Of a stretch of 64,000 nucleotides of DNA, positions 1-64,000 are shown in pieces. Each line of letters begins with the position of its first letter. Within the stretch, counting starts at the first letter, position 1. Under the pieces are notes generated by a model. It was not told the DNA's origin and did no database searches. It saw nothing but the letters and a program-made list of their open reading frames with translations. Where the stretch lies: NCBI GenBank assembly GCA_038400315.1, contig CP151667.1, positions 6,893,174 to 6,957,173 of the forward strand, written 5' to 3'. This DNA comes from Isosphaeraceae bacterium EP7 (GTDB lineage: Bacteria > Planctomycetota > Planctomycetia > Isosphaerales > Isosphaeraceae). The translations under genes were made by a program, and so were the position numbers.

Positions 1-1083
1 GAGTTCGCGGTCACGCAGAAATCGGTCATCCATGTCAGGGGTGTGGCTCAGCCGCCCCAGGGGCTGGATGTCACCGTGTCGATTTATGCCCAGGACAGCC
101 AGGGCCAGATCATCAACGGCGGCCTTCCGCTCGCCACAGTCAGGCCGAATAGCCTCGGCCAGTACAAGGCCTCGTTCCAGCTGCCGAGCCTGATCCGCAA
201 GGACACGAACACGCTCGTCGCGTTCGAGACGGCCTCCGGCTCGATCACCTCGAACCTGGCGATCAACGGCACGACGCTCTCCGGTCTCAACAGCAACCAG
301 TCGATCAATGCCACCACGCTGACGAATTTCAGCGGCTCGCTGACGATTAACGCGGGCACGCTCACGAACCTGTCCGCCTCGATCGCCAACCCCAACGGCA
401 CGATCAGCAACCTGTCGGGGCAGTTCACGATCCCCGCGGGGACGACGGTCAGCGGGATCAGCGGGTCGACCGTCACGGCGGCGGGGACCACGCTGACGCT
501 CACCGACGGAACCATCACGACGGTCGGCGGGACGCTCTCGGCTCTGGAGGGCACCCTGACCGTCCCGGCCGGAACTCCGGTCACCGTCGGGGCGACCCCA
601 GGCACGATCGGCGCCATCAACGGCACCGTCTTGCTCGCCGGCGGAACGATCAGCGCATCGACCGGCACCTTGACGGGCCAGTCGGGCACACTCGGCGCAT
701 CGACCGGAACATTCGCACAGACAGGAAGCGGGACGCTCGGCGCCCTGATCGGCACCCTCAATGGTGGCGGCGGGCTGATCGGGGCGACGACCAGCACGCT
801 GACTCAGACCGGTTCCGCCACCGAGAGCGGGCGGGGCGGGGCCGTGACGAATGGGTCGGGCACGATCAACCCGACAACGGGGACCGTGACCCAGGTTGGG
901 ACGGCCGCCATCGCCCCGACGACCGGCACGGCGACGACTCCCATCACCGAATATGCCGTCTCCAACCCGGTCGTCATCCGGATCCACGTCCCGCCGAATC
1001 TCGCCCGGGTCGCCGCGGTCCCGAGCCTCGCGAGACCGGCCCGGCCCGCCCTTCTCGGCCTGACTCGCGTTCGCCGACGTTAA
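1..1083 (+). CDS. Partial repeat-rich surface protein (5' end missing)
   Basis: The frame is open from base 1, so the start lies upstream of the window; an internal GTG at 43 is not a convincing start. The first 70 or so visible residues look like a beta-rich, Ig-like segment (DVTVSIYAQDSQGQI). The next 230 residues are low-complexity Gly/Thr/Ser/Ala sequence built on repeated GT-x-GTL/GTI units about 7-16 residues apart, as in beta-solenoid or stalk-like exported proteins. The protein ends in a basic tail (LTRVRRR) with no PEP-CTERM motif or membrane anchor. I do not recognise a named family. A role at the cell surface is inferred from composition only. A hairpin about 100 bases after the stop may end the transcript. 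Confidence 0.7.
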   Translation, partial: EFAVTQKSVIHVRGVAQPPQGLDVTVSIYAQDSQGQIINGGLPLATVRPNSLGQYKASFQLPSLIRKDTNTLVAFETASGSITSNLAINGTTLSGLNSNQSINATTLTNFSGSLTINAGTLTNLSASIANPNGTISNLSGQFTIPAGTTVSGISGSTVTAAGTTLTLTDGTITTVGGTLSALEGTLTVPAGTPVTVGATPGTIGAINGTVLLAGGTISASTGTLTGQSGTLGASTGTFAQTGSGTLGALIGTLNGGGGLIGATTSTLTQTGSATESGRGGAVTNGSGTINPTTGTVTQVGTAAIAPTTGTATTPITEYAVSNPVVIRIHVPPNLARVAAVPSLARPARPALLGLTRVRRR

Positions 1084-1187
1084 TGGCATTGGGGGCACCT
1101 CGCGAACCTCGGGCGCAGCGTCGCATCGAGAATATTCAACGGCTAGGTCGTGAGGTGCCCGCGACATTCCCCCGCCTCTACAACCCG

Positions 1188-1238
1188 GCAGCGTCAGGCC
1201 AGACGCGGTCTCCTTGCGACCGGATGGCCTGACGCTGC
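1188..1238 (+). terminator. Perfect 14-bp hairpin, possible terminator
   Basis: Arms GCAGCGTCAGGCCA (1188-1201) and TGGCCTGACGCTGC (1225-1238) pair perfectly around a 23-nt loop. It lies 105 bp after the stop of the repeat-rich gene and 70 bp before the next small gene. No T-run follows, so it could instead be an RNA-processing or regulatory hairpin. Confidence 0.35.
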
Positions 1239-1307
1239 TGCGTCGCCGTGGTATCATTGACCGGTGGAACCTGGGCCAGTTCTCGCTCTTGAACCGAGGT
1301 AGGTACG

Positions 1308-1415
1308 ATGGGGAAGGGCAATAACTCGCAGAGTAAGGAAACGAAGAAGCCGAAGAAGGGAACGCCCCCGAAGGCGACTCCCGTCAAGGCGACGCCGCCG
1401 CCCAAGAAGCCTTGA
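1308..1415 (+). CDS. 35-residue Lys/Pro-rich small protein
   Basis: An ATG preceded by a good ribosome site (GAGGT, 9 nt upstream) opens a 35-codon frame ending in TGA. The product starts MGKGNNSQSKETKKPKKG and continues with a K-A-T-P repeat and a PKKP tail. It has ten or more lysines, seven prolines, no hydrophobic core and no membrane segment, so it is probably disordered and may bind nucleic acid (inference). The start resembles other very short lysine-rich bacterial proteins of unknown function that I recall, but I cannot name a family. It ends 49 bp before the tRNA-like cloverleaf. Confidence 0.55.
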   Translation: MGKGNNSQSKETKKPKKGTPPKATPVKATPPPKKP

Positions 1416-1464
1416 TCAAGCCGTTCGGGTGCCGCCGGCCACCCTGCTGCTGCCGGTTTGCTTT

Positions 1465-1536
1465 GTAGGGGTGGAGTAGTAGGCAACTCGCCGGGCTAAT
1501 CCCCCGGAGCCGTGGGTGCGAATCCCACCCCCTGCA
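1465..1536 (+). tRNA. tRNA-like gene, anticodon read as AAU; odd or decayed
   Basis: All four stems fold. The acceptor is GTAGGGG/CCCCTGC (7 bp, one G-U) and the D-stem GAGT/ACTC has GG in its loop. The anticodon stem is CCGGG/CCCGG, and the T-stem is GTGGG/CCCAC with loop TGCGAAT. T8, T33, C56, A58 and discriminator A73 are present; CCA is not encoded. Three features are abnormal: the anticodon loop CTAATCC reads AAU, which bacteria normally do not use for Ile; position 37 is C instead of a purine; position 55 is G instead of the near-universal T. The body resembles an elongator tRNA of the Met/Ile type. It may be a diverged, specialised or dead tRNA. Confidence 0.55.
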
Positions 1537-1707
1537 CTCGAGACTTCCCGGCCGATTTCGAGGCCTTGGCCCCGAGAGAAATTCACGGGACTGAATGTGA
1601 TTGATTGCAGCCTTGACGGGGATCATGAAGTCGTTAGATTGCCGGACTTTTGTCGCGACTGATCGTCGAAGAGTACGCATCGGGCGGAGCCCGGGAGTGC
1701 CGCAGGG

Positions 1708-2631
1708 ATGCTCACCGATTGTTCATATCGATGGGCCTCGCTGGCCCTCGGGCTCGGTGTCTGCCTCGCGTCAGAGGGCTCCGCGGCAAGCGGCGCCGCG
1801 ATCTCGACCTGGTCCGGCGCATCCGCCACGGCCGGGGCGACGACTGAGACTGGTGCGACCGCATCGGCGTCCGACGCCTGGTCTCGGAAGGTCGAATATC
1901 GCGGTGCTTACGACTACGGGAGTATTGGCGGACGTTTCGTCAATGCCTCCGGCAAGGCTTCCGCCGCCGCCGGCGGCTCACCCGACAATCTCCTTTCCGT
2001 AGACACACACGCGTATGCCGAGAACCCCGGCACGATCGAAGGGACGAGCGTCCACGGCGGAGCCGCCACGGCCTCGGCCCGGTGGAGTGGAGATTTCTTG
2101 ACCATCTCGCCGCCGCAGGGGATGGCGATCCCCGACTCAGTCCAGCTCCATTTCGGAATTGAATTCAACCGTCAATCCGATCAAGGCAATTTTTGGAATG
2201 AATATTTTCGCTTCGGACCGGCCACGGTTGTGGCGAACGAGAAGACGTTCAATCTCCGTGACTATTGGCGGGATACAGAATTACCCAGATTCGACTCCGC
2301 CGGTCCCGACTCCCCGGTCGGCCGCTTTCACATTGATTTGCCCGTGAACGCTGCGGGCCTGAGTGCACCGTTCTCACTCTCACTTGAAGCCTCATCCTTT
2401 GCGGTGGCGCACAGCAACGATCGAGGCGACGTCGATCACAGGCTCCGCCTGAGCCTGCTCGGGGTGACTCTCGCTGACGGGACTTCCCTGGGCTCGCTCG
2501 GCTATCAGGTCTCCTTCGCCTCGGGGCTCTCCTCGCCCGAGCCCGTCCCGGAGCCCGCCTCCGTCGCCATCTGGACACTTGGCGCAGCGGCGTGCATCGT
2601 GGCCGCGCGTCGCCGGAAGCAGTGGAACTGA
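1708..2631 (+). CDS. PEP-CTERM sorting-domain protein
   Basis: A 307-residue exported protein. Residues 1-27 form a signal peptide (hydrophobic ALGLGVCLA then SAA). The C-terminus carries the full PEP-CTERM signal: VPEP at 280-283, a membrane segment near 286-300, then RRRK. In known systems an exosortase cuts this tag and releases the protein to the outside or to the exopolysaccharide layer; no exosortase is in this window. The middle is beta-rich with many aromatic and acidic residues and no domain I can name. The ATG at 1708 is chosen because it is followed at once by the signal peptide; GGGAG lies about 15 nt upstream, so the ribosome site is weak. Confidence 0.85.
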   Translation: MLTDCSYRWASLALGLGVCLASEGSAASGAAISTWSGASATAGATTETGATASASDAWSRKVEYRGAYDYGSIGGRFVNASGKASAAAGGSPDNLLSVDTHAYAENPGTIEGTSVHGGAATASARWSGDFLTISPPQGMAIPDSVQLHFGIEFNRQSDQGNFWNEYFRFGPATVVANEKTFNLRDYWRDTELPRFDSAGPDSPVGRFHIDLPVNAAGLSAPFSLSLEASSFAVAHSNDRGDVDHRLRLSLLGVTLADGTSLGSLGYQVSFASGLSSPEPVPEPASVAIWTLGAAACIVAARRRKQWN

Positions 2632-3138
2632 TCAAACTCGCCGACGGTCGGAAGCATTGAGGTGGCATCGCCTGTCCCCGCTTCGACCTGGCTCTCACTC
2701 ATCCGAAAACCGCGATTCGCCTTGTCTCGGCCATGCGGCTCCAGCGAGGTCTGGGTGGTTGGCGATAGAGAAAGTCGAGGGCTCGCACTCTCGAGCCTGC
2801 CGCGGGCGACTTCAGGCTGTAGAATTGATGGATGGACCGGGATCGAAGGCCCGGCACCCGTGTGAGGGGCGTCGACGATCGGGATTTGTTTGCCTTCGAG
2901 CTTGGCGTACCATGTCAGGCAAGAAGAGCGACCGCCGCACGCATCGTCTCCGGTTGCCTCGCAGCCGGGATTGAGGGCCGGCCTGGTCGGATTCTGCCAG
3001 AGAATGAGCGGCCCCGGGCGAAGACATGAAGGGGCCGATCCGCCGCAACTGGCCGACAACGGCCCCCTTCCGCCAGCGCTTGCACGAATCCAAACGGCCG
3101 GCCCGAGACGAACCGAGCCCGAATCGAGGACCGTCACG
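2632..3138. other. 507-bp gap without a convincing gene
   Basis: Only short frames with poor composition occur here, including a 20-codon frame starting at 2910. A small hairpin (GGCTCG...CGAGCC, near 2784-2801) without a T-run could end the PEP-CTERM transcript. The gap must also hold the promoter of the following GTPase gene cluster, but no clear -35/-10 pair is visible. Confidence 0.5.
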
Positions 3139-4206
3139 ATGTTCGATCATGCTCAGAAAAGTCGCTGGGGCCGGATGTTCACGATCTTCGTCGTCGGTCT
3201 CCTGGCCATGGTGGTCCCGATCCCGCGATCGGTGCGAAGGTCGTTGCGAAGGACTTACCGTTCCCAGCTCCTCGTCGCCAGCCTCCTGATCTCGCTCGTT
3301 CCAATCGGAACGGCGCAGGCGGGCAAGGTAGGCTGGCTGGATGACGTGGTCCAGGAAGTCGTCCGCGAGGCCAAGGCCGGCGGGCGGGTGGCGGCCCGGG
3401 GTGGAGACGGCGCGACGGCCTCGACAAAGGCGGCGGGACGACTGTTCGCCGGCGAGGCGGGCGAGAGCCTGGAGAGCCTTGCCCGGCGTCATGACGACAT
3501 CGCCCGGTTCGGCCGCTCCGCCGAGCCCGCGTCCGACGTCCTGATGCAGACCCGGTTCGCACGCCTGCTGAAGCCCGAGCCCGAGATGGTCCGGACCTTC
3601 GCGGCCCTGAGCCCGGCCGAGCGGAGGCTGGTCGTCGAGGTGGGCGAGGCCGCCCAGCGCCTGGCCCTGCGATATCCGGGACAGGCCGACACCATGATCC
3701 GGGCCCTGGGCACCGAAGGGCTCTCGGCCGTGCGGGTTTATGGCGACGACGTGGCCGAGGTGATTGTGAAGGAAGGGCCAGGCTCGGTCGACGTCCTTCG
3801 CAAGACGGGCCGAGGGGGCTGGAAGTTCTTCACCGAGACCGTGCTTCCCAATAAAGGGAAGCTGGCCGCAGCGGGTGTGCTGGCGGCGTTCCTGGCCGCC
3901 CCCGACAAGTTCGTGGACACCGCCGGACGCGTGACCGAGTACGCCGTGGCCGAGTTTGCCAAGGCAGGGCTGAGCCTGGGCGGTGCGGCCACGCGCGGGC
4001 TGGAGTCGGCCGTGGGGAGCACCCTGGCCGCCTACGGCCTGAACTTCGCCGCGGCGCGATATCTGGGCATGGGCCTTGCCGGCTGCGTGATCGTGCTGGC
4101 CACGATGGTGCTCATCGGCCTGCCCGTGGCCTGGGCCCTCCGCCCGTTCACCGGCCTGGCTCGCCTGGCCAGCGCGCCGTTCCGTCGGTCGGTGCGGGTG
4201 GGATGA
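3139..4206 (+). CDS. Membrane protein of unknown function, first gene of GTPase cluster
   Basis: A 355-residue protein starting at ATG 3139 with GAGGA 8 nt upstream. It has hydrophobic segments near 13-30 and 43-62, the second ending TAQA like a signal peptide. A long helical, charged middle follows (65-250, rich in E, R and A), and a membrane helix near 310-340 precedes a basic tail. No catalytic motif is visible and I do not recognise a family. It is followed after 66 bp by the PEGA-like membrane gene, and then by the hydrolase, GTPase and GAP1-N-like genes on the same strand. A structural or scaffold role in that complex is inference. Confidence 0.7.
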   Translation: MFDHAQKSRWGRMFTIFVVGLLAMVVPIPRSVRRSLRRTYRSQLLVASLLISLVPIGTAQAGKVGWLDDVVQEVVREAKAGGRVAARGGDGATASTKAAGRLFAGEAGESLESLARRHDDIARFGRSAEPASDVLMQTRFARLLKPEPEMVRTFAALSPAERRLVVEVGEAAQRLALRYPGQADTMIRALGTEGLSAVRVYGDDVAEVIVKEGPGSVDVLRKTGRGGWKFFTETVLPNKGKLAAAGVLAAFLAAPDKFVDTAGRVTEYAVAEFAKAGLSLGGAATRGLESAVGSTLAAYGLNFAAARYLGMGLAGCVIVLATMVLIGLPVAWALRPFTGLARLASAPFRRSVRVG

Positions 4207-4272
4207 GCAGATGAGGATCGTCGGGGCGAAACCTGTCCGCCCTGACCTCGCCCGAGGGAGGGGAGCGTAGCC

Positions 4273-5013
4273 ATGCCCACCGAACTTCGGCCTTCCGGTC
4301 GGACGGCGATCTCCGTCCGATGCCTGAATCCGAGGAGCAAGATTTCGGTGGGCTCGGGGACGGTCTACGTCGACGGCCGGAGGGTCGGCCTCACGATCGC
4401 GGGCAAGGATCGGGCGTTCCGGGTCCGGCCTGGCATTCACACGGTCGAGGTGCGATATGGGATGTCGCGGTCGAACGAGGTGGACCTGAAGCTGGCCCCC
4501 GGCGATCAGGCGGCGCTCGCCTTCAAGCTGGGCGGAGGCTCTCGGCCGATGTTCGGCTCGGTGAGCGCTCTGTCGTGCTACATGGCGTTGCTGCCGATCC
4601 TCGTGGGGCTTGCCTACGCGGCGCGTGAGCCCTGGGGGAATCTTGTCCCTGCCGTGTTGAACGCGACCACGTTCACGCAGGCCATGATGCCCTGGCTCTA
4701 TTACGTCGCCCCGGGGTTGTCGTCCTGGACGGTCCTGGCGCTGCTCCTCAACCTGGTCTGGCTAGCTGGCCTGCCGCTGGTCTTGCTCAATCGGGGGCCG
4801 GGCACCGGGGAGTTGCTGCGCCAGGTGCTGGGCGGTGGCGAGATCATCCTGAAGCAGGAAGACCGGCTGGCGAGCCTCTCGCCGATCGACCTGATGGTGA
4901 CCGATCCGGGGCCGACGCCGGAGGATCATCTGAGCTTGCAGGCCGCGAGGAACGCACGGGCGACGTTGCGTAGCGTGCAGCGGCCGGCATCGCGGGATGA
5001 ACCGGCCGAATAA
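4273..5013 (+). CDS. PEGA-like domain membrane protein
   Basis: A 246-residue protein with a strong ribosome site (GGGAGGGGAG). Residues 25-75 contain VYVDGRRVG, then VRPGIHTVEV, the pattern of PEGA-type small beta domains (a displayed loop of the form xVDGxxxG, then PGxHxVxV). Two membrane helices follow at about 98-117 and 151-172, and a soluble tail of about 70 residues ends the protein. PEGA domains usually sit on the outside of the membrane on surface proteins or kinases; their ligand is uncertain. The gene lies between the helical membrane gene and the hydrolase lipoprotein and is probably co-transcribed with them. Confidence 0.7.
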   Translation: MPTELRPSGRTAISVRCLNPRSKISVGSGTVYVDGRRVGLTIAGKDRAFRVRPGIHTVEVRYGMSRSNEVDLKLAPGDQAALAFKLGGGSRPMFGSVSALSCYMALLPILVGLAYAAREPWGNLVPAVLNATTFTQAMMPWLYYVAPGLSSWTVLALLLNLVWLAGLPLVLLNRGPGTGELLRQVLGGGEIILKQEDRLASLSPIDLMVTDPGPTPEDHLSLQAARNARATLRSVQRPASRDEPAE

Positions 5014-5170
5014 TCAGGGGGACTTACCCGGTGCTGGCGATCACGCGGACGGATCCGTTGAAGCCAGGGGTGGGTGGATCCGGCGGCGGAGCTCCCATCT
5101 GGATCATGAGGTAGAGTTGCCGATTCCCCCGGATTCCCCGGGAGATCCGCCAACATTCCCGGGGACTAGG

Positions 5171-6391
5171 ATGGTCTGGACGAGGCTGATCCCTGGACCC
5201 GGGCCCGGTTTGGTGGCGGCGCTGATGTTGATTACGTCGGCGGGGTGTGCCTCGCCCGGGGTGCGTGCGGCCGGGGGAGACACGCAGGAATCCAAGGGCT
5301 TCCTCCTCTTCGCCAACAACGGCAAGGTGCCCGAGCTGGAAGTGCCGAGGCTGAAGGGGCCGGACGACGTGGCGCCCGGGAAGGCGGGGGCGGAGTCGAC
5401 CGGGGTGGAGACCTGGATGGTCCACACCCGCGCTTCCGAGCAGACGACCCACTCGGATTTCTGGCGGACGATGGACGTCTCCCAGATCGATCCGGCCGGG
5501 GGTGCGCCCAAGCCCGCCCCTGCCAGAACCCTCCTCAATTTGATGGCGGGGCGGACGGTCGTCATCCTGGTGCACGGCAACAACTACTCGTATGAGGCGT
5601 CGACCCGCGAGGCGCTGCGGGTGCGGGACGAGCTGGCCGGCGGCGGCGGGTTCACTTCGGATGCCCTGTTCCTGATCTTCGACTGGCCGAGCGAGCGATT
5701 GCGCCCGGGCCTCGTCGGCGACCTGAACGAGAAGGCCCGGCGGTCGAGGATCGCCGGCTCGCACCTGGCGATGTTCCTGCGCGAGGCGCCTCCCGAGACG
5801 AAAGTCTGCCTAATGGGCCAGAGCGACGGCGGGCGTGTGGTGCTCACCACGCTGCACTTGCTCTCGGGGGCTGAACTCCCCAAGTTCTTGAAGGAACCCG
5901 CGATCCAGCTGGAATCGGGCCGCTCCGACCTCCACATGCGTGTCGTGACGCTGGAAGCCGCCGTCGGCCACCACTGGATGAACCCCGGCGAGCGGCTTCA
6001 GCACGCGGTGGGGATGACCGAGGGTTGGCTGAATCTCTTCAATCGCTTCGACTACGCGCTCGCGGTTTATGGCCTGGGTCAGTACACGGGAGTGAGGTCG
6101 GCACTCGGCCGTAGCGGCCTGCGGCCGGATGACTTGCGCAAGCTGGGGGATCAGACCTGCCTGATCGAGCAGATGGAGCTGCACTCCATCGGCGGACTCC
6201 GCCACCTGATCTATGTCGAGGCATTGTCCGACCCCGAGGTGCTCCAGAGAGTCACGCGATACACGTCGTGGGCCCCGGTGCCCGTCGACCCGGGAGGCAA
6301 ACCTTCGCAGCCCAGCGGCGGGTCGGTCGACTCCGGCGGACCTGGGTCCGACCTGACGCCGATCTTCGAAGGGATGCCCAATCTTCGCTAG
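5171..6391 (+). CDS. Alpha/beta-hydrolase lipoprotein (DUF900-like)
   Basis: A 406-residue protein. Starting at ATG 5171 gives a textbook lipoprotein leader: a hydrophobic run (GLVAALMLITSAGC) with lipidated Cys26. An upstream in-frame ATG at 4997 would bury that leader and overlap the previous gene. The hydrolase core shows VILVHGNN at 132-138 (oxyanion-hole HG), LIFDWPS at 168-174, and the nucleophile elbow GQSDGG with Ser218. His338 or His345 may complete the triad. The elbow is GQSDG rather than the common GHSMG. DUF900 enzymes have no well-established substrate. It sits in the GTPase cluster, so a membrane-tethered lipase, esterase or effector role is possible (inference). Confidence 0.75.
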   Translation: MVWTRLIPGPGPGLVAALMLITSAGCASPGVRAAGGDTQESKGFLLFANNGKVPELEVPRLKGPDDVAPGKAGAESTGVETWMVHTRASEQTTHSDFWRTMDVSQIDPAGGAPKPAPARTLLNLMAGRTVVILVHGNNYSYEASTREALRVRDELAGGGGFTSDALFLIFDWPSERLRPGLVGDLNEKARRSRIAGSHLAMFLREAPPETKVCLMGQSDGGRVVLTTLHLLSGAELPKFLKEPAIQLESGRSDLHMRVVTLEAAVGHHWMNPGERLQHAVGMTEGWLNLFNRFDYALAVYGLGQYTGVRSALGRSGLRPDDLRKLGDQTCLIEQMELHSIGGLRHLIYVEALSDPEVLQRVTRYTSWAPVPVDPGGKPSQPSGGSVDSGGPGSDLTPIFEGMPNLR

Positions 6392-6480
6392 ACGCGAACG
6401 AACCGATGGGGGGATGATGGGGCGGGCGAAGGTGTCTGCGCCCGGGTGGTGGACGAGGCCGAAGGAGTAGGACCCGTCGC

Positions 6481-8790
6481 ATGTCGAACCGGCGCAAGGC
6501 CCATCTCGACGCGTTGGAAGCCCGGCTGACCGGGCCCAGGCGCATCGCCCTCTTCGGCCACCGGGACGTGGGCAAGACGACCCTGCTGGCGATGTTCTAC
6601 CGCCAGGCGTCGACGGGCCAGATCCCGGGGCTCAGGCTGGCGGCCGTCGACGCCACCAGCGCCGAATACCTGGCCGAGAAGATCGCGCAGATCGAGTCGG
6701 GCGAGCCCCCCGCCGGCACCCTGGCCGAGACCGAGCTGCGTCTACGGCTCTACCACGGCCGGGCGCGGTTCGACCTGATCGTGCGGGACTACCAGGGGGA
6801 GCACGTCACCCTGGGCTCCGACGAGCCGATCCAGGCCTTCTTCGCCGAGTGCGACGCCGTGCTGCTCTGCCTCGACCCCGAGGGGCCCGCCAGCCCGGCC
6901 GAGCGCCGGCGGCGGCAGCAGGAGGTGGAGAACCTCCTGGAACGGTACATCGAGAAGTCCGACGACGCCACCACCGACCGGCCGGTCGCCCTGGTCCTGA
7001 CCAAGTTCGACCGCGTTCCCTACCGGGACGAGGGTGACGGCGCGGTGGTCGAGCACCTGGTCGAGGCCCGCTACGGGATGACCCGGCACTTGCTGAGCAC
7101 CCACGCCCCCCGCAGCGCCATGTTCGCCGTCAGCTCCTACGGCCACGGCGCCGTCGGCGGCCGGCCCCCCGCCGAGCTTCACCCGATGGGCCTGGAAGGC
7201 CCCCTGGTCTGGCTGGCCGAACAACTCGAGGCCGGCGACCACGAACGCCTGGAATGGCTCTGGGACCTGGCCCCCGACGACCTCCCCAGGCTAAGCCGGT
7301 GCGTCGCCTCCTACGAGCAACGCTACCCGCGCTCCGAGCGGCTCGACACGCTGCACTCAAAGCTGGCCACGCTCAGGCGGCGACGCAATCGTCGGGTCGG
7401 GGCCAGGCTGGTGCTCGCACTGGGGCTCCTCGTCGCTGGCGTGGCGGGATACGACGCCCTGGGGTTCCAGGCAGCCTCGACCTTCGAGCGAAATCATGCG
7501 GCCCCCGCGGTGGCCAAGCGCTGGGAAGACCTGATCGCCTGGCATCCGTCGATGGGCGTCTTCTGGCCGTCCTACTCGAGGCGGGCCGAGCGCAAGCTTG
7601 CCGAATGGCGGGTGAAGGCCGCTGACGTCCGCGAGACGGTCGGGGCTCCCGACCCCGGCCTGACCGAGCAGCTTACCAGGCTGAAGGTGCAGTCGCCCGA
7701 TCTCGCCCCGGCAATCAAGAAGGTGGAGGAACGCCGCAGCCAGGCCGAGCACGACGCACGCTGGAAGGCCCTGAAGGCCGACGCACTGGCCGCGGCCGAT
7801 CAGCCCGAGAAGCCGATGGACCTGGCGCGTGCCTTCCTGAGGGAGTTCCCCGACTCGGCCCACAAGGATGAAGCCCTGGCCCTGATCAACTCGATGCGCA
7901 GCAAGGTGGACGACCGCGCCGCGCTGGAGGAGCGCGACCTGATCGACGACCTGGTCCGCGCGTCGAAGCTGCCCAATGCCGACCTGGCCGACGTGATCGC
8001 CCGCGCCCAGATCTTCATGAGCGAGCACCCGCGCAGCCGCTGGCGGGGCGAGGCCAACGACCTCCTTGAGCGGTCGGTCAAGCAGGTGGACGACCGCGAC
8101 ATCGAGCGAGCCCGCCAGTTCTCGCGCGACCACCGCACCAGCTTCGCCGCGCGAATCGAGCGCTATGACGACTACCTGAAGGCCCACCGCGACGGCGGCC
8201 AGTCGATCAGCGAGGCCACCGAAGCCAAGAACCGGATCCTGGCCGAGTGGGACGCCTATTCTTACAGGCTGGCCTACGACCATTGGGTCGCCCACCCCGA
8301 CGACGCCGCCGAGGTGGCCACCCGACTGCGGTCCTATCTGCAAGACCACCCCGACGGGCATTACACCCGGGACGCCCAGACGTTCGTCACCTGGTGGGAG
8401 AAGGTCATCGCGCCCGGGCAATATCGGGTGACCCTGAAGTGGGGCGAGTTCCCCCCCGAGGTCGGCAAGAACCTGGCCGTCGTCCTCGAGGTCGCCGGCG
8501 TGACGCACGGACCTTCGCCGGTGATCCCCAATACCTTGCGGCCGATCTGGCAGTATACGTTCCCTCGGCCGATCACCTGGAAGCTGGGCGACCCCGTGAC
8601 CATCAAGGTGGTGCGCGACGTCGGCTGGTTCTCCAGCAATCTGAAGCCCCTGATCACCTTGCAGACCCCCAAGGGGGATGCGCTCGGGATGCGGCTTCTG
8701 ACCGGTCCGATCAAGCCCTCACGCGGCGGGAAGACGACCTTGGTCTTCGAGTCCGACTTCGCCATCCCGCGCCTGACCCGACCGGATTGA
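6481..8790 (+). CDS. Membrane-anchored TRAFAC-type GTPase with long helical stalk
   Basis: A 769-residue protein. The GTPase motifs are clear: G1 GHRDVGKT at 26-33, G3 DYQG at 103-106 and G4 TKFD at 174-177, followed by a helical region and a basic stretch (RRRRNRR). A single membrane helix lies near 308-326. Residues 330-630 are charged helical sequence with TPR/coiled-coil character. Residues from about 645 to 765 are beta-rich and look C2-like or sandwich-like. The GTPase should face the cytoplasm (inference). It resembles the GTPases that accompany GAP1-type proteins, and its partner gene begins 7 bp after the stop. Membrane remodelling, secretion or a defence response are all possible; nothing here decides between them. 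Confidence 0.8.
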   Translation: MSNRRKAHLDALEARLTGPRRIALFGHRDVGKTTLLAMFYRQASTGQIPGLRLAAVDATSAEYLAEKIAQIESGEPPAGTLAETELRLRLYHGRARFDLIVRDYQGEHVTLGSDEPIQAFFAECDAVLLCLDPEGPASPAERRRRQQEVENLLERYIEKSDDATTDRPVALVLTKFDRVPYRDEGDGAVVEHLVEARYGMTRHLLSTHAPRSAMFAVSSYGHGAVGGRPPAELHPMGLEGPLVWLAEQLEAGDHERLEWLWDLAPDDLPRLSRCVASYEQRYPRSERLDTLHSKLATLRRRRNRRVGARLVLALGLLVAGVAGYDALGFQAASTFERNHAAPAVAKRWEDLIAWHPSMGVFWPSYSRRAERKLAEWRVKAADVRETVGAPDPGLTEQLTRLKVQSPDLAPAIKKVEERRSQAEHDARWKALKADALAAADQPEKPMDLARAFLREFPDSAHKDEALALINSMRSKVDDRAALEERDLIDDLVRASKLPNADLADVIARAQIFMSEHPRSRWRGEANDLLERSVKQVDDRDIERARQFSRDHRTSFAARIERYDDYLKAHRDGGQSISEATEAKNRILAEWDAYSYRLAYDHWVAHPDDAAEVATRLRSYLQDHPDGHYTRDAQTFVTWWEKVIAPGQYRVTLKWGEFPPEVGKNLAVVLEVAGVTHGPSPVIPNTLRPIWQYTFPRPITWKLGDPVTIKVVRDVGWFSSNLKPLITLQTPKGDALGMRLLTGPIKPSRGGKTTLVFESDFAIPRLTRPD

Positions 8791-8797
8791 GCCCAAC

Positions 8798-10246
8798 ATG
8801 ACCCGGGACGTCGAGCAGGAGCCCGCCCCGGAACAGGGCGACGCGGTGATTTCACCCCCTCGGCGGGGCCAGGGCCAGGTCGTCGAGTTCGAGCAGGCGG
8901 TCTACGGCAACTTCGGGTTCTGGGATAAGGGTTATGCCCTGCTGGGGCACTCCCCCGGATGCAGGCCCGAGTGGCTGGCCGATTTCAAGGGGGCCTGCCA
9001 GCGGTTTGGCGAGGCCACGGGCGGGCCCCTTCCCGCCGACGCCCTCTTTGCGTTGCGCCTGCCGAGCGGCACCTGGGCGGTAGTTGGCGTGACGCCGCAA
9101 GGAGACGACGACCGTGGACGGCCCGGCGCCCTGGCCTTCCACGGCCTTTTTCTGGCGGCGTCCGAATATCGCAAGGTGGGCTTCGACCCGTTTGCCCTGG
9201 CCGGAGCGCTCAGGTGTGATTGGGGCGTGCAGCATGCGGCCCTGCCACGCGGGAGAGTTATCGCGGAAGCCGGCGACGCGACGACCGCCGACGCGGATGC
9301 CCTCTGGGTCGCACGCTGGCTGGCCTGGGGACGGCGTGTGGTCCTCGAGTCGTCGACGCCCATCGAACCGCTCGCCAGGCGTGCCTGGGCCTCGCTGCCG
9401 GCGCGGACACGCAAGCGGAAGTCGCTGGCGACGCTGGCGTTCAGCAACGCGGGCAGGTTCGACCTGCTGGCCGTGCCCAAGCTGGCCGGCGTGACGCTCG
9501 ACCCGTCCTATCTGGTGATGGAGCCCGGTCAGGTTGGGCTGAGGCTCGAGCCGCCGCCGCGGCCCTGGTCCAGCCGCAGGCGCGTCGGCCTGGCGGCCGG
9601 TCTTGTGGCGCTGGCGTTCGTCGGGGTGGCACTGGCCTGGCTGGCGGCCGCCCCACGCACCGTGCCCGAAGCCCCCGAGCCCATCCCGGTGCCCGTCATG
9701 CCCCGCGTCGATGTCCGGCCGGCCCCCCCAACGGCAGCCCCGGCACCCGACGACGATCGGAGGGCGGCCGAGGCGCTGGACTCGCTGGCCGGACGGCTGG
9801 GGGTCGACACCGGGCCGGGCCTCGACACCCGGGTCGCCCGTCTGGCCGATCGGCTCGATTACCGCGGGCCCCTGCTGGACGACGAGGAGCTGGCCGCGCT
9901 TGCGGCCGAGCCGACCGACTCGGAGAGTGCCAGGCGCGAGCGTGACCTGGCCCTTGCCTGGCACGCGCACCTGCTCCGGTTCCGCCACGACGAGCCCTGG
10001 GCCACCGGCGACGGCCGAGAATCCGCCACCCAGCAGGCCGAGCGGCTCGCACGCTGGGCCGGCGCCGCCCCGGGCGAGCCCGAGACGTCGGGCGAGACCG
10101 TCCCACGCACCGCGGCCGAGCGGGCGGTCGACGCGGTGGCCCGTCACATCGCGTCACCGGTCGCCGTACATCCCAGCCCGCTGTCGCCCCGCTATCCGGC
10201 GCTCCGCGATTACGTCCGATTCCTCTCCAGGCTCCCCCGTCGCTGA
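8798..10246 (+). CDS. GTPase-associated protein with GAP1-N-like domain and membrane helix
   Basis: A 482-residue protein whose ATG follows the GTPase stop by 7 bp. Residues 28-165 begin EFEQAVYGNFGFWDKGYALL, then GHSPGC. This pattern (Q-x-x-YG...GY-x-LL-x-x-S) is what I remember for the N-terminal domain of GTPase-associated protein 1 (GAP1-N), a component of predicted NTP-dependent conflict systems. A membrane helix lies at about 264-285. After it come a Pro/Ala-rich linker and a charged helical C-terminal region of about 190 residues. It lacks the long middle and C-terminal parts of classical GAP1 proteins, so it may be a membrane-tethered short form. The domain assignment is from memory of the motif and needs a profile search. 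Confidence 0.65.
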   Translation: MTRDVEQEPAPEQGDAVISPPRRGQGQVVEFEQAVYGNFGFWDKGYALLGHSPGCRPEWLADFKGACQRFGEATGGPLPADALFALRLPSGTWAVVGVTPQGDDDRGRPGALAFHGLFLAASEYRKVGFDPFALAGALRCDWGVQHAALPRGRVIAEAGDATTADADALWVARWLAWGRRVVLESSTPIEPLARRAWASLPARTRKRKSLATLAFSNAGRFDLLAVPKLAGVTLDPSYLVMEPGQVGLRLEPPPRPWSSRRRVGLAAGLVALAFVGVALAWLAAAPRTVPEAPEPIPVPVMPRVDVRPAPPTAAPAPDDDRRAAEALDSLAGRLGVDTGPGLDTRVARLADRLDYRGPLLDDEELAALAAEPTDSESARRERDLALAWHAHLLRFRHDEPWATGDGRESATQQAERLARWAGAAPGEPETSGETVPRTAAERAVDAVARHIASPVAVHPSPLSPRYPALRDYVRFLSRLPRR

Positions 10247-10333
10247 GTTGTGAAGGGGCGGTGCGGCCGTTATCGTGAAGCAATGCCCCCATCGGCCCTT
10301 TCCGCCCGTCATCCCAATGGTTCGGAAAACCCC

Positions 10334-10840
10334 TTGAAGACCCAGGCCATCGGACTCGGGTTGGCCATGATTGCGCTCATCGCCGGCTGCGGCGGCCAGG
10401 AGGTCACCCCCGAGCGGCTCGGGGCCGCCCGCCAGACCTGGCAACGCGCCCGAGTGGACGACTACGACCTGGAATGGACGAGCACCGGCGCCCGCAACGT
10501 GCATTACCGCGTCTTCGTGCGAAACGGCGAGGTCGAGGCGATCTACAGCGTCCTTCCCGATGGCCGCGAGGTCGTGGCCAGGCCGGGCGAGCCGAAATAC
10601 TTCGGGGTCGACGGCCTCTTCCGCACGATCGACGACGACCTGGCGCAGCTCGGGTCGGCCAATCCCTTCGGGCAGCCGGCCGGGACGAAGATCGTGCTAC
10701 GCTTCCGGCCGGATCCGACCTATGGTTATCCGATGAGCTATCGGTGCGACGTCCTGGGCACGCCGCAGACCCGCGCCCTGGATGTGCGCAAGTTCGTCCC
10801 GAACCCGGGCCGAGCGATCCCACCGCCGGGGCCGAGCTGA
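10334..10840 (+). CDS. Small lipoprotein, DUF6174-like
   Basis: Using TTG 10334 as start gives a compact lipoprotein leader (MKTQAIGLGLAMIALIAGC, Cys19) with GGA 9-11 nt upstream. An ATG at 10283 would add 17 residues before the leader and has no ribosome site. The mature 149 residues begin with a helix (LGAARQTWQRARVDDYDLEW), then strands with the pattern Y-x-V-x-V-R-N-G-E-V. That layout (W....DYxx...y.v.V.nGev) resembles the DUF6174 family, whose function is unknown. It follows the GTPase cluster by 87 bp on the same strand and may or may not belong to that operon. Confidence 0.65.
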   Translation: MKTQAIGLGLAMIALIAGCGGQEVTPERLGAARQTWQRARVDDYDLEWTSTGARNVHYRVFVRNGEVEAIYSVLPDGREVVARPGEPKYFGVDGLFRTIDDDLAQLGSANPFGQPAGTKIVLRFRPDPTYGYPMSYRCDVLGTPQTRALDVRKFVPNPGRAIPPPGPS

Positions 10841-10860
10841 CCAGAACCCGGGGACGCACG

Positions 10861-11685
10861 ATGCGGACACGCCCCTCTTCTCCGCCCGAATCGAAGGCCA
10901 CCCCCGTGAATGAGCAAGAGACGACTCGCCAGGACCGCCAGTGGAGCCGTCACGCGGCACGCTACGACGAGCTGTTCCTCGACCCGTTCCGCCCCGGGGT
11001 CGTCAACCCGCTGCTGGCCATGCTTGACGCTGTGGACGCGCCGACCACGAAGACGGTGGCCGACCTGGGCTGCGGCACGGGCCCCCTGCTGCCGTACCTG
11101 GTGGGGCGATTCGGAACCGTGATCGCGCTGGACTTCGCCCCGGCGATGATCCGGCGGTCGCAGGCCAGGCTGGGGGCCCTGGCCTCGCGGGTGACCTTCC
11201 ACGTGCGAGCGATGGACGAGCTGAGTGATTACGCCGGCAAGCTCGACCTGGCGGTGGCGGTCAACTCGCTGGTGATGCCCGACGTGCGCGAGATCGACCG
11301 GACGCTGCGGGCGATCCGCGCCACGTTGCGGCCCGGCGGCGTCTTCGCGGGGGTTGTCCCCTCGATCGACGCGATCCACTATCACACGATGTTGCTGATG
11401 GACCAGGCCCTGGACACGGGCGCCGAGCCCGAGGCGGCCGAGCGGTCTGCGGCGTTCCTGGCCGAGCACACCTACTACGACTTCGCCATCGGCCGATTCG
11501 AGTTCCGCGGCCTGCGCCAGAAGTTCTGGCAGCCGTTCGAGCTGAAGCACCGGATGGCCCGCGCGGGATTCACCTCGATCGAGCTGGATCAGGTCCTCTA
11601 CCCCTGGGACGAGAACATGGCCGGGTTCGAGCAGCTCTCGGGCCACCCCCGGAGCTGGGACTGGTCGTTCGTGGCGCGCGCCTGA
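10861..11685 (+). CDS. Class I SAM-dependent methyltransferase
   Basis: A 274-residue protein. Motif I is VADLGCGTGP (66-75) and an acidic end of strand 2 is present (ALDFAP). Typical motifs follow, including LRPGGVFAGV in the post-IV region. The ATG at 10861 has GGGGA about 8 nt upstream; a GTG at 10906 is a possible alternative. The acceptor cannot be read from sequence. The family includes small-molecule, quinone and lipid methylases. The gene starts 20 bp after the DUF6174-like lipoprotein stop, so the two may be co-transcribed. Confidence 0.8.
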   Translation: MRTRPSSPPESKATPVNEQETTRQDRQWSRHAARYDELFLDPFRPGVVNPLLAMLDAVDAPTTKTVADLGCGTGPLLPYLVGRFGTVIALDFAPAMIRRSQARLGALASRVTFHVRAMDELSDYAGKLDLAVAVNSLVMPDVREIDRTLRAIRATLRPGGVFAGVVPSIDAIHYHTMLLMDQALDTGAEPEAAERSAAFLAEHTYYDFAIGRFEFRGLRQKFWQPFELKHRMARAGFTSIELDQVLYPWDENMAGFEQLSGHPRSWDWSFVARA

Positions 11686-11742
11686 GCGGGCCACGCCTTG
11701 CCCTGCCCTGCCCCCGTCCGCGCAGCTGGAGTCCGCCCCGAG

Positions 11743-12036
11743 ATGGACAGGAAGCCCACCCCGCCCCCGCAGCCCGGCGGCCGCCGCACGCACCGGCTCT
11801 TCGACGAGGACCCCTTGGTGGTCGCCGAGTCGATGCCGCGCACGCCGTTCGAGTTCTACCTGAGGTCGACGCCCGCGGCCCCCCTGCCGGGCTGGGTCCG
11901 GGCCCTGCTCTGGGCCGTCGGGCTGGCCGTCGCCCTGCTGCTGGTCGCGGCCCTGACGAAGGGCCCGAGGCCCCGCCCGGCGCGGGCCGCCTGGCTCGTT
12001 CCCGCCGGGCTCGTCGCGACGCGGGCCGAGGCCTGA
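11743..12036 (+). CDS. 97-residue single-pass membrane protein
   Basis: Starts MDRKPTPPPQPGGRRTH. The N-terminal half is polar and Pro/Arg-rich, and a strong membrane helix follows at about 49-66 (VRALLWAVGLAVALLLVAAL). A short basic then hydrophobic tail ends the protein. By the positive-inside rule the basic N-terminus is probably cytoplasmic. I do not recognise a family. The frame could extend upstream to 11698, but ATG 11743 has GGAG within 15 nt and gives a more natural start. Confidence 0.55.
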   Translation: MDRKPTPPPQPGGRRTHRLFDEDPLVVAESMPRTPFEFYLRSTPAAPLPGWVRALLWAVGLAVALLLVAALTKGPRPRPARAAWLVPAGLVATRAEA

Positions 12037-12213
12037 GCCATCGCCACGCTGCGGACATCGGAATCGACGGACCATCCGCCGCCGGGCGTGTTTGCCCCCT
12101 CGTCTGACTCCACGCCGAGTTCGTCCGGCGGGAGTCCCGCGTGAAGCCGCCCGTTGGCGTACTCCGTGACCTAGTGTCCCCGAGTCGCCACTCCTCTCGG
12201 GCCGAGGCACGTC

Positions 12214-13305
12214 ATGTCGCAATGCTCACGGTGTGCGGTCACCCCAGCCCCGCTGCCCGAATCCGGGACCCTCTTCGTGTCCCTGCCGCTGGCTCATACC
12301 CAGGGCAAGATCCGGTCGCTGCTCACCCAGATTGAACTCGGGTTCGAGGCGACCGGCTCCGGGCTGCTGGGCATCCCCATCGCCCCAGGTGTCCTCCCCC
12401 TCCTGGCCAGGTCGCTCGCCGAAGTCCTGAGCCTGGGCGAGCAGGCCGACGCGAAGACCTTGATCCTCCGCGACGGTGCTTGCCTGTCGATCGACGACCT
12501 GACGGCGATGCAGCCCCTGGGCACGCTGCTCGCCCGGATCCGCGGGAACTGGCTCATCGAGCTGCTGAAGGAGAACCGGATGGTCTCCCACTTTCAGCCG
12601 ATCGTCCGGGCCGGTGACCCCGAGGTTGTCTTCGCCCAAGAGTGCCTGCTGCGCGGTCTGGGCGACGATGGATCGCTGATCCCGCCCGACCGGCTCTACC
12701 GGGCGGCACGCGAGGCCGACCTGATGTTCCCGCTGGACAGGGCCGCGAGGCTGACGGCGATCCGCTCGGCCGCGGCCCAGGGGCTCGACCGCGACGAGTC
12801 GCGCCTCTTCATCAACTTCAACCCGACGGCCATCTACGACCCGAATTTCTGCCTCCGCACGACCGTCGCCGCGCTGAACGAGACGGCCTTCCGGCCCGAG
12901 CGGGTGGTTTTCGAGATCGTTGAGAGCGATCGGATCGAGGATCTGGGCCACCTGAGGCGGATCGTCCACTTCTACCGCGAGGCCGGCTTCAAGGTGGCGC
13001 TGGACGACCTGGGATCGGGCTTCGGCTCGCTGAAATTGCTGGCCGAGCTGCGGCCCGATTTCGTCAAGCTCGACATGGAGCTGATCCGGGGCGTCGACGG
13101 CGACAGCTACAAGGCAGGCATCGTCGCCAAGCTCCTGGAACTGGCCCGGGACCTGGGGATCGAGACGGTGGCCGAGGGGATCGAGACCGAGGGCGAGAGC
13201 GCCTGGGTGCGCGACCACGGCGCCGATTACATGCAAGGTTACTTCTTTGCCAGGCCGACGGCGACGCCCGCCCGCTCGCGCCATCCGGCCGTGGCGAGCC
13301 TCTAG
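12214..13305 (+). CDS. EAL-domain cyclic-di-GMP phosphodiesterase
   Basis: A 363-residue cytoplasmic protein. Residues 1-110 carry a CSRC pair (Cys4, Cys7) and a segment that looks like a remnant regulatory domain. From 125 it is a full EAL domain: FQPIV, then ECL at 143-145 in place of EAL, NFNPTAIYDP, FEIVESDRIED, the DDLGSG loop, FVKLDMELI, and AEGIE followed by QGYFFARP. The metal-binding and general-base residues known for the family (first Glu, Asn, second Glu, Asp-Asp, Lys, last Glu) are all visible, so hydrolysis of c-di-GMP to pGpG is expected. It probably affects motility or attachment; flagellar genes lie 4 kb away on the other strand. Confidence 0.85.
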   Translation: MSQCSRCAVTPAPLPESGTLFVSLPLAHTQGKIRSLLTQIELGFEATGSGLLGIPIAPGVLPLLARSLAEVLSLGEQADAKTLILRDGACLSIDDLTAMQPLGTLLARIRGNWLIELLKENRMVSHFQPIVRAGDPEVVFAQECLLRGLGDDGSLIPPDRLYRAAREADLMFPLDRAARLTAIRSAAAQGLDRDESRLFINFNPTAIYDPNFCLRTTVAALNETAFRPERVVFEIVESDRIEDLGHLRRIVHFYREAGFKVALDDLGSGFGSLKLLAELRPDFVKLDMELIRGVDGDSYKAGIVAKLLELARDLGIETVAEGIETEGESAWVRDHGADYMQGYFFARPTATPARSRHPAVASL

Positions 13306-13460
13306 ACCAGACCCTTCCGCATCAAGCGGTTGACGCGATTTTGCCGATGTCCGCAATGGCCAAACCAGCCGGGGATGTCGTCAGGGCCCGGCACTCCCGA
13401 GGCGCTCGCGAGAGTGAAACTGAACGCCGCAAGGCGGCGCTTTGACCGGTCGTCGTGACG

Positions 13461-13496
13461 GTCCGATTCAAGTCGGATCGATGTACGCTTTTTTTT
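13461..13496 (+). terminator. Hairpin plus T8, weak intrinsic terminator
   Basis: GTCCGA (13461-13466) pairs with TCGGAT (13473-13478, one G-U) around a 6-nt loop, and a run of eight T occurs at 13489-13496, 10 nt after the stem. It lies 156 bp after the EAL gene stop. The distance from stem to T-run makes it a poor classical terminator. Confidence 0.35.
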
Positions 13497-13502
13497 CGGA
13501 GT

Positions 13503-13534
13503 CACCGGCCTTTCATTATTGTAAAACACCGGCC
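13503..13534. repeat. Direct repeat CACCGGCC around an AT-rich core
   Basis: CACCGGCC occurs at 13503-13510 and 13527-13534, flanking a 16-base AT-rich core (TTTCATTATTGTAAAA) that stands out in this GC-rich DNA. The centres are 24 bp apart. It lies 72-103 bp upstream of the next gene. It could be a promoter element with paired activator sites (inference). Confidence 0.35.
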
Positions 13535-13605
13535 GAACAGGGTACTGTCATTCTGAGTGATCGCTCATAGAGTCATGCGATTCCCGGTTCGAGTCACTGT
13601 ATTCA

Positions 13606-14037
13606 ATGGGCCGTATGCCCCGCCGCCGACCTCTGACATTCATCGCGGGCGCGATCCTCACGCTCTCGGTGCTCGGCTGCGCAGCTTCGACGGCCAAGGC
13701 GTCGTGTAGTCATTATTCGCACTCTCGCTCAGATCGCGAAATCATCGCGATGCTCTCCTTTTTCGACGATCTGACGGTCGACGCGAGGGTCGGAGACGAG
13801 CCTCTCCAAGCTCCGCGACCACAACCCTGCTCCGGACCATCCTGTTCAGAAGGTCCGTCACGCCCGATCCCCACGCTTCCTCCCGCGACGCCGATGGGCG
13901 AGCGTTGGTGCTGCCCACCAGCCCTTTCCTATCTGGCACCGCCTAAGACCAGTCGGTTCCGTGTCGATGAAATGACACCACTGACAGTGGACCGCCCGCT
14001 CAAGATCGAACGTCCCCCGCGAAGCCATTGCTTCTAA
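13606..14037 (+). CDS. Exported Cys/Pro-rich protein of unknown function
   Basis: A 143-residue protein. Residues 1-33 form a signal peptide: basic MGRMPRRR, then FIAGAILTLSVLGCAAS, which may be a lipobox with Cys25. The mature part is rich in Pro and Cys (PCSGPSC, CCPP) and ends SHCF. A block of the GPSC type recurs in exported planctomycete proteins I recall, but I cannot name the family. An internal ATG at 13615 (MPRRRP) is an equally good start. An AT-rich patch follows the stop. The gene is alone on its transcript as far as the spacing shows. Confidence 0.6.
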   Translation: MGRMPRRRPLTFIAGAILTLSVLGCAASTAKASCSHYSHSRSDREIIAMLSFFDDLTVDARVGDEPLQAPRPQPCSGPSCSEGPSRPIPTLPPATPMGERWCCPPALSYLAPPKTSRFRVDEMTPLTVDRPLKIERPPRSHCF

Positions 14038-14321
14038 ATATCTAAATTAATCGCTGTATTGGTGCAGGCATGTCACGAATGCCGGGTTCTCCCGCGTTTG
14101 TGCCCCCTCGTCCTTCGACGCGATTCCGTTCATCGATGGCAAGAACCTGCCTGCGTGAGAAATCTCGCGCGTGGACCGGTCTGGCATTCGATACCGCTCG
14201 CGGCTGAATATCCCGGCATAACCTCCCGGACCTTCCTTGCCAAATGGCAGGGATTGACCTTGTCCGGCATTGCGCACCGCGATCGTTTCGATCGGTCCTC
14301 CAACAAACTGAGGCCATTTTC

Positions 14322-15302
14322 ATGATTCGCAAGCGTTCAGGCTTCACACTGATCGAGCTCCTCGTGGTGATCTCCATCATTGCCGTCCTCATTGCCCTCC
14401 TCCTGCCAGCCGTTCAATCGGCCAGGGAGGCCGCTCGGCGTGCGCAGTGCGTCAACAATCTCAAGCAATTCGGTCTCGCTCTGCATAACTATCACGACGT
14501 TAACGGGGCGTTTCCGATCGGCAACGCCATGAACGTCGCGACCAATGACAAGACGAACTTATCTCAGCACACGCGTCTGCTCCCGTTCATGGAGCAAACG
14601 GTGATTGCTAATTCGATCAACTTCAATCTCAACTCGACCATGCCCGGGAACTCGACTGCTCTGGTGACCAGCGTCGGCATCTTCGTCTGCCCTAGCGACT
14701 CGGCGAATGTGCTGCCCGCGGGTTGGGCGGGAGTCAATTACCGGTTCAACCACGGGACGATCCCGCTGAACGCCTTCGGGCCGCAGGATACCTCCGCCGT
14801 GAACACCGCGATGCCCGCGCCCAACGGCACCTTCTTCCTGGACTTCCGCGTCGGGATGGCCGAAATCACCGACGGAACCAGCAACACCGCCGCGATGAGT
14901 GAGCATATCAAGGGCGATTTTAGCAACTCGATCTCGACGGAGTTATCCGACACCTACCGCCCGGGGACCTACCCGGCCAACGCCGACGAGGCGGTCAGCA
15001 TGTGCCGCCAGGTCGATGTCCTGGACCTTTCCAAGCAGGGCAACTCCAACGTCGGCGCACCTTGGATGTCGGACAGCCACACAGGCACGCGTTACTACCA
15101 CACCGGCGTGCCGGGCTCGCGGTCGTGCATGTACCCGCCGCAGCGGATCAGCACCACCGCCAACAGCCGCCACCCCGGAGGCGTCAACGTCACCATGGCC
15201 GACGGCTCGGTCAGGTTCGTGAAGACCACGATCAGCGTCCAGACCTGGCGAGCCGCCGGCACTCGCAATGGTGGCGAGGTCATCAGCGCCGACAGCTACT
15301 GA
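14322..15302 (+). CDS. DUF1559 family pilin-like prepilin protein
   Basis: A 326-residue protein. The N-terminus is a type IV pilin-like prepilin leader: MIRKRSGF, then [20 protein letters not shown] with the conserved Glu, so a prepilin peptidase should cut between Gly and Phe. The body is the DUF1559 (SBP_bac_10) domain expanded in planctomycetes. It includes the [16 protein letters not shown] helix and the C-terminal H-x(9)-DG block ([14 protein letters not shown]). ATG 14322 has GAGG about 10 nt upstream; the longer frame from 14244 lacks this. The function is unknown, probably a pseudopilin-like cell-surface component. The small lipoprotein that commonly follows such genes comes next, 43 bp downstream. 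Confidence 0.93.
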
Positions 15303-15345
15303 TTGGGCCACCTCGATGATGGGCATTCCATTTGGAGACTTCTCG

Positions 15346-15744
15346 ATGAAGCCAATCAACACGGGGCTCGCTCTCCGACCCATCGGACTGGCCCTGGTAT
15401 TCCTCGTCGGGACCGCCGGGTGCGGCCAGAACGCCTCGCCGTCCGACCCGGTCGAAGGCCGGACGCTGCTGCTGGCCGCGCTCGAGGCCTGGAAAGGGGG
15501 CGAGAAGCCCGAAACCTTGACCAGCCAGGACCCGCCACTGCACGTCGCCGACGGGGACTGGATGTCCGGGCTGCGCCTGGTGAACTTCCGGGCCGCCGAG
15601 GAGGGTCGGCTGATCGGGACCGACGTCAACTATGACGTCGTCCTGGAGATGAAAAACCCTCGCGGCAAATCAATCAGACGCGACGCCGTCTACGCGGTGA
15701 CCACTCACCCGCAGCGGCTGGTCCTGCGTCAGGACAGCCTCTGA
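15346..15744 (+). CDS. Small lipoprotein paired with DUF1559 gene
   Basis: A 132-residue protein starting at ATG 15346 with GGAG 8 nt upstream. The signal peptide ends in LVFLVGTAGC with lipidated Cys26. The mature part starts with a helix (EGRTLLLAALEAWKGGEKP), then W-x-x-G-x-x-L and several strands. Proteins with this outline regularly follow DUF1559 genes in planctomycetes (from memory). They probably act with the pilin-like product at the membrane, but no activity is known. Confidence 0.8.
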   Translation: MKPINTGLALRPIGLALVFLVGTAGCGQNASPSDPVEGRTLLLAALEAWKGGEKPETLTSQDPPLHVADGDWMSGLRLVNFRAAEEGRLIGTDVNYDVVLEMKNPRGKSIRRDAVYAVTTHPQRLVLRQDSL

Positions 15745-15814
15745 GACGGTCGACATCGCCCCGTCGCTCGCACTCGTCCACGTCTCTCTAACGTTCGATA
15801 AGGGGACGCCTCAC

Positions 15815-17245
15815 GTGAGAACGATCAAGCTCCTCGCGACCGGCCTGTTGCTGGCATCGGCCAACGCCACATACGCCGACTCGCCTCGGCCCGTCCCGCT
15901 GACCCGGCCCGAGATGAAGCAGCTTCTCGAAGACATGAAATCGCGCAAACCACGCATTCCACTCCCTGAGCTGAGCGCCGAGGAGAAGGAGAAACTCGGG
16001 GAGCGTGGCGCGGGCTACGAAAGTCGAATCCGCGCCCTTTACCTGCCGGCCGGCGAGGGATTCGGCTTCGGAGGAAACCGTCCGGCGTCCGCCGGGAATG
16101 CACAGACACCCGCCAATCCCCGGACTCAGCCCGGCCAGTTCGGTAGGAACACTGACCCGAACCAGTCTCTGGACTATGCCTTCAAGACCGAACTGTTCTG
16201 GATCGTCTCGCGGACCAACAACTGCCAGTATTGCCTCGGCCACCAGGAGTCGAAACTGCTCGCCGCCGGCTTGAAAGAAGATGAGATCGCCGCCCTGGAC
16301 GGCGATTGGTCGGAGTTCACTCCCGCACAGCGGGCGGCCTTCGCCTTCGCCCGCAAATTGACGTTCGAGCCCTACAACCTGTCCGACGCGGATATCGCCT
16401 CCCTGCGCAAGGATTACACCGACCTCCAGATCCTGGAGATGATCATGTCGGTCGCGGGCAACAATGCGATCAACCGCTGGAAGGAGGGGGCCGGGGTCCC
16501 TCAGTCCGCGAACGGCGGCAATTTCGGCAGGAGGACTGAGCCGACCACGGAGCAAAACGCGGCCCATCAGAGCTACCTGACGCCGACCGCCGAGAAATAT
16601 CTCAGCCGGATCACCAAGGTCGCCCCGGTCGTGAACGATCCCACGTCCGGCAAGCCGACCGTGTTGACCGTATGCGACCGACCGCCGCTGGAGCCACGAG
16701 CCGAAGTTGAAAAGGCCCTGCAGGTAGCCCGAACGCGAGGCCCGCGCTTGCCGCTGCTGGATGAGGCAAAGGCTGAGACGGTGCTATCCGAAGCCCTGCC
16801 GTCGGGGGATTTGCCGCAGTGGGCGAGGCTGCTGGCCAACTTCCCCCGCGAGGGCGTCCGGCTCGCCACGGGAATCCGCAACGCCGACGAGAAGGGCGAC
16901 CTTACGCCGCTGCTGAAGGCACAGGTCAGCTGGATCATCGCCCGGCAAGATCGCGCGTGGTACGCGACCGGCCAGGCCAAGAGGCGACTCGAATCGCTGG
17001 GCCTATCCGCCGACCAGATCTACAGCCTCGACGGCGATCTGTCGTCGTTCACACCCAGCGATCGGGCACTTTTTGTGGTCGCCCGTAAGCTGGCCGCCTC
17101 CCCCGTCGTGCTTACGGATGAGGATGTCGCTCTCGCCGTTAAGCTTGCCGGGCCGCGTGACACAGTCCAGCTCATCAATTACACGACGAACCGTGCGTCG
17201 TTCGATCGCATCACCGAGGCGGCCGGGCTCCAGGTTGAGAAATAA
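15815..17245 (+). CDS. Exported tandem AhpD-like (carboxymuconolactone decarboxylase family) protein
   Basis: A 476-residue protein with GTG start 15815 (AGGGGA upstream) and a signal peptide of about 22 residues ending TYADS. The first AhpD-like domain has the redox motif C137-QY-C140-LG-H143 of peroxidase-related alkylhydroperoxidases, then LTFEPYNLSDADI and an AGNNAINRW helix. A second copy (about 300-476) has the same layout but reads A381-WY-A384-TG-Q387 at the equivalent site, so both cysteines and the His are gone. The first copy may act on peroxides or small carbonyl substrates in the periplasm; the second is probably structural or a binding domain. A strong terminator follows. Confidence 0.8.
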   Translation: MRTIKLLATGLLLASANATYADSPRPVPLTRPEMKQLLEDMKSRKPRIPLPELSAEEKEKLGERGAGYESRIRALYLPAGEGFGFGGNRPASAGNAQTPANPRTQPGQFGRNTDPNQSLDYAFKTELFWIVSRTNNCQYCLGHQESKLLAAGLKEDEIAALDGDWSEFTPAQRAAFAFARKLTFEPYNLSDADIASLRKDYTDLQILEMIMSVAGNNAINRWKEGAGVPQSANGGNFGRRTEPTTEQNAAHQSYLTPTAEKYLSRITKVAPVVNDPTSGKPTVLTVCDRPPLEPRAEVEKALQVARTRGPRLPLLDEAKAETVLSEALPSGDLPQWARLLANFPREGVRLATGIRNADEKGDLTPLLKAQVSWIIARQDRAWYATGQAKRRLESLGLSADQIYSLDGDLSSFTPSDRALFVVARKLAASPVVLTDEDVALAVKLAGPRDTVQLINYTTNRASFDRITEAAGLQVEK

Positions 17246-17313
17246 CAGGGGCGGTTTTCAACTCGCCCGGTCTTGCTTGGACGCCAATCACCGGCACGAG
17301 TCGACGCTTTTTG

Positions 17314-17342
17314 CCCCGGGCGACGGAGAGCCCGGGGTTTTT
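17314..17342 (+). terminator. Intrinsic terminator after AhpD-like gene
   Basis: CCCCGGGC (17314-17321) and GCCCGGGG (17330-17337) form a perfect 8-bp stem with an 8-nt loop, followed directly by TTTTT. It lies 68 bp after the AhpD-like stop. Confidence 0.8.
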
Positions 17343-17415
17343 CATGCGCGGAGCATCGCGTGTTGCCACGCGACCCGTCCATGGAACAGCAGACGGCGAT
17401 TTCCCCCCACGGGGG

Positions 17416-17475
17416 CGCAAAAAGAGAGGCCCGCGCCGGCCGTCCCCGAGGTCTGGGAGACGGCCGACGCGGGCC
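17416..17475 (-). terminator. Intrinsic terminator of the flagellar operon
   Basis: Read on the minus strand, a 17-bp stem (arms 17459-17475 and 17428-17444, with one mismatched step) is followed by TCTCTTTTTG. It lies about 70 bp beyond the fliA stop and faces the plus-strand terminator of the convergent AhpD-like gene. Confidence 0.75.
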
Positions 17476-17543
17476 TTCGATCGGATCGGGCGGTCTGCGT
17501 CCCGCCGGACTCGTAGCCGCCCGAGATCGCGGATTCTTCAGGG

Positions 17544-18320
17544 TCAGGTGCCGAATTCGGGCCGGCGGGCGGAGAGCTGGGACTGGAGGCGGCTGATGAT
17601 CGACGAGTGCATCTGCGAGACCCGCGACTCGCTCAGGTCGAGCGTGGCGCCAATCTCCTTCATCGTCAGCTCTTCATAATAGTAGAGGATGATGATCAGA
17701 CGCTCGTTGCGGTTGAGCCCCTTGGTCACCATGCGCATCAGGTCCTTGCGCTGGAGCCTCCGGGTCGGGTCCTCCCCCTTCTTGTCCTCGAGGATGTCGA
17801 TCTCGCGGACGTCCTTGTAGCTGTCGGTCTCGTACCACTTCTTGTTGAGGCTGATGAGGCCGACGGCGTTGGCATCGGCGGCCATCTTGTCGAACTCGCC
17901 CGGCGGCAGGCCCAGGCGCTCGGCCAGCTCGACGTCCGTCGGCGGGCGGCCGTGCTGGGCCTCGAGCGACTTGCGGGCCTCCTCCATCTTGGTGTGCTTG
18001 GAACGCACCAGGCGGGGGACCCAGTCCATCGTCCGCAGCTCGTCGAGCATGGCCCCGCGGATCCGGGGGACGCAGTACGTCTCGAACTTGACCCCGCGGG
18101 TCAGGTCGAACGCGTCGATGGCGTCCATCAGGCCGAAGACGCCCGCGGAGATCAGGTCGTCCAGGTCGACGCCCTCGGGCAGGCGTTGCCAGATCCGCTC
18201 GGCGTTGTACTTGACCAGGGGGAGGTAACGCTCCACCAGCCGGTTGCGGAGTGGTGTGGTCGGCTGTTCCTTGAACTCACGCCAGAGTTCCGTGACGTCC
18301 ACATCCAGCTTGGTTGACAT
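17544..18320 (-). CDS. fliA: Flagellar sigma factor FliA (sigma-28)
   Basis: A 258-residue sigma-70 family protein of the FliA/WhiG class. Region 2 includes YLPLVKYNAERI, then DLDDLISAGVFGLMDAIDAFDL, with the core-binding helix and KFETYCVPRIRGAMLDELR for -10 melting. Region 3 contains GRPPTDVELAERLGL. Region 4 has LTMKEIGATLDLSESRVSQM, the -35 helix-turn-helix. It should direct RNA polymerase to late flagellar promoters. GGAGG lies 7 nt before the ATG. It is the last gene of a minus-strand flagellar set after flhA, flhF and a small ORF, with its own 214-bp leader region, so it may also have its own promoter. No anti-sigma factor FlgM is seen nearby. Confidence 0.95.
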   Translation of the reverse strand: MSTKLDVDVTELWREFKEQPTTPLRNRLVERYLPLVKYNAERIWQRLPEGVDLDDLISAGVFGLMDAIDAFDLTRGVKFETYCVPRIRGAMLDELRTMDWVPRLVRSKHTKMEEARKSLEAQHGRPPTDVELAERLGLPPGEFDKMAADANAVGLISLNKKWYETDSYKDVREIDILEDKKGEDPTRRLQRKDLMRMVTKGLNRNERLIIILYYYEELTMKEIGATLDLSESRVSQMHSSIISRLQSQLSARRPEFGT

Positions 18321-18350
18321 CTAGACCTCCGTGTCGACTTCGCGGGCAGG

Positions 18351-18366
18351 GGCACATCCATGTGCC
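18351..18366. promoter_or_regulatory. 16-bp palindrome upstream of fliA
   Basis: GGCACAT-CC-ATGTGCC is a perfect 7-2-7 inverted repeat, 30 bp before the fliA start. A palindrome of the same geometry and the same CATCCATG core lies upstream of flhA (22278-22293). A shared operator for a flagellar regulator is possible. Part of it also resembles a sigma-54 -24 box (CGGCAC on the minus strand), but the spacing to the GC at -12 is one base too long. Confidence 0.35.
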
Positions 18367-18534
18367 GGGGGGTCGCTTCGAGCAGTGGGCCTTCGATGCG
18401 ATCGCGGCGGAGACCGGCGGCGGCCGGCTCCCCCCTCTCCTGTCGCGGTTCAAGGAACCCCGCGGACATCTTCAGATATCGGACATCCGGCATCATCGGC
18501 TTGAGCCGCATTGCCGGAGAAGTTTGCCTGAGCC

Positions 18535-18804
18535 TCACGATCGACACCCCCGGCGCGTCGGCGCCCAGCGTGCGAACAGCGAGGCGAAGAGGCCGACGAT
18601 GGCGGCCGGAGGCGGGCCGATGCCCGGGGCCTCCGCCAACCGAGCCGGCGGCGACTTGGACCGCGCCCCGGCCTGGGGAATCTCCCCCGCCCGCGCCCTG
18701 ACCCATTCACGAAGCCCGTCGGCCTGGTCGGACATGCCCCCTCCCGTCGCGCCCGGGGCGCCTCTGGTCGCCGGCGGGTCGCCCCGCCCGATGGGTCGGT
18801 TCAT
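18535..18804 (-). CDS. 89-residue ORF coupled to flhF
   Basis: Its ATG overlaps the flhF stop in an ATGA arrangement, which usually means translational coupling. The product is Gly/Pro/Arg-rich at the start, then MSDQADGLREWVRARAGEIP (helical), then a short hydrophobic stretch (AAIVGLFASLFARW) and a basic tail. In many bacteria this slot, after flhF and before fliA, holds flhG (a MinD-like ATPase); this product is far too small and has no P-loop. A second start at the internal MSDQ is possible. I do not recognise it. Codon use is GC-rich like its neighbours, so it could also be spurious. Confidence 0.45.
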   Translation of the reverse strand: MNRPIGRGDPPATRGAPGATGGGMSDQADGLREWVRARAGEIPQAGARSKSPPARLAEAPGIGPPPAAIVGLFASLFARWAPTRRGCRS

Positions 18805-19940
18805 GGCAAGACCTCCTGGCCGAGGATCAGCCGAGCGAGCCTGGACCGGTCCGCGCCCTCGATGTCGTCGGGCACGGCCTGGCCGGTGGTGATGTAGCTG
18901 ACGGGGCGGTCGGCCTGGGCCAGCAGCCCGAGGACCCCGCCGAGGCCGTCGGCCTCGTCGAGCTTGGTCAGGATCAGGCGGTCGGCCCGGGCCACGGCGA
19001 ACCGGTCGACGGCCGCCTTCAGGCTCCGGGCTCCGGCCGCGGCGCTGAGGACCAGGTGGACCTCGTCGGGGCGGGCCTCGGCCAGGAAGTCGGCCAGCTC
19101 GCGGATCTTCACCTCGTCGCGCGGGCTGCGCCCGGCGGTGTCGATGAGCACCAGGTCCACCTCCCCCAGCTCGTCGATCGCCCGGCGCATGTCGGCCGGG
19201 GTATTGGCCACCGAGAGGGGCAGGTCGATGATCTCTGCATACGTGCGCAGCTGCTCGACGGCGGCGATCCGGTAGGTGTCGACGGTGACCAGGCCGGTGT
19301 GCAAGCCGTGGGCTAGCTTGAAGCTTGCGGCGAGCTTGGCCACGGTGGTCGTCTTGCCCACGCCGGTCGGCCCGACCAGCGCGATGACGCGCCTGGTGCC
19401 GGGGATGGCCAGGATGGGCGGGGCCACCGGGATGCACGACTCGACGGCCAGCACCAGGGCGCGGCGGAGCGAATCGGGCCGCTCGGCCTCCTCGGGGTCG
19501 ACCAGCTCGGCCACGTGCTTCGCCAGGCGGCGGGCCAGCCCCTCGGGCACGTCGGCCTCCAGCAGGCTCGCATAGATCGGGACCAAGGGGGACGGCAGGT
19601 CGGGCAGCAGGTGGTCGAGCCGGCCCATCCGGGCCAGGTCCTCGACCGCGGCGTGCAGCCTGCCGAGCCGGTCGCCAACCCCGGCGCGGACCGCCTCGTG
19701 GGCCTCGCGGTGGTGCGCCTGCGGCACCGCCACGGCCGGCGGCTCGGCCGGCGAGGCCGATGCGGCGGTGACCTCGACCAGTTCGCGGCTGCCCAGGCCG
19801 AAGATCCGACGGCGGCGGACCTCGCGCGATCCGAGGATGGTGGCCCCGCCCCCGAGGTCTCGTCGCACCAGGGCCAGGGCCCCTTTGAGCGTGGCCGCCC
19901 GGTAGGTCCGGGGCGTCGTCTGCGGCTCGGTCTTTCGCAC
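18801..19940 (-). CDS. flhF: Flagellar SRP-type GTPase FlhF
   Basis: A 379-residue protein. GTG 19940 is preceded by GGAGG on the minus strand. The N-terminal segment (RTYRAATLKGALALVRRDLG, then GATILGSREV) is typical of FlhF. After a helical N-domain comes the SRP-GTPase G-domain: VGPTGVGKTTTVAKLAA from 189, VDTYRIAAVEQL, DTAGRSPRD, ILTKLDEADGLGG and the closing GQAVPDDIE. FlhF places or numbers flagella at the cell pole, working as a GTP-dependent dimer at the membrane. It starts 83 bp after the flhA stop, as in most flagellar operons. Its usual partner FlhG is not encoded here. Confidence 0.95.
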   Translation of the reverse strand: MRKTEPQTTPRTYRAATLKGALALVRRDLGGGATILGSREVRRRRIFGLGSRELVEVTAASASPAEPPAVAVPQAHHREAHEAVRAGVGDRLGRLHAAVEDLARMGRLDHLLPDLPSPLVPIYASLLEADVPEGLARRLAKHVAELVDPEEAERPDSLRRALVLAVESCIPVAPPILAIPGTRRVIALVGPTGVGKTTTVAKLAASFKLAHGLHTGLVTVDTYRIAAVEQLRTYAEIIDLPLSVANTPADMRRAIDELGEVDLVLIDTAGRSPRDEVKIRELADFLAEARPDEVHLVLSAAAGARSLKAAVDRFAVARADRLILTKLDEADGLGGVLGLLAQADRPVSYITTGQAVPDDIEGADRSRLARLILGQEVLP

Positions 19941-20023
19941 GGTCCCCCTCCCTTCCCTTGTCCCGGGCCATCTCGATCGCGGAAGCCACCCGGTTCCGTC
20001 CGGGGGCGAGGCTTGCGTCCCGC

Positions 20024-22165
20024 TCAGCGGGTCGCCGTGGCTGTGCTCACAGTGGTGACGGCCGGCAGCTCGTCGCCGTCGACCACCGAGCCGAGCGTCT
20101 CGACGGGCGCATCCCTGGGGATCTCGCGGTAACTGAGCACGACCAGCCGGGGCAGGTCGGCGCGGGTGAGGTCTTTCAGCACCGGGCGGGCCTCGGGCGA
20201 GGTGAGGACCACCGGCGGGTGGCCCGCCTCGACCAGCGGCTGGACGGCCTGGGCGACCACGCGGATCACCTGGCGGCAGAAGTCGGCCCCGAGCGCCGTG
20301 GTCGGGCCCGAGTCGGGCTGCTGCGCCGAGGCCGCCAGTCGGGCGTCGATGGCACGGCCCAGGGTGACCACCCGCAGGTGGCCGTCGGCCCCGAGGTGCT
20401 GCTGCGCGATCCGCCGGCCGAGGCTCTGGCGGACGTGCTCGGTCAGGGCGTCGGTGTCGTGCGTGCGGCCGGCCTGCATGGCCAGCGACTCGAGGATCGT
20501 CTCCAGGTCGCGGATGCTGACCCGCTCGCGGAGCAGGTTCTGGAGCACGCGCTGGACCTCGCCGGCCCGCATCAGTCCGGGCACGACCTCGTCGACCAGG
20601 GCGGGCGACGTGGAGCGGACGCGGTCGAGGAGCCGGCCGACCTGCTCGCGGGTCATCAGTTCGTCGGCATGGCTCAGGACGATCTCGGTGAAGTGGCCGG
20701 CGACGACAGCGGAGGCCTCCATCAGCCGGCAACCGGCCAGCTCGGCGACCTCGCGGCCATCGGCGTGGATCCAGACGGCCGGCTGGCCGGTGATCGGGTC
20801 GAAGCCGTCTCGGCCCGTCGGGCCGTCGACCAGGCCGACGGGGGGGATCGCCAGCAGCCTACCGGCGTGGGCCACGCCCTGCCCCACCACCGAGCCGCGG
20901 ATCTTGATCCGATATTCGTGGGGGCCGATGCCGATCTCGTCGCGGATCCGGGCCTTGGGCACGATCAGGCCGAGGTCGCGGGCGACCCGGTGGCGCATCG
21001 CCCCGAGCCGCTCCAGCAGGTCGCCGCGGCCGGGCTCGGCCAGGCTGATCAGGCGGTACCCAATCTCCAACTCTAGCGGATCGACATGGAGGAGATCCTC
21101 CATCCGATCGCGGACGGGCTCGGTACGCTCGGACTCCGCCTCCACACGCTCAGGCTCCGCCTCGGGACGCAGATTGTCGCGTGTGCGTCGGGACCGGATC
21201 ACGTAAGCGCCCGAGGCGAGGGCCCCGGCCAGGGTCAGCAGCGGCAGCTTGGGCAGTTCGGTGAAGGCCAGGACGGCGAGGAAGACGGCCGAGGCGCCCA
21301 GTACCTCGGGGCGACCCAGGAGCTGCCCGGTCACCTCGGCACCCAGGTCCGAGTCGCTGCTGGAGCGGGTGACGATCAGGCCGGCGGCCAGCGAGATGAG
21401 GAAGGCGGGGACCTGGCTGACCAGGCCGTCGCCGATCGTGAGCTTGGTGTAGACCTCGACGGCCTCGCCGACGCTCATGCCCGAGTTGACCACGCCGATG
21501 TAGAGCCCGCCAAGGATGTTCACCACCGTGATGATGACGCCGGCGACGGCATCGCCCCGCACGAACTTGCCGGCACCGTCCATGGCCCCGAAGAAGTCGG
21601 CCTGGCGATAGACCGCGTCGCGCCTGCGGTGTGCCTCGTGCTGGTCGATCAGCCCGGCATGCAGGTCGGCGTCGATGGCCATCTGGCGGCCGGGCAGGCC
21701 GTCGAGCATGAACCTGGCGGCGACCTCGCTGATGCGGGTGGCCCCCTTGGTGATGACGACGAACTGGATGACCACCAGGATCAGGAAGAGGATGGCCCCG
21801 ACGAGCACCTGGTCGCCGGCGACGAATTCGCCGAACGCCTTGATGACGTCGCCGGCCGCGTCCAGCCCGTGCTCGCCGGCCCGGGTGAGGATGAGCCTCG
21901 TCGTGGCGACGTTGAGCACCAGCCGGGTGAGCGTGGTGGTCAGCAAGATGGTCGGGAAGACGCTGAATTCATGGGGCGCCCGGATGGCCAGGGTCGTCAG
22001 CAGGACGATGACCGCCAGGGTGATATTGGCCGAGAGCAGCAGGTCGAGCGCCGCCGGGGGCAGCGGGACGACGAAGACCAGGATCGCGCCGACGATCGTC
22101 ACCGGCAGGATCAGGCCCGAGAGGCGCGACCAGGGAGTAACCTGGCTGGGCGGTGCGGGAGGCAT
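20024..22165 (-). CDS. flhA: Flagellar export gate protein FlhA
   Basis: A 713-residue protein starting at MPPAPPSQ (ATG 22165, GGAGGA upstream). The first half contains about eight membrane helices with the signature FPTILLTTTLTRLVLNVATTR and the FHIPEP-family cytoplasmic loop (GKFVRGDAVAGVIITVVNILGG). The second half is the cytoplasmic domain, with GIGPHEYRIKIRGSVVGQG and a C-terminus that docks chaperone-substrate complexes. It forms the ring of the type III flagellar export gate and uses the proton gradient. A longer frame adds 51 Arg-rich residues that do not belong to the family. A flagellar rather than virulence-type system is indicated by the flhF and fliA neighbours. Confidence 0.96.
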   Translation of the reverse strand: MPPAPPSQVTPWSRLSGLILPVTIVGAILVFVVPLPPAALDLLLSANITLAVIVLLTTLAIRAPHEFSVFPTILLTTTLTRLVLNVATTRLILTRAGEHGLDAAGDVIKAFGEFVAGDQVLVGAILFLILVVIQFVVITKGATRISEVAARFMLDGLPGRQMAIDADLHAGLIDQHEAHRRRDAVYRQADFFGAMDGAGKFVRGDAVAGVIITVVNILGGLYIGVVNSGMSVGEAVEVYTKLTIGDGLVSQVPAFLISLAAGLIVTRSSSDSDLGAEVTGQLLGRPEVLGASAVFLAVLAFTELPKLPLLTLAGALASGAYVIRSRRTRDNLRPEAEPERVEAESERTEPVRDRMEDLLHVDPLELEIGYRLISLAEPGRGDLLERLGAMRHRVARDLGLIVPKARIRDEIGIGPHEYRIKIRGSVVGQGVAHAGRLLAIPPVGLVDGPTGRDGFDPITGQPAVWIHADGREVAELAGCRLMEASAVVAGHFTEIVLSHADELMTREQVGRLLDRVRSTSPALVDEVVPGLMRAGEVQRVLQNLLRERVSIRDLETILESLAMQAGRTHDTDALTEHVRQSLGRRIAQQHLGADGHLRVVTLGRAIDARLAASAQQPDSGPTTALGADFCRQVIRVVAQAVQPLVEAGHPPVVLTSPEARPVLKDLTRADLPRLVVLSYREIPRDAPVETLGSVVDGDELPAVTTVSTATATR

Positions 22166-22277
22166 CCGTTGCTCTCCTCCGCTCGAGCGGGGTGGTTGGT
22201 TCGTCCGTCCGTTCCGTCTGACTCGAACGCCGGGCCGCCCCGTCGGGGGTCGGAACCGGAGTCGGCCGTGGCCCCGG

Positions 22278-22309
22278 CGAGCATCCATGCTCGACCGAGG
22301 CCCGTGCCA
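22278..22309 (-). promoter_or_regulatory. Sigma-54-like element plus palindrome upstream of flhA
   Basis: Read on the minus strand, TGGCACGGGCCTCGGT (22309-22294) has an exact -24 half (TGGCACG) but a poor -12 half (TCGGT against TTGCW). Directly after it lies the palindrome CGAGCAT-CC-ATGCTCG (22278-22293). The element is about 130 bp before the flhA start. Nothing else is evident in the 455-bp gap from 22166 to 22620 except the hairpin at 22519-22557. Confidence 0.35.
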
Positions 22310-22518
22310 AGTGCGCAACCGCAGGCCATCGGCATGCGAGCCGAGGGCCGTACGGAGGTAGGCTTAACTTGGAAAATCTCTGCAATTCGCCGGGTTTTGA
22401 CTCAAGGATGGCGGGCTCTGGCTTGCGAGGGGGACGATACCGGCGCGGCCCTGCGCTGTCCAGAGCGATCGGACCATCGCCGCCGAAGATCGTCGCCGGA
22501 TGCGACCTTTCGAAACGC

Positions 22519-22557
22519 CCGACGGCCCGCACTCCCATGAGGAGTGCGGGCCGTCGG
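22519..22557 (-). terminator. 17-bp perfect hairpin after Cys-rich exported gene
   Basis: Arms 22519-22535 and 22541-22557 pair perfectly around a 5-nt loop, about 65 bp beyond the stop of the Cys-rich gene. The stem is long and GC-rich, but only a short T-triplet follows on the minus strand. Confidence 0.6.
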
Positions 22558-22620
22558 GTGGTTCGTGAGGAGTTCGGCCACTCGGCGATCGCTAGGCGTC
22601 CGCTCCGAGGCCGAGGGACC

Positions 22621-23163
22621 TCAGTTGCCGGCCGGGGTCAGCGAGATGCTGCCGCCGTTGGTGACTTCCGGGGGAGGGGGGACGTCGCCGGCCAGGGTGG
22701 CCGGGGCGATGGCACCCGGGGCGTAGGAGGACTGGGCGGCACCGTAGGCGGGAGCAGCCTGGGGAGCACCGTAGGCGGGGGCGGCCTGGGGGGCGGCGTA
22801 GGTGCCCTGGCCCGTGGCGTAGGTCACCGGGGCGACCGTGCCGCAGCCGGTGTCGCAACCTTTGTCCTTATGGCCCCAGACGCGCTTCTTCTTCAGCACG
22901 TACTCGTAGGTGTAGGTCTTGGGCTTGTGCTTCAGCAACCCGCAAAGCTTGGTCTTCAGGCCAAGGGAGGGAAGCTTGGCGCCGCAACCGCCGGTCTCGC
23001 AGCCCTGGGGGCTGGCGATGACGCTCTGAGCGGTGGGGATGGGGCCTTGGGCCGAGGCAATGCCGCAGGTGCTGCAGCCGTGCTCGAACAGACCGGCCGT
23101 GCTCACGCTGCTCATGCCGAGAGCGAGGGCCAAGCTAACGCCGAGGGTCAGGGGCTTCAACAT
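22621..23163 (-). CDS. Exported Cys-rich protein with Ala-Pro-Tyr repeats
   Basis: A 180-residue protein; ATG 23163 has AGGAG 11 nt upstream. A signal peptide (LTLGVSLALALGMSSVSTAG) is followed by three Cys clusters: CSTCG, CETGGCG and CDTGCG. A basic central block (KTYTYEYVLKKKRVWGHK) comes next, then tandem AAPAYGAPQ repeats and a Pro-rich end. Exported proteins with a KKKRVW block and Cys pairs recur in planctomycetes (from memory), possibly as structural cell-wall or surface proteins linked by disulfides, but this is inference. The frame also extends upstream to 23316 without a signal peptide, so the shorter start is preferred. It has its own terminator. Confidence 0.75.
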   Translation of the reverse strand: MLKPLTLGVSLALALGMSSVSTAGLFEHGCSTCGIASAQGPIPTAQSVIASPQGCETGGCGAKLPSLGLKTKLCGLLKHKPKTYTYEYVLKKKRVWGHKDKGCDTGCGTVAPVTYATGQGTYAAPQAAPAYGAPQAAPAYGAAQSSYAPGAIAPATLAGDVPPPPEVTNGGSISLTPAGN

Positions 23164-23688
23164 GGGAGACGTAACTCCTAAGCAAACGATCGTTACGAGG
23201 ACGACAATCCGGCCGGCCGGATGCCGAACCCGGCTAAATTCAAACCAGGGCATCAAGTGACAGCAGGTGTTCCCGACACCCGGGGCCTTGCGGCCCGACC
23301 ACCACTCCGACACCACCCAGTCGGTGCTCCCGAGTTCTCGCTTCAGGGTTACCGAGGCGAGCTAGACAGAGATATCGTCAGCCGGGCCCCGCCCCTTGAA
23401 CGCCCTTCCCGTTTTCTGCCAACGAGTTACAACGACGACTCGTGACGGTCGTCGGGGTTCCGGCGGCCCGGCAATCTGCGCAAGGAAGGCGGTCGCGACA
23501 ACCGCCACAACCCCCAAAGTCAACACAGGAAGGTCAACGCAACCATCAACCTTCACGCCGTCGGTTTCGTCGAGGGGCGACAGGTCGGGGCTTCCGGTCG
23601 ACGAGGACGGCCCCCGATGGTCTCGTCGCGGTTGCGAACGAGGCCATCGGGGGCCGTAGGACAGCTCGATCTCGACGATCCCTGGGCG
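23164..23688. other. 525-bp gap between two minus-strand genes
   Basis: Holds the terminator-like hairpin of the upstream glycosyltransferase gene (23607-23657) and presumably the promoter of the Cys-rich exported gene near 23200. No coding frame with convincing composition or start was seen. Confidence 0.5.
23607..23657 (-). terminator. Long hairpin after GT39-like gene
   Basis: ACGGCCCCCGATGG (23607-23620) pairs with CCATCGGGGGCCGT (23644-23657), and the loop adds CTCGT/ACGAG. It lies 32 bp beyond the stop. There is no T-run, so it may act as an mRNA 3' end stabiliser instead. Confidence 0.55.
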
Positions 23689-25527
23689 TCAGCGCCTGGT
23701 GGACGGGGTGTCCAGACCGGGGGCCTTCTCTGGGGGGGCTGTCGCCGTCGAGGCGGCGGCCGTCGGATTGACGCGCAGGAGGGTCAGTTCGTTGCGGTCG
23801 AGCCCCTCCTCCCGCATCAGCGGGGTGACCAGGCCGGCCAGCGCCCGCTCGAACTGGGCGTAGTCCTTGTTGCGGATCAGGAGATAAGGGGAAGCCTGGC
23901 CTCCCTCGCGGATCCACTTGACGAGCAGATCCTGCTCATTGCGGATGCGCACGACCGGGTCGAGGATCAGGCGGTTCTCCTTGGAGGCCTGCACCAGGTC
24001 GATCCCCTCGTTGTAGGTCGGCTGGCTGCCGGGGACGGGGGCGAGCTGGCGATCTCGCAGGTAAAACCAGAGGCCCTCGTCGAGTTCGTGGAAGAACATG
24101 ACGGTGCGGACGTCGGGCGGCAGGACCACGCCGAGCCGGTCGGCAAGCTGCCGGTGGCTGCGCAGGGGGTCTTCGCGGGGGGCGACGGCGCCGTAGGCGA
24201 CCAGGACGCCCAGGGTCATCGCGGCCACCAACGGGGCCAGGGCCAGGGCATTCGCCCCGCGGCGCCAGGTCCAGGCGCTCAGCACAATCAAGCAGGCGCA
24301 CGCCGCAGCCCCCGCCAGCGCCACGCCCAGATAGGCCGGCACCAATTGCGAGACGACCACCGGCGCGACGAGCACCGCGACGAATGGGATCACCCAGTGC
24401 AACTGGAGCAGGCGTCTGGCGGCCAGATTGGCGGGGCCCTCCTCGCGGGCGACCTGGCAAAGCCGCACCCACTCCTGGCCCGCCAGAAGCGCGGCGCCGG
24501 GCAGGCAGGGGACGTAGTAGTTGGGCTTGGCCACCTTCCAGAGGCAGAACATGGCCAGGTTGCCCAGGGTCCACCACCAGGCGAACCAGACCTTGGGCCG
24601 GCCCTCGCGGCCGCGATGCAGCAGCGGCACGATCAGGGCCGAGAAGGCGAGCAGGCCCCAGGGGAAGGTCATCCAGGGCCAGTCGACGGCCAGAATTTGC
24701 CGGGCCCTGGAATGGTGGATGCCCGCGGTCCCCGCCTTCTGGGCCATCTCCAGGTACCAGACCCGCGCCGCCATCGGGTCGGTCAGCGCGACGGGCACCG
24801 GCCAGCAGAGGGCCAGCAGTCCGAAGATGGCCATCCCCCAGCCGTCGGCCAGCCGCCGTAGCCCACGCCAGGGCTCGCCCAGGGCGATGACATAAGGGAT
24901 GACCGTCAGGGCGACGACCAGCAGGATGATCGGGCCCTTCGTCAGGATGCCCAGGCCCATCGCCGTGTACATCAGGAGCGACCAGCGGCGGCCGCCCGCC
25001 TGCTCCGGCAGGGCCTCGCCGGGCTCCGGCGGCCGGTCCCCGTGCAGCCTTCGCCACGCCGCATAGAGCGCCAGCGTCGCGAAGAACGCCAGCGGGCCAT
25101 CGTTGCCGGCCTGGCGCAGCTCGATGATGAAGAAGGACATCGACGTGAGCACCAGCCCCGAGGCCAGGCCCACCGCACGTCCCCCCAGCCTGCAGCCCAG
25201 GCCGTAGACGAGCCCGACCATGCCCAGGGCCGATAGCGCCCCGGGTAGTCGCACGATCACCTCGTCGCGGCGACCCGTCAGGGTCATCAACCCGGCGATC
25301 GTCCAACGCGGCAGGGGGGGCTTCTCCAGCCGCTTGCGCCCCTGGATCTCGGCGATCAGCCACCGGCCATGGTCGACCGTGTCGATCGCCTCGGCCGAGG
25401 CGCGCTGTTCGCGCTTACCCCAGAGGTCCATCGACCCCAAACTTCCCAGGAACGTGAGGCAGGCCAACACGCCCAGCAGCACTTCCGGGCCAAGGCGACG
25501 GACCCAATCCCTCGCGGCCATCGGCAT
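23689..25527 (-). CDS. GT39/ArnT-like membrane glycosyltransferase
   Basis: A 612-residue protein with about a dozen membrane helices. It starts at ATG 25527, which has GGAGGAG upstream; the frame extends 23 residues further without a ribosome site. Residues 25-75 contain the first periplasmic loop typical of lipid-linked sugar transferases (ArnT/PMT class), ending in RLEKPPLPRW; the KPPL-x-x-W motif is characteristic. The C-terminal 150 residues are a soluble extracytoplasmic domain. Such enzymes move a sugar from a polyprenyl-phosphate donor to lipid A, protein or glycan; the acceptor is not readable. The acidic residues normally found in loop 1 are not in the usual DE form here. It is transcribed alone. 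Confidence 0.8.
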   Translation of the reverse strand: MPMAARDWVRRLGPEVLLGVLACLTFLGSLGSMDLWGKREQRASAEAIDTVDHGRWLIAEIQGRKRLEKPPLPRWTIAGLMTLTGRRDEVIVRLPGALSALGMVGLVYGLGCRLGGRAVGLASGLVLTSMSFFIIELRQAGNDGPLAFFATLALYAAWRRLHGDRPPEPGEALPEQAGGRRWSLLMYTAMGLGILTKGPIILLVVALTVIPYVIALGEPWRGLRRLADGWGMAIFGLLALCWPVPVALTDPMAARVWYLEMAQKAGTAGIHHSRARQILAVDWPWMTFPWGLLAFSALIVPLLHRGREGRPKVWFAWWWTLGNLAMFCLWKVAKPNYYVPCLPGAALLAGQEWVRLCQVAREEGPANLAARRLLQLHWVIPFVAVLVAPVVVSQLVPAYLGVALAGAAACACLIVLSAWTWRRGANALALAPLVAAMTLGVLVAYGAVAPREDPLRSHRQLADRLGVVLPPDVRTVMFFHELDEGLWFYLRDRQLAPVPGSQPTYNEGIDLVQASKENRLILDPVVRIRNEQDLLVKWIREGGQASPYLLIRNKDYAQFERALAGLVTPLMREEGLDRNELTLLRVNPTAAASTATAPPEKAPGLDTPSTRR

Positions 25528-26155
25528 CGTCTCCTCCCTGGACCGGCGCAGCCGTCGCATCTCGTCAGGCCACCGATCGGGAGGCCCAGATTCCAAGTTC
25601 GCGACGCCTCCCAGGCCGACCGGCTCCTCCGGCCGACCGAGAGGCGCGGCACCTTACCGCAAGTCTCCCGATGCGACAATCCGGGTCTCGGCCGCGTCGC
25701 CGAGGCCGTGCATCGGGCCTCGATCAACGACGAGCCGAGCCCAGCACGAGCCCGAAGGAATTCGGAGAATTTCCGTTCGGGCCCGACCTCCCGGGACCCG
25801 GGCGGGTCCCACCTCGGGTGCCGATCTGCTCGGCTCGGGCCGACTTGCGCGTGCCGGGCCGGGCCCATCAGGCAAATCGGCGTGGACTTTCGTCAACGGG
25901 GCTGGCTGCATTGACACTTTCTCGGAAGATCGGGTATACCCCCGTTCGACGCCGCCCGAGGTGGGTCGATGGCATCGCCGACGAGGCGACGCCCGACGTC
26001 TCGGGCCCCCGGACCAAGGACGGGTCGCGGGCCGACTGCGGCGGGTTTGACGCTGATTCGGAAGAGACAGGCGAGTCTCGCAGCCGCGGGACGAGCATGG
26101 TTGCCGGGTCGGACAGGTTGCGACTCGGGTAGAACCCCAGGGAGGGGGCCGGCCC
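25528..26155. other. 628-bp divergent intergenic region
   Basis: Separates the minus-strand glycosyltransferase from the plus-strand acylation operon. The best promoter match (25911-25940) faces the operon and would leave a leader of about 205 nt. Several frames run through it on both strands, but none has a ribosome site or family features. Confidence 0.5.
25911..25940 (+). promoter_or_regulatory. Sigma-70-type promoter candidate for acylation operon
   Basis: An exact TTGACA (25911-25916) is followed after 18 bp by TATACC (25935-25940; four of six match TATAAT). It is one of very few exact -35 boxes in this GC-rich window. It lies about 215 bp before the MBOAT start. Confidence 0.4.
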
Positions 26156-27541
26156 ATGCGGATCGAGATCGAGCAATCCACGACGTTGCGGCCGGCGCCC
26201 CACCGTCGCTACTTCCCGATCCCCAACGCGGCCGGCCCGCTGGGCCGCTTCGCCCGTCTCTATGCGGACGAGCCGGCGAACTGTCGGCGAGACTGGCGGA
26301 AGTTCGCCGCGGTGGCCGCCAACCTCGGGCTGCTCCTGGCCGTCTTCCGGGCTTACCACGTCGAGGGGCGGGCCTTCCAGATCCTGGCCGCGCTGGGCTT
26401 CGCCGCGTGGCCGGTGCACTACCTGGCCCCCTTCGCCTGGAAGAAGCCGCTGTTCGTGGCCGCCTCGGTCGCGGGACTGGCGGCGGTCTTCGGCTGGTCG
26501 GTCGCCGCGGTGGTCCTGCCCGTCGCGGCGCTCCTGATCGGGGTCTGCTACCTGCCGCTGGCATGGAGTGCTCGCGCCGGCATCATCGCCGCGGCCGCGC
26601 TAGGCATGGCCCTGGTCCGGGGCGGGCTTGTCGGTGGCTCCCTGCCCGACGGGCTCTGGCCCGTGCTGGGCACCATGTTCATGTTCCGCATGATGATCTA
26701 TCTGTATGAGCTGAAGCACGCGAAGAAGCGCGAGTCGCTCGTCGACACGCTGAGCTACTTCTTCCTGCTGCCCAACTACTGCTTCCTCCACTTCCCGGTG
26801 GTCGACTACCGGACGATGCAGCGCGGGTACTTCTCGCGTGATATCCACTCGATCCAGCAGGCCGGGCTGGGGATGATCCTGCGGGGGACGGTGCAACTGC
26901 TGATGTACCGACTGGTGTACCACGGGCTCTTGATCTCGGCCGAGGAGGTGGCGGGGCCGGCGAGCCTGGCCGGCTACCTGGCGTGCAACTACCTGCTCTA
27001 TCTGAGGGTCTCGGGCCAGTTCCACGTCGCCTGCGGGATGCTGCACCTCTTCGGCTTCGCCCTGCCCGAGACGCACCACAACTACCTGCTCGCCAATAGC
27101 TTCACCGACTACTGGCGTCGCATCAACATCTACTGGAAAGACTTCATGGTGCGGCTGGTCTTCAACCCGGTCGCCTTCCGGCTGAAGCGTCGGCCGCAGT
27201 GGCAGGCGTTGGCGGCGGCCACGACGGTCGTCTTCGTGGTGACCTGGGCCCTGCACGCCTACCAGTCGTTCTGGCTGCGAGGGAGCTGGGGCCTGAGCCT
27301 TCCGGACTGCCTCTTCTGGGGCATCCTGGGCGTCCTCGTCCTGGTCAACGTCCAGCTTGACGCCCGCAGGCCGAGGCGGCGCACGGCCCCCGGATCGAGG
27401 CCGAGCCCGGCGGAATTCGCGCTCCGTGCGGCCAAGACGGCGGGCACGTTCGCGACGATCTGCATCCTCTGGTCGCTCTGGTCGAGCCCCAGCGTGGAGG
27501 CCTGGATGGGCCTCTGGCGCAGGGCATTGGGCGGGGCCTGA
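26156..27541 (+). CDS. MBOAT-family membrane O-acyltransferase
   Basis: A 461-residue multi-pass protein with GGGAGGGGG before the ATG. About ten membrane helices are visible. The MBOAT signature region NSFTDYWRRINIYWKDFM (314-331) matches the conserved (N/S)-F-x-x-(F/Y)-W-R-R-W-N block, and the catalytic His is H367 in TWALHAYQSFW. DltB, AlgI and PatA-like proteins of this family pass acyl groups across the membrane onto wall or extracellular polymers. It is the first gene of five on this strand, followed by two SGNH proteins, an adenylating enzyme and an acyltransferase. That context suggests acylation of an envelope glycan; the acyl group is unknown. Confidence 0.88.
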   Translation: MRIEIEQSTTLRPAPHRRYFPIPNAAGPLGRFARLYADEPANCRRDWRKFAAVAANLGLLLAVFRAYHVEGRAFQILAALGFAAWPVHYLAPFAWKKPLFVAASVAGLAAVFGWSVAAVVLPVAALLIGVCYLPLAWSARAGIIAAAALGMALVRGGLVGGSLPDGLWPVLGTMFMFRMMIYLYELKHAKKRESLVDTLSYFFLLPNYCFLHFPVVDYRTMQRGYFSRDIHSIQQAGLGMILRGTVQLLMYRLVYHGLLISAEEVAGPASLAGYLACNYLLYLRVSGQFHVACGMLHLFGFALPETHHNYLLANSFTDYWRRINIYWKDFMVRLVFNPVAFRLKRRPQWQALAAATTVVFVVTWALHAYQSFWLRGSWGLSLPDCLFWGILGVLVLVNVQLDARRPRRRTAPGSRPSPAEFALRAAKTAGTFATICILWSLWSSPSVEAWMGLWRRALGGA

Positions 27542-27590
27542 CGCACGCAAGGACGGCACGGGGCCAGCAATCCAAGCAGGTGACCACCGC

Positions 27591-28709
27591 ATGGCTCGGA
27601 ACATTCACCCCTCACGTCTGCTCGCCGCGGCCGGGCTGCTCGCCTTCGGGCTGGCTCCCGGCCGGCTCGTCCCCCCGCAGGCCCTGGCCGCACGCGACGC
27701 GATGCGCAGCGACGCCATCAACGCAACCGACTACGACCGGATGGAACGCGGCTACTACGAGCAGATCCTCGATGCCGGCCGCGACCCGGGCTCGCACCCC
27801 GACGCCGACGCGGCCAGGCATGCCGAGGCACCCCCCTTCGACGCCGGCCCGCTGGCCGACGTCGTGCCGGACGCCCGCCAGTACGTGCTCAAGCCAGCCC
27901 TCTCCATCGAGCACTGGGGCGTGCGATGGTCGACCAACACGCTGGGCATGCGCGACCGCGAATACGCGGCGGCCAAGCCCCAGGGCACGTTCCGCGTGGC
28001 CCTGATGGGCGACTCGATCACGTCGGGCTGGGGTGTCGACGACGGCCGCGGATATGAGCCCATCTTAGAGCGAGAATGGGACGCACGCTCGGTTGAGGGC
28101 GGCGGCCCGCGCGTCGAGGTCCTCAACTTCGCCGTCCCGGGCCATGCTCCCGGCCAGCGCTGGGAGCACGCCAGGCGGGTGGCGCTGGCCACCATGCCCG
28201 ACACGGTCATCTACCAGGCAACGCTGGCCGACCTGGGCTGGGACGAGCGTCGGCTGCGTGTGATGCTCCCCCGAGGCCAGGGCTGGGACGCCCCCGCATA
28301 CCGCCAGACGCTGGAGCATGCGGGCGCCCGACCCGGGCAGGGCTCCGAGGCCTATAAGCGGCTGCTGCGCCCCATCCGCATCCAGATCCTCGAGGGGGTC
28401 TATCGCGAGATCGTCGCCGGCTGCCGCGAGAAGGGCCTCTCCTGCGCCTGGGTCTTGATCCCGCGCGTGGGACGGCCGGGCAGCCGCGCCGAGCGCGAGC
28501 AGATGGTGGACCTGGCCCGCGCCGCGGGGTTCTCGCCGGTCCTCGACCTTTCGGACGTCTATGACGGCGTGCCGCCTGAGTCGATCGCCATCAAGCCGTC
28601 CGACTACCACCCCAACGCCGACGGGCACGCACGCCTGGCCCGGCGCATCGACGGGGCCATCTGGGGCCACGTCGCCGCAAGACTCAAGGACGCGGGAGGC
28701 GACCGATGA
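27591..28709 (+). CDS. SGNH/GDSL hydrolase-like protein (exported)
   Basis: A 372-residue protein starting at ATG 27591 with an N-terminal signal or anchor (RLLAAAGLLAFGLAPG). SGNH block I is ALMGDSITSGWGV, with nucleophile Ser142. The C-terminal Asp/His block is SDYHPNADGH (D338, H340). The oxyanion Gly/Asn blocks are less clear. In MBOAT pathways a partner SGNH protein (such as DltD or AlgX) completes acyl transfer outside the membrane. The stop overlaps the start of the next SGNH gene in ATGA, which implies coupled translation. The two proteins share order and length and are likely paralogues. Confidence 0.82.
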   Translation: MARNIHPSRLLAAAGLLAFGLAPGRLVPPQALAARDAMRSDAINATDYDRMERGYYEQILDAGRDPGSHPDADAARHAEAPPFDAGPLADVVPDARQYVLKPALSIEHWGVRWSTNTLGMRDREYAAAKPQGTFRVALMGDSITSGWGVDDGRGYEPILEREWDARSVEGGGPRVEVLNFAVPGHAPGQRWEHARRVALATMPDTVIYQATLADLGWDERRLRVMLPRGQGWDAPAYRQTLEHAGARPGQGSEAYKRLLRPIRIQILEGVYREIVAGCREKGLSCAWVLIPRVGRPGSRAEREQMVDLARAAGFSPVLDLSDVYDGVPPESIAIKPSDYHPNADGHARLARRIDGAIWGHVAARLKDAGGDR

Positions 28710-29908
28710 CGACCGCGACCGGAACGAAGGGCCCGACTCTGACCCGCATCGCCCTGAGCGCACTGCTGCTGGCCGCCGGTGTGGCCCCCCTGCCCCACGG
28801 CTGGGCCTCGGCACGCGTTGCACGCGACAACGCCCGCTCGACGGAGCTCAACCGGGCCGACCGCAAGCGCGACGCGGGCGGCTATTACGAGGGCCTCATC
28901 GGCGGCGACGGATCGCCGGGCGCACGCGACGAGCTGGCCTTGACCCTGATGGGCAAGCCGGCCAACTGGACCCGATTCGGCGATGCCGGGGTCTCGCGGC
29001 AGATGCCCGCCGACTACCTCCAGTTCGAGTTGATCCCGAACGTCAATCGCACCCTCTTCGGCCGCCGCTTCACCACCAACGGGGCGGGCCTTCGCGACCT
29101 GCCGACGACCGAGGCGAAGCCCGACGGCATCATCCGCGTCGCCCTGCTCGGCTCGTCGATGGACATGGGCTGGGGAGTGGGCGACGACCAGACGTATGAA
29201 AACCTGTTCGAGAACTGGCTCAACGCCCACGCGGCGCGACGGGGCCTTCCCCGTCGGTTCGAGGTGCTCAACTTCGCCGTGGCCGCCTACAGCCCGGCCC
29301 AGCGGCTGGAGAGCTATCGTCGCAAGGCCGCCGCGTTCAAGCCCGACCTCGTCTTCTACTCGGTGACGATGCTCGACCCGCGCCTGACGGAGATCCACCT
29401 CCGGAGCCTGCTGCTGAATCGCGTCCCGCTGAGAGACGACTTCCTGGTCCGCGCGCTGGCCTCGACCGGGCTGACCGAGGCCGACTTCCGGCTCGACGCC
29501 CGCGGCAAGCTGGTCGACAAGAGTTCCGTGAAGGATAAGATCCGCGACCAGTGCTGGCCGATCGCCGACGGCGCCCTCGGGGCGCTCGCCGCGGAGTGCC
29601 GGGCCGCGGACATCCCGCTCGCCTGCCTGATCATCCCCCGGGTGGGCAAGTCGGACGAGCCCGGCACGCGCGACGAGGCGGTGGCCCGTCACTCGGGCAT
29701 CGCCGCGCACCACGCCGTCCCGGTGATCGACCTGTCCGCGTCGTTCGACCGCCATGACCCCCGGGAGCTGGAGATCGCCTCCTGGGACGACCACCCCAAC
29801 GCCGCCGGACACCGCCGCCTCTTCCTCGGCCTGGCCCGCGCTGTCGCCGCGCAGCCTGAGCTGTACCGCTCGCTGTTCGACGCCTCTCCCCCGCCCCCCA
29901 GACCCTAA
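28706..29908 (+). CDS. Second SGNH hydrolase-like protein (DltD/AlgX-like role)
   Basis: A 400-residue protein with a signal or anchor near residues 10-35. Block I reads ALLGSSMDMGWGVGDD with Gly149-Ser150-Ser151, the GSS form seen in DltD/AlgX-type proteins rather than GDS. The C-terminal SWDDHPNAAGH carries D361/D362 and H363. It shares with the preceding paralogue the central LNFAVAAYSPAQRLE segment. Start and previous stop overlap by four bases. The pair may form a heterodimer or act on different acceptors (inference). It is followed after 46 bp by the adenylating enzyme. Confidence 0.82.
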   Translation: MTTATGTKGPTLTRIALSALLLAAGVAPLPHGWASARVARDNARSTELNRADRKRDAGGYYEGLIGGDGSPGARDELALTLMGKPANWTRFGDAGVSRQMPADYLQFELIPNVNRTLFGRRFTTNGAGLRDLPTTEAKPDGIIRVALLGSSMDMGWGVGDDQTYENLFENWLNAHAARRGLPRRFEVLNFAVAAYSPAQRLESYRRKAAAFKPDLVFYSVTMLDPRLTEIHLRSLLLNRVPLRDDFLVRALASTGLTEADFRLDARGKLVDKSSVKDKIRDQCWPIADGALGALAAECRAADIPLACLIIPRVGKSDEPGTRDEAVARHSGIAAHHAVPVIDLSASFDRHDPRELEIASWDDHPNAAGHRRLFLGLARAVAAQPELYRSLFDASPPPPRP

Positions 29909-29954
29909 CCCCTCGACGAGAAGGCGCGGGGCCCGCGCCGGCAAGGAAGCGACC

Positions 29955-31553
<1,599 letters not shown>

Positions 31554-31602
31554 GCCGGACGGAACCAGACGGCTCGACACGGAAGCGCGAGGGGCCCCGG
31601 CC

Positions 31603-32598
31603 ATGACGATTCGGCATGCGTTGACCTGGAAGTGCGCGTTCTACGACGTGCTGCTGCCGCTGCTCAGGCGGACGAGCCCGGCGCGGGCCGACCTGGCGCT
31701 CTCCGCGCTGGGCCGTCTCGTCTCGAACTTCCGCCCGATGCATCGGCGGCAGTTGGCCGGGGCGCTGGTCAAGGCTCGCGAGGCCCTGGGGGCCGACTGG
31801 TCGCCGGCCGACGTCCGCGCCGAGATGGACGACAACCTCCCCCGGTTCCTGGCGCGAGACTACCTCCTCGGCGGGCCGGCCGACTCGGGCTGGGGCGGCC
31901 GGTTCGAGGTCGAAGGGGCCGACGTGCTGGCCGAGGCCACCGCCGGCGGCCGCGGCTGCATCCTCGTCGGCAGCCACCTGGGGGCCTACCTCCCCGCGGT
32001 CCGCTGGCTCTGCGAACAAGGTCCCCCCGTCCGGCTGCTCATCCAGCGGCCCAAGCATGTCTCCGGCGAGCTCTCCCGCTGGTTCGACCGCACCGGCCCG
32101 CACCCGCAGTCGGGCTTCTTCCTGCGCCGGGGGCTCGACGCGGGGACGTCCGCCACGCGCGTCCTGGCGGCGAGGTCGGCGCTGCGCGACGGCCTGTCGA
32201 TCTACATGACCGGCGATGTCCCCTGGGACGGCCCCAACGCCCGCCCCGCGCGGTTCCTGGGGCGCGACTTCCGCCTCCTGTCCATCTGGACCGACCTGGC
32301 CGTGCTGACCGGGGCGCCGGTGGTGCTGGCCTTCGGCTCGCACATGCCCGACGGCCGGTTCTCCCTCAGGTTCGAGGGCCTGGGCCGGCTGGCCGCGGGC
32401 GACGAGACCTGGGCGCTGGCCCGCTATTGCCATCGCCTCGACGCCGAGATCGCCGCCCACCCGGCCGACGCAGTCGCCCACCTGACCTGGCCCTGCTACA
32501 CCCAGCCGGCACCCTCGACGCGCGTGCCCCGACCGCACCGCGGGAGGACCAAGACCGCACCACGCCTGGCAGGAACCGCGGCCGGACAGGCCCACTAA
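31603..32598 (+). CDS. LpxL/HtrB-like lysophospholipid acyltransferase family protein
   Basis: A 331-residue protein with GAGGGG before ATG 31603. Overall layout follows the bacterial lipid A acyltransferase family: an N-terminal helix, a central GCILVGSHLGAYLPAVRWL segment, MTGDVPWDG, and APVVLAFGSHMPDGRFSLRF. The catalytic motif of this family is H-x4-D/E; here it is H125 followed by Leu at 130, so the acidic partner is missing or moved. The last 35 residues are a basic Arg/Pro/Thr tail. It may act on lipid A-like or polymer-linked acyl groups in the same pathway, or have become a binding protein. Confidence 0.72.
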   Translation: MTIRHALTWKCAFYDVLLPLLRRTSPARADLALSALGRLVSNFRPMHRRQLAGALVKAREALGADWSPADVRAEMDDNLPRFLARDYLLGGPADSGWGGRFEVEGADVLAEATAGGRGCILVGSHLGAYLPAVRWLCEQGPPVRLLIQRPKHVSGELSRWFDRTGPHPQSGFFLRRGLDAGTSATRVLAARSALRDGLSIYMTGDVPWDGPNARPARFLGRDFRLLSIWTDLAVLTGAPVVLAFGSHMPDGRFSLRFEGLGRLAAGDETWALARYCHRLDAEIAAHPADAVAHLTWPCYTQPAPSTRVPRPHRGRTKTAPRLAGTAAGQAH

Positions 32599-32743
32599 AC
32601 GTAGATACTTATACGTTACTCATGTATTGCAAACGCCTATCATTCGCGGAGCCTCCGGTCTATGATCGGGCGGCCCGTGCGGCGGGGAACCGGGGCGGTG
32701 AGCCCCTGCCTGGTGCCCGCGGGTCAACCGACGGGACTCCACG

Positions 32744-33379
32744 ATGCCCTGCGCCCGCCTCTGCGCCGTCTACCTCTACTACAGCTCCAACGGCGTCTTC
32801 TACTACGGGTCGCTCGACTGCTGCACCAACACCTCGGCCACGACCCTCATCAGCACCTCGACCCCCTTCACCACCCTGGGCTGCGACTGCACCACGAACC
32901 CGATGCCGAAACGGTGCATCGCCCGGGCCAATCCGTGCAGCTCAGGCTCGACGGGGCCCCAGGCCAAGGCGTCGGGCACCCAGCACCCCGTCGGCGACCT
33001 TGCCAAGGACGGCGCACCGATCTTGAAGCAGACCAACGGCCTCTACCCGGCCTTCGAAGAAGTACCGGGCACCTCCGAGATCATCGGCAAGCCCCGCAAC
33101 TTCCGGCTCATCAACCCGCTCGACAACCGCGACTTCACCCTCCGGCTTCTGCTGGTGCTGACCACCGCCGACCCCACCCACGTCGCGCTCATCGCCACGG
33201 CATTCCAGGCCGAGCCCGACCCGAATGCTCTCAAGGATGAGTTGGTGGTCATCAGCGTGCTGGGCGAGCGCTGCATCGAAGTCCAGCGGAAACTGGACGG
33301 CCTGATCTTCACCGCCTACCTGGCCGACATCTGGACCGTCCCCGCCGGGTTCACCTACGATCCAGGGCCGTCCAAGTAG
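32744..33379 (+). CDS. Unknown protein with Cys-rich N-terminus
   Basis: A 211-residue protein that I do not recognise. The first 65 residues contain CARLC, DCCTN, GCDCTT and other Cys (nine in total), with a YLYYSSNGVFYYGSL segment, no clear signal peptide and a possible metal- or disulfide-rich fold. Residues 100-211 look like an alpha/beta domain (VVISVLGERCIEVQRKLDGL). GGGA lies 8 nt before the ATG. In the 145-bp upstream gap there is a short inverted repeat AACGTA/TACGTT (32597-32617) in an AT-rich patch. Its 3' end overlaps the 3' end of the convergent kinase gene by 25 bp. Confidence 0.6.
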   Translation: MPCARLCAVYLYYSSNGVFYYGSLDCCTNTSATTLISTSTPFTTLGCDCTTNPMPKRCIARANPCSSGSTGPQAKASGTQHPVGDLAKDGAPILKQTNGLYPAFEEVPGTSEIIGKPRNFRLINPLDNRDFTLRLLLVLTTADPTHVALIATAFQAEPDPNALKDELVVISVLGERCIEVQRKLDGLIFTAYLADIWTVPAGFTYDPGPSK

Positions 33380-35766
33380 AGCGGGCCCCGGCTCCGGGCG
33401 CAGCGGAAGCCAAGGCCCGGCAGCCGGTTGCCTCGGGACTGCCCCACGCGAACGAGGTCGGGCGGCGTCACCGGCCCGATTAGCTTGCCGGAGACCACCT
33501 CCGTTCCACCGCCACAGACAACTTGATTGGCGAGGTGATCCGTCGGAATTCCCACGATCCCCGCCAGCGACGGGTCCGACCCGAGCGTCGTGCAGGTCCA
33601 CTCAGCCACGTTGGAGCAAAGTCCGAAGACGGGGGGAACGGTCGGCAGCATGTCGTGGCGATCCGCCCCCGCCGGTCCGAACGACCAGGAAGTCGGCGGG
33701 TCGTTGCCCCAGGGGTAGCGGCGGGTTCCCCCCATCGTGGCCGAGAATTTGAACTCGGCCTCGGTCAGCAGTCGCTTGCCTACACGCTCGGCATAGGCCA
33801 CAGCCTCGTCGTAGCAAACCATCGTGACGGGGTCGTCCGGCTTGCCCCTCGCGGGCGCCCCATAGGTCCCGACGGTGACCTCAGTGGTATCCAGCAGGAA
33901 CGGACGGACGTCGCGGCGGAAGGGCTTCGGGCCGGGGCCCGACGCGGGTCGGTCGGGCTCCAGGAGGAAGGCCTCACCGCCGTCGATCGGAGCCATCCCG
34001 CGATCGACATCTGGCGGCGGGGCCACGACCGGCGGCCAGGTTACCAGGTCGTCGCCAATCAGCTTCCAGTCCGTGTGAGGGTATTCCATCAGGGTGACGG
34101 GCGCGCCAGGCTCAGGCACGCGACGGTAGACCTGGTGGAACCGGCGGTCGGGCCAGACGACCTCGACGAGATAATCGCCGGGCGGCAGGCTCGCGCGGCC
34201 GGCCCTCAGACGGACCAGGTGGGCGGCGTCGGGCTCGCCGGTCCTGGGGTCCAGAGGGACTGCGACCGCCCGGGCGCCGGCCGGCTGGGTCACCAAGCTG
34301 ACCCTCAGCGGCGAGGGCTTCGGCGGGTTCACCCCGCCGCCCCACCGGGACCAGGCCGGGGCGAAGGCCAGGATCAGCACCAGGACGACCGCCGCAAGCG
34401 CGTCGGACACACCCCAGGCGTGGTTGCGGACCCAGTAGAGGGCCACACGCAGGGGGCGCCGGCGCCAGGCCTCGATCGGCCGGCCCTCGCGGGCGGCCAT
34501 CCACTGGTCGCGGAACTCGTCGGTCGTCGCGTACCGATTCTCGCGGTCCTCCGCCATCCCCCTGAGGATCACCGTGTTCAGGTCGGCCGAGATCTTCGGC
34601 TGATAGGCCCTCGGCGGCGTCGGCGTCGGCAGGCGTTCGCCCGGCCTGGGCCGGCCGTACGGCAGGTGCATTGTCAGCACCTGGTAGATCGTCACCGCCA
34701 GGCTGAATTGATCCGCCCTGGCGTCGAGCGACGGGTGCCCGGCGGCCTGCTCGGGGCTGCTGAACCCGGCCGTCCCCATCGGCTGCCCGGTTCGGGTCAG
34801 CAACGACTCCACGGCCAGGCGGGCCAGCCCGAAGTCGGTCAGCCGGGCCCGCCCCCGGCCGTCGATGAGGATGTTCGACGGCTTGAGGTCCCGGTGCAGG
34901 ATGCCCATCGCATTGACACAGGCCACGGCGTCCACGATCTGGTCGAGCCAGCTCAGCTGGAGCCTCAACTGCTCGTCCGGCTCCAGATGCAGGAACGGAT
35001 GGTCCTTCTCCGGAAACTCCGGAGGCCGGCCCGCCCGCACTCGCTTCAGGTTCAGCAGCAGCCGGCCGAGGTCCGGTCCGTCGACCAGTGCCATCACCAG
35101 AACCAGCGGCGGGCCCATCAGCAACTGCATCACGCCCACCACGTTGGGGTGATCGATGCTCGCGGCAAGCTCCGCCTCGTTGCGGAACCGTGCCACGCGA
35201 TCCAGATCGTCGGTGCATTCCTCGGGCAGAATCTTCAGCGCGACCATGTGGTTGAGCGAGGGGGACCTGGCCTTGTAGACCTTGCCCATTCCCCCCTCGC
35301 CGATCAGCTCGAGCGACTCGAAGCCCGCGACCCGCGGGGTCGGGACGCCCGCCCCGGGTGGGGGATGCGACCCCGCCGCCTGGGTCGACTTCAGCGGGTC
35401 TTCCGGCAGCGGCCAGCTGGGCGAAGGGCCGAGTTCCTCGGTCCTCGGCACCTCCTCCACCGCGGCCGTCGACCCCGAGGTGGAGTCTGCCAGCAGGTCG
35501 ACCTCGTCCGCCGTCAGGCCCACCGCGCTGAGGACCTCGAACACCGTCCCGGAGTCACGCGGGAACCTGCCCACGTACTCGGCCAGGCTCGGGCGGTCGC
35601 CCCGGGCCTGGCGCAGGCTGACATCGAGGCGCAGCAGCTCGGCCAGGAGCTTCGATCGCCCCGGCTCCGTCGTCCCCTTGAGATAGGCGTCAATCTCCGG
35701 GCCCTGGCCCGACGTGAAGGCCGTCTCGTACTGGGCGGCGACTCCCGAAATCCACGATTCGTCCAA
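33355..35766 (-). CDS. Transmembrane Ser/Thr protein kinase with C-terminal FGE-like domain
   Basis: Taking TTG 35766 as start gives MDESWISGVAAQYETAF, the typical opening of planctomycete kinases of this type; an ATG at 35958 would add 64 Arg/Gly-rich residues and lies beside the palindrome. The kinase domain (about 149-430) has ELIGEGGMGKVYKA, Lys178 in VALKIL, HRDLKPSN from 291 and DFG at 311-313, so it is probably active. A membrane helix lies near 454-472. The outer part has a short beta domain, then from about 600 a formylglycine-generating-enzyme (sulfatase-modifying-factor) like domain with VTVGTYGAP, RLLTEAEFKFSA, RRYPWGND and LGFRC. It probably senses or binds something outside and signals inwards. 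Confidence 0.85.
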   Translation of the reverse strand: MDESWISGVAAQYETAFTSGQGPEIDAYLKGTTEPGRSKLLAELLRLDVSLRQARGDRPSLAEYVGRFPRDSGTVFEVLSAVGLTADEVDLLADSTSGSTAAVEEVPRTEELGPSPSWPLPEDPLKSTQAAGSHPPPGAGVPTPRVAGFESLELIGEGGMGKVYKARSPSLNHMVALKILPEECTDDLDRVARFRNEAELAASIDHPNVVGVMQLLMGPPLVLVMALVDGPDLGRLLLNLKRVRAGRPPEFPEKDHPFLHLEPDEQLRLQLSWLDQIVDAVACVNAMGILHRDLKPSNILIDGRGRARLTDFGLARLAVESLLTRTGQPMGTAGFSSPEQAAGHPSLDARADQFSLAVTIYQVLTMHLPYGRPRPGERLPTPTPPRAYQPKISADLNTVILRGMAEDRENRYATTDEFRDQWMAAREGRPIEAWRRRPLRVALYWVRNHAWGVSDALAAVVLVLILAFAPAWSRWGGGVNPPKPSPLRVSLVTQPAGARAVAVPLDPRTGEPDAAHLVRLRAGRASLPPGDYLVEVVWPDRRFHQVYRRVPEPGAPVTLMEYPHTDWKLIGDDLVTWPPVVAPPPDVDRGMAPIDGGEAFLLEPDRPASGPGPKPFRRDVRPFLLDTTEVTVGTYGAPARGKPDDPVTMVCYDEAVAYAERVGKRLLTEAEFKFSATMGGTRRYPWGNDPPTSWSFGPAGADRHDMLPTVPPVFGLCSNVAEWTCTTLGSDPSLAGIVGIPTDHLANQVVCGGGTEVVSGKLIGPVTPPDLVRVGQSRGNRLPGLGFRCARSRGPLYLDGPGS

Positions 35767-35922
35767 CGGAGTCGCCCCCCGAGCGAGACCACGCCCACGT
35801 CCCCCTCCCGGGGCACCGACCCTCGCCGCTCCCGGGTCCGATCCACGGGAGCAAGACTGCGGCAAACGACCGCTCCATCGGGCCGAAAGATCGTCGCCGA
35901 TCCTGAATCCGACAGTAAGGCC

Positions 35923-35951
35923 TTGCCCCTCTATTCTATTTCTATAGAATA
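35923..35951 (+). promoter_or_regulatory. Promoter and 20-bp operator-like palindrome of blaI-type gene
   Basis: TTGCCC (35923-35928), a 16-bp spacer and TAGAAT (35945-35950, five of six) form a promoter facing the BlaI-type gene. The perfect palindrome TATTCTAT-TTCT-ATAGAATA (35932-35951) covers its spacer and -10 box. This is where an autoregulating BlaI/MecI repressor would bind. The same site sits just upstream of the divergent kinase frame. Confidence 0.6.
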
Positions 35952-36006
35952 CAAACAACTGCCGCCTTGGGCAGCCTTGTTGAGATTTAGCCTCGGGGGG
36001 ACGGCG

Positions 36007-36411
36007 ATGGCTCGACCGGCGAGTGAACTGCCGACGGACGGAGAGTGGGCGATCCTGCGGGCGCTCTGGGACCTGGCGCCGGCGACGCTCGGCGAGGTGC
36101 GCGAGGGGCTGCGGGCGGCGGGCAAGCCCGCGGCGACGACCACCGTGGCGACGATCCTGAAGGTGATGGAGAGGAAGGGACTGGTGACCCGCGACGCCGC
36201 CCCGCGCGGGGCCCGATGGTCACCGGTGCCCACCCGCGATTCGGCCGCCAGCGGGCTTCTGACCAAGGTGATGGACGCCGCCTTCGACGGCTCGGCCCGC
36301 CGCCTGGCCGCGCACCTGATCGAGCAGGGGGCGCTGACCCGCCAGGACCGGGACGCGATCCGGGCGATGCTCGACGCGGCCCCCGACGACCCCGAGATGC
36401 CCGGCCGCTGA
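36007..36411 (+). CDS. BlaI/MecI/CopY family transcriptional repressor
   Basis: A 134-residue protein starting at ATG 36007 after a G-rich ribosome site. The N-terminal winged helix reads LPTDGEWAILRALWDLAPAT, then LGEVREGL and TTTVATILKVMERKGLVTRD. The C-terminal helices (LLTKVMDAAFDGSARRLAAH) form the dimer part that the partner protease normally cuts. It should repress its own promoter and the next gene, and possibly the divergent kinase gene. The M56 protease gene follows after 49 bp, the standard pairing. No beta-lactamase is nearby, so the trigger is probably not an antibiotic. Confidence 0.9.
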   Translation: MARPASELPTDGEWAILRALWDLAPATLGEVREGLRAAGKPAATTTVATILKVMERKGLVTRDAAPRGARWSPVPTRDSAASGLLTKVMDAAFDGSARRLAAHLIEQGALTRQDRDAIRAMLDAAPDDPEMPGR

Positions 36412-36460
36412 CGTCGAGCCCCGTACATCCGCCGAGATGCCCGAGGGGAGCCACCAATCG

Positions 36461-38995
36461 ATGAATCCGCATTTTCTGATGAATTTGCCCGCCTGGCGGG
36501 CCTGCGGCTGGACGATCCTCCACTTCGCCTGGGCAGGGGCCGCCATCGGCCTGGCCGGCCTGCTGGCCCGCCGCCTGGTGCGACGCGCCGGGCCCGAGAC
36601 CCGGTACGCCGCCGCGCTCTGCTGCCTGATCGCCCTGGCCGCCGCCCCCGCGGCGATCGCCTGGACCATCGCCCCGGCATCCTGGAATGACGCCCCGGAG
36701 ATCGGCGCGAGTGCGGCGACCGCCTCGTTCGCGCCGCCACCCGGCCCCCGGGCCGATTTCGCCCTCCCCCGGGAGGCCGTCGCCGCGACGCCCCGGAGGC
36801 TAACGGACAGGCTGGACGACCTGGCGAAGTACCTCCCCTGGGCCTGGCTGGCGGGGTCCTCCCTGACCCTGGCCCTGCTGGCCGGCGGCCTGGTGGGGGC
36901 CGAGCGTCTTCGCCTGGATTGCCGCGTCCTGACCGAAGGCGAGCACGTCGCCCGGCTCGCCCGCCTGGCCGCCGAGATCGGCATCAAGGGGCGTGTCTCG
37001 CTGGCCCTCTGCGACCGCCTGGCCGCCCCCTTGCTCCTGGGCATCGCCCGCCCCTTGATCGCCTTGCCGCTGGTCGCCCTGGCGGGCTGGAGCCCCCATC
37101 AGCTCGAGATGGTCCTGCTGCACGAGCTGGCCCACGTCCGCCGCCGAGACAACCTGGTCAACCTCCTCCAGCGCCTCGTCGAGTCCCTCCTCTTCTTCCA
37201 TCCGGCCGTCTGGTGGGCCTCCGCCTGGGTCCGCGCCGAGCGCGAGCACTGCTGCGACGCCCTGGTCATCGCCCGCACCGGCCGCCCCCGAGCCTACGCC
37301 GAAGTCCTCCTCGCCCTGGCCCCCGCCACAGCGCCTCGCCCCCTCTCGAGCCCGCTCGCCTGTCGGATCAACGAATCGCCGCTAGTTCAGAGGGTTCGCC
37401 GCATCCTCAACCTCCCGGAGGCCCCCATGAGCCCACGTCGCCTGGCAACCGCCCTGGCCCTCGCGGCCCTCGTCGCACCACTGACCCTCGTCGCCTTCGC
37501 CGGCCCCGACAAGTCCGCGAACTCGAAGGAAAGCGAAGAGGTCCTCCGACTCATGCGAGAGTCGATCGCCGCGATTGGCCCGGTCGACGATCGCCTCGCC
37601 GCAACGACTCGTCTCGCCCGGGCCGAATTCGCCGCCGGTCATCGCGACGAGGCCGTAGCCATCCTGCTCGACGCCAGGGACCAGGCCGCCAAGCTCAAGC
37701 CGGGCGAGGGGCACCACAGCCCCCACGTCCTCTCCTGGATCGCCCAGGCTCAGGAGACGATCGGGGATCGCGACGGTGCCTTGGAGTCGCTTCGGATCGA
37801 GGCCCGCGTGGCGGGGACGCCCAGCATCCGACGAATCGACGATGAAGTCGCCTATTCGGAGAATCTCAATCTCTTCGAGAGTATCGTTGTTGAGCAGCTG
37901 AAACTCGGCGCGATCGACGATGCGAGAAAGACCGCCGAACTCGCCGAACGATTCGAGAATGCAATTCCGCCGGAAAAATCCAAAGATCACAACATGTTCT
38001 CAACTCTCATGAAAGAGAGCATCAACGCGGCCTCCGCGGACGTCGAGACACTCCTGAGTGGCAGTGGAGGCCCCAACCAACCCGAGGTCTCCGCCTCGCG
38101 GAAGCGACAACTCGTGCTGATCGCGGCCGCGCGCGGGACCGTGGGACCTCATCAGCAAGAAATCGCCCGGCGGTTGGGCGAACTGGCCTCGAAGCCCACC
38201 CCCCTGCCCCCGGCCGATCACCCGGAATATTACAACCAGTTGAATGAACGCTTCAGCTTCGCCTGCGAGGTGGCCTTGGCCCAGGCTCAGGTCGGCTATT
38301 TCGGCGAGGCGATGGAGACCGCACGCGCAATTAACGATGAGCGTTTGCCCGGGGTCGCAGATTCCAGCCACCGATTCAACAAGGCGAAGACGATCCAGGA
38401 AATCGCAGTCCTGATCAACAAGGCCGGGCATCCCGACGAGGCGAGGTCGATCTTCGCGGAGGCCGCCGAACTGGCCTGCACGATTCAGGAGCCGGGCTTC
38501 ACCATTGGCCGCCTCGGCCAGATTGCCGAGGCTCAGAACGATCTCGGAGATCTCGCGGGAGAGGAGCAGACCGCGAGACGACAAGATCCCTCCGAAGCCA
38601 TCTGGACCCTGCTCAGGATCGCCCAAGCCCGGGCCAAAGGGGGTGACCGGGACGCCGCTGCGAAAATGCTGGTCCGGGTGCGGGAGCTCCTGACGACGAA
38701 GGGGGCTGGCGGCGTTTTCGCCCCGCTTCAGCGGGTCCATCTCGCCTGCGAGAGCGGCGAGCTCGACGCCGCGACTAAACTGGCGGATGCCATCCCGGGC
38801 GACCCGGCCGATCCCGACGCCCGGTTAAAGCGTGACGCCCTCACGATGGTCGCCCTGGCCAGGGCACGCACGGGGGATCTGGAATCGGCCAAAGCGCTGG
38901 CTGGAAGGCTTACTGACGCCGAAGCCCGAACCGAACTCTTCGGGCAGGTCGCGGCGGCGCTCGCTGAAGCGGCCAGGGCCGGCGAGACCCGTTAG
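36461..38995 (+). CDS. M56 (BlaR1-like) membrane metallopeptidase with long helical-repeat C-terminus
   Basis: An 844-residue protein; ATG 36461 has GGGGAG 11 nt upstream (an ATG 24 bp earlier is weaker). The first 340 residues form the BlaR1/MecR1 protease module: membrane helices at the N-terminus and near 130-148, zinc motif HELAH at 221-225, the third ligand region EHCCD at 262-266, and a further helix near 330-350 (ALALAALVAPLTLVAFAG). The remaining 490 residues are alpha-helical TPR-like repeats (ALVEAR-type units, such as GHRDEAVAILLDARDQAAKL), not the penicillin-binding sensor of BlaR1. The stop overlaps the stop of the convergent SGNH gene. Confidence 0.85.
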   Translation: MNPHFLMNLPAWRACGWTILHFAWAGAAIGLAGLLARRLVRRAGPETRYAAALCCLIALAAAPAAIAWTIAPASWNDAPEIGASAATASFAPPPGPRADFALPREAVAATPRRLTDRLDDLAKYLPWAWLAGSSLTLALLAGGLVGAERLRLDCRVLTEGEHVARLARLAAEIGIKGRVSLALCDRLAAPLLLGIARPLIALPLVALAGWSPHQLEMVLLHELAHVRRRDNLVNLLQRLVESLLFFHPAVWWASAWVRAEREHCCDALVIARTGRPRAYAEVLLALAPATAPRPLSSPLACRINESPLVQRVRRILNLPEAPMSPRRLATALALAALVAPLTLVAFAGPDKSANSKESEEVLRLMRESIAAIGPVDDRLAATTRLARAEFAAGHRDEAVAILLDARDQAAKLKPGEGHHSPHVLSWIAQAQETIGDRDGALESLRIEARVAGTPSIRRIDDEVAYSENLNLFESIVVEQLKLGAIDDARKTAELAERFENAIPPEKSKDHNMFSTLMKESINAASADVETLLSGSGGPNQPEVSASRKRQLVLIAAARGTVGPHQQEIARRLGELASKPTPLPPADHPEYYNQLNERFSFACEVALAQAQVGYFGEAMETARAINDERLPGVADSSHRFNKAKTIQEIAVLINKAGHPDEARSIFAEAAELACTIQEPGFTIGRLGQIAEAQNDLGDLAGEEQTARRQDPSEAIWTLLRIAQARAKGGDRDAAAKMLVRVRELLTTKGAGGVFAPLQRVHLACESGELDAATKLADAIPGDPADPDARLKRDALTMVALARARTGDLESAKALAGRLTDAEARTELFGQVAAALAEAARAGETR

Positions 38996-40785
38996 CGCCC
39001 GGCCTCGTTGGTCAAACTTGCCGGGTTCGCCTCGATGGGCGGGCCCGGCAGCGGCGGGACGGGTCGGGGGTCGGCGGCGGGGTTTTCGGTGGGGCGGCGG
39101 CCGAGGCCGGGGAGGTGGAGGGACTCGGGGAGGGCTCCGTTTTCAATCGCGGCGGTGGCCTTGAGCCAGGTTTGTTCCAGGTTCAGGCGTTCCCTGGGGT
39201 CGAAACGGATGTAGGCGATCTTGCGGTAGAAGTTGGCGACGTTCCCGCAGACGGAGGTCCAGGCGGGGCGGTCGATCTGGAAGTGAGCGACGCAGGCATC
39301 GGCGTCGAGGATCGGGGCGGGCGTGCCTTTGGGCCAGTTCAAGGAACCCCGGCGAGCCATCTCGTCCAGGACCTGCTGAGCTTGCGCCATGTAGCCCAGC
39401 AGGGTCGGGTGCTGGGCGTCGTGCAGCAGGTGGTCGCTGGTCAGGCCACGGGGGCTGAGGCCGGCGAAGAGCTTCGGGCTGTCGATCAACACGACCGAGT
39501 CGTTGTCGGCGGCGGCCACCCGGTAGGCGTCCTGGAAGTCGTCGGGGCAGCGCATGGGCATGGAGTCGAGTTCGCGGGCCCGGTGGTAGCGGTCGCGGGC
39601 CTCGACGTTGTCGCCCCGGGCTTCGGCCAGGCGGGCGAGGCGGAAGTGGGCCTCGGCGAAGCGGGGCTGCCGGTCGAGGAGCGCCCGATAGCCGGCGATG
39701 GCCTCGTCGGGGTGGTCGGCCTCGCGGTCGCGGATAGCCTGGAACTCGACGGCGATCCGGTCGCGGTCGCCCCTGGGGGTGGCGGAGTCGAGCACCGACC
39801 GCGAGGGGTCGAAACCGGCGTCGTTGCCCACCGGGATGACCAGCACCGGCACGACGCCCATCCGCCGGCACGCCCCCGCGATCGCACCCAGACGGCGGCC
39901 GAAGTCGGCCACCATCGAGGCTCGCTCGGGCTCGGTGAAGCAAGGGACGTCGATCAGGGTGCGGGTCGCCTTGGGGGGCGGGGCGACGTCAACCCGCTGC
40001 CGTTCCACGGTCTCGAGCACCACGTCGGCCAGCGGAGAGATGGCGCGGGCGAGGTCGGCCAGCCGGCTGGGGTCGGGGCGAAGGGGGTCGTCGAGGTAAT
40101 AGGTCGTGTTGCGTTCCCACGAGAACCGGGCCTGGAACTCGTTATGGCCCGAGCAGACGACCATGACATCGGGGCGCCTGCCGACCCGGGCCAGGAGGGC
40201 GTGGGCCCCCTCCAGCGACATCCCCCCGACCGCGCAGAACTCGACGGCAACCTTGCGGCCTGGAAAGACCTCTCCCAGCTTCCAGGCCACCATCTGGGCC
40301 ACCGAGATCTTGGGGTGGTAGGGCTCTCCCAGGGCGCTCGACTCGCCGACGGCCAGCACGGTCAGTGTGGCCGGGTCGGGGCCTGGGGCCGACTCCATCG
40401 CCAGGCCCGGCATCCGGTGGATCCAGGCCCGATATCCCGCGGCGCCGGCCTCGACCAGCCCGACGGCCATCAATCCCGAGACACCCGCCGCCAGGGCAGC
40501 CACGGCCCACCTCGGTCGCCTCCGTCCATCCCTTCTGGCACGGCCAGAAGCCAGGGCCGCCGCCCCGATGGCGCCTGACGAGGCAAGCAGAACCAAGGCA
40601 TGGGCGACCAGGACCGAACGCAGGGCGCCAGCGTGGATCGCCCGCTGGGTGGCCGTCGGCACGAGGGCCTGATACCACATGGGCCCGATCGAGGTCGCCA
40701 GGACGAGGGCCACGGCCAGGCTTGCCGCCAACGCGATCCGCACCCGGCGCAAGCCCGCCTTCGATCCCGGCGTCGCATCGGCCAT
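38992..40785 (-). CDS. Membrane SGNH-hydrolase-like protein with TPR segment
   Basis: A 597-residue protein; ATG 40785 with GAGAGG upstream is chosen over two nearby upstream ATGs. Three membrane helices occupy residues 15-115. An SGNH-like domain follows: AVGESSALG (Ser149) as block I, CSGHNEF with Asn215 as block III, and a late DAQHPTLLGY (Asp/His) block near 495. A TPR-like stretch (AIAGYRALLDRQPRFAEAHFRLARLAEARGD is the region near 360-395) is inserted between blocks. The last 40 residues are Pro-rich. Proteins of this design are common in planctomycetes and may modify surface glycans. It ends head-to-head with the M56 gene. Confidence 0.75.
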   Translation of the reverse strand: MADATPGSKAGLRRVRIALAASLAVALVLATSIGPMWYQALVPTATQRAIHAGALRSVLVAHALVLLASSGAIGAAALASGRARRDGRRRPRWAVAALAAGVSGLMAVGLVEAGAAGYRAWIHRMPGLAMESAPGPDPATLTVLAVGESSALGEPYHPKISVAQMVAWKLGEVFPGRKVAVEFCAVGGMSLEGAHALLARVGRRPDVMVVCSGHNEFQARFSWERNTTYYLDDPLRPDPSRLADLARAISPLADVVLETVERQRVDVAPPPKATRTLIDVPCFTEPERASMVADFGRRLGAIAGACRRMGVVPVLVIPVGNDAGFDPSRSVLDSATPRGDRDRIAVEFQAIRDREADHPDEAIAGYRALLDRQPRFAEAHFRLARLAEARGDNVEARDRYHRARELDSMPMRCPDDFQDAYRVAAADNDSVVLIDSPKLFAGLSPRGLTSDHLLHDAQHPTLLGYMAQAQQVLDEMARRGSLNWPKGTPAPILDADACVAHFQIDRPAWTSVCGNVANFYRKIAYIRFDPRERLNLEQTWLKATAAIENGALPESLHLPGLGRRPTENPAADPRPVPPLPGPPIEANPASLTNEAGR

Positions 40786-40962
40786 CTCGACAGAACCTCT
40801 CATTGGGGTCATGCATGCCCAGTTTTCGGAGTCGGGATCGGGCCGATCCGAGATCTCAATGGGCTGCGGTTTCAGGACTTGCGGTGCGCCGGGTTCGTTT
40901 CGTCATCAGACCGCGTTGTCTGACTCGCACCCAATATTAAACAATTATCAATCGTGATCCTG

Positions 40963-42573
40963 TCACACCTGGGCCAGCAGGCTGGGGCCTGGGACGAGGA
41001 GGCGCTCCATCTCGCGGGGCTCGAACTTGGTCAGGCCGCCGGCGTAGGTGCGGCCCTCATTGCGGTTGACCGCATTGGCGAGGTGGCGGGCGAGGTTGAC
41101 CAGCGAGGACTCCGGGAGCGGGTCGCGGGGATAGAGGCCGTGGGCGATGTTCAGGTGGCGGGCGCCTGCAGTGTTGAGCACGAAGGCGGGGGAGCGGCGG
41201 GCCATGTAGGTGGCGAGGATGGGCGCGGGCTCGCGGAGCCCGACCGACCACCAGGCCCGGCGATGCGCGGCGATGTAACCCTTTGCAGTTCCTGAAATTT
41301 CGACCATTGAGAGGAAGCCATCGATGGCCCGCCGCTCGGCGTCATCGAAGCCGTCGAGGTCCACCGGAAGGTCGATGACTCTCCTGAGACCGAGGGTGTC
41401 GCCCAGAACCTGGCCGGCGCGGATTAGCTCGCGGGCACGGGTCACGGCCGGGATGAGAACCCGCTCCGGGAGCCCCAACGCGTGCGGGCCGGCGATCCAG
41501 ACCTTGTTCGCGCCGGTGACTTGCCCCCGGTGGACCCTGCAAAGCTCGCCGAGTTCGACATAACCCGCTGAAACCAAACGACCTGGCCGGGTCAGGCGGG
41601 ACCATCGAGGTTCGGCCCGCAAGACTTCGCGGGGGACGTAGAGACCTGCCCCATCGTCCAGACGTTCGATCGAGGCGACCCGTCGAAGGACCATCGACGG
41701 GTGGGGATGCCCGACATCGAAAAGCGTGATGGCGGCGGTGGATGCGGAGTCGGGGAAGGGCTGGGCGGTGGGCTCGATGATGACGACCTCGCGGCCTCCC
41801 AGCTCATCGAGGAGCAGGTTGCGGACGAGACGGCCATAGTTGACGTCGAGCCACTCGGACGCGGTGATGAAGGCGCCGAAATCGCCGGGGGTCGCCTTCA
41901 ACGCGGTGGCCAGCAGGAAATGGACGTGCAGGCCGGCAAGCTGGCTGGCCTTGTGTCCCAGCGCGGCCGCCTGGTCGGTCAACCAGCGTTTCCAATCCGG
42001 GCCCAGCAGATGATGCCGAACGTAAGGCGGGTTCCCGAGATAGAGCGTCCTGCCGGCGATGGTCGAGATCGAGGCCGAGCGGTAATCGCCTACCCGGACT
42101 TCGGAACGACCGGCCAGGCCGGCGACGGCGAGGTGGGCGCGGGCGAGGAGGGCGGGGAGCGGGTCGGCCTCGATGGCGAGGAGCGTGGCGTCTGGAAACC
42201 GGCGGCCAGCCCCGACGGCGAACCGGCCCGATCCGGCACCCGGGTCGACGACCCGCGCGGGGTTGATCCGGGCGGCGGCCCAATCGAGCATCGCGGCGAC
42301 GATCGCCGGGGGGGTGTAGGTCGCGCCCAACGACCGACGCTCGGCGGGTTTGCGGAGCGTGCAGAGGAATTCGCCCAGGGGGTCATCCCCCGCCTTGATC
42401 CGTCGCCTGACCTGCCCGGCCAGGCCGGATGGGGCAGTCCCGCACCCAGCGGCAAGCTCGTCCTCGGCCGCGGACCAGCCCTCGACGTCGCAGGCGCCCA
42501 GGCCGATCGCGAGGGCGGCGAGGGTTCGTTCGGAGAGGGTTGTGGGGCTGTCCTTCGCAAGTCGCTTCGTCAT
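40963..42573 (-). CDS. Solitary N6-adenine DNA methyltransferase (Eco57I/TaqI type)
   Basis: A 536-residue protein. The SAM-binding motif is VVDPGAGSGRFAVG (from 108), and the catalytic motif IV is NPPY at 181-184 (LGNPPYVRHH), typical for N6-adenine amino-methyltransferases. The preceding RRSLGATYTPPAIV matches the region at the start of such domains. The C-terminal 250 residues are probably the target-recognition part. No endonuclease motif (PD-D/E-x-K) was seen in it or in the neighbours, so it is either an orphan methylase or part of a system split elsewhere. It is divergent from xseA. There is no strong ribosome site before ATG 42573. Confidence 0.82.
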   Translation of the reverse strand: MTKRLAKDSPTTLSERTLAALAIGLGACDVEGWSAAEDELAAGCGTAPSGLAGQVRRRIKAGDDPLGEFLCTLRKPAERRSLGATYTPPAIVAAMLDWAAARINPARVVDPGAGSGRFAVGAGRRFPDATLLAIEADPLPALLARAHLAVAGLAGRSEVRVGDYRSASISTIAGRTLYLGNPPYVRHHLLGPDWKRWLTDQAAALGHKASQLAGLHVHFLLATALKATPGDFGAFITASEWLDVNYGRLVRNLLLDELGGREVVIIEPTAQPFPDSASTAAITLFDVGHPHPSMVLRRVASIERLDDGAGLYVPREVLRAEPRWSRLTRPGRLVSAGYVELGELCRVHRGQVTGANKVWIAGPHALGLPERVLIPAVTRARELIRAGQVLGDTLGLRRVIDLPVDLDGFDDAERRAIDGFLSMVEISGTAKGYIAAHRRAWWSVGLREPAPILATYMARRSPAFVLNTAGARHLNIAHGLYPRDPLPESSLVNLARHLANAVNRNEGRTYAGGLTKFEPREMERLLVPGPSLLAQV

Positions 42574-42739
42574 GGTGGGGCGATTTTTGTCCGCGGGGCC
42601 CGTCGTCGTCGAGGGGGCACGCCGGCGACGCCCGAGATTCGAACCCGGCGTGCACCGGCATGGGCAGGGGATCGAGGGGACGGTACACTCGGCCAGTACG
42701 CCGGGATCGGGACGAGGGTGCACGGAGGATTGACGCAGG

Positions 42740-43915
42740 ATGGCCGGCCTGACTCTGTTCGACATGGACGCCGATCTCGACGGGCCGCCGCTCTGCACGG
42801 TCTCGGAGCTGACGGCGCAAATCAAGCTGATCCTTGAACATGGGTTCGCCGAGGTCGCCGTGCGTGCCGAGGTCTCGGGCCTCTCCAGGCCGCGGTCGGG
42901 GCACGTCTACCTGAAGCTCAAGGACGAAGGGGCGTCGATCAACGCTGTGCTCTGGAAGGGGGACGCCCGCCGGGTCGTCTTCGACCTGACCGACGGCCTG
43001 GCCGTGAAGGCCTGGGGCCGGGTGGCGGTCTACGCCCCGCGCGGCGAGTATCAGCTCGTCATTCACACCATCGAGCCCGAGGGGATCGGCGCGCTGGAGC
43101 TGGCCTTCCGCCAGATGTATGAGCGGCTGAAGGCCGAGGGGCTGTTCGAGCCCGAGCGCAAGCGTCCCCTGCCCCCCTACCCACGTCGCATCGCCGTGGT
43201 CACAAGCCCAACGGGCGCCGCGGTTCACGACTTCCTGAGGGTGGTCGGCAGGCGCTGGCCGGGTGCCGAGATTTTCATCGTCCCGACCAAGGTGCAGGGG
43301 CCGGGATCGGCGGCCGAGATCGCGCGGGCGATCGAGCTGGCGGACTCGATCGCCGGGGTTGACTTCCTGGTCGTCACACGCGGCGGCGGCAGCCTGGAAG
43401 ACCTCTGGTCGTTCAATGAAGAGGTCGTGGCGCGGGCCATTTACTCGACCGTGCACCCGGTCGTCTCGGCCGTGGGTCACGAAGTCGACGTTACCATCGC
43501 CGACTGCACGGCCGACCTGCGGGCGTCGACCCCGAGCGTGGCCGGCGAACTCTGCGTGCCCGACGCCGAGTCGATCCGCGGCGGCCTGCTCGATCTGCGC
43601 CAGCGTCTCGATCGCGCCGGCCAGGGGAGGATCGACGACGCCCGGTACGAGCTGGAGTCGCTATCCGATCGGGCCGGGCGGGCGATGGCCCGCAACCTGG
43701 AACGGCGACAGCAGACATTGTCCAAGCTCGCGGCGCAACTCGAAGCCCTGAGCCCGCTTGCGGTCCTGGCTCGCGGCTACAGCCTGACGACGGCCGACGG
43801 CTCTGGCGAGCCACTACGGTCGTCCGACGAGCTGGTCCCCGGTTCCCTAATCCGGACGAGGCTGGCCCGGGGGTCGGTGCTCAGCCAGGTCTTGAGCGTG
43901 GATGAATCGTTCTGA
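42740..43915 (+). CDS. xseA: Exodeoxyribonuclease VII large subunit
   Basis: A 391-residue protein, slightly shorter than the E. coli enzyme. The N-terminal OB-fold (TVSELTAQIKLILEHGFAEV, then VRAEVSGLSRPRSGHVYLKL) binds single-stranded DNA. The catalytic core holds YPRRIAVVTSPTGAAVHDFL, TRGGGSLEDLWSFNEE and the VGHEVDVTIAD block. A C-terminal helical arm pairs with XseB, and the LARGYSL motif is present. It degrades single-stranded DNA from both ends and takes part in repair. xseB follows after 52 bp, as in most bacteria. Confidence 0.96.
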   Translation: MAGLTLFDMDADLDGPPLCTVSELTAQIKLILEHGFAEVAVRAEVSGLSRPRSGHVYLKLKDEGASINAVLWKGDARRVVFDLTDGLAVKAWGRVAVYAPRGEYQLVIHTIEPEGIGALELAFRQMYERLKAEGLFEPERKRPLPPYPRRIAVVTSPTGAAVHDFLRVVGRRWPGAEIFIVPTKVQGPGSAAEIARAIELADSIAGVDFLVVTRGGGSLEDLWSFNEEVVARAIYSTVHPVVSAVGHEVDVTIADCTADLRASTPSVAGELCVPDAESIRGGLLDLRQRLDRAGQGRIDDARYELESLSDRAGRAMARNLERRQQTLSKLAAQLEALSPLAVLARGYSLTTADGSGEPLRSSDELVPGSLIRTRLARGSVLSQVLSVDESF

Positions 43916-43967
43916 CCCTGGATCCACGGGCGACGAGTCTTCTTGAAGTCGAAGGGAGAGGGCGAGG

Positions 43968-44216
43968 ATGGAGAGCGGACCCAAGTTCGAAGAGGCGCTG
44001 GAGCGGATCGGCGTGATCGTCGCTTCACTGGAGCGCGGCGACGGCGATCTGGGGCGGTCGCTGGGCGAGTACGAAGAAGGAATCCGCCTGCTGGCCCGCT
44101 GCAAGACGATCCTCGACGGAGCCGAACGGTCGGTCACTTTGCTGACGGGCGTCGACGACGAAGGGAACCCCGAAGGGACGCCCTTCGAGCCCCATTCATC
44201 GACCGAAACCAAGTGA
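43968..44216 (+). CDS. xseB: Exodeoxyribonuclease VII small subunit
   Basis: An 82-residue helical protein with the family signature FEEALERIGVIVASLERGDG, then LGRSLGEYEEGIRLLARCK. It wraps the helical arm of XseA in the exonuclease VII complex. ATG 43968 is preceded by a G-rich ribosome site. The acidic, disordered C-terminus is normal for the family. Confidence 0.93.
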   Translation: MESGPKFEEALERIGVIVASLERGDGDLGRSLGEYEEGIRLLARCKTILDGAERSVTLLTGVDDEGNPEGTPFEPHSSTETK

Positions 44217-44363
44217 CTCCCTTGATTTACGCCACGACAAGTCTGCCCGGATGCCCGACGATCGGTCGAGCCGTGGGCATGGGGCCGGATCGTCAAGGAC
44301 GGCCCAGATTCCCCATGTTCCTGGAAGCTATCCCCGGATCGAGCCTGGACTTGCGGCCGGACC

Positions 44364-44420
44364 TTTGCGACGCAAAGCAATTTGGCGGTGCCGCATGGAC
44401 AATTGGGCCTCGAATGTCCA
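44364..44420. promoter_or_regulatory. Two inverted repeats upstream of ispA
   Basis: TTTGCG-A-CGCAAA (44364-44376) is a perfect 13-bp palindrome, and TGGACA (44396-44401) pairs with TGTCCA (44415-44420). Both lie 80-135 bp before the ispA start, in the 283-bp gap after xseB. They could be operators for the ispA-dxs-nadK run. No clear promoter hexamers go with them, and nothing else was seen in this gap. Confidence 0.3.
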
Positions 44421-44499
44421 CAATAGGCGCAGCCGCGGTGAGATCGGGCCGGGGCATGACGCATTGTGTCCCTCTCGCCTCGCATCGAAGTGTTCGCCC

Positions 44500-45423
44500 A
44501 TGACGACGCTATCGCCGACCGATCGGACGACGCTTGCTGAATCTCTTCGCGAGATCCGCCGGCGGGTGGAAGAGGGTCTCGACCTTTATCTGCCCGCGGC
44601 CGAGGCCGGCAAGCCGGGCGACTGCCCCGAGCGGCTGGTCGAGGCGATGCGTTACAGCCTGCTGGGCGGCGGCAAGCGGCTGCGGCCGGTGCTAACGATC
44701 CTGGCGGCCGAGGCCTGCGGCGCGAGCCTGGAAGACGCCCTGCCGGCGGCGTGTGCGGTGGAGATGGTTCACACCTACTCCCTGATCCACGACGACCTGC
44801 CGAGCATGGACGATGACGACCTGAGGCGAGGCCGGCCGACCTGCCACAAGGCGTTCGACGAGGCGACGGCGGTCCTGGCCGGCGACGGCCTTCTGACGCT
44901 GGCCTTCGAGGTGATCGCGCGGCATGTGCGTCCCGGCGACCGCGCCGCGGCCTGCATCCTGGCGTTAGCCGAGGGGTCCGGGCCGTCGGGGATGGTCGGC
45001 GGCCAGATGGCCGACCTCGAGGCGGAAGGTCGGGACGACGCGACGATCGAGGCCCTCGAGGCGATCCACCGCCGCAAGACCGGGGCCCTGCTCCGGTCGT
45101 CGCTGCGGATGGGCGCGATCGTGGCGGGTGCGCCCGCGGCCTGGCGCCAGGCTCTGGATACCTACGGGCATGCGGTGGGTCTCGCCTTCCAGATCGTCGA
45201 CGACCTGCTCGACGTGAACGGGGACGAGACGAAGCTGGGCAAGCGCGTGGGCAAGGATTCGAATCTGGGGAAGTGGACCTACCCGGGCCTGCTGGGCGTC
45301 GAGGGCAGCCGCCTTCGGGCCCGTCAGCTCGCCGACGAGGCGGTCGCGGCCGTCGGCGTGCTCGGGGATCGTGGGGCGCCGTTGCGGGCCCTGGCCGTCG
45401 ATCTACTGGAAAGGGATCGCTGA
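44500..45423 (+). CDS. ispA: Polyprenyl (farnesyl/geranylgeranyl) diphosphate synthase
   Basis: A 307-residue trans-isoprenyl diphosphate synthase. The GGGKRLRP motif lies at 56-63. The first Asp-rich motif is DDLPSMDDDDLRRGRPT from 98, and the second is FQIVDDLLDVNGD from 230. It condenses isopentenyl diphosphate with allylic diphosphates to give C15 or C20 chains. The residues before the first DD motif (HTYSLIH) fit IspA-type chain length, but C15 and C20 cannot be separated with certainty. The dxs start overlaps its stop by one base (TGATG), so the two are translationally coupled. Confidence 0.93.
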   Translation: MTTLSPTDRTTLAESLREIRRRVEEGLDLYLPAAEAGKPGDCPERLVEAMRYSLLGGGKRLRPVLTILAAEACGASLEDALPAACAVEMVHTYSLIHDDLPSMDDDDLRRGRPTCHKAFDEATAVLAGDGLLTLAFEVIARHVRPGDRAAACILALAEGSGPSGMVGGQMADLEAEGRDDATIEALEAIHRRKTGALLRSSLRMGAIVAGAPAAWRQALDTYGHAVGLAFQIVDDLLDVNGDETKLGKRVGKDSNLGKWTYPGLLGVEGSRLRARQLADEAVAAVGVLGDRGAPLRALAVDLLERDR

Positions 45424-47426
45424 TGAGCAGCGCGTTGTTGGCGCGGATCGCGTCGCCGGCCGACCTCCAGACGCTCACCGAGACGGAACTCGGACAGCTC
45501 GCCGCAGAGATGCGCGACGAGCTGGTGCGCGTCGTCAGCCGCCGCTCGGCCCACTTCGCCAGCAACCTGGGCGTGGTTGAGCTCTGCCTGGCGCTGCACC
45601 TGACGTTCGACTTCAGGCAGGACCGCCTGATCTGGGACACCGGCCACCAGATCTACCCGCACAAGCTGATCACCGGGCGTGCCGCCGAGATCGACTCGAT
45701 CCGGACGAAGGGGGGCCTGATGGGCTACCCCAACCCGTCGGAGAGCGAGTTCGACCTGTTCATGACCGGCCACGCCGGTTGCGCCCCCTCCACGGCGCTG
45801 GGCCTGAAGGCCGGCGACGACCTGATGGGGCACCCTGAACGGCACTCGGTCGCGGTCATCGGCGACGGCGCGTTCCCCTCGGGCATCGTCTTCGAGGCCT
45901 TGAACAACGCGACCGAGCTGGGCAAGAAGTTTCTGGTCATCCTCAACGACAACCAGATGTCAATCTGCCCGCCGGTGGGCGGCCTGTCGTACTACCTGGA
46001 CAAGGCGCGGATGGCGCCGGCCTACAACGACCTGAACCGCAAGGTGAAGTCGATCCTGTCGTCGATCCCGATCGTGGGCGACCAGGCCGACCGCCGGCTT
46101 CAGCAGTTCAAGGACGGGATCAAGGCGTCGGTGCACGGCGGGATGCTCTTCGAGGAGCTGGGCTTCGCCTACATCGGCCCGATCGACGGCCACGACCTGA
46201 AGACGATGCGGACCTATCTTGAGAAGGTCAAGGCGATGGACGGCCCCGTGCTGCTGCACGTCGTCACAGAGAAGGGCCGCGGCTTCGAGCCGGCGATGAA
46301 GGACCCGGTCAAGTTCCACGCCCCCGCCCCGTTCGTCCGCGACGAGTCGGGCATCATCCCCCTGAAGACGTCGACCAGCCTGGCTTACACCGACGCCGTC
46401 AGCGCGGCGATCTACGGCGCCATGCAGCGTGACGAGCGGGTGGTGGTGATGACCGCCGCCATGTGCGAGGGGAACAAGCTTCAGAAGATCCGCCAGACCT
46501 ACCCGCAGCGGTTCTACGACACCGGCATCTGCGAGAGCCATGCCGTCGCCTTCGCCGCGGGCATGGCCAAGGCGGGCGCCCGCCCGGTGGTGGATATCTA
46601 TAGCACGTTCCTCCAGCGCTCCTTCGACCAGATCTTCCAGGAAGTGGCCCTGCAAGACCTGCCGGTCGTCTTCGCCATCGACCGCGGCGGCCTGGTCGGG
46701 GCCGACGGGCCGACGCACCACGGGACGTACGACCTGGCCTACATGCGCATCTTCCCCAACATGGTGGTGATGGCGCCGGGCGACTCCAAGGACGTGGAGC
46801 CGATGGTCGAGTTCGCCCTGAACCACACGTCGCCCACGTCGATCCGCTACCCCAAGACCAACCTCGAAGCGATCGACCGCGAGGTGATGCCGATCGAGCT
46901 GGGGCAGGCCGAGATCCTGGACTGGGAGACCGACGGCATGCTGCTGGCCTGCGGCACGCTGGTGGGCGCCTGCCTGCGAGCCGCCGAGGTCTTGCGTGAG
47001 GACTACGGGCTGCGGGTGGGCGTGGTCAACGCCCGGTTCGTCAAGCCGCTGGACCGCGCCACGACCAACAAGGCGATCGAGGAGTGCGGGTTCGTCCTCA
47101 CGATCGAGGAAGGCTGCCTGGCCGGCGGCTTCGGCAGCGCGGTGCTGGAGGCGGCCAGCGACGCGGGCCTGACCACCTCGCACGTCCGGCGGCTGGGCCT
47201 GCCCGACCACTTCGTGCTGCACGCCGAGCGCGACGAGCAGCTGGCCGAGGTGGGCCTGGATGTCGACGGGATCGTGCGGTCGGCCGTCGAGCTTGCCCGG
47301 TCCTCGGGGGTCCTGCCCGTTGTTGCGGCGACGGCCGGTGTCTCGCACGGCAACGGCACATCCAACGGCAATGGCGCCGCCGGCAGCAACGGCAAGAATG
47401 GCCGCGGGCACGTCGGCCTCGGCTGA
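45423..47426 (+). CDS. dxs: 1-deoxy-D-xylulose-5-phosphate synthase
   Basis: A 667-residue transketolase-fold enzyme: thiamine diphosphate-dependent, joining pyruvate and glyceraldehyde 3-phosphate in the first step of the MEP isoprenoid pathway. Key blocks are SNLGVVELCLALHL, WDTGHQIYPHKLITGR (His75), the GDGA metal site (147-150) with NDNQMS, CESHAVAFAAGMAKAGARPV and the C-terminal domain. The usual GHSSTSIS block is GHAGCAPSTALG here, and the GDGAL-T/S-G-G-M block is GDGAFPSGIV, so it belongs to a diverged branch. About 30 Gly/Asn/Ser-rich residues are added at the end. It is coupled to ispA and followed by nadK, an order also found in other bacteria. Confidence 0.88.
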   Translation: MSSALLARIASPADLQTLTETELGQLAAEMRDELVRVVSRRSAHFASNLGVVELCLALHLTFDFRQDRLIWDTGHQIYPHKLITGRAAEIDSIRTKGGLMGYPNPSESEFDLFMTGHAGCAPSTALGLKAGDDLMGHPERHSVAVIGDGAFPSGIVFEALNNATELGKKFLVILNDNQMSICPPVGGLSYYLDKARMAPAYNDLNRKVKSILSSIPIVGDQADRRLQQFKDGIKASVHGGMLFEELGFAYIGPIDGHDLKTMRTYLEKVKAMDGPVLLHVVTEKGRGFEPAMKDPVKFHAPAPFVRDESGIIPLKTSTSLAYTDAVSAAIYGAMQRDERVVVMTAAMCEGNKLQKIRQTYPQRFYDTGICESHAVAFAAGMAKAGARPVVDIYSTFLQRSFDQIFQEVALQDLPVVFAIDRGGLVGADGPTHHGTYDLAYMRIFPNMVVMAPGDSKDVEPMVEFALNHTSPTSIRYPKTNLEAIDREVMPIELGQAEILDWETDGMLLACGTLVGACLRAAEVLREDYGLRVGVVNARFVKPLDRATTNKAIEECGFVLTIEEGCLAGGFGSAVLEAASDAGLTTSHVRRLGLPDHFVLHAERDEQLAEVGLDVDGIVRSAVELARSSGVLPVVAATAGVSHGNGTSNGNGAAGSNGKNGRGHVGLG

Positions 47427-47489
47427 GTGAGGCCGAGGCCGAGTCTGCACCTTCGATCGATCGGGCAACCTGACGCGGAGGAGACTCGC

Positions 47490-48368
47490 TTGGCCCAGGA
47501 CCGCTCGACGCCGCTGCGGGTGACCATTCTGGGCAACGGGACCAAGATCGAGGTGCCCGGCCTGGCCGCGCGGCTGGGCAAGGCTGTGGCCTCGACGCCC
47601 GGCCTGGTGCTGACCGGCGTCGATCTGTCGAGCGACAGCGACCTGTCCACCCTGGACGCCGATCTGGCCGTCGTGATCGGCGGCGACGGCACGGTGCTGC
47701 ACACCGCCAGGCGCATGGACGACCACCCCACGCCCGTCCTGGGGATTAACGCGGGCCGGCTGGGGTTCCTGGCCGACCTGACCCCCGAGGCCTTCGTCGT
47801 CCAGCTGGACGACCTGGCCGCGCGGCTGTTCGTCGTCGACGAGCTGATGACCCTGAACTGCACGGTGACGCCCCTGGTCGGCCCCCCCCGGCAGTTCCGC
47901 GGCCTGAACGACGTGGTGATGCGGTCCGCCCCGGTGTTCCACCTGCTGGAGCTGGCCCTGGACATCGACGGCGAGGGGGTGATGACCTATCGCTGCGACG
48001 GCCTGATCCTGGCCACGCCGCTGGGCTCCACCGGCCACAGCCTGTCGGCCGGCGGCCCGATCCTGCCGCCGGGCGCGCAAATGTTTGTGGTGACGCCGAT
48101 TTGCGCCCACACGCTGACACAGCGCCCGCTGGTGGACTCGGCCGACAAGGTTTATGAGCTGGCCCTGCGCAGCGACGCCGGCGCGGCCATGCTGGTGGTC
48201 GACGGCCAGGTTCAGGAGCCGCTGGACCCCGGCGACCGGGTGGCCGTGCGCCGCGGGTCGCCGTCGTTCCCGATGGTCCGGCTGCGCGGGCAGAGCTTCT
48301 ACAAGACCTTGCGCAACAAGCTCGGCTGGGGGACCGCCCCGCCGGGCGAGCGAGGCCACGGGGCCTGA
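47490..48368 (+). CDS. nadK: NAD kinase
   Basis: A 292-residue protein. TTG 47490 is chosen because GGAGGAG lies 7 nt upstream; the frame runs on to 47427 without a ribosome site. Family motifs: GGDGT at 64-68 (VVIGGDGTVLHTA), GINAGRLGFLADL, RGLNDVV, and DGLILATPLGSTGHSLSAGG, which is the TPTGSTAY block with Leu for Thr and Gly-His for Ala-Tyr. VVDGQ follows later. It phosphorylates NAD to NADP. It follows dxs by 63 bp, and NADPH is needed by the second MEP enzyme, which fits the grouping. Confidence 0.92.
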   Translation: MAQDRSTPLRVTILGNGTKIEVPGLAARLGKAVASTPGLVLTGVDLSSDSDLSTLDADLAVVIGGDGTVLHTARRMDDHPTPVLGINAGRLGFLADLTPEAFVVQLDDLAARLFVVDELMTLNCTVTPLVGPPRQFRGLNDVVMRSAPVFHLLELALDIDGEGVMTYRCDGLILATPLGSTGHSLSAGGPILPPGAQMFVVTPICAHTLTQRPLVDSADKVYELALRSDAGAAMLVVDGQVQEPLDPGDRVAVRRGSPSFPMVRLRGQSFYKTLRNKLGWGTAPPGERGHGA

Positions 48369-48490
48369 GCGTGGCCCCTCGGTTGTGGTTGACCGTTCCG
48401 AGGGTCGTGGCGTACCATCCGGCCCCATCCCTTGAGGCCGCCACCCCCGTTGATCGACCCCGCCCGAGCAGACCGAACGCTCCAGAGGCG

Positions 48491-49819
48491 ATGCGCCCGG
48501 CGATGGCCTATCCTGCCTGCTTCCCACCCCTGACGCGGGCCCGCTGCCTGGCCTTGCTGGCCCTGGTGCTGGAATGCGCCTTGGCGCTGCGGGTGCTGGC
48601 CGCCGGCGCGGTGCAGTGGCACGTCGACCGCCGGCTGGCGGCGAAGGGGAAGATCTGCCTGTTCGCCGATGCCCAGATTTACTGGGACCTGGGCGGCGCG
48701 ATCGAAGAGGGGCGGACCTATCAGGTGATGCAGTACGACGTCCCCCACTTCGCGCTGCGCACCCCGGCCTATCCCGCCTTCCTCGCGGCCTGCCGCCTTC
48801 TCTTCGGCGACCGCCTGCTGCCGGCCAGGCTGGTGCAGGCGGTGCTGGGCGCGGCCACGGTCGGGCTGCTCGCCTGGCTGGTGGAACGGGTCAGCCCTTG
48901 GCCGGGGGTGGGCTGGCCGGTTTCGCTGCTGGCGGCGGCCCTCGCGGCGGTCGAGCCGTTCCTGGTGGGGACCTCGGCGCTGCTGCTCTCCGAGGCCCTG
49001 TTCCTGCCGCTCTCGACCCTGATGCTCGCCTGCGCGGCGATGGCCTGGCCCGCAACGGGAACCGGTCGCCGCTGGTGGGCCTGGGCGTTCGGGGCGGGGG
49101 TGTCGGCCGGCCTGGCGGTGCTGTCGAAGCCGTCCTGGGCGTTGTTCCCGCCCTTGCTTGCGCTGGCCTGGCTGGTGCTCGCGGGCCAGGGCAGGCGCAA
49201 GCGGGCGTTCGCGGGGGGGTTGCTGATGGGCCTCGGGCTGACGGCGGCGATGGCCCCCTGGTGGGTGCGCAACGCCGAGGTCTTCGGCCGGTTCGTGCCG
49301 ACGGCGCTCTGGATGGGGGCGAGCCTGTATGACGGCCTGAGCCCGACGGCGACCGGGGCCAGCGACATGCGTTTTCTGGATGCAGGCGACCTGATCGCCC
49401 TCGACGAGCGGGCGCAGGACGCCGAGCTGACCCGACGATCGCTGGCCTTCGCGCGGGCCAACCCGTCGCGGGTGCTGGAACTCGCCGCGATCAAGGCCCG
49501 GCGGTTCTGGAGCCCCTGGCCGAATGCCGAGGAGTTCGGGTCGCGTGCGCTGGCCGTCGCCAGCGCCACGGTCACGCTGCCGGTCTATGCCCTGATGCTC
49601 GCCGGAGTCTGGGACCGGCGGCGCGACGCCCGGGCGTTGGTGCTGCTGGCCGGGCCTCTTCTGTACTTCGCGGCGCTGCACATGGTGTTCGTCAGCTCGA
49701 TGCGATACCGGGTCGCGGGCCTGGTCCCGGCGCTCGGCCTGGCGGCGATCGGCCTGGGTCGGCTGCTGGATTGGGGACTGCCCAGGGCACGAGGCGAGCC
49801 GCCGCCGGACGCGGGCTGA
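48491..49819 (+). CDS. Multi-pass mannosyltransferase-like (GT39/PMT) membrane protein
   Basis: A 442-residue protein starting at ATG 48491 (GAGG upstream); the open frame extends 40 residues further. About ten membrane helices. The first extracytoplasmic loop contains FADAQIYWDLGGAIEEGRTY, the D-x-x-x-Y pattern of polyprenyl-phosphate-sugar-dependent transferases, followed by LRTPAYPAFLAACRLLFG. It probably glycosylates a lipid or protein outside the membrane. A MAPWWVRNAEVFGRFVPT segment is shared with many family members. It is on the same strand as nadK, with 122 bp between. Confidence 0.78.
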   Translation: MRPAMAYPACFPPLTRARCLALLALVLECALALRVLAAGAVQWHVDRRLAAKGKICLFADAQIYWDLGGAIEEGRTYQVMQYDVPHFALRTPAYPAFLAACRLLFGDRLLPARLVQAVLGAATVGLLAWLVERVSPWPGVGWPVSLLAAALAAVEPFLVGTSALLLSEALFLPLSTLMLACAAMAWPATGTGRRWWAWAFGAGVSAGLAVLSKPSWALFPPLLALAWLVLAGQGRRKRAFAGGLLMGLGLTAAMAPWWVRNAEVFGRFVPTALWMGASLYDGLSPTATGASDMRFLDAGDLIALDERAQDAELTRRSLAFARANPSRVLELAAIKARRFWSPWPNAEEFGSRALAVASATVTLPVYALMLAGVWDRRRDARALVLLAGPLLYFAALHMVFVSSMRYRVAGLVPALGLAAIGLGRLLDWGLPRARGEPPPDAG

Positions 49820-49883
49820 GACCGGGCGGCGGCGGCGGTTCTTGAGATGACACTCCACTCCATGGACGGGGGGGGTTCCTGCG

Positions 49884-52800
49884 ATGCGTATCCGTAGTGA
49901 GAAGAGGCGCCGGATCCGGCGGATCCTGACCCTGGCGCTCGTGCTGTTGTCGCTGGGCGTGGGCGGCGTGGCCTGGCTGGCCTACGCCTATCTCACCGAC
50001 AGCGACACCTGGGCGGCGACAATCCGGGCCCAGGCCCCACGGTTCTTGCCGGGGTCGGTGGTCGACGTGGGCCGGGTGCAGCCCGGGCTGTTCAGCGGGC
50101 ACGTCAGCCTCTTGAATGTCAACGTGACGCAGGCGATCGACGGATCACCGTTCGTGGCCGCGTCGATCGCTCGGCTGCAGATCGCGCACGATGCGCGGGC
50201 CCTGCTGCGCGGCGAGTTCGTCCCCAGGCGGGTCGACGTCTCATATCCGGTGCTCAGGCTGAAGCGTCGCAAGGACGGCCGCTGGAACCTGCAAGGCCTG
50301 CTGGCCGACCCCTGGCCGGGCCCCGAGCTGGAGAACCCGCCGCCGGTGTTCATCCACAACGGCAAGGTCGAGCTGAGCGACGAGTCGGGTGCCTCGGCGA
50401 TCCTCCGCGATGTGGAGGTGACCGTGCAGCCCGTCGACGCCCAGACCGTCGAGTTCGAGGGCTCGGCGCAGGGAGACACCTTCGAGCGGGTCCGGCTGCA
50501 CGGACGCATCGACCGGTCCACCGGGTCCGTCACGCTGGCCGGCAACCTGGACCGACTGGTCATGTCCGATATCTTGCGCGGCCGGTTGCCGGCCGACATC
50601 CGGGCGCTCGTCGACCGGGTGGGCCTGACCGGCGGCGAGGCCGACCTGATGCTCCGCTCGGCCTCCTTCAAGATGGACGACCCCAAGGGAAGCATGAGGT
50701 ACGACGCCGGGGTGTTGCTGAAGGCGGGCGTCTGGAACTGCCCCGAGCTGCCGTTCCCGTTCAGCGGGGTCTCGGCCAGCCTGTCGGTGGCCGACGGCAA
50801 GGTGGTGCTCGACAGCGCCGAGGGGTTCAACGGCGAGACCAAGGTGCATGCAAGCGGGGAGTGCTCGCTGGACGACCCGAAGACGGCCCCGATGGACTTC
50901 GAGCTCCTGGTCAACCAGCTGGCGCTGGACGGACGGTTGAAGGCGAGGACACCGCCGCAATTCACCAAGCTCTGGGACGAGTTCAAGCCCAGCGGCAAGG
51001 TGAGCGTCGCCCTGCACGCCGTGCGGCGCGACCGCGGCGGGCCGATGGGCGTGGGGATGACCGTCGAGTGCGAGGACGTCGCGATGACGTACCACCTGTT
51101 CAAGTACCCCCTTAGCGGCATCCGAGGGCGGATGACCCTGGAGAACGACACCCTGAAGATCATCGGGCTGAGGACGATGGTGGGGGGCAAGCCGGTGACG
51201 GCCACCGGCACGATCGAGAAGCCGGGTCCACTGGCCGTGGCCAACCTGACCTTCAAGGCCGAGTCCCTGCCCATCGACGACGTGCTGCTGAAGGCGATGC
51301 CCCCGGACGTCCGCGAGGTGGTCCAGCAGTTCTCGCCCCAGGGGACCGTCAATGGCGTGGCCAGGATGAAACGCGTCCCGCCGTCGAAGCCCGGCGACCC
51401 CGTGGCCGGGGTGGTGACGATCGACGCCGACCTCGACCTCAACGAGCGCTGCTCGATCCGCTGGGCCGGCCTCCCCTACCCCGTCACCAACCTGACGGGC
51501 CACCTGGAGATCCACCCCGACCTCTGGATCATCAGGGACATGAAGGGCAACGGCGGCAGCGGCTCGTCGACCATCGCCGGCAGCGGCAAGGTGCGCAAGG
51601 TCGGGCGGGTCGCCGGCAAGGACCTGCTCAACATCGACCTGAAGATCGACGCGGCCGAACTGCGGTTCGACAACCAGCTGCGAGACGCCCTGCCCCCCGC
51701 CTGGAAGAAGACCTGGGCCCAGCTCAACCCCAGCGGCACCAGCGACGTGAAGTCGGAGATCAAAATCGTCCCCGGCCAGCCCGACAGCTATAAGCTGACC
51801 CTCACCCCGGGCCCGCAGGCCGCCGTGCGCCTGGCCTACAGCCGAGACCCCTCGCCCGGCGACCCAGGTGGGCATTACCAGCTCCAGATGGACGACGTCC
51901 GCGGCCAGTTCGAGGCCATCAACGGCACGGTCGACATGAAGAATGTCGACTTCAACTTCTACGGCTCACCCGTCCGGTTCGAGACCGGCCGGGTCCGGGT
52001 CGAGGACAGCGGCCGGTTCGACCTCGCCGTGAAGCAACTGAAGGTGCAGAAGCTCAGGCTCGACTCCAAGCTCCAGGAGATCATGCCCCCGGTCATGGCC
52101 AGCTTCGCCCGCAGGCTCGACGACGGCCATCCCTTCACCATCCAGCGCGGCAACCTCAACCTCGGCTGGTCGGGCGTGCCCGGCGCCCCGGTCCATTGCG
52201 GCTGGTCCGACGGGCTCGTCGTGCTCGACAACAACTCGGCCGACACCGGCATCCCGCTGCACTCGCTGCAGGGGCAGCTCGACAGCGTCGCAGGCCTGTA
52301 CGACGGCACGAACCTGTCCGTGAGCGCGGCCCTGAACCTGGACAGCGTCATCATCAAAGGCCAGCAGGTCACGCGCCTGACTGCCCCGATCGAGGTGGAC
52401 AAAGGGGTGGCACGCATCAAGTCGATCCGCGGCACCCTGCTCGACGGCGAGGTCACCGGCGCCCTGGAGGTCAACCTGGAGGCCACCCCGCGCTACAAGG
52501 CCGAGTACCAGATCCGCGAGGCGAAGCTCCAGAGCTACGCGCGGACCGTCGCCGGCAGCCAGGCCTACCGGGGGACCGTCTCGGGCCGGGCCTCGCTGGA
52601 AGGACAGGGCTCGGACATGCGAACCGTCGTCGGCGACGCCGAGGTCTACATCAATGAGGCCAATCTCGGCGAGATGCCCGACATCGTCCGGCTGCTTGCC
52701 CTGCTCCAGCCCAGGCTCAGGGACCGCGGCAAGGCCGGCTTCAACGCCGCCGAGGTCCACGTCCGCGTCCGGGACGGCGTCGCCCGCCTGAACCAGATCC

Positions 52801-53072
52801 GCCTGACGGGCAACCCGCTCAATCTCCAGGGCAACGGCACGCTCGACATGCAGGGCAACCTCGACCTCTCCCTCGTCCCGGGCTTCGGCGACGGCCTCGG
52901 CGTGAAGTTCGTGAACAACTCGCTGAGGGCCGCAAGCAGCCAGCTCTTCGGGGTCAAGGTCGGCGGCACCCTCTCCGACCCCCGCCCCAAGCTCGTCCCC
53001 TTCCCCGTCGCCGACGAGGCCTTCCGCCTCTTCAGCCAGCGCCACCCCGAGCGGGCCTCGACTCGCCGCTGA
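49884..53072 (+). CDS. AsmA-like large envelope protein
   Basis: A 1062-residue protein with a basic N-terminus and one membrane helix (residues 12-32), then about 1000 residues of repeated beta-strands on the outside. Blocks such as VDVGRVQPGLFSGHVSLLNV near the start and a C-terminal SGRASLEGQGSDMRTVVGDA, then LNLQGNGTLDMQGNLDLSLVPG, match the AsmA/TamB-type repeating-beta-groove family. These proteins span the periplasm and are thought to carry phospholipids to the outer membrane. It sits 64 bp after the glycosyltransferase-like gene. Assignment to AsmA rather than TamB is uncertain. Its 3' end faces tilS, 18 bp away. Confidence 0.8.
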   Translation: MRIRSEKRRRIRRILTLALVLLSLGVGGVAWLAYAYLTDSDTWAATIRAQAPRFLPGSVVDVGRVQPGLFSGHVSLLNVNVTQAIDGSPFVAASIARLQIAHDARALLRGEFVPRRVDVSYPVLRLKRRKDGRWNLQGLLADPWPGPELENPPPVFIHNGKVELSDESGASAILRDVEVTVQPVDAQTVEFEGSAQGDTFERVRLHGRIDRSTGSVTLAGNLDRLVMSDILRGRLPADIRALVDRVGLTGGEADLMLRSASFKMDDPKGSMRYDAGVLLKAGVWNCPELPFPFSGVSASLSVADGKVVLDSAEGFNGETKVHASGECSLDDPKTAPMDFELLVNQLALDGRLKARTPPQFTKLWDEFKPSGKVSVALHAVRRDRGGPMGVGMTVECEDVAMTYHLFKYPLSGIRGRMTLENDTLKIIGLRTMVGGKPVTATGTIEKPGPLAVANLTFKAESLPIDDVLLKAMPPDVREVVQQFSPQGTVNGVARMKRVPPSKPGDPVAGVVTIDADLDLNERCSIRWAGLPYPVTNLTGHLEIHPDLWIIRDMKGNGGSGSSTIAGSGKVRKVGRVAGKDLLNIDLKIDAAELRFDNQLRDALPPAWKKTWAQLNPSGTSDVKSEIKIVPGQPDSYKLTLTPGPQAAVRLAYSRDPSPGDPGGHYQLQMDDVRGQFEAINGTVDMKNVDFNFYGSPVRFETGRVRVEDSGRFDLAVKQLKVQKLRLDSKLQEIMPPVMASFARRLDDGHPFTIQRGNLNLGWSGVPGAPVHCGWSDGLVVLDNNSADTGIPLHSLQGQLDSVAGLYDGTNLSVSAALNLDSVIIKGQQVTRLTAPIEVDKGVARIKSIRGTLLDGEVTGALEVNLEATPRYKAEYQIREAKLQSYARTVAGSQAYRGTVSGRASLEGQGSDMRTVVGDAEVYINEANLGEMPDIVRLLALLQPRLRDRGKAGFNAAEVHVRVRDGVARLNQIRLTGNPLNLQGNGTLDMQGNLDLSLVPGFGDGLGVKFVNNSLRAASSQLFGVKVGGTLSDPRPKLVPFPVADEAFRLFSQRHPERASTRR

Positions 53073-53090
53073 GGCCGGCCTCGCCCGGGT

Positions 53091-54500
53091 TCAGGCCTCC
53101 TCGATCGGCGAACAGTCCAGACCCAGCCGCCGCGCGGTCCCGTCGCCCACGCGCACCCGCTCGGCGATCCGATGGCCGACGACCCAGACGATCCCCGCGG
53201 CGTCGCAGACCAGGGGGACACCCGGGCGATCGGCCCTCGCGACGCGGCGACCCCGGAAGAAGTCGGCCAGCGGCCGCGACTGGCCCCCCATCCCCAGCGG
53301 TTCGAACCGGTCGCCGGGCTCCGGCCCCCGCACCGTCAGCGGCGGCCGGATCATGCCCAGGTCGACGACCTCGGCCGAGCCGGTCACGTCCAGGTCCGCG
53401 ACGATCCGCACGCCCCCCCAGGTCACGCTCCCCGGCAGCGGCAGGCAGACCTCGGGCCTGGCAACCTCCGCAAGGGCCGCATGCCTGGATAACACGACGC
53501 GGTCGCCGGCAAGCTCCGCGTGCACCCCCGCCGCGACATCCAGGGCCCCTTCCCCCCGGCCAGCCCACGCGGCCAGCCTCCGCCAGCGCCGCGTGTCCAT
53601 CGATGCCTCGGGCCAACCCTGGCGCGACCAGAGCACGCGCATCACTTCAACCCGATCGGCCGCACGCAGCCCGATCAGGGCCGCCCGGTCGAGAATGAGC
53701 ACGCCATCGCTCTCTTCAATCAGCACCCGGCGCACCATCGCGGCCCGCACCGGCCGCAGCCGGGCCTCGGCCGACGCCGCGTGGCCGGCCAGCCGCGCCA
53801 GGGCCTCGACGACGCGAGGATTGGACTCGGAGGCCAGCTTGGGGATCAAATCGTGACGGATCCAGGAACGAGTGCGCGTTGTGTCGAGATTCGTCGGGTC
53901 GTCGCGCCAGACCTGGCCGATCTCGCCCAGGTAACCCCTGACCTCGTCGCGGCGCACGGCCAGCAACGGGCGGACCAGCGAGACCGGGCCGTGCAGCGTG
54001 CGGCGTGCCGGGATGCCGGCCAGGCCCCGCAGGCCGGTCCCCCGGATGATCCGGTGCAGCACCGTCTCGCCTTGATCTTCCAGCGTGTGCCCCACCGCCA
54101 CCGCGGAAGCTCCGCGAGCCAGCGCAATCTCCGCCAGCCAGTCATACCGGGCGCGCCGGCCGTCGGCCTCGAAATGCCCTTCGCGGGCGGGCACCCACGT
54201 CCCCAGGTCGCAGGGCCAGCCCAGCGAATCGGCCAGGTCCGCGATGAACGTCTTGACATGCGGGCCCGCCTCGCCCAGGTCCCCGTGGTCGAGGTGCGCC
54301 ACCGACAGCCGAAGTCCCAGCCCGGGCGCGATCTCCGAGAGCACACGCAGCAGCCCGACGCTGTCCCCGCCGGCCGAAACCGCCACGACCCAGGTCGGCC
54401 CCAGGCCGCGGGCCAGCCAGCGGGCGACTCGCGCCCTCACGCGGCGTTTCCAGTCGGGGCTGGGGCCCATCTCGCCCGGAATCGTCGGCATCGTGGCCAT
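53091..54500 (-). CDS. tilS: tRNA(Ile)-lysidine synthase
   Basis: A 469-residue protein. The PP-loop SAGGDSVGLLR starts at residue 42 (SGGxDS with an extra Ala). It is followed by LSVAHLDHGD, the GHTLEDQGETVLHRIIRGTG block and RPLLAVRRDEVRGYL. The C-terminal domain (PLADFFRGRRVARADRP, then AGIVWVVGHRIAERVRV) is typical of full-length TilS. It adds lysine to C34 of the CAU-anticodon Ile tRNA so that it reads AUA. ATG 54500 has AGGG just upstream; an ATG 9 bp further in is possible. It ends 18 bp from the AsmA-like gene in convergent orientation. Confidence 0.92.
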   Translation of the reverse strand: MATMPTIPGEMGPSPDWKRRVRARVARWLARGLGPTWVVAVSAGGDSVGLLRVLSEIAPGLGLRLSVAHLDHGDLGEAGPHVKTFIADLADSLGWPCDLGTWVPAREGHFEADGRRARYDWLAEIALARGASAVAVGHTLEDQGETVLHRIIRGTGLRGLAGIPARRTLHGPVSLVRPLLAVRRDEVRGYLGEIGQVWRDDPTNLDTTRTRSWIRHDLIPKLASESNPRVVEALARLAGHAASAEARLRPVRAAMVRRVLIEESDGVLILDRAALIGLRAADRVEVMRVLWSRQGWPEASMDTRRWRRLAAWAGRGEGALDVAAGVHAELAGDRVVLSRHAALAEVARPEVCLPLPGSVTWGGVRIVADLDVTGSAEVVDLGMIRPPLTVRGPEPGDRFEPLGMGGQSRPLADFFRGRRVARADRPGVPLVCDAAGIVWVVGHRIAERVRVGDGTARRLGLDCSPIEEA

Positions 54501-54605
54501 CCCTGGTGACTTGGATCGACACGCGAGACGCAGGCATTCTAACCCGGCACCGCTCCGGCCGAGTCCCCGTTCCTCCGCACCGGGGTCGCCGTGTAAACTG
54601 GTCCG

Positions 54606-55544
54606 ATGACCATCGACGCCCCCGAACAGTTGCGCTGCCCCCGATGCCGGGGAGAGCTTGAATCCGCCGAATCTGCCCTGCGTTGCGGCGCCTGCGGCGC
54701 GACCTACCCGGTCGTCGGGGGCGTGCCCAGGCTGGCCGGCGAGGGCTACGTCGCCAGCTTCGGCCGCCAGTGGAACCGCTACGACGTGGCCCGCGACGCC
54801 GAGGACGAGGCCGTCTTCCAGGTCAAGACCGGCATCGCCCCGGCCGACCTCGCCGGCCTCACCGTCCTCGACGCCGGCTGCGGCGGTGGCCGCTACTGCC
54901 GGATCGCCGGCCGCTTTGGCGCGAAGGTCGTCGGCGTCGACCTCAGCGACGCGGTCGACAAGGCCGCCTCCCTCTGCGCCGACCTGCCCAACGTCTCTAT
55001 CGTCCAGGCCGACCTCCTCGACCTCCCCCTCGCCGAAAAAACCTTCGACCTGGCCTTCTCCATCGGCGTCCTGCACCACAGCCCCGACCCCCGCCGCGCG
55101 TTCGCCCAGGTCGCCGCCAGGGTGAAGCCGCGAGGCCGCCTCGCCGTCTGGCTCTACCGCCGCAACACCCCGCCGCAGGAATGGGCCAACTCCGCCCTCC
55201 GATCTCTGACCACCCGCATCCCCGCCCGGGTCCTGGAACCGTTGTGCGCCGGCCTGGGCGTCGTCGGCAGCGTCCCCATCCTCAACAAGACCCTCAACAA
55301 AATCGCCAACTTCTCCAACCACCCCGACTGGACCCTTCGCGTCTGCGACAACTTCGACTGGTACGCCCCCCGCTACCAGTCCCACCACACCGTCGCCGAG
55401 CTGAAAACCTGGTTTACCGAGGAAGGTTTCGGCCACCTGACTGAACTAGCCCCCGCCCGCACCGGCCCCCTGTATGACTGGGCCTATCGCAATGACCTGG
55501 TCATCGGCAGTGGCGTGAACGTGGCCGGGACGCGACTGGGTTAG
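54606..55544 (+). CDS. Zinc-ribbon class I methyltransferase
   Basis: A 312-residue protein. A Trm112-like zinc ribbon opens it (C11-PR-C14 and C27-GA-C30), followed by YPVVGGVPRL. The SAM domain has VLDAGCGGGRYCR from 87, VGVDLSDA and the DLAFSIGVLHHSPDP block, which fits the UbiE/Methyltransf_11 type. A basic helical region (IPARVLEPLC...NKTLNKIANFSNH) precedes the C-terminus. The substrate is unknown; relatives methylate glycan or small-molecule acceptors. There is no ribosome site before the ATG, but a TG-TAAACT hexamer ends 9 nt upstream, so a leaderless transcript is possible. Confidence 0.85.
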   Translation: MTIDAPEQLRCPRCRGELESAESALRCGACGATYPVVGGVPRLAGEGYVASFGRQWNRYDVARDAEDEAVFQVKTGIAPADLAGLTVLDAGCGGGRYCRIAGRFGAKVVGVDLSDAVDKAASLCADLPNVSIVQADLLDLPLAEKTFDLAFSIGVLHHSPDPRRAFAQVAARVKPRGRLAVWLYRRNTPPQEWANSALRSLTTRIPARVLEPLCAGLGVVGSVPILNKTLNKIANFSNHPDWTLRVCDNFDWYAPRYQSHHTVAELKTWFTEEGFGHLTELAPARTGPLYDWAYRNDLVIGSGVNVAGTRLG

Positions 55545-55572
55545 GTGAGAGCCATCGACGTTCGAGTCCGAC

Positions 55573-55607
55573 GGTTGACGCGGCATTCCCATGCCCTGGC
55601 GTCAACC
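55573..55607. terminator. Shared hairpin between convergent genes
   Basis: GGTTGACGC (55573-55581) pairs with GCGTCAACC (55599-55607), with an inner GGCAT/ATGCC stem. It sits between the stops of the zinc-ribbon methyltransferase and the FG-GAP gene and touches the latter's stop codon. No T-run; probably a bidirectional terminator. Confidence 0.5.
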
Positions 55608-56857
55608 TATCCGATCCAGGCAGGCTCGCGTCCCGGATCGAAGAGCACGGCGAGCCCAGGCCGACGAGTCCCGAACACGCCCGGCGACCGGCCAGGTACC
55701 GCGACGTGAAGAGAGGATGCATTAACGTCGACCTGCCTCGCCGTTGCTGGCGCCGCGGACCCAACCCGCACCGACCTGAAGGCGGGGTTCGCGGCCGGGG
55801 CGGCGGCCACGACGGGCGTCACCGCAAGGCCCAGCGGCACGTCCGCGCTGTTCGCCCGCCCCCAGATGACCACGGTGATGAGCGACGGCGGGAGGTTTCC
55901 GGAACGCCATTCCGACGTGCTTGGCGTGTAGACGAGGCGATCGTCGAAGCCGTCGCCGTTGTAATCGCCGATCATGGGGAGCCGGGTCCCATCGGCGACG
56001 CCGCCGGGGCCGGAGATTTCGACCAGGCCCAAGGCATGGTCAAGGTAGGTCCAGAAATTCTGGGCCGGATGGTAGAGGGTCGGGTCGGCCTTGCCGTCGC
56101 CATTGTAGTCGCCCGCGGTGGGCAGCATGCCCGCCGCCGCGGCGGGCATGTCCAGGACCAGCAGCGTCGTGGCCACCGAGTTGCCGATGTACCAACGCTT
56201 CGTCGAGGGGCTGAACACCGCCAGATCGGCCTTGCCGTCGCCGTCGAAGTCGGCCACCAACGGGACGTCGTCACCGCCGGCGCCCCCCCAGACCAACGTC
56301 GTCGGCGCGGCGGCGCCCCCAGAGTTGCGGATCGTCCAGATCGCCGTCGAGGGCTCGTAGACCGCCAGGTCAGCCTTGCCGTCGCCGTCGAAGTCGCCGA
56401 CCATCGGGACATCGCCGCCGCCGGCGCGGCCCCAGACCATCGCCATCGGCGCGGCGCCCGACGAGTGGCGGATGAACCAGATCGCCGTCTCCGGGCTATA
56501 GATCGCCAAGTCGGCCTTGCGATCTCCGTCGAAGTCGCCCGTCAGCGGGATGTCGGCACTGCCGGCGCGGCCCCAGACCACCACCGTCGGCTCGGCGCCC
56601 GACGAGTTGCGGATCGCCCAGACCGACGTCGTCGGGTCGTACACCGCCATGTCCGATTGACCGTCGCCGTCGAAGTCATTCGCCGCGACCTTCTGAGCCT
56701 GGCTCGACACCGACAAGTGAGGCCCGCCGACACCGCCGCCAAGGCCGGTCAGCGACACCGAGGCGAGCAACGCCCTCGGCTCCATCGCTTCGATTCGGGG
56801 GGAGAATGCGCCTCGAGCCCGCCTCGACCCTCGAATTCCCGCCTTCGATGGAATCAT
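55607..56857 (-). CDS. FG-GAP/VCBS repeat surface protein with LEPR-type leader
   Basis: A 416-residue protein; ATG 56857 has GGAGG 9 nt upstream. The N-terminal segment FSPRIEAMEPRALLAS matches the LEPR-xLL motif found near the start of many large planctomycete surface proteins. At least six repeats of about 55 residues follow, each with a calcium-type loop (DFDGDGKADLAVY and variants) and a W-x-I-R-N-S-x-G-A half, forming a beta-propeller of the FG-GAP class. Calcium binding and a surface role in adhesion are expected from the family. No PEP-CTERM or membrane anchor is present at the C-terminus. The gene stands alone, with a shared terminator at its 3' end. Confidence 0.82.
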   Translation of the reverse strand: MIPSKAGIRGSRRARGAFSPRIEAMEPRALLASVSLTGLGGGVGGPHLSVSSQAQKVAANDFDGDGQSDMAVYDPTTSVWAIRNSSGAEPTVVVWGRAGSADIPLTGDFDGDRKADLAIYSPETAIWFIRHSSGAAPMAMVWGRAGGGDVPMVGDFDGDGKADLAVYEPSTAIWTIRNSGGAAAPTTLVWGGAGGDDVPLVADFDGDGKADLAVFSPSTKRWYIGNSVATTLLVLDMPAAAAGMLPTAGDYNGDGKADPTLYHPAQNFWTYLDHALGLVEISGPGGVADGTRLPMIGDYNGDGFDDRLVYTPSTSEWRSGNLPPSLITVVIWGRANSADVPLGLAVTPVVAAAPAANPAFRSVRVGSAAPATARQVDVNASSLHVAVPGRSPGVFGTRRPGLAVLFDPGREPAWIG

Positions 56858-57405
56858 CACGCATCACCTCCGATCACGACCGGTTTGGATCACGTCCCTC
56901 GCCCGTCGACGGGGGGGTCAAGCCGAATACCCGGCCATGGCCACGCATCGACGAAAGTGATGTCGACGCACCCGCCCCCGGCTCGGGGCCGACGGTTCGT
57001 TCCATCGTCGAAGGGGATGTTCGCGGGGCCTCTCCCCGCGGCGAGCCCTGGTCCAGGGGGATTGCTATCGTCCACGACGGCGCGCGAACACGCAAGCCAA
57101 TGACCACAAGACCGACTTTAATATCACCCCTCAGAATCCGCCCGATGTATTGCGCGACTCCGACCCAAGGCGCCATCGCTTCCACGTCGACCGCCGAGCC
57201 TAACCCGCGGCCATCACGCAGGTCGTCGCGGCGACCGGGAGTTGATCGGAGTCTCGACGTCCCTCCCGGCCCAGAATCCGCCATTCCGCACGATCGCCGC
57301 CCGCCGATGCCTCCATCAAAGTGAGACATCAGCAGGCCCGTGACATCCGCAGGTCCGACGCAATTGCCCTGCATCCTCGGTCGGAACGTCACATCGACAT
57401 TGAAG
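56858..57405. other. 548-bp gap without a convincing gene
   Basis: Contains the ribosome site and upstream region of the FG-GAP gene and the 3' flank of the MFS gene. A 172-codon minus-strand frame crosses it but has shadow-like composition and no ribosome site. No strong hairpin was found. Confidence 0.45.
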
Positions 57406-58716
57406 TCACGCCGGCTCGGCCATGACCACCGCCTCGTCGGCGTCGACCGTCCCCTCGGCGGCGGCGGCCAGGGAGTGGACGAGGTCCATGGGGGGTGACG
57501 CGTCGGCCAGGCGCAGGCGGCCGGCGAGCCAGAGGCTGAGCAGGGTCGTCGCGATGGAGATGAGGCCGACGGTCGGGAAGTGCAGGAGCTTTCCGTCGAT
57601 GGGTGACTTCGCCAGGATCATCCCGGCAACCGACGCCCCCATGCCCGCGGCGATGTGCTGCACGGCCGAGTTGGCTCCCAGGAAGCCGCCGCGCTGGTGG
57701 GGCTCGACGCTCGACGTGATCATCGCCATCGCCGGCACCATCCGGCCCGCGTTGCTCACCATCAAGGCGCCCATCACCAGCACCGCAACGGCCAGCGGCA
57801 CCGGCGGCAGGTTGGTCGAGACCAGGATCATCAGGGCGAAGAACGGGGCCACCAGTCGGTAGACCTTCAACTTGCCGTGGCGGTCGGCGAAGCGGCCCGA
57901 GATGGGCGAGCCGACCATCGTCAGCAGGCCGCCGACGATGTAGCAGAACGGCAGTTGCCCCTCCTTGATCCCGACGTTGGCCACCAGGTAAATGCTGAGG
58001 GACGGGATGACCGTGAAGGCGCCGAACATCAAGGTCGCCATCAGGGCGAATGCCCTCAGGTGGTTCGGGTGGATCAAGGTCTCCTTGAGCCGGACCAGCG
58101 GATCACCCTCGACCCGCCTGCCCAGGTGCGCATCGAGCCTGGGCAACGCCCAGCCGGACAGGAACAGGATGGGCACGCCGAGCGCCGCGAGCACCAGGAA
58201 GGGCATCTGCCAGCCGTAATTCTGGCCCAGGGTCAGGCCCACCGGCACGCCGAAGACCGATGCCAGCGCGAAGGCCGACATCAGGGCGCCGGTCGCACGA
58301 CCACGGCGCTCCTCGGGGAAGACGTCGCCGACGATCGCCATGGCCATCCCGCCCAGGACGCCGCCGAACGCGCCGGTCAGGAACCGGGCCGCGAGCAGGA
58401 GTGGATAGGTGGTCGCCAGGCCGCACATCAGGGTTCCCACCAGGAACCCGACGAAGAGGGCGAGAAACGCCGGCCGCCGCGCGAACTTGTCGATCACCAT
58501 CGTCGCCACCAGCCCGGCCAGGCCGGCGGCGTAGGTGTAAGACGCCACGATCGCGCTGAATTGCGCCGGAGAGAGGTTCATCGCCCGCTCGAGCTGCGGG
58601 CCCAGCGGCATGATGACCATGAAGTCGACGATGCTGGTGAACTGCACCGCGGCCAGCACGAGAATGACCAGCCGCTCACGAGGCGACATCGAACCACCCG
58701 ACGATCCGTCCGCCAT
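57406..58716 (-). CDS. Major facilitator superfamily transporter
   Basis: A 436-residue protein with 12 predicted membrane helices; ATG 58716 follows GGGAG by 10 nt, while a TTG nine bases earlier is too close to it. MFS marks are the loop 2-3 block DKFARRPAFLALFVGFLVG, the helix 5 region VFGVPVGLTLGQNYGWQMPF, the central charged loop between helices 6 and 7, and a DRHGKLKVYRL loop 8-9 block. The outline (ALMSAFALASVFGVPVG; NLSPAQFSAIVASYTYAAG) resembles drug- or sugar-efflux members of the AraJ/DHA1 type. The substrate is unknown. It is transcribed alone. Confidence 0.88.
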   Translation of the reverse strand: MADGSSGGSMSPRERLVILVLAAVQFTSIVDFMVIMPLGPQLERAMNLSPAQFSAIVASYTYAAGLAGLVATMVIDKFARRPAFLALFVGFLVGTLMCGLATTYPLLLAARFLTGAFGGVLGGMAMAIVGDVFPEERRGRATGALMSAFALASVFGVPVGLTLGQNYGWQMPFLVLAALGVPILFLSGWALPRLDAHLGRRVEGDPLVRLKETLIHPNHLRAFALMATLMFGAFTVIPSLSIYLVANVGIKEGQLPFCYIVGGLLTMVGSPISGRFADRHGKLKVYRLVAPFFALMILVSTNLPPVPLAVAVLVMGALMVSNAGRMVPAMAMITSSVEPHQRGGFLGANSAVQHIAAGMGASVAGMILAKSPIDGKLLHFPTVGLISIATTLLSLWLAGRLRLADASPPMDLVHSLAAAAEGTVDADEAVVMAEPA

Positions 58717-58867
58717 CGCGCGCAAGCTCCCTTGATCGCCGCTCCCCGGGCCGGCGCGGGCCTTCCAGGCCCCGGCCGCCTATCCCGGGTCGACGCGGCG
58801 GTGCCGCGTCGGGGTCAATCTGCCGAATCATGCCGCGCGCGTCAAGGCCCCACCGGGGAACATCCGT

Positions 58868-59827
58868 TCATTTCCCGGCCGGCGGCCAGAGGTGGAACCC
58901 CGTCATCGTCGTCTCCACGCTGTACAGGCTCTTGCCCGCGCAGATGTAGAGCGTCTTGCGGTCGGGCCCGCCAAATTCGACGTTCGCGGGCCCCTCGGGC
59001 GTGGCGATGAACGCCAGGGCCGTGCCGTCGGGGGCGTACACGTAGACACCCGCCAGGGCCCCCGAGCCCGCCGTGGCCACGATCCGGCCGTCGGTCGTCA
59101 CTGTGAACCCGTCGATCCCGCTCCCCTTGCCGAAGTCCTTGATGACACGCGGCTTCGAGACATTTCCGTCGGAGTCCAGGTTCAGGGCCACCAGGGCCCG
59201 CCGCTTCGACCCGTTATCGGCGACGTAGAGCGTCTTGCCGTCGGGGCTGATGGCCAGGCCGTTGGGCTTCGTCGCGGTCGTCTCCAGCCGGTGCACCGAG
59301 CCGTCGGGATCGATCCGGAAGACGCCTTCGAAGTCCAGCTCGCGGGGCTCGTCGCCCACGTAGCGGGGGTCGGACATGTAAACACGCCCGGCGGCGTCGA
59401 CCGTCACGTCGTTGGGGCTGTTGAACTTCTTCCCCTCATAGCGATCGGCCAGGGTGCGGACAGTGCCATCGGCCTCTGCGATCGAGACCCGGCGGTTGCC
59501 CCCCGTGTTGGCCCCCTCGGCGACGACGAGCCGCCCCTTGGGGTCGAAGACCATGCCGTTGCTCCGGCCGCCGGGGTCGCGAAGCGCGGTGACCTTACCC
59601 GTGGCCGGGTCGAACCGCATGAGGCGGTTGCCGATGTCGGAGAAGAGGATCGCGCCGTCGCCGGCAAGCGCTCCCCCCTCGGTGAAGCTCCCCTCGCCCC
59701 AGAGCTTGCGGACCTTCGCCCCTTTGGGCACCACCGAGTCGGCCCCGGCGCCGGGTTCAAAAGTCGTGCCCGGGCCGTCGAGGCCGACGAATGCCAGGGT
59801 CAGGGCCAAGGCGGCGGCGAGGGACAT
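58868..59827 (-). CDS. Exported SMP-30/gluconolactonase-like protein
   Basis: A 319-residue protein with signal peptide (AAALALTLAFVGLDG) and a six-bladed propeller fold. The metal-site residues of the SMP-30 family can be placed: Glu50 in FTEGGA, Asn139 in KFNSPNDVTV, and the Asp of GIDGFTV near 240. RSNGMVFDPKGRLVV, then KPNGLAISPDGKTLYVAD, are typical blade motifs. It should hydrolyse sugar lactones, probably in the periplasm. GGAG lies 7 nt before the ATG. It lies 151 bp from the MFS gene on the same strand, which could transport the substrate (inference). Confidence 0.88.
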   Translation of the reverse strand: MSLAAALALTLAFVGLDGPGTTFEPGAGADSVVPKGAKVRKLWGEGSFTEGGALAGDGAILFSDIGNRLMRFDPATGKVTALRDPGGRSNGMVFDPKGRLVVAEGANTGGNRRVSIAEADGTVRTLADRYEGKKFNSPNDVTVDAAGRVYMSDPRYVGDEPRELDFEGVFRIDPDGSVHRLETTATKPNGLAISPDGKTLYVADNGSKRRALVALNLDSDGNVSKPRVIKDFGKGSGIDGFTVTTDGRIVATAGSGALAGVYVYAPDGTALAFIATPEGPANVEFGGPDRKTLYICAGKSLYSVETTMTGFHLWPPAGK

Positions 59828-60262
59828 GGCGTAGCTCCAGTGCGTCGAGATCGGTCCGGTTCGGTCCGCCGGACACGCTACGCCGGAGGCAGGGCCGGGT
59901 CAAGCGTCCGGCCTGCCACGCCGCGGGCGAATGCCCCAGAATGATCTCATCTCGCATCAAGATGAGAATCGCCAAGAAATCGGCGTCCGGTCCCCTCCCA
60001 AGCGGCTGAATTTGGCCATGTCTGGATTGCCTGATTCGCCATCCAGGCGGACGACGGAATCGCCCTCGGTGCAGAAAATCATCACGCCAACATCCGATTT
60101 CGCGTCCGGCCCGACGGCGTCCCTCGGCGGCACGCAAGGTGCCAAGGTCGGCCTGTCGTCCTCATCAATCGGCGGGCTGGCTGCCGCCGTGGGCCGGCCT
60201 TCCCGAGAGGCCGGCCATTTTCAAGCATGCATTCCACTTCGATCATTGATGGAGCATCTGCG
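59828..60262 (+). other. 435-bp gap and leader of ferritin-like gene, with hairpins
   Basis: Two hairpins are visible: CTCATCT/AGATGAG near 59945-59965, and GGCCGGCCT (60192-60200) with AGGCCGGCC (60208-60216), followed by ATTTTC. The second looks like a terminator or leader hairpin only 46 bp before the start of the ferritin-like gene. A plus-strand frame here has no convincing features. Confidence 0.4.
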
Positions 60263-61189
60263 ATGCTGATTCCTCCGAACGTCGGTTCGCCCAAGGGTGC
60301 TGGTCAGGCTCGCCGGAGCTTCCTCAAGAGGCTGGGGCTCGGCGCGGGGGCCATGGGGCTCGTCGGCGCGGGGATGCAGGGGACGGCGTTTGCCCAGCGC
60401 GGCGGGCTCGATCCGGCCGTGCTGAACTTCGCCCTGAACCTGGAATATCTGGAGGCGGAGTATTACTCCCTCGCCACGACCGGGCTGAGCATCCAGGAGC
60501 GGGGCGTCGGCGTGACGGGCATCAACACGGGCGCGGGCAACCCCGGGACGCTGACGGTCAAGGCCAATCCCAAGGTCCCATTCGCGACGCCGCTCATCGA
60601 GCAGTATGCCAATGAGATTGCGCAAGACGAGCTGAACCACGTCGTCTTTCTGAGGTCGGCCCTGGGCGGGGCGGCGGTGGCCAAGCCCGCCATCGACCTC
60701 CTCAACAGCTTCAACGCCGCGGGGATGGCCATCGGCCTGCCCGACGGCTTCGACCCGTTCGCCAGCGAGGTCAATTTCCTGCTCGGCGCGTTCGTCTTCG
60801 AAGACGTGGGCGTGACGGCCTACAAGGGCGCCGCCCGCCTGATCGCCAATAAAGACTTCCTGGAAGCCGCCGCCGGCATCCTCGCGGTCGAGGCCTACCA
60901 CGCCGGCGAGGTGCGCACAGTGCTCGCCCGGATCAACGCCGACAATCCCGGCGCCGGCATCGCCGGACTCGTCCAGAAGATCTCCGACCTGCGCGACGGC
61001 GCCGACGGCCCCGCCGACCTCGACCAGGGGATTCTCGACGGCAACGGTCAGATCAACATCGTGCCGACCGACGCCAACGGCATCGCCTTCAGCCGGACCA
61101 CCCAGCAGGTCCTGAACATCGTCTACCTGAACGGCAACGGCACCCCCGGCGGGTTCTACCCCCTCGGGCTCAACGGCGGCATCCGCTAA
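60263..61189 (+). CDS. Tat-exported ferritin-like domain protein
   Basis: A 308-residue protein. ATG 60263 has GGAG 8 nt upstream; an ATG at 60227 would add 12 residues. The Tat signal has the twin Arg in [12 protein letters not shown] (17-18), a hydrophobic stretch and AFAQ. The mature part is a four-helix bundle of the Ferritin_2 type. Helix 1 holds [10 protein letters not shown] (Glu61, Glu64, Glu66), and later helices hold [22 protein letters not shown] and [11 protein letters not shown], so the E..E..H pattern of a di-iron site is largely kept. It may store or oxidise iron or protect against oxidants in the periplasm. The DUF4394 gene follows after 67 bp. Confidence 0.85.
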
Positions 61190-61256
61190 ATCGCGCTCTC
61201 GAGTCGTGCCTTCCCCCCCACATTGACCTGATTACACTCACACGCGGGACACCCTC

Positions 61257-62147
61257 ATGAGCGTTCGGAACCTGATCGCTGGACTGGTCGCCGTCGGCGC
61301 CCTCGCGGCTGCCTCCAACGCCTCGGCGGACACCTACACCCTGGGCGACGGCGGCAACTCGCTCGTCCGCTTCGCCAACGGCAGCCCCGGCTCGGCCTCG
61401 GTGGTCGCCGGCTTCAGCGGCGCCGCCACCGCGCTGGACGCCATCGACTTCCGCCCCGACACCGGCGAGTTGTACGGCTACCAGAGCAACAGCAACACGT
61501 ATTACACGGTCAATACGTCCACCGGCGCCCTGACGGCCGTCTCCGGGGCCGTCGCCCCGACCAACACGTTCGTCCTGGGCATCGACTTTAACCCGACGAT
61601 CGATCGCCTGCGCACCGTGACCGAGAGCGGGCAGAACATCGTCTTCAACCCCAACACCGGCACGACCACCGTCGCCACCGGCCTGGCCTATGCCGCGGGC
61701 GACGTCAACGCCGGCCTCGTGCCGTCGATCGTCGAGAACGCCTATACCAATAGCTTCAAGGGTGCCACAACGACCACCCAGTATGCCATAGACTACCGCC
61801 TGCACACGCTCACCACGCTGGCGAACAACGCCGGAACGCTGGCGACCATCGGCACGATCACCCTGGATGGCGTCGAGCTGAACTTCGACGAATACGTCGG
61901 ATTCGACATCGCCACATTCGGCGGGGTCAATGTCGGCTATGCCGTGCTGAACGTGGACGGCATCTCGGGCCTGTACACGATCGACCTGGCCTCCGGCGCG
62001 GCCACGTCGCTGGGCGCGTTCGACTCGTCTCTGTCGAGCATCCCGCTCTACTCCCTGGCCGTGGCCCCCGTGCCCGAGCCCGCCACCCTGGCGATGCTCG
62101 GCACCGGGCTCGCCGCCGTCGCCTTCGCGGCACGCCGCCGGTCCTGA
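61257..62147 (+). CDS. DUF4394 PEP-CTERM protein
   Basis: A 296-residue protein with signal peptide (IAGLVAVGALAAASNASA). The body is DUF4394, a beta-rich domain with the blocks ALDAIDFRPDTGELYGYQSN, VLGIDFNPTIDRLRTV and NFDEYVGFDIATF. The C-terminus is a PEP-CTERM signal (VPEP at 272-275, helix, RRRS). It should be exported and processed by an exosortase encoded elsewhere. Genes of this type next to ferritin-like genes suggest a shared envelope function, but none is known. It ends before two hairpins that separate it from the convergent DUF1501 gene. Confidence 0.88.
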   Translation: MSVRNLIAGLVAVGALAAASNASADTYTLGDGGNSLVRFANGSPGSASVVAGFSGAATALDAIDFRPDTGELYGYQSNSNTYYTVNTSTGALTAVSGAVAPTNTFVLGIDFNPTIDRLRTVTESGQNIVFNPNTGTTTVATGLAYAAGDVNAGLVPSIVENAYTNSFKGATTTTQYAIDYRLHTLTTLANNAGTLATIGTITLDGVELNFDEYVGFDIATFGGVNVGYAVLNVDGISGLYTIDLASGAATSLGAFDSSLSSIPLYSLAVAPVPEPATLAMLGTGLAAVAFAARRRS

Positions 62148-62166
62148 CCCTTCTTCATCGCACCGA

Positions 62167-62203
62167 GATCGCGGCCGATCCGATTCATTTGCAGGCCGCG
62201 ATC
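62167..62203 (+). terminator. 10-bp hairpin after DUF4394 gene
   Basis: GATCGCGGCC (62167-62176) and GGCCGCGATC (62194-62203) pair perfectly around a 17-nt loop, 20 bp after the stop. No T-run follows. Confidence 0.5.
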
Positions 62204-62211
62204 CATCATCC

Positions 62212-62248
62212 CCGGGCCCGCCTGGCTTCAAACGCCCGGCGGGCCCGG
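62212..62248 (-). terminator. 11-bp hairpin after DUF1501 gene
   Basis: CCGGGCCCGCC (62212-62222) pairs with GGCGGGCCCGG (62238-62248) around a 15-nt loop. It lies 22 bp beyond the DUF1501 stop. No T-run on the minus strand. Confidence 0.5.
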
Positions 62249-62269
62249 TCCCATTTCCGGGTCGCAAAA

Positions 62270-63694
62270 TCAGGCGAGGATCTGCGGGATGACGTGGCCG
62301 TGCACGTCGGTCAGGCGGCGATCAATCCCGTTATGGCGATAGGTCAGGCGCGTGTGGTCGATGCCCAGCAGGTGCAGCACGGTGGCGTGCACGTCGTAGA
62401 CTTCCGTCGGGCTCTCGACCGCCTTGTACGACCACTCGTCGCTGGCGCCATGGGTGACGCCCCCCTTGATGCCGCCGCCGGCCAGCCAGTTGGTGAACGC
62501 GAGCGGGTTGTGGTCGCGCCCCTTGCCCCCCTGGCCGCACGGCATCCGGCCGAACTCGGTAGTCCAGAGGATGATCGTGTCGTCGAGCAGCCCGCGCGAC
62601 TTCAGGTCGAGCAGCAGGGCGGCGGCCGGCCGATCCATCCCGGCGGCCATGCTGCCGTGGTCGCGGGCCAGGTCCTCGTGAGAGTCCCAGTTGCGTCGGG
62701 GGAACCCGTTGTCGGCGCCGCTCCAGACCTGCACGAACCGGACCCCGCGCTCCAGCAAACGCCGGGCGATCAGGCAGTTGCGGCCGAAGTCCTCGGTCAC
62801 CGGGTCGTCCAACCCATAAAGCGACTTCGTCGCGTCGGTCTCCCCCTTCAGGTCGAGCGCCTCGGGCGCGCTCAGTTGCAACCGGGCGGCCAGCTCGTAC
62901 GAGGCGATGCGGGCGTCGAGCCTCGAATCCCCCTCGCGGGTGGCCTTGTGGCCCCGGTTCAAGGCATCGAGCAATGCCAGGCCTTCGCTGCGTGCCTCGG
63001 GGGTGAGGTCGGGGTCGTCGGGCGGGAACAGGTCGAAGATCGGGTTCTTGCCGCCCGGCCGCACGGTCGTCCCCTGGTGCGTCGCGGGCAGGAACCCGGC
63101 GCCCCAGTTGGCCGGCCCGTTGGGGGCATAGCCGCGCGTGTCGGGCAGCACCACGAACGTGGGCAGGTCGCGGTTCATCGACCCCAGTCCGTACGACGCC
63201 CAGGCGCCCATCGCCGGGAACCCGGGGAGCACGAACCCGGTCCCTTGCAGGAACGTGGCCGGCCCGTGGACGTTCGACTTGGAGGTCATCGCCGGCAGGA
63301 ACGCGATGTCGTCGACGCATCCGCCGATGTGCGGGACGAGGTCGCTGACGTATTTGCCGCACTCGCCGCGCGGGGACCAGGCCCAGGGGCTCTTCATCAC
63401 GGGGCCCGGGCTGCTCTGGAACAGCTCGACCTTGCCGCCGGGGTCGAACGGCTTGCCGTGGTCCCTGATCAGCCTGGGCTTGTAGTCGAACGTGTCGCAC
63501 TGGCTGGCGGCGCCCGACATGAAGAGCTGCACCACCCGCGTGGCCTTCGCCTTGTGGTGCAGGCCGCCATTCAGGTCGGCTCGGGGCCTGGGCCCGTCGG
63601 CCGCCAGCAGTCCCTCGGTGCCCATCATGTGCGCCAGCGCCATCCCGCCCAGGCCGCCGCCGGAACGCCAGAGGAACTGTCGACGGTCGATCAT
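62270..63694 (-). CDS. DUF1501 sulfatase-like exported protein
   Basis: A 474-residue protein. ATG 63694 begins MIDRRQFLWRSGGGLGGMAL, a Tat signal with twin Arg, and GGGGA lies upstream. Family blocks include VQLFMSGAASQCDTFDYKP near the mature start, WAWSPRGECGKYVSDLVPHI, DNGFPRRNWDSHEDLARDH, and TEFGRMPCGQGGKGRDHNPL near the C-terminus. DUF1501 proteins have an alkaline-phosphatase or sulfatase-like fold and in planctomycetes occur next to DUF1549/DUF1553 (cytochrome-type) genes; the substrate is unknown. The upstream gene here is exactly such a partner, 26 bp away. Confidence 0.93.
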   Translation of the reverse strand: MIDRRQFLWRSGGGLGGMALAHMMGTEGLLAADGPRPRADLNGGLHHKAKATRVVQLFMSGAASQCDTFDYKPRLIRDHGKPFDPGGKVELFQSSPGPVMKSPWAWSPRGECGKYVSDLVPHIGGCVDDIAFLPAMTSKSNVHGPATFLQGTGFVLPGFPAMGAWASYGLGSMNRDLPTFVVLPDTRGYAPNGPANWGAGFLPATHQGTTVRPGGKNPIFDLFPPDDPDLTPEARSEGLALLDALNRGHKATREGDSRLDARIASYELAARLQLSAPEALDLKGETDATKSLYGLDDPVTEDFGRNCLIARRLLERGVRFVQVWSGADNGFPRRNWDSHEDLARDHGSMAAGMDRPAAALLLDLKSRGLLDDTIILWTTEFGRMPCGQGGKGRDHNPLAFTNWLAGGGIKGGVTHGASDEWSYKAVESPTEVYDVHATVLHLLGIDHTRLTYRHNGIDRRLTDVHGHVIPQILA

Positions 63695-63720
63695 GGCCGG
63701 GGTCCCCCTGCAAATGTCAG

Positions 63721-64000
63721 TCAATCAATGAACACAAACTCATTCGAATTGAGCAGGATCCGGCAGGCATTGGCCCATCCATGGCGAGCCGCGTAGGCGG
63801 CAAGGGCGGCCTGTTCGTCGGCCCGAGCCGGCCTGCCCAGCGCGATCCGGTGGGCCACGTCGGCACGGCCGGGGCCGTCGGGCGAGGCGGCCTCGACCCG
63901 CGACGCGAACCGCTTCGCTTGCGCCAGCATGAACGGATCATTCATGAGCGCCAATGCTTGCAGCGCCGTGATCGTCGTCGACCGCGCCGGCGTGTTCGCG
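63721..64000 (-). CDS. 3' end of a DUF1553 (PSD1-type) gene, cut by the window edge
   Basis: The frame is open to the edge of the window, so only the last 92 or so residues are seen. They start ANTPARSTTITALQALALMN, then DPFMLAQAKRFASRV, the typical near-C-terminal block of DUF1553 in large planctomycete PSD1/cytochrome-c proteins, and end FVFID. An internal ATG (MNDP region) is not the true start. With the DUF1501 gene 26 bp downstream it forms the usual two-gene unit. Confidence 0.88.
   Translation of the reverse strand, partial: ANTPARSTTITALQALALMNDPFMLAQAKRFASRVEAASPDGPGRADVAHRIALGRPARADEQAALAAYAARHGWANACRILLNSNEFVFID

Follow-up and report, generated by a model that had tools for sequence, protein, structure and literature searches.

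The GAP1-N2 DO-GTPase systems described by Kaur et al. (2020; PMC7159879) have been proposed as conflict systems in which a constant core is combined with parts that vary even between close relatives. In these systems, a glutamate in the Walker B motif marks the DO-GTPases, a protein with GAP1 domains N, M and C is encoded 3' of the GTPase, and an FNIII partner is found. N-terminal zinc ribbons (one or more) occur in 60% of cases and two paralogous GTPase genes in 38%, neither feature being obligatory. A role in membrane-related stress near pspF operons has also been predicted for DO-GTPases (PMC11237479), and within the literature searched, DO-GTPase/GAP1 pairs are predictions without biochemistry. 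Bacterial GTPases with a regulator of longin-related fold are also known from the MglA/MglB (roadblock) pairs (PMC11016934, PMC3521125), and Rab GTPases are regulated by DENN modules composed of longin, DENN and d-DENN lobes (PMC3521125). Additionally, the type VI secretion regulator TagF/ImpM has been reported to act on Fha (PMC5995506, PMC3325213), and the resemblance of TagF to the longin domain of Sec22b has already been published (PMC3325213).

The locus compared with these systems lies in a window of 64,000 nucleotides from Isosphaeraceae bacterium EP7. ORF analysis placed five genes on the plus strand at 3139-10246, in the order G1, G2, G3, G4, G5 and with intergenic gaps of 66, -17, 89 and 7 nt, which agrees with the five closely spaced same-strand genes of the initial annotation. 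The five had also been read as one system; however, the conserved core consists of three genes, G1, G4 and G5, and a five-gene system is ruled out by the rarity of G2 and G3, present in 3/45 and 9/45 Isosphaeraceae genomes (EP7 counted in both). Our leading interpretation, to which we give about even chances, is that G1, G4 and G5 constitute a core envelope module of the Isosphaeraceae built around a membrane-anchored GTPase switch, with optional cargo in a slot between G1 and G4.

The switch would be G4 (6481-8790, plus strand), which was assigned to the DO-GTPase2 family (PF19993) in a Pfam profile search with an E-value of 3.9e-14 and 53.3 bits (cut-off 27). The domain spans approximately residues 20-185 and was matched by all 25 aligned G4 members at E ≤ 1. 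The GTPase motifs, including DYQGE, are invariant in these 25 members, with E107 as the Walker B glutamate. A single hydrophobic helix is predicted at residues 306-324, so that the earlier description of a GTPase with one membrane helix is upheld. C-terminal to this helix lie BamD/YfiO-like helical repeats (YfiO matched by 13/25 members, best 1.5e-6) and a possible C2-like C-terminal domain, the C2 profile being weakly matched by 9/25 members (best only 0.018). Profile comparison with the PDB yielded no relative of G4 up to E 0.01; of the nine rows obtained up to E 10, two fell below 0.1, at E 0.016 on the C2-like part and E 0.024 on the P-loop part. No zinc ribbon was matched in G4 by the Pfam search, and G4 is the only GTPase gene among G1-G5.

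Directly 3' of G4 lies G5 (8798-10246, plus strand), the product of which had been annotated as a membrane protein with a GAP1-N motif. As a single query, G5 of EP7 gave no GAP1-N match in profile searches, and the assignment instead comes through its relatives. In the alignment A1, which comprises EP7 G5 and 38 of the 40 G5 loci (all except L078 and L081), 24/39 members matched GAP1-N2 (PF20013) at E ≤ 1, the best at 3.2e-6. The relative L202, from family f94, scored 27.4 bits, above the cut-off of 24, and the relative L139 scored below it. Comparison of G5 with GAP1-N2 by hhalign gave 97.9% and a score of 89.3, and none of 50 shuffles exceeded 20.9; restricted to the 14 most typical sequences, the comparison gave 52.8% and 36.3, with shuffles reaching at most 21.5. 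This comparison took 22 of 25 GAP1-N2 loci, with L156, L168 and L170 dropped; another GAP1-N2 comparison used 23 of the 25, dropping L156 and L168 and keeping L170 in the wrong frame. Judged by these profile matches, the N-terminal domain of G5 (approximately residues 26-255) is a divergent GAP1-N2 domain. GAP1-M was matched by 4/39 members of A1 (best 0.0014), and GAP1-C by none of the 39. In EP7, a predicted membrane helix (residues 265-283) and a C-terminal helical part follow. However, 22 of the 38 relatives in A1 are short, at 220-288 amino acids in total, and 20 of these 22 lack a hydrophobic helix after their N-terminal domain. Thus, the membrane-bound GAP1-N protein holds for EP7, by way of its relatives, but not as a general trait. 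The proposed partnership of a GAP1-N protein with a GTPase fits the position of G5 next to a DO-GTPase in a membrane setting, where a GTPase/regulator relation is plausible.

Like the systems in PMC7159879, the G4/G5 pair possesses the Walker B glutamate, a GAP1-N2 protein 3' of the GTPase, membrane association and further domains past the GTPase membrane helix. It differs from them in having one GTPase gene and no zinc ribbon match, in a GAP1 protein reduced to N2 and the start of M, in the absence of an FNIII partner among the five genes (other neighbours being partly scanned), and in occurring throughout one family, essentially in single copy, with G1 as a new partner. MglA/MglB pairs are similar in joining a bacterial GTPase to a regulator of longin-related fold; their GTPase belongs to another family, and G4 carries a fused membrane helix and outer domains.

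Structure prediction gave G5 a longin/DENN-like fold, with TagF and the DENN Rab exchange factors as its nearest counterparts. Residues 26-251 of the model matched TagF of A. baylyi with Z 9.5 over 196 residues at 9% identity, and the model matched TagF of P. aeruginosa with Z 6.5; the PA0076 entry in the structural list is counted as TagF. DENND1A, DENND10 and DENND1B were matched at Z 8.1, 7.8 and 7.5 over 200-212 residues with 7-10% identity. Judged by their titles, the first 18 entries were TagF, DENN, longin, GATOR1/KICSTOR/SEAC or folliculin (Z 9.5 to 4.7), and the first row of another kind was ClpB (Z 4.0). Most of the structural matches have Z below 8, and the only Foldseek row below E 0.001 superposes badly (TM 0.13, rmsd 36 Å). 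The sequence profile of G5 retrieved seven PDB rows up to E 1, none of them useful and none a DENN-named chain, the best (E 0.0044) being a designed coiled coil. In the model, a longin lobe is followed by a second alpha/beta lobe; G5 resembles the DENN modules (PMC3521125) in this arrangement and in the adjacency of its gene to a GTPase gene, but it is bacterial, its partner is a DO-GTPase rather than a Rab, and the third (d-DENN) lobe was not recognised. Fold likeness by itself says nothing about function. A search that lacked all preprints and most subscription journals found no paper tying GAP1 or DO-GTPases to longin/DENN folds and no literature on Isosphaeraceae and GTPases.

Since TagF is the nearest solved fold to the predicted model of G5, the locus could be related to a secretion machine, specifically the TssM/TagF membrane complex of type VI secretion. 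The order of parts in G4, namely an NTPase, a membrane helix, a helical outer part and a possible beta domain, is comparable to the layout of TssM. We nevertheless regard this kinship as very improbable. The 39 members of A1 matched 11 Pfam and 4 NCBIfam families, none of them a TagF model, no IcmF model was found for G4 among the best 25 of 38 and the best 25 of 45 families, and no sheath, tube or spike genes, nor other secretion genes, appeared among the few conserved neighbours scanned. An ordinary secretion locus, the alternative set against the initial annotation, is not indicated by the sequence, because neither TagF nor IcmF is among the families listed.

The third member of the proposed core, G1 (3139-4206, plus strand), was predicted to be an exported helical protein with hydrophobic segments at the N-terminus and a membrane helix at the C-terminus (model pLDDT 73.8), in line with the helical membrane protein annotated previously. 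Its start ATG at 3139 sits within a longer ORF opening at 2890. No Pfam family was assigned to G1 (best E 0.054 among 22 relatives), the NCBIfam TcpD_dom model matched residues 4-24 only, with 18.5 bits and below the cut-off of 24, and the model had no usable fold match in the PDB, Z values of at most 3.8 being uninformative. Kinship with a larger exported protein encoded upstream of G1 elsewhere was unsupported (hhalign 6.1%).

Counting EP7, G4 is present in 45/45 Isosphaeraceae genomes, G1 in 43/45 and G5 in 42/45, and each is found in all 26 high-quality genomes; the genomes missing one core gene are drafts of 64-81% completeness. Full-length copies of the three genes are single, and additional rows in G001, G002, G011 and G025 either come from pieces of contigs or are weak, at E 1e-6 to 1e-4. 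The phylum sample contained G1 in 3/294 genomes and, with G4 as a single query, G4 in 12/294 (EP7 included in both), the other G4 matches being weak or partial; the class sample of 297 genomes added seven G4 relatives, all in family f94, and weak relatives can escape both searches because few candidates were scored per genome. A G5 relative lies directly 3' of the G4 relative in two of the seven f94 loci and none was found nearby in four, one more locus ending at a contig edge; G1 was not found in any of the seven.

It is conceivable, though decidedly unlikely in our judgement, that G4 and G5 are the sole functional pair and that G1, G2 and G3 are independent envelope genes that merely lie close by. 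The rarity of G2 and G3 fits such an arrangement, as do the seven f94 loci, in which G1 was not found, and genome G034, in which G1 lies 58 kb from G4 on the opposite strand. However, the family distribution of G1 nearly equals that of G4, and of the 36 genomes in which G1 and G4 share a contig, 35 have G1 upstream of G4, in the same orientation and no farther than 2.5 kb away (≤ 400 nt in 27 and ≤ 2.5 kb in 8 more). G5 lies ≤ 400 nt downstream of G4 in 26/35 same-contig genomes; in 8 genomes the two are separated on one contig by 11 kb to more than 0.6 Mb, and in 7 further genomes they are on different contigs. The annotated gene order is often kept for G1-G4-G5 but not for G2-G3.

G2 and G3 occupy the variable slot as accessory genes. 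G2 (4273-5013, plus strand) encodes a small membrane protein with two predicted hydrophobic helices. The PEGA identity suggested for it was abandoned, as no PEGA profile matched at E up to 1; the matches obtained, DUF2846 (E 0.04) and ChapFlgA_N (E 0.093), lie below their cut-offs. A G2 copy in G025 occupies the same slot. G3 (4997-6391, plus strand) is a DUF900 alpha/beta-hydrolase (PF05990, 33.6 bits, cut-off 20.5) in which the G-[QH]-S-x-G motif and a histidine are kept in an alignment with 10 relatives; the hydrolase half of the annotated hydrolase lipoprotein is thereby supported, but a canonical lipobox is absent (SAGC). If the possible alternative start at 5171 is used, G3 does not overlap G2. 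Although G3 occurs in several genomes, only in EP7 does it sit in the G1-G4 slot. Elsewhere, the slot contains a pair of nuclease-like and PIN_12 genes (G001, G018, where a contig end cuts it, G026, G043 and G044), the same pair with a broken PIN frame (G016), a nuclease-like gene without a PIN partner (G037) or weak traces (G003, G007 and G010). A PIN profile matched 8/45 Isosphaeraceae genomes, in 7 of the 8 within this slot. The G4 tree, built without the fragments G024, G035 and G516, has 10 open forks and long branches; the nuclease slot costs 8 changes on it, for which either an early gain followed by many losses or several separate gains could account. Because the slot cargo differs between genera, the hydrolase may possibly act as an effector.

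A core throughout the family with a slot that varies between genera could be read as the constant-core, variable-parts trait of GAP1-N2 conflict systems. The initial annotation had linked GAP1 proteins to conflict systems of defense or self/non-self recognition. In an antiphage or self/non-self system of this type, the GTPase/GAP1 pair would be the constant switch and the slot would encode exchangeable effectors. The core components do fall in families proposed for such systems, and the cargo (hydrolase, nuclease-like/PIN pair, small membrane protein) varies, as a conflict system would lead one to expect. This interpretation is weakened, however, because the core is essentially single-copy in 26/26 high-quality Isosphaeraceae genomes, whereas recognisable GAP1-N2 is patchy across the phylum (21/294 sampled genomes), a contrast that sets one family against a phylum-wide sample. 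Furthermore, where G1 and G4 share a contig (36 genomes), 25 show a gap of ≤ 400 nt and no nuclease or PIN match, the cargo is broken or partial in several genomes, and the best PADLOC match of the G1-G5 proteins reached only E 0.0061. We therefore consider a conflict system unlikely. Since the switch and its likely controller are encoded, often adjacently, in every high-quality genome, the distribution suggests a basic envelope job rather than optional antiviral defense.

For the core envelope module, we infer a mechanism in which the longin/DENN-like GAP1-N2 domain of G5 would bind the GTPase domain of G4 in the cytoplasm and set its nucleotide state, either as an exchange factor or as an activator of hydrolysis. 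This state would be relayed, presumably outward, across the membrane by the one helix of G4 to the outer part of the protein, where the helical repeats and possible C2-like domain, together with exported G1, may act on the envelope in a housekeeping role. The slot would supply optional cargo, comprising the small membrane protein and hydrolase in EP7 and the nuclease-like/PIN pair in several genera. More tentatively, GAP1-N2 proteins in general could be bacterial longin/DENN-type regulators of DO-GTPases. Here such a regulator and its GTPase would make up a core trans-envelope switch that remodels membranes or the envelope and that parallels, or is distantly related to, the DENN-Rab pairs directing eukaryotic membrane traffic. 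The Isosphaeraceae offer a reduced, family-wide DO-GTPase/GAP1 pair with a testable mechanism, in which a longin/DENN-type regulator would control the GTPase encoded next to it. If this is true, GAP1 systems, or one branch of them at the least, would belong to core cell biology instead of accessory conflict, and a bacterial two-lobed longin-type GTPase regulator would bear on the origin of membrane-traffic regulators. Planctomycetes are a phylum with unusual membranes.

Two further plus-strand genes adjoin the locus. A DUF6174-like gene (10250-10840; PF19671, 23.4 bits against a cut-off of 23.8) lies directly 3' of G5, with matches in 14/40 Isosphaeraceae loci, most of them close to G5, and perhaps shares one transcript with it. 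A SAM-dependent methyltransferase gene (10852-11685; Methyltransf_25, 60.5 bits) is a recurrent neighbor of G5, and its cluster was seen in 30/50 compared stretches.

Five open reading frames, G1 (3139-4206), G2 (4273-5013), G3 (4997-6391), G4 (6481-8790) and G5 (8798-10246), all lie on the + strand of the window (positions 6,893,174-6,957,173 of contig CP151667.1, 6,996,328 bases, in a genome of 7.2 Mb), and their intergenic gaps of 66, -17, 89 and 7 nt bear out the closely spaced same-strand set described in the initial annotation. The same genes are carried by Singulisphaera, Paludisphaera, Aquisphaera, Tautonia and several genomes named 'Isosphaeraceae bacterium', that is, within the family Isosphaeraceae. 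Among 45 family genomes including our own, G4 was found in 45, G1 in 43 and G5 in 42, and each was present in 26/26 high-quality genomes; the genomes lacking one core gene (G012, G024 and G035) have completeness values of 64-81%. G1 and G4 share a contig in 36 genomes, at <=400 nt in 27, at <=2.5 kb in 8 and apart in 1; for G4 and G5, 26 of 35 such pairs lie at <=400 nt, 1 at 919 nt and 8 apart. Across 297 genomes of the class, G4 was detected at E 1e-10 in the 45 own-family genomes and in 7 of another family (f94). In a phylum sample of 294 genomes, own genome counted, the G1 and G5 profiles found 3 and 4 genomes and G4 as a single query found 12; the Pfam model detected GAP1-N2 in 21/294 (10/155 high-quality genomes).

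Family-wide, essentially single-copy and well conserved, G1, G4 and G5 look as core genes do, a pattern unlike that of recognisable GAP1-N2 in the phylum, in a comparison that sets one family against a phylum-wide sample. For these reasons, we favour a putative envelope GTPase switch with a predicted longin/DENN-type regulator. What is new here is a reduced, family-wide arrangement of known domain families with a new partner, G1.

G4 was confirmed as a GTPase with one membrane helix. It matches DO-GTPase2 (E 3.9e-14), as do 25/25 aligned members (24 relatives, 49-63% identical to the window protein, plus that protein), among which the P-loop, DYQGE and the T and D of a T-x-x-D motif are invariant. 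Its single hydrophobic helix spans residues 306-324; therefore, judging from charge and order, the GTPase domain probably lies inside, with the remainder outside. YfiO/BamD repeats were matched by 13/25 members (best 1.5e-6) and C2, weakly, by 9/25 (best only 0.018). The NCBIfam 'PTPDL family' was matched by 16/25 (best 3e-7), with the window protein not among the matches listed.

The partner G1 is predicted to be helical, with a hydrophobic N-terminus and a C-terminal helix. Profile searches assigned no known family to the window protein or its relatives, and a TcpD match (NCBIfam) was sub-threshold and confined to residues 4-24. The gene for a larger exported-type helical protein of ~680 aa, matching no Pfam family, precedes G1 in many genera, at L059:6823-8769 and in 16 other genomes, namely in 17/31 genomes with >2.5 kb of upstream sequence, ~6 kb distant in one; none was found within the 64 kb window.

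The GAP1-N motif previously attributed to G5 could not be recovered from the window protein alone: with E allowed up to 1, Pfam, NCBIfam and PADLOC gave no match, and its own genome yielded nothing when searched for GAP1-N2; the attribution held through its relatives. GAP1-N2 (PF20013) was matched by 24/39 aligned members (38 relatives plus the window protein; best E 3.2e-6) and GAP1-M by 4/39. Two f94 relatives, directly behind a G4 relative, also match PF20013, one above cut-off; by title, two f94 loci belong to Gemmataceae or Gemmatales. The G5 profile aligned with a profile of 22 planctomycete GAP1-N2 sequences at 97.9% (score 89.3; 50 column shuffles <=20.9), whereas comparison profiles of G1 and the upstream protein gave 0.3% and 0.2%. 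Restricting the comparison to the 14 most typical sequences lowers this to 52.8% (score 36.3; shuffles <=21.5), so intermediate sequences carry part of the link. At the sequence level, it is the relatives that decide the GAP1 assignment, not the window protein itself. Only N2 and the beginning of M are recognisable in G5 proteins, and 20/38 relatives are short and lack a membrane helix. GAP1-N2 proteins of other planctomycete families (L162, L164 and L171, about position 1500) carry an initial EQA-x-F-type motif like that of G5 and appear intermediate between G5 and typical GAP1-N2.

An AlphaFold2 model of G5 (23 sequences, mean pLDDT 82.8) predicts, at residues 27-137, strand, strand, helix, three strands and two helices, which we take to be the longin order, followed by a second alpha/beta lobe. 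Foldseek returned one match with E <0.001, a folliculin complex chain that superposes poorly (TM 0.13, rmsd 36 A), followed by TagF of A. baylyi (E 0.002). Re-examination of the first 1000 chains with VIA-align, for which middling Z values are common, ranked this TagF first (Z 9.5; 4.5 A, 196 residues), with DENND1A in complex with Rab35 (Z 8.1; 6.0 A, 212), DENND10 (Z 7.8; 4.6 A, 200), DENND1B (Z 7.5; 5.8 A, 210) and an Asgard longin domain (Z 7.0; 3.6 A, 127) also matching; the first row not TagF, longin or DENN by title was ClpB (Z 4.0). The argument for the predicted fold is the coherence of this list, not single Z values. DENN and longin proteins bind or regulate GTPases, and prokaryotic activators of GTPases are the presumed origin of longin domains (PMC3521125). 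The likeness of TagF to the longin domain was already known (PMC3325213); the paper that introduced GAP1 (PMC7159879) names none of longin, roadblock, DENN and TagF in its main text, and a longin/DENN-like assignment for GAP1-N2 was not found in the literature searched. Because G5 resembles TagF, a secretion-related role is kept alive beside the favoured envelope switch.

The interval between G1 and G4 is variable, which likewise keeps alive a role in a conflict system, although the conserved core leads us to favour the envelope GTPase switch. This slot is <=400 nt and without a cargo match in 25/36 genomes. A nuclease-like gene (HSDR_N type, below cut-off) paired with PIN_12 occupies it in genomes G001, G018, G026, G043 and G044, and in G016 with a broken PIN frame; G037 has the nuclease-like gene without its partner, and G003, G007 and G010 show weak traces. 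A PIN profile matches 8/45 family genomes, in 7 of these 8 within the slot, so the pair belongs there. It is seen at L109:2441-3614 and in the same slot in L049, L140, L215, L061 and L063, in several states of decay. In the window the slot holds G2 and G3. The small membrane protein G2, proposed as PEGA-like, gave no PEGA match in a profile search; it is common to the window and G025, sisters on the G4 tree with weak support (SH-aLRT 94, unstarred). G3 proved to be an alpha/beta-hydrolase as proposed (DUF900, Ser and His motifs conserved in ten relatives); it occupies the slot in the window only, its relatives in 8 other genomes all being located outside it.

Elsewhere in the window, a PEP-CTERM-type exported protein (1708-2631; PF07589 slightly below cut-off) is encoded upstream of G1, a 346-aa ORF with Gly- and Thr-rich repeats (43-1083) matches no Pfam family, and 14244-15302 encodes a DUF1559 pseudopilin-like protein (N_methyl and SBP_bac_10), a type common in planctomycetes. 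Behind G5, a DUF6174-like gene and a methyltransferase (10250-11685) recur near G5 in many relatives, even where G4 is distant.

What the first reader, a model, noticed from the sequence alone, without database searches (positions are those of the whole stretch)
26156..32598. Dlt-like acylation operon without a carrier protein
MBOAT, two SGNH proteins, an adenylating enzyme and an acyltransferase are arranged as in wall or exopolysaccharide acylation systems (DltA/B/D-like). The thiol carrier (DltC-like) that such an adenylating enzyme loads is missing from the operon and is not fused to the enzyme. Either a carrier encoded elsewhere is shared, or acyl transfer uses another acceptor such as CoA. 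The presence of an LpxL-like protein is also unusual.
Basis: partly seen in the sequence, partly recalled or inferred. Interest (0 to 1): 0.6.

Follow-up and report, generated by a model that had tools for sequence, protein, structure and literature searches.

The report
Split prolyl/pyrrolyl envelope-acylation pathway
These planctomycete genes look like machinery that activates the amino acid proline, probably oxidises it to a pyrrole-type group, and attaches it to something outside the cell membrane; the "missing" carrier protein does exist, but its gene lies about 5 million bases away beside the gene for the predicted oxidising enzyme.

Summary
26156-32598 is a real five-gene operon (MBOAT, two SGNH proteins, a stand-alone adenylating enzyme, an LpxL-like protein) with no carrier on either strand. 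It is conserved across Isosphaeraceae: 30 operons, none with a carrier.

The Dlt reading is only partly right. The adenylating enzyme's nearest solved relative is PltF, an L-proline:carrier ligase, with a matching substrate code; DltA is much weaker. In relatives from several phyla the same genes sit with a dedicated carrier and a prolyl-carrier dehydrogenase; three also have a PltA-like pyrrole halogenase. That carrier family best matches solved pyrrole-pathway carriers (PltL, PigG).

All 45 Isosphaeraceae genomes keep one such carrier elsewhere. Here it is C1:1841696-1841938, 8 kb from the dehydrogenase and 5.1 Mb from the operon. A carrier encoded elsewhere is the likely answer, not CoA.

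Proposed: a carrier-fed MBOAT-SGNH system that puts prolyl-derived (pyrroline- or pyrrole-2-carboxyl) groups on an exported acceptor, probably polysaccharide; a second carrier-dependent MBOAT system after Dlt. Product, acceptor and the LpxL-like role are inferred. A rival reads the carrier as an ornithine-lipid ACP (an NCBI family name), but no OlsH was detected in this genome.

The parts
26156..27541 (+). MBOAT (461 aa): predicted membrane acyltransferase that takes the acyl group from the carrier; YWRRIN and TWALHAYQ motifs, invariant His367
   Evidence: AlphaFold model matches DltB/HHAT/PORCN; 44 of 45 family genomes; motifs
27591..28709 (+). SGNH1 (372 aa): SGNH/GDSL protein with GDSI and DxHPN motifs; same kind as the domain fused to the MBOAT in other phyla; missing in 11 of 30 family operons
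   Evidence: PF13472; motifs; fusion; operon counts
28706..29908 (+). SGNH2 (400 aa): SGNH/GDSL protein with G[AS]S..DMGWGV and DDHPN motifs; in all 30 family operons
   Evidence: PF13472; motifs
29955..31553 (+). Stand-alone adenylating enzyme (532 aa), predicted L-proline:carrier ligase; code DLFYLALVCK; no fused carrier
   Evidence: PF00501+PF13193; TIGR01733 above cut-off; PltF/PigI best single-domain PDB matches; code conserved
31603..32598 (+). LpxL-like protein (331 aa); His125 invariant but the acid of HX4(D/E) replaced by I/L/V; role unknown
   Evidence: PF03279 at 22.4 bits; motif alignment; 27 of 27 family operons with complete downstream sequence

Best explanation
This is one half of a two-locus, carrier-dependent MBOAT-SGNH acylation pathway. 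The adenylating enzyme (29955-31553) activates L-proline as prolyl-AMP and loads it onto a dedicated type II carrier encoded in trans (own genome C1:1841696-1841938, 84 aa, Ser in GGILDSIS). A flavin prolyl-carrier dehydrogenase encoded 8 kb from the carrier (C1:1849931-1851073) oxidises the carrier-bound proline to a pyrroline- or (more likely) pyrrole-2-carboxyl thioester. The MBOAT takes the acyl group from the carrier at the cytoplasmic face, and the SGNH proteins pass it to an extracytoplasmic acceptor, most likely a polysaccharide hydroxyl. Shown by sequence or structure prediction: the gene content, the carrier and dehydrogenase in trans, their common ancestry with contiguous cassettes elsewhere, the proline-type code, the MBOAT fold. 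Inferred: every reaction, the degree of oxidation, the acceptor. The LpxL-like protein is a family-specific addition of unknown role; best guess, a second, non-canonical acyltransferase for a carrier-bound acyl group, by loose analogy with AlmG.
For: (1) Ligase: PltF is the best single-domain PDB match (166 bits over the core; best DltA 100), code DLFYLALVCK against PltF DLLYLALVCK, conserved in the family. (2) In relatives from at least eight phyla the MBOAT(-SGNH), an 83-90 aa carrier, the same ligase and a dehydrogenase are adjacent in most complete loci. (3) The carrier profile's best PDB matches are pyrrole-pathway carriers (PltL, PigG and the like), ahead of DltC. (4) The dehydrogenase's best PDB matches are prolyl-carrier dehydrogenases AnaB and PigA, best NCBIfam models PigA and RedW. 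(5) Each of 45 family genomes has exactly one strong hit to that carrier; 40 of 45 have the dehydrogenase; in this genome the two are 8 kb apart. (6) In 246 Planctomycetota the ligase is in five genomes, all five with the carrier at E<1e-30 and the dehydrogenase. (7) Two planctomycete and one acidobacterial relatives carry a halogenase closest to PltA/Mpy16. (8) Polysaccharide genes flank some cassettes, and a Poly_export gene lies between carrier and dehydrogenase.
Against: No biochemistry. In most Isosphaeraceae the carrier lies close to olsH and NCBI names its family an ornithine-lipid ACP. The dehydrogenase is below the curated PigA and RedW cut-offs (441.7 against 500; 407.8 against 650), so two- or four-electron oxidation is undecided, and its top PDB hit AnaB stops at pyrroline. 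Isosphaeraceae have no halogenase in the fetched loci. None of 121 MBOATs has the FxYxxF acyl-shuttle motif. Not all relatives lie near polysaccharide genes.
Confidence: 0.6

Rival explanations
1. The relocated carrier no longer serves the operon: in Isosphaeraceae it is the acyl carrier of ornithine-lipid synthesis (OlsH/OlsI), and the operon's ligase uses another carrier or CoA.
For: NF052616 'ornithine lipid biosynthesis acyl carrier protein' scores 141.9 bits, cut-off 130; olsH lies near the carrier in about 13 of 20 family genomes; the OlsI acyl donor is unknown (PMC12493201).
Against: No OlsH detected in this genome. Where adjacent, olsH and the carrier are mostly convergent, so not one operon. 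The OlsH/OlsI paper tests no carrier; the family name looks positional. In four other planctomycetes and about 30 loci of other phyla the carrier sits with the ligase and MBOAT. It is the only strong match of its type in each family genome.
Confidence: 0.15
2. Same proline-loading pathway, but the group transferred is plain L-prolyl (an aminoacyl ester, as in Dlt); the dehydrogenase serves another pathway or is idle.
For: The window operon lacks the dehydrogenase, five draft genomes show none at E<1e-100, and Dlt transfers an unmodified amino acid (PMC12148441).
Against: The dehydrogenase is contiguous with the cassette in most complete loci of other phyla, occurs once per genome in 40 of 45 family genomes, and is near the carrier here. 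Four of the five genomes without a hit are below 90% complete.
Confidence: 0.12
3. A lipid rather than a glycan is the product: ligase, carrier and LpxL-like protein make an aminoacylated (AlmEFG-like) or acylated lipid, with the MBOAT and SGNH proteins finishing it.
For: The LpxL-like gene is fixed in the family operon; ligase + carrier + LPLAT-type protein is the gene set reported for glycine modification of LPS (PMC3783018).
Against: The LpxL-like protein lacks the acid of HX4(D/E) and was found only in Isosphaeraceae; the rest of the cassette works without it elsewhere.
Confidence: 0.1
4. The ligase makes an acyl-CoA or aminoacyl-CoA that feeds the MBOAT directly; no carrier is used.
For: Most MBOATs use acyl-CoA (PMC10213974), and the operon has no carrier.
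Against: The ligase is of the carrier-loading amino-acid type (TIGR01733 above cut-off; PltF best); its homologues sit beside a dedicated carrier in other phyla, and that carrier is kept in all 45 family genomes.
Confidence: 0.03

Closest known systems
DltABCD (teichoic-acid D-alanylation)
   Same: Amino-acid ligase, type II carrier, MBOAT and SGNH protein; the only MBOAT/SGNH pathway described as carrier-fed (PMC12148441, PMC10213974).
   Different: Ligase is proline-type, not DltA; carrier far below DltC cut-offs; an added dehydrogenase; no FxYxxF shuttle; SGNH proteins match PF13472; parts on two loci.
Type II proline-to-pyrrole carrier pathways (PltF/PltL/PltE, PigI/PigG/PigA, AnaC/AnaD/AnaB)
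   Same: Ligase, carrier and dehydrogenase each have these as best solved relatives; some relatives add a PltA-type halogenase.
   Different: The acyl group appears to go to an MBOAT-SGNH machine, not to a polyketide synthase or a small-molecule sugar.
PatA/PatB, AlgI/AlgJ-type MBOAT-SGNH acetylation
   Same: MBOAT plus SGNH pair for extracytoplasmic acylation.
   Different: Those use acetyl-CoA and a C-terminal FxYxxF Tyr (PMC12148441); here a carrier and no such motif.
AlmEFG (glycine on Vibrio lipid A)
   Same: Ligase, carrier and an LpxL-type transferase (PMC3783018).
   Different: Proline-type rather than glycine ligase; MBOAT and SGNH present; the LpxL-like protein has no HX4(D/E).
OlsH/OlsI/OlsG ornithine-lipid pathway
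   Same: NCBI's family for its presumed ACP includes this carrier; the genes are neighbours in many Isosphaeraceae.
   Different: No OlsH detected in this genome; the carrier's relatives in other phyla sit with the ligase and MBOAT, not with OlsH.

Membership tests
Dlt system | DltA equivalog (TIGR01734) | tested here: not met
   272.3 bits, cut-off 559.85
Dlt system | DltB-like MBOAT fold with catalytic His | tested here: met
   Foldseek probability 1.00 to DltB; His367 invariant
Dlt system | DltC carrier in the operon | tested here: not met
   No carrier in the window; the carrier in trans scores 30.4 bits against DltC cut-off 68
Dlt system | DltD-type SGNH protein | tested here: not met
   Both SGNH proteins hit only PF13472 in Pfam
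Dlt / MBOAT-SGNH | FxYxxF acyl-shuttle motif (DltX or MBOAT C-terminus) | tested here: not met
   0 of 121 homologues
MBOAT-SGNH acyltransferases | MBOAT paired with an SGNH protein bearing catalytic Ser and Asp/His motifs | tested here: met
   GDS or G[AS]S and D.HPN motifs; MBOAT-SGNH fusions in relatives
Proline-to-pyrrole carrier pathway | L-proline:carrier ligase | tested here: met
   PltF best single-domain match, 9 of 10 code positions equal; activity untested
Proline-to-pyrrole carrier pathway | Type II proline carrier | tested here: met
   Profile best matches are pyrrole-pathway carriers; own carrier at E 3.6e-35 to the profile
Proline-to-pyrrole carrier pathway | Prolyl-carrier dehydrogenase | tested here: inconclusive
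   Best family and PDB matches but below PigA and RedW equivalog cut-offs
LpxL / late acyltransferases | HX4(D/E) motif | tested here: not met
   Acid replaced by I/L/V in 25 of 25, including the L087 paralogue
Ornithine-lipid ACP (NF052616) | Score above cut-off | tested here: met
   141.9 against 130
Ornithine-lipid ACP (NF052616) | OlsH in the same genome | tested here: not met
   None in G000 at E<1e-150 (no positive control in that sample) nor in about 9 kb around the carrier
Proposed polysaccharide acylation | Acyl ester on an exported glycan that depends on these genes | not testable with these tools
   Only gene context supports it

The most novel reading that the evidence does not exclude
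A widespread, undescribed envelope modification: pyrrole-2-carboxyl groups (halogenated and methylated in some lineages) are built on a carrier as in pyoluteorin or prodigiosin synthesis and then passed by an MBOAT-SGNH machine onto exported polysaccharide. In Isosphaeraceae the pathway has been split over two distant loci and extended with an LpxL-like protein.
Probability: 0.45. Interest if true: 0.85.

Novelty: new variant of a known kind. Interest (0 to 1): 0.7.

Why it matters
Reviews state that DltB is the only MBOAT known to take its acyl group from a carrier protein (PMC10213974) and that other MBOAT/SGNH pathways lack a carrier (PMC12148441). This cassette would be a second, chemically different case found in at least eight phyla, and it would join a natural-product chemistry (proline to pyrrole) to cell-envelope decoration. 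It also shows how a carrier can look "missing" because the standard Pfam model falls just short of it, and it questions an NCBI family name that ties this carrier to ornithine lipids. Singulisphaera acidiphila carries both loci and a gene deletion in it has been published (PMC12493201), so the idea is directly testable.

Tried and rejected
Hidden carrier in the operon: rejected with two carrier models on both strands of the window. One of the five free ACPs found first by PF00550 as partner: set aside, because the system-specific profile gives only AcpP as a weak second hit (E 0.005) in this genome. PF00550 missed the better candidate (20.1 bits, cut-off 20.8). LpxL-like hits next to ligases in other phyla: rejected as out-of-frame artefacts of a model built from over-extended ORFs; a clean model finds none outside the family. 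MBOAT from sequence families: no Pfam or PDB sequence hit, settled by structure. The MBOAT profile over the phylum failed for technical reasons and was replaced by reading the four cassettes. Literature searches for MBOAT with prolyl carrier or pyrrole-2-carboxyl returned nothing; the library holds open-licence papers only, so this is not proof of novelty. The primary AlmG paper is not held. A carrier tree is too short to show one origin.
Full report
WHAT IS THERE. The window lies in a nearly complete planctomycete genome (G000, 7.2 Mb) whose close relatives are Isosphaeraceae. The finding's coordinates enclose five + strand genes with gaps of about 45-50 bases or an overlap: MBOAT 26156-27541, SGNH1 27591-28709, SGNH2 28706-29908, adenylating enzyme 29955-31553, LpxL-like 31603-32598. 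Pfam supports the SGNH proteins, the adenylating enzyme and, marginally, the LpxL-like protein. The MBOAT has no sequence-family hit, but its AlphaFold model matches DltB, HHAT and PORCN first in the PDB. No carrier is encoded in the operon or anywhere in the 64 kb on either strand, and none is fused to the enzyme.

IT IS CONSERVED. The MBOAT is in 44 of 45 family genomes. In 40 fetched regions, 30 operons hold MBOAT, SGNH and adenylating enzyme; none holds a carrier or a dehydrogenase; 27 hold the LpxL-like gene, and the other three are cut by a contig end. So the missing carrier is a fixed trait of the family, not an accident of this genome. The family's adenylating enzymes form one clade (100/100).

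WHAT THE ENZYME IS. Its best single-domain PDB match is PltF, an L-proline:carrier ligase (166 bits over the core, against 100 for the best DltA), followed by PigI. Over the whole protein only multi-module gramicidin synthase chains score higher, by summing two domains. Aligned to PltF, the ten specificity positions read DLFYLALVCK against DLLYLALVCK (position numbering of the GrsA Phe domain from my own knowledge; read by eye); they are conserved in the family and largely in other phyla. DltA scores less than half its cut-off.

RELATIVES GIVE THE WHOLE PATHWAY. MBOAT homologues at about 40-49% identity come from Pseudomonadota, Acidobacteriota, Gemmatimonadota, Hydrogenedentota, Rhodothermota, Myxococcota, Chloroflexota and other Planctomycetota. 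There the MBOAT is usually fused to an SGNH domain and lies beside an 83-90 aa carrier (consensus EFLPGEDPxxLTxxTPLISGGILDSIATLKLV), the same ligase, and an acyl-CoA-dehydrogenase-like enzyme. The carrier profile's best PDB matches are pyrrole-pathway carriers, then DltC. The dehydrogenase's best are AnaB, a Pseudoalteromonas enzyme and PigA (the names Bmp1/Bmp3 for 6cxt, HrmL for 2my5 and Mpy16 for 5buk are from my own knowledge). AnaB makes pyrroline-5-carboxyl-carrier (PMC3252866) and PigA pyrrolyl-2-carboxyl-carrier (PMC6667630). Two planctomycete cassettes and one acidobacterial locus also hold a flavin halogenase, best matched by PltA and Mpy16, and the two planctomycete cassettes a methyltransferase. 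A halogenase of that kind suggests that the carried group is a pyrrole in those lineages.

WHERE THE CARRIER IS HERE. The profile of those carriers finds exactly one strong full-length hit in each of 45 family genomes (G012 and G025 show one extra weaker or partial hit). In this genome it is C1:1841696-1841938, minus strand, sequence ...DYILKTFLPGEDPSELTDETPLITGGILDSISTLKLV.... The operon starts at C1:6919329, about 5.1 Mb away. The dehydrogenase is in 40 of 45 genomes, once each at E<1e-100, and here lies 8 kb from the carrier; the two are also linked in several other genera. Between them sits a polysaccharide-export (Poly_export) gene. In a sample of 246 Planctomycetota the ligase at E<1e-140 is in five genomes, the carrier at E<1e-30 in the same five, and all five have the dehydrogenase; one further genome, G247, has a carrier at 6e-28 without a ligase at the threshold. 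In the four of the five that are not Isosphaeraceae, all parts are contiguous. The simplest history is one ancestral cassette that was split in the Isosphaeraceae lineage.

A COMPETING NAME. NCBI's family NF052616 calls this carrier an ornithine-lipid ACP, and it passes that cut-off. The name appears to rest on position: the paper on OlsH and OlsI in Singulisphaera acidiphila tests no carrier and leaves the acyl donor open (PMC12493201). In about 13 of 20 family genomes olsH is close to the carrier, mostly tail to tail, but this genome shows no OlsH (that genome search had no positive control in its sample, though the same model gave 947 bits on the G007 protein). A double role in relatives with OlsH cannot be excluded.

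MECHANISM. Shown by sequence and structure prediction: the parts and their ancestry. Inferred: the ligase loads L-Pro on the carrier; the dehydrogenase oxidises it; the MBOAT takes the acyl group from the carrier as DltB does; SGNH proteins transfer it. The MBOAT keeps the universal His but has Asn at the second motif (YWRRIN), and none of 121 homologues has the FxYxxF shuttle described for PatA and DltX (PMC12148441), so how the acyl group reaches the SGNH protein is open. The acceptor is probably a polysaccharide, from gene context in some relatives and the export gene near the carrier. The LpxL-like protein lacks the acid of HX4(D/E) in 25 of 25 and was found only in this family; its role is unknown.

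VERDICT. It works like Dlt in outline but fails the Dlt membership tests. I file it as a new variant of MBOAT-SGNH acylation fed by a proline-type carrier pathway.

Noticed in passing
NCBIfam NF052616 against L226:5688-5939 (own genome) and L137:11483-11737: The NCBI family 'ACP_for_OlsHI' covers the carrier of this pathway and nearly reaches carriers of the MBOAT/ligase cassette in Rhodocyclaceae (117.8 bits, cut-off 130); the ornithine-lipid name seems to be positional and may be misleading.
   Followed up: partly
window 1465-1537 +: ARAGORN calls a tRNA-Ile with anticodon AAT, which is unusual in bacteria.
   Followed up: no
L087:6617-7838 + (G000:C1 about 1724600): A second LpxL-like protein, a paralogue of the operon's, directly follows a small ACP gene; it too lacks the HX4(D/E) acid.
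   Followed up: partly
L048, L055, L059, L071, L080, L084: Several Isosphaeraceae have extra MBOAT+SGNH pairs without ligase or LpxL-like gene, in unrelated contexts.
   Followed up: partly
window 23689-25596 - and 22621-23316 -: A GT-C type (PMT-like) glycosyltransferase gene and a small secreted-protein gene upstream of the operon are kept next to it in many family genomes; a possible functional link.
   Followed up: no
L231:12995-15001, L232:7041-8333, L159:2974-4293: PltA-like flavin halogenases (and methyltransferases in L231 and L232) near the cassette in uncultured planctomycetes and an acidobacterium: candidate halogenated-pyrrole chemistry.
   Followed up: partly
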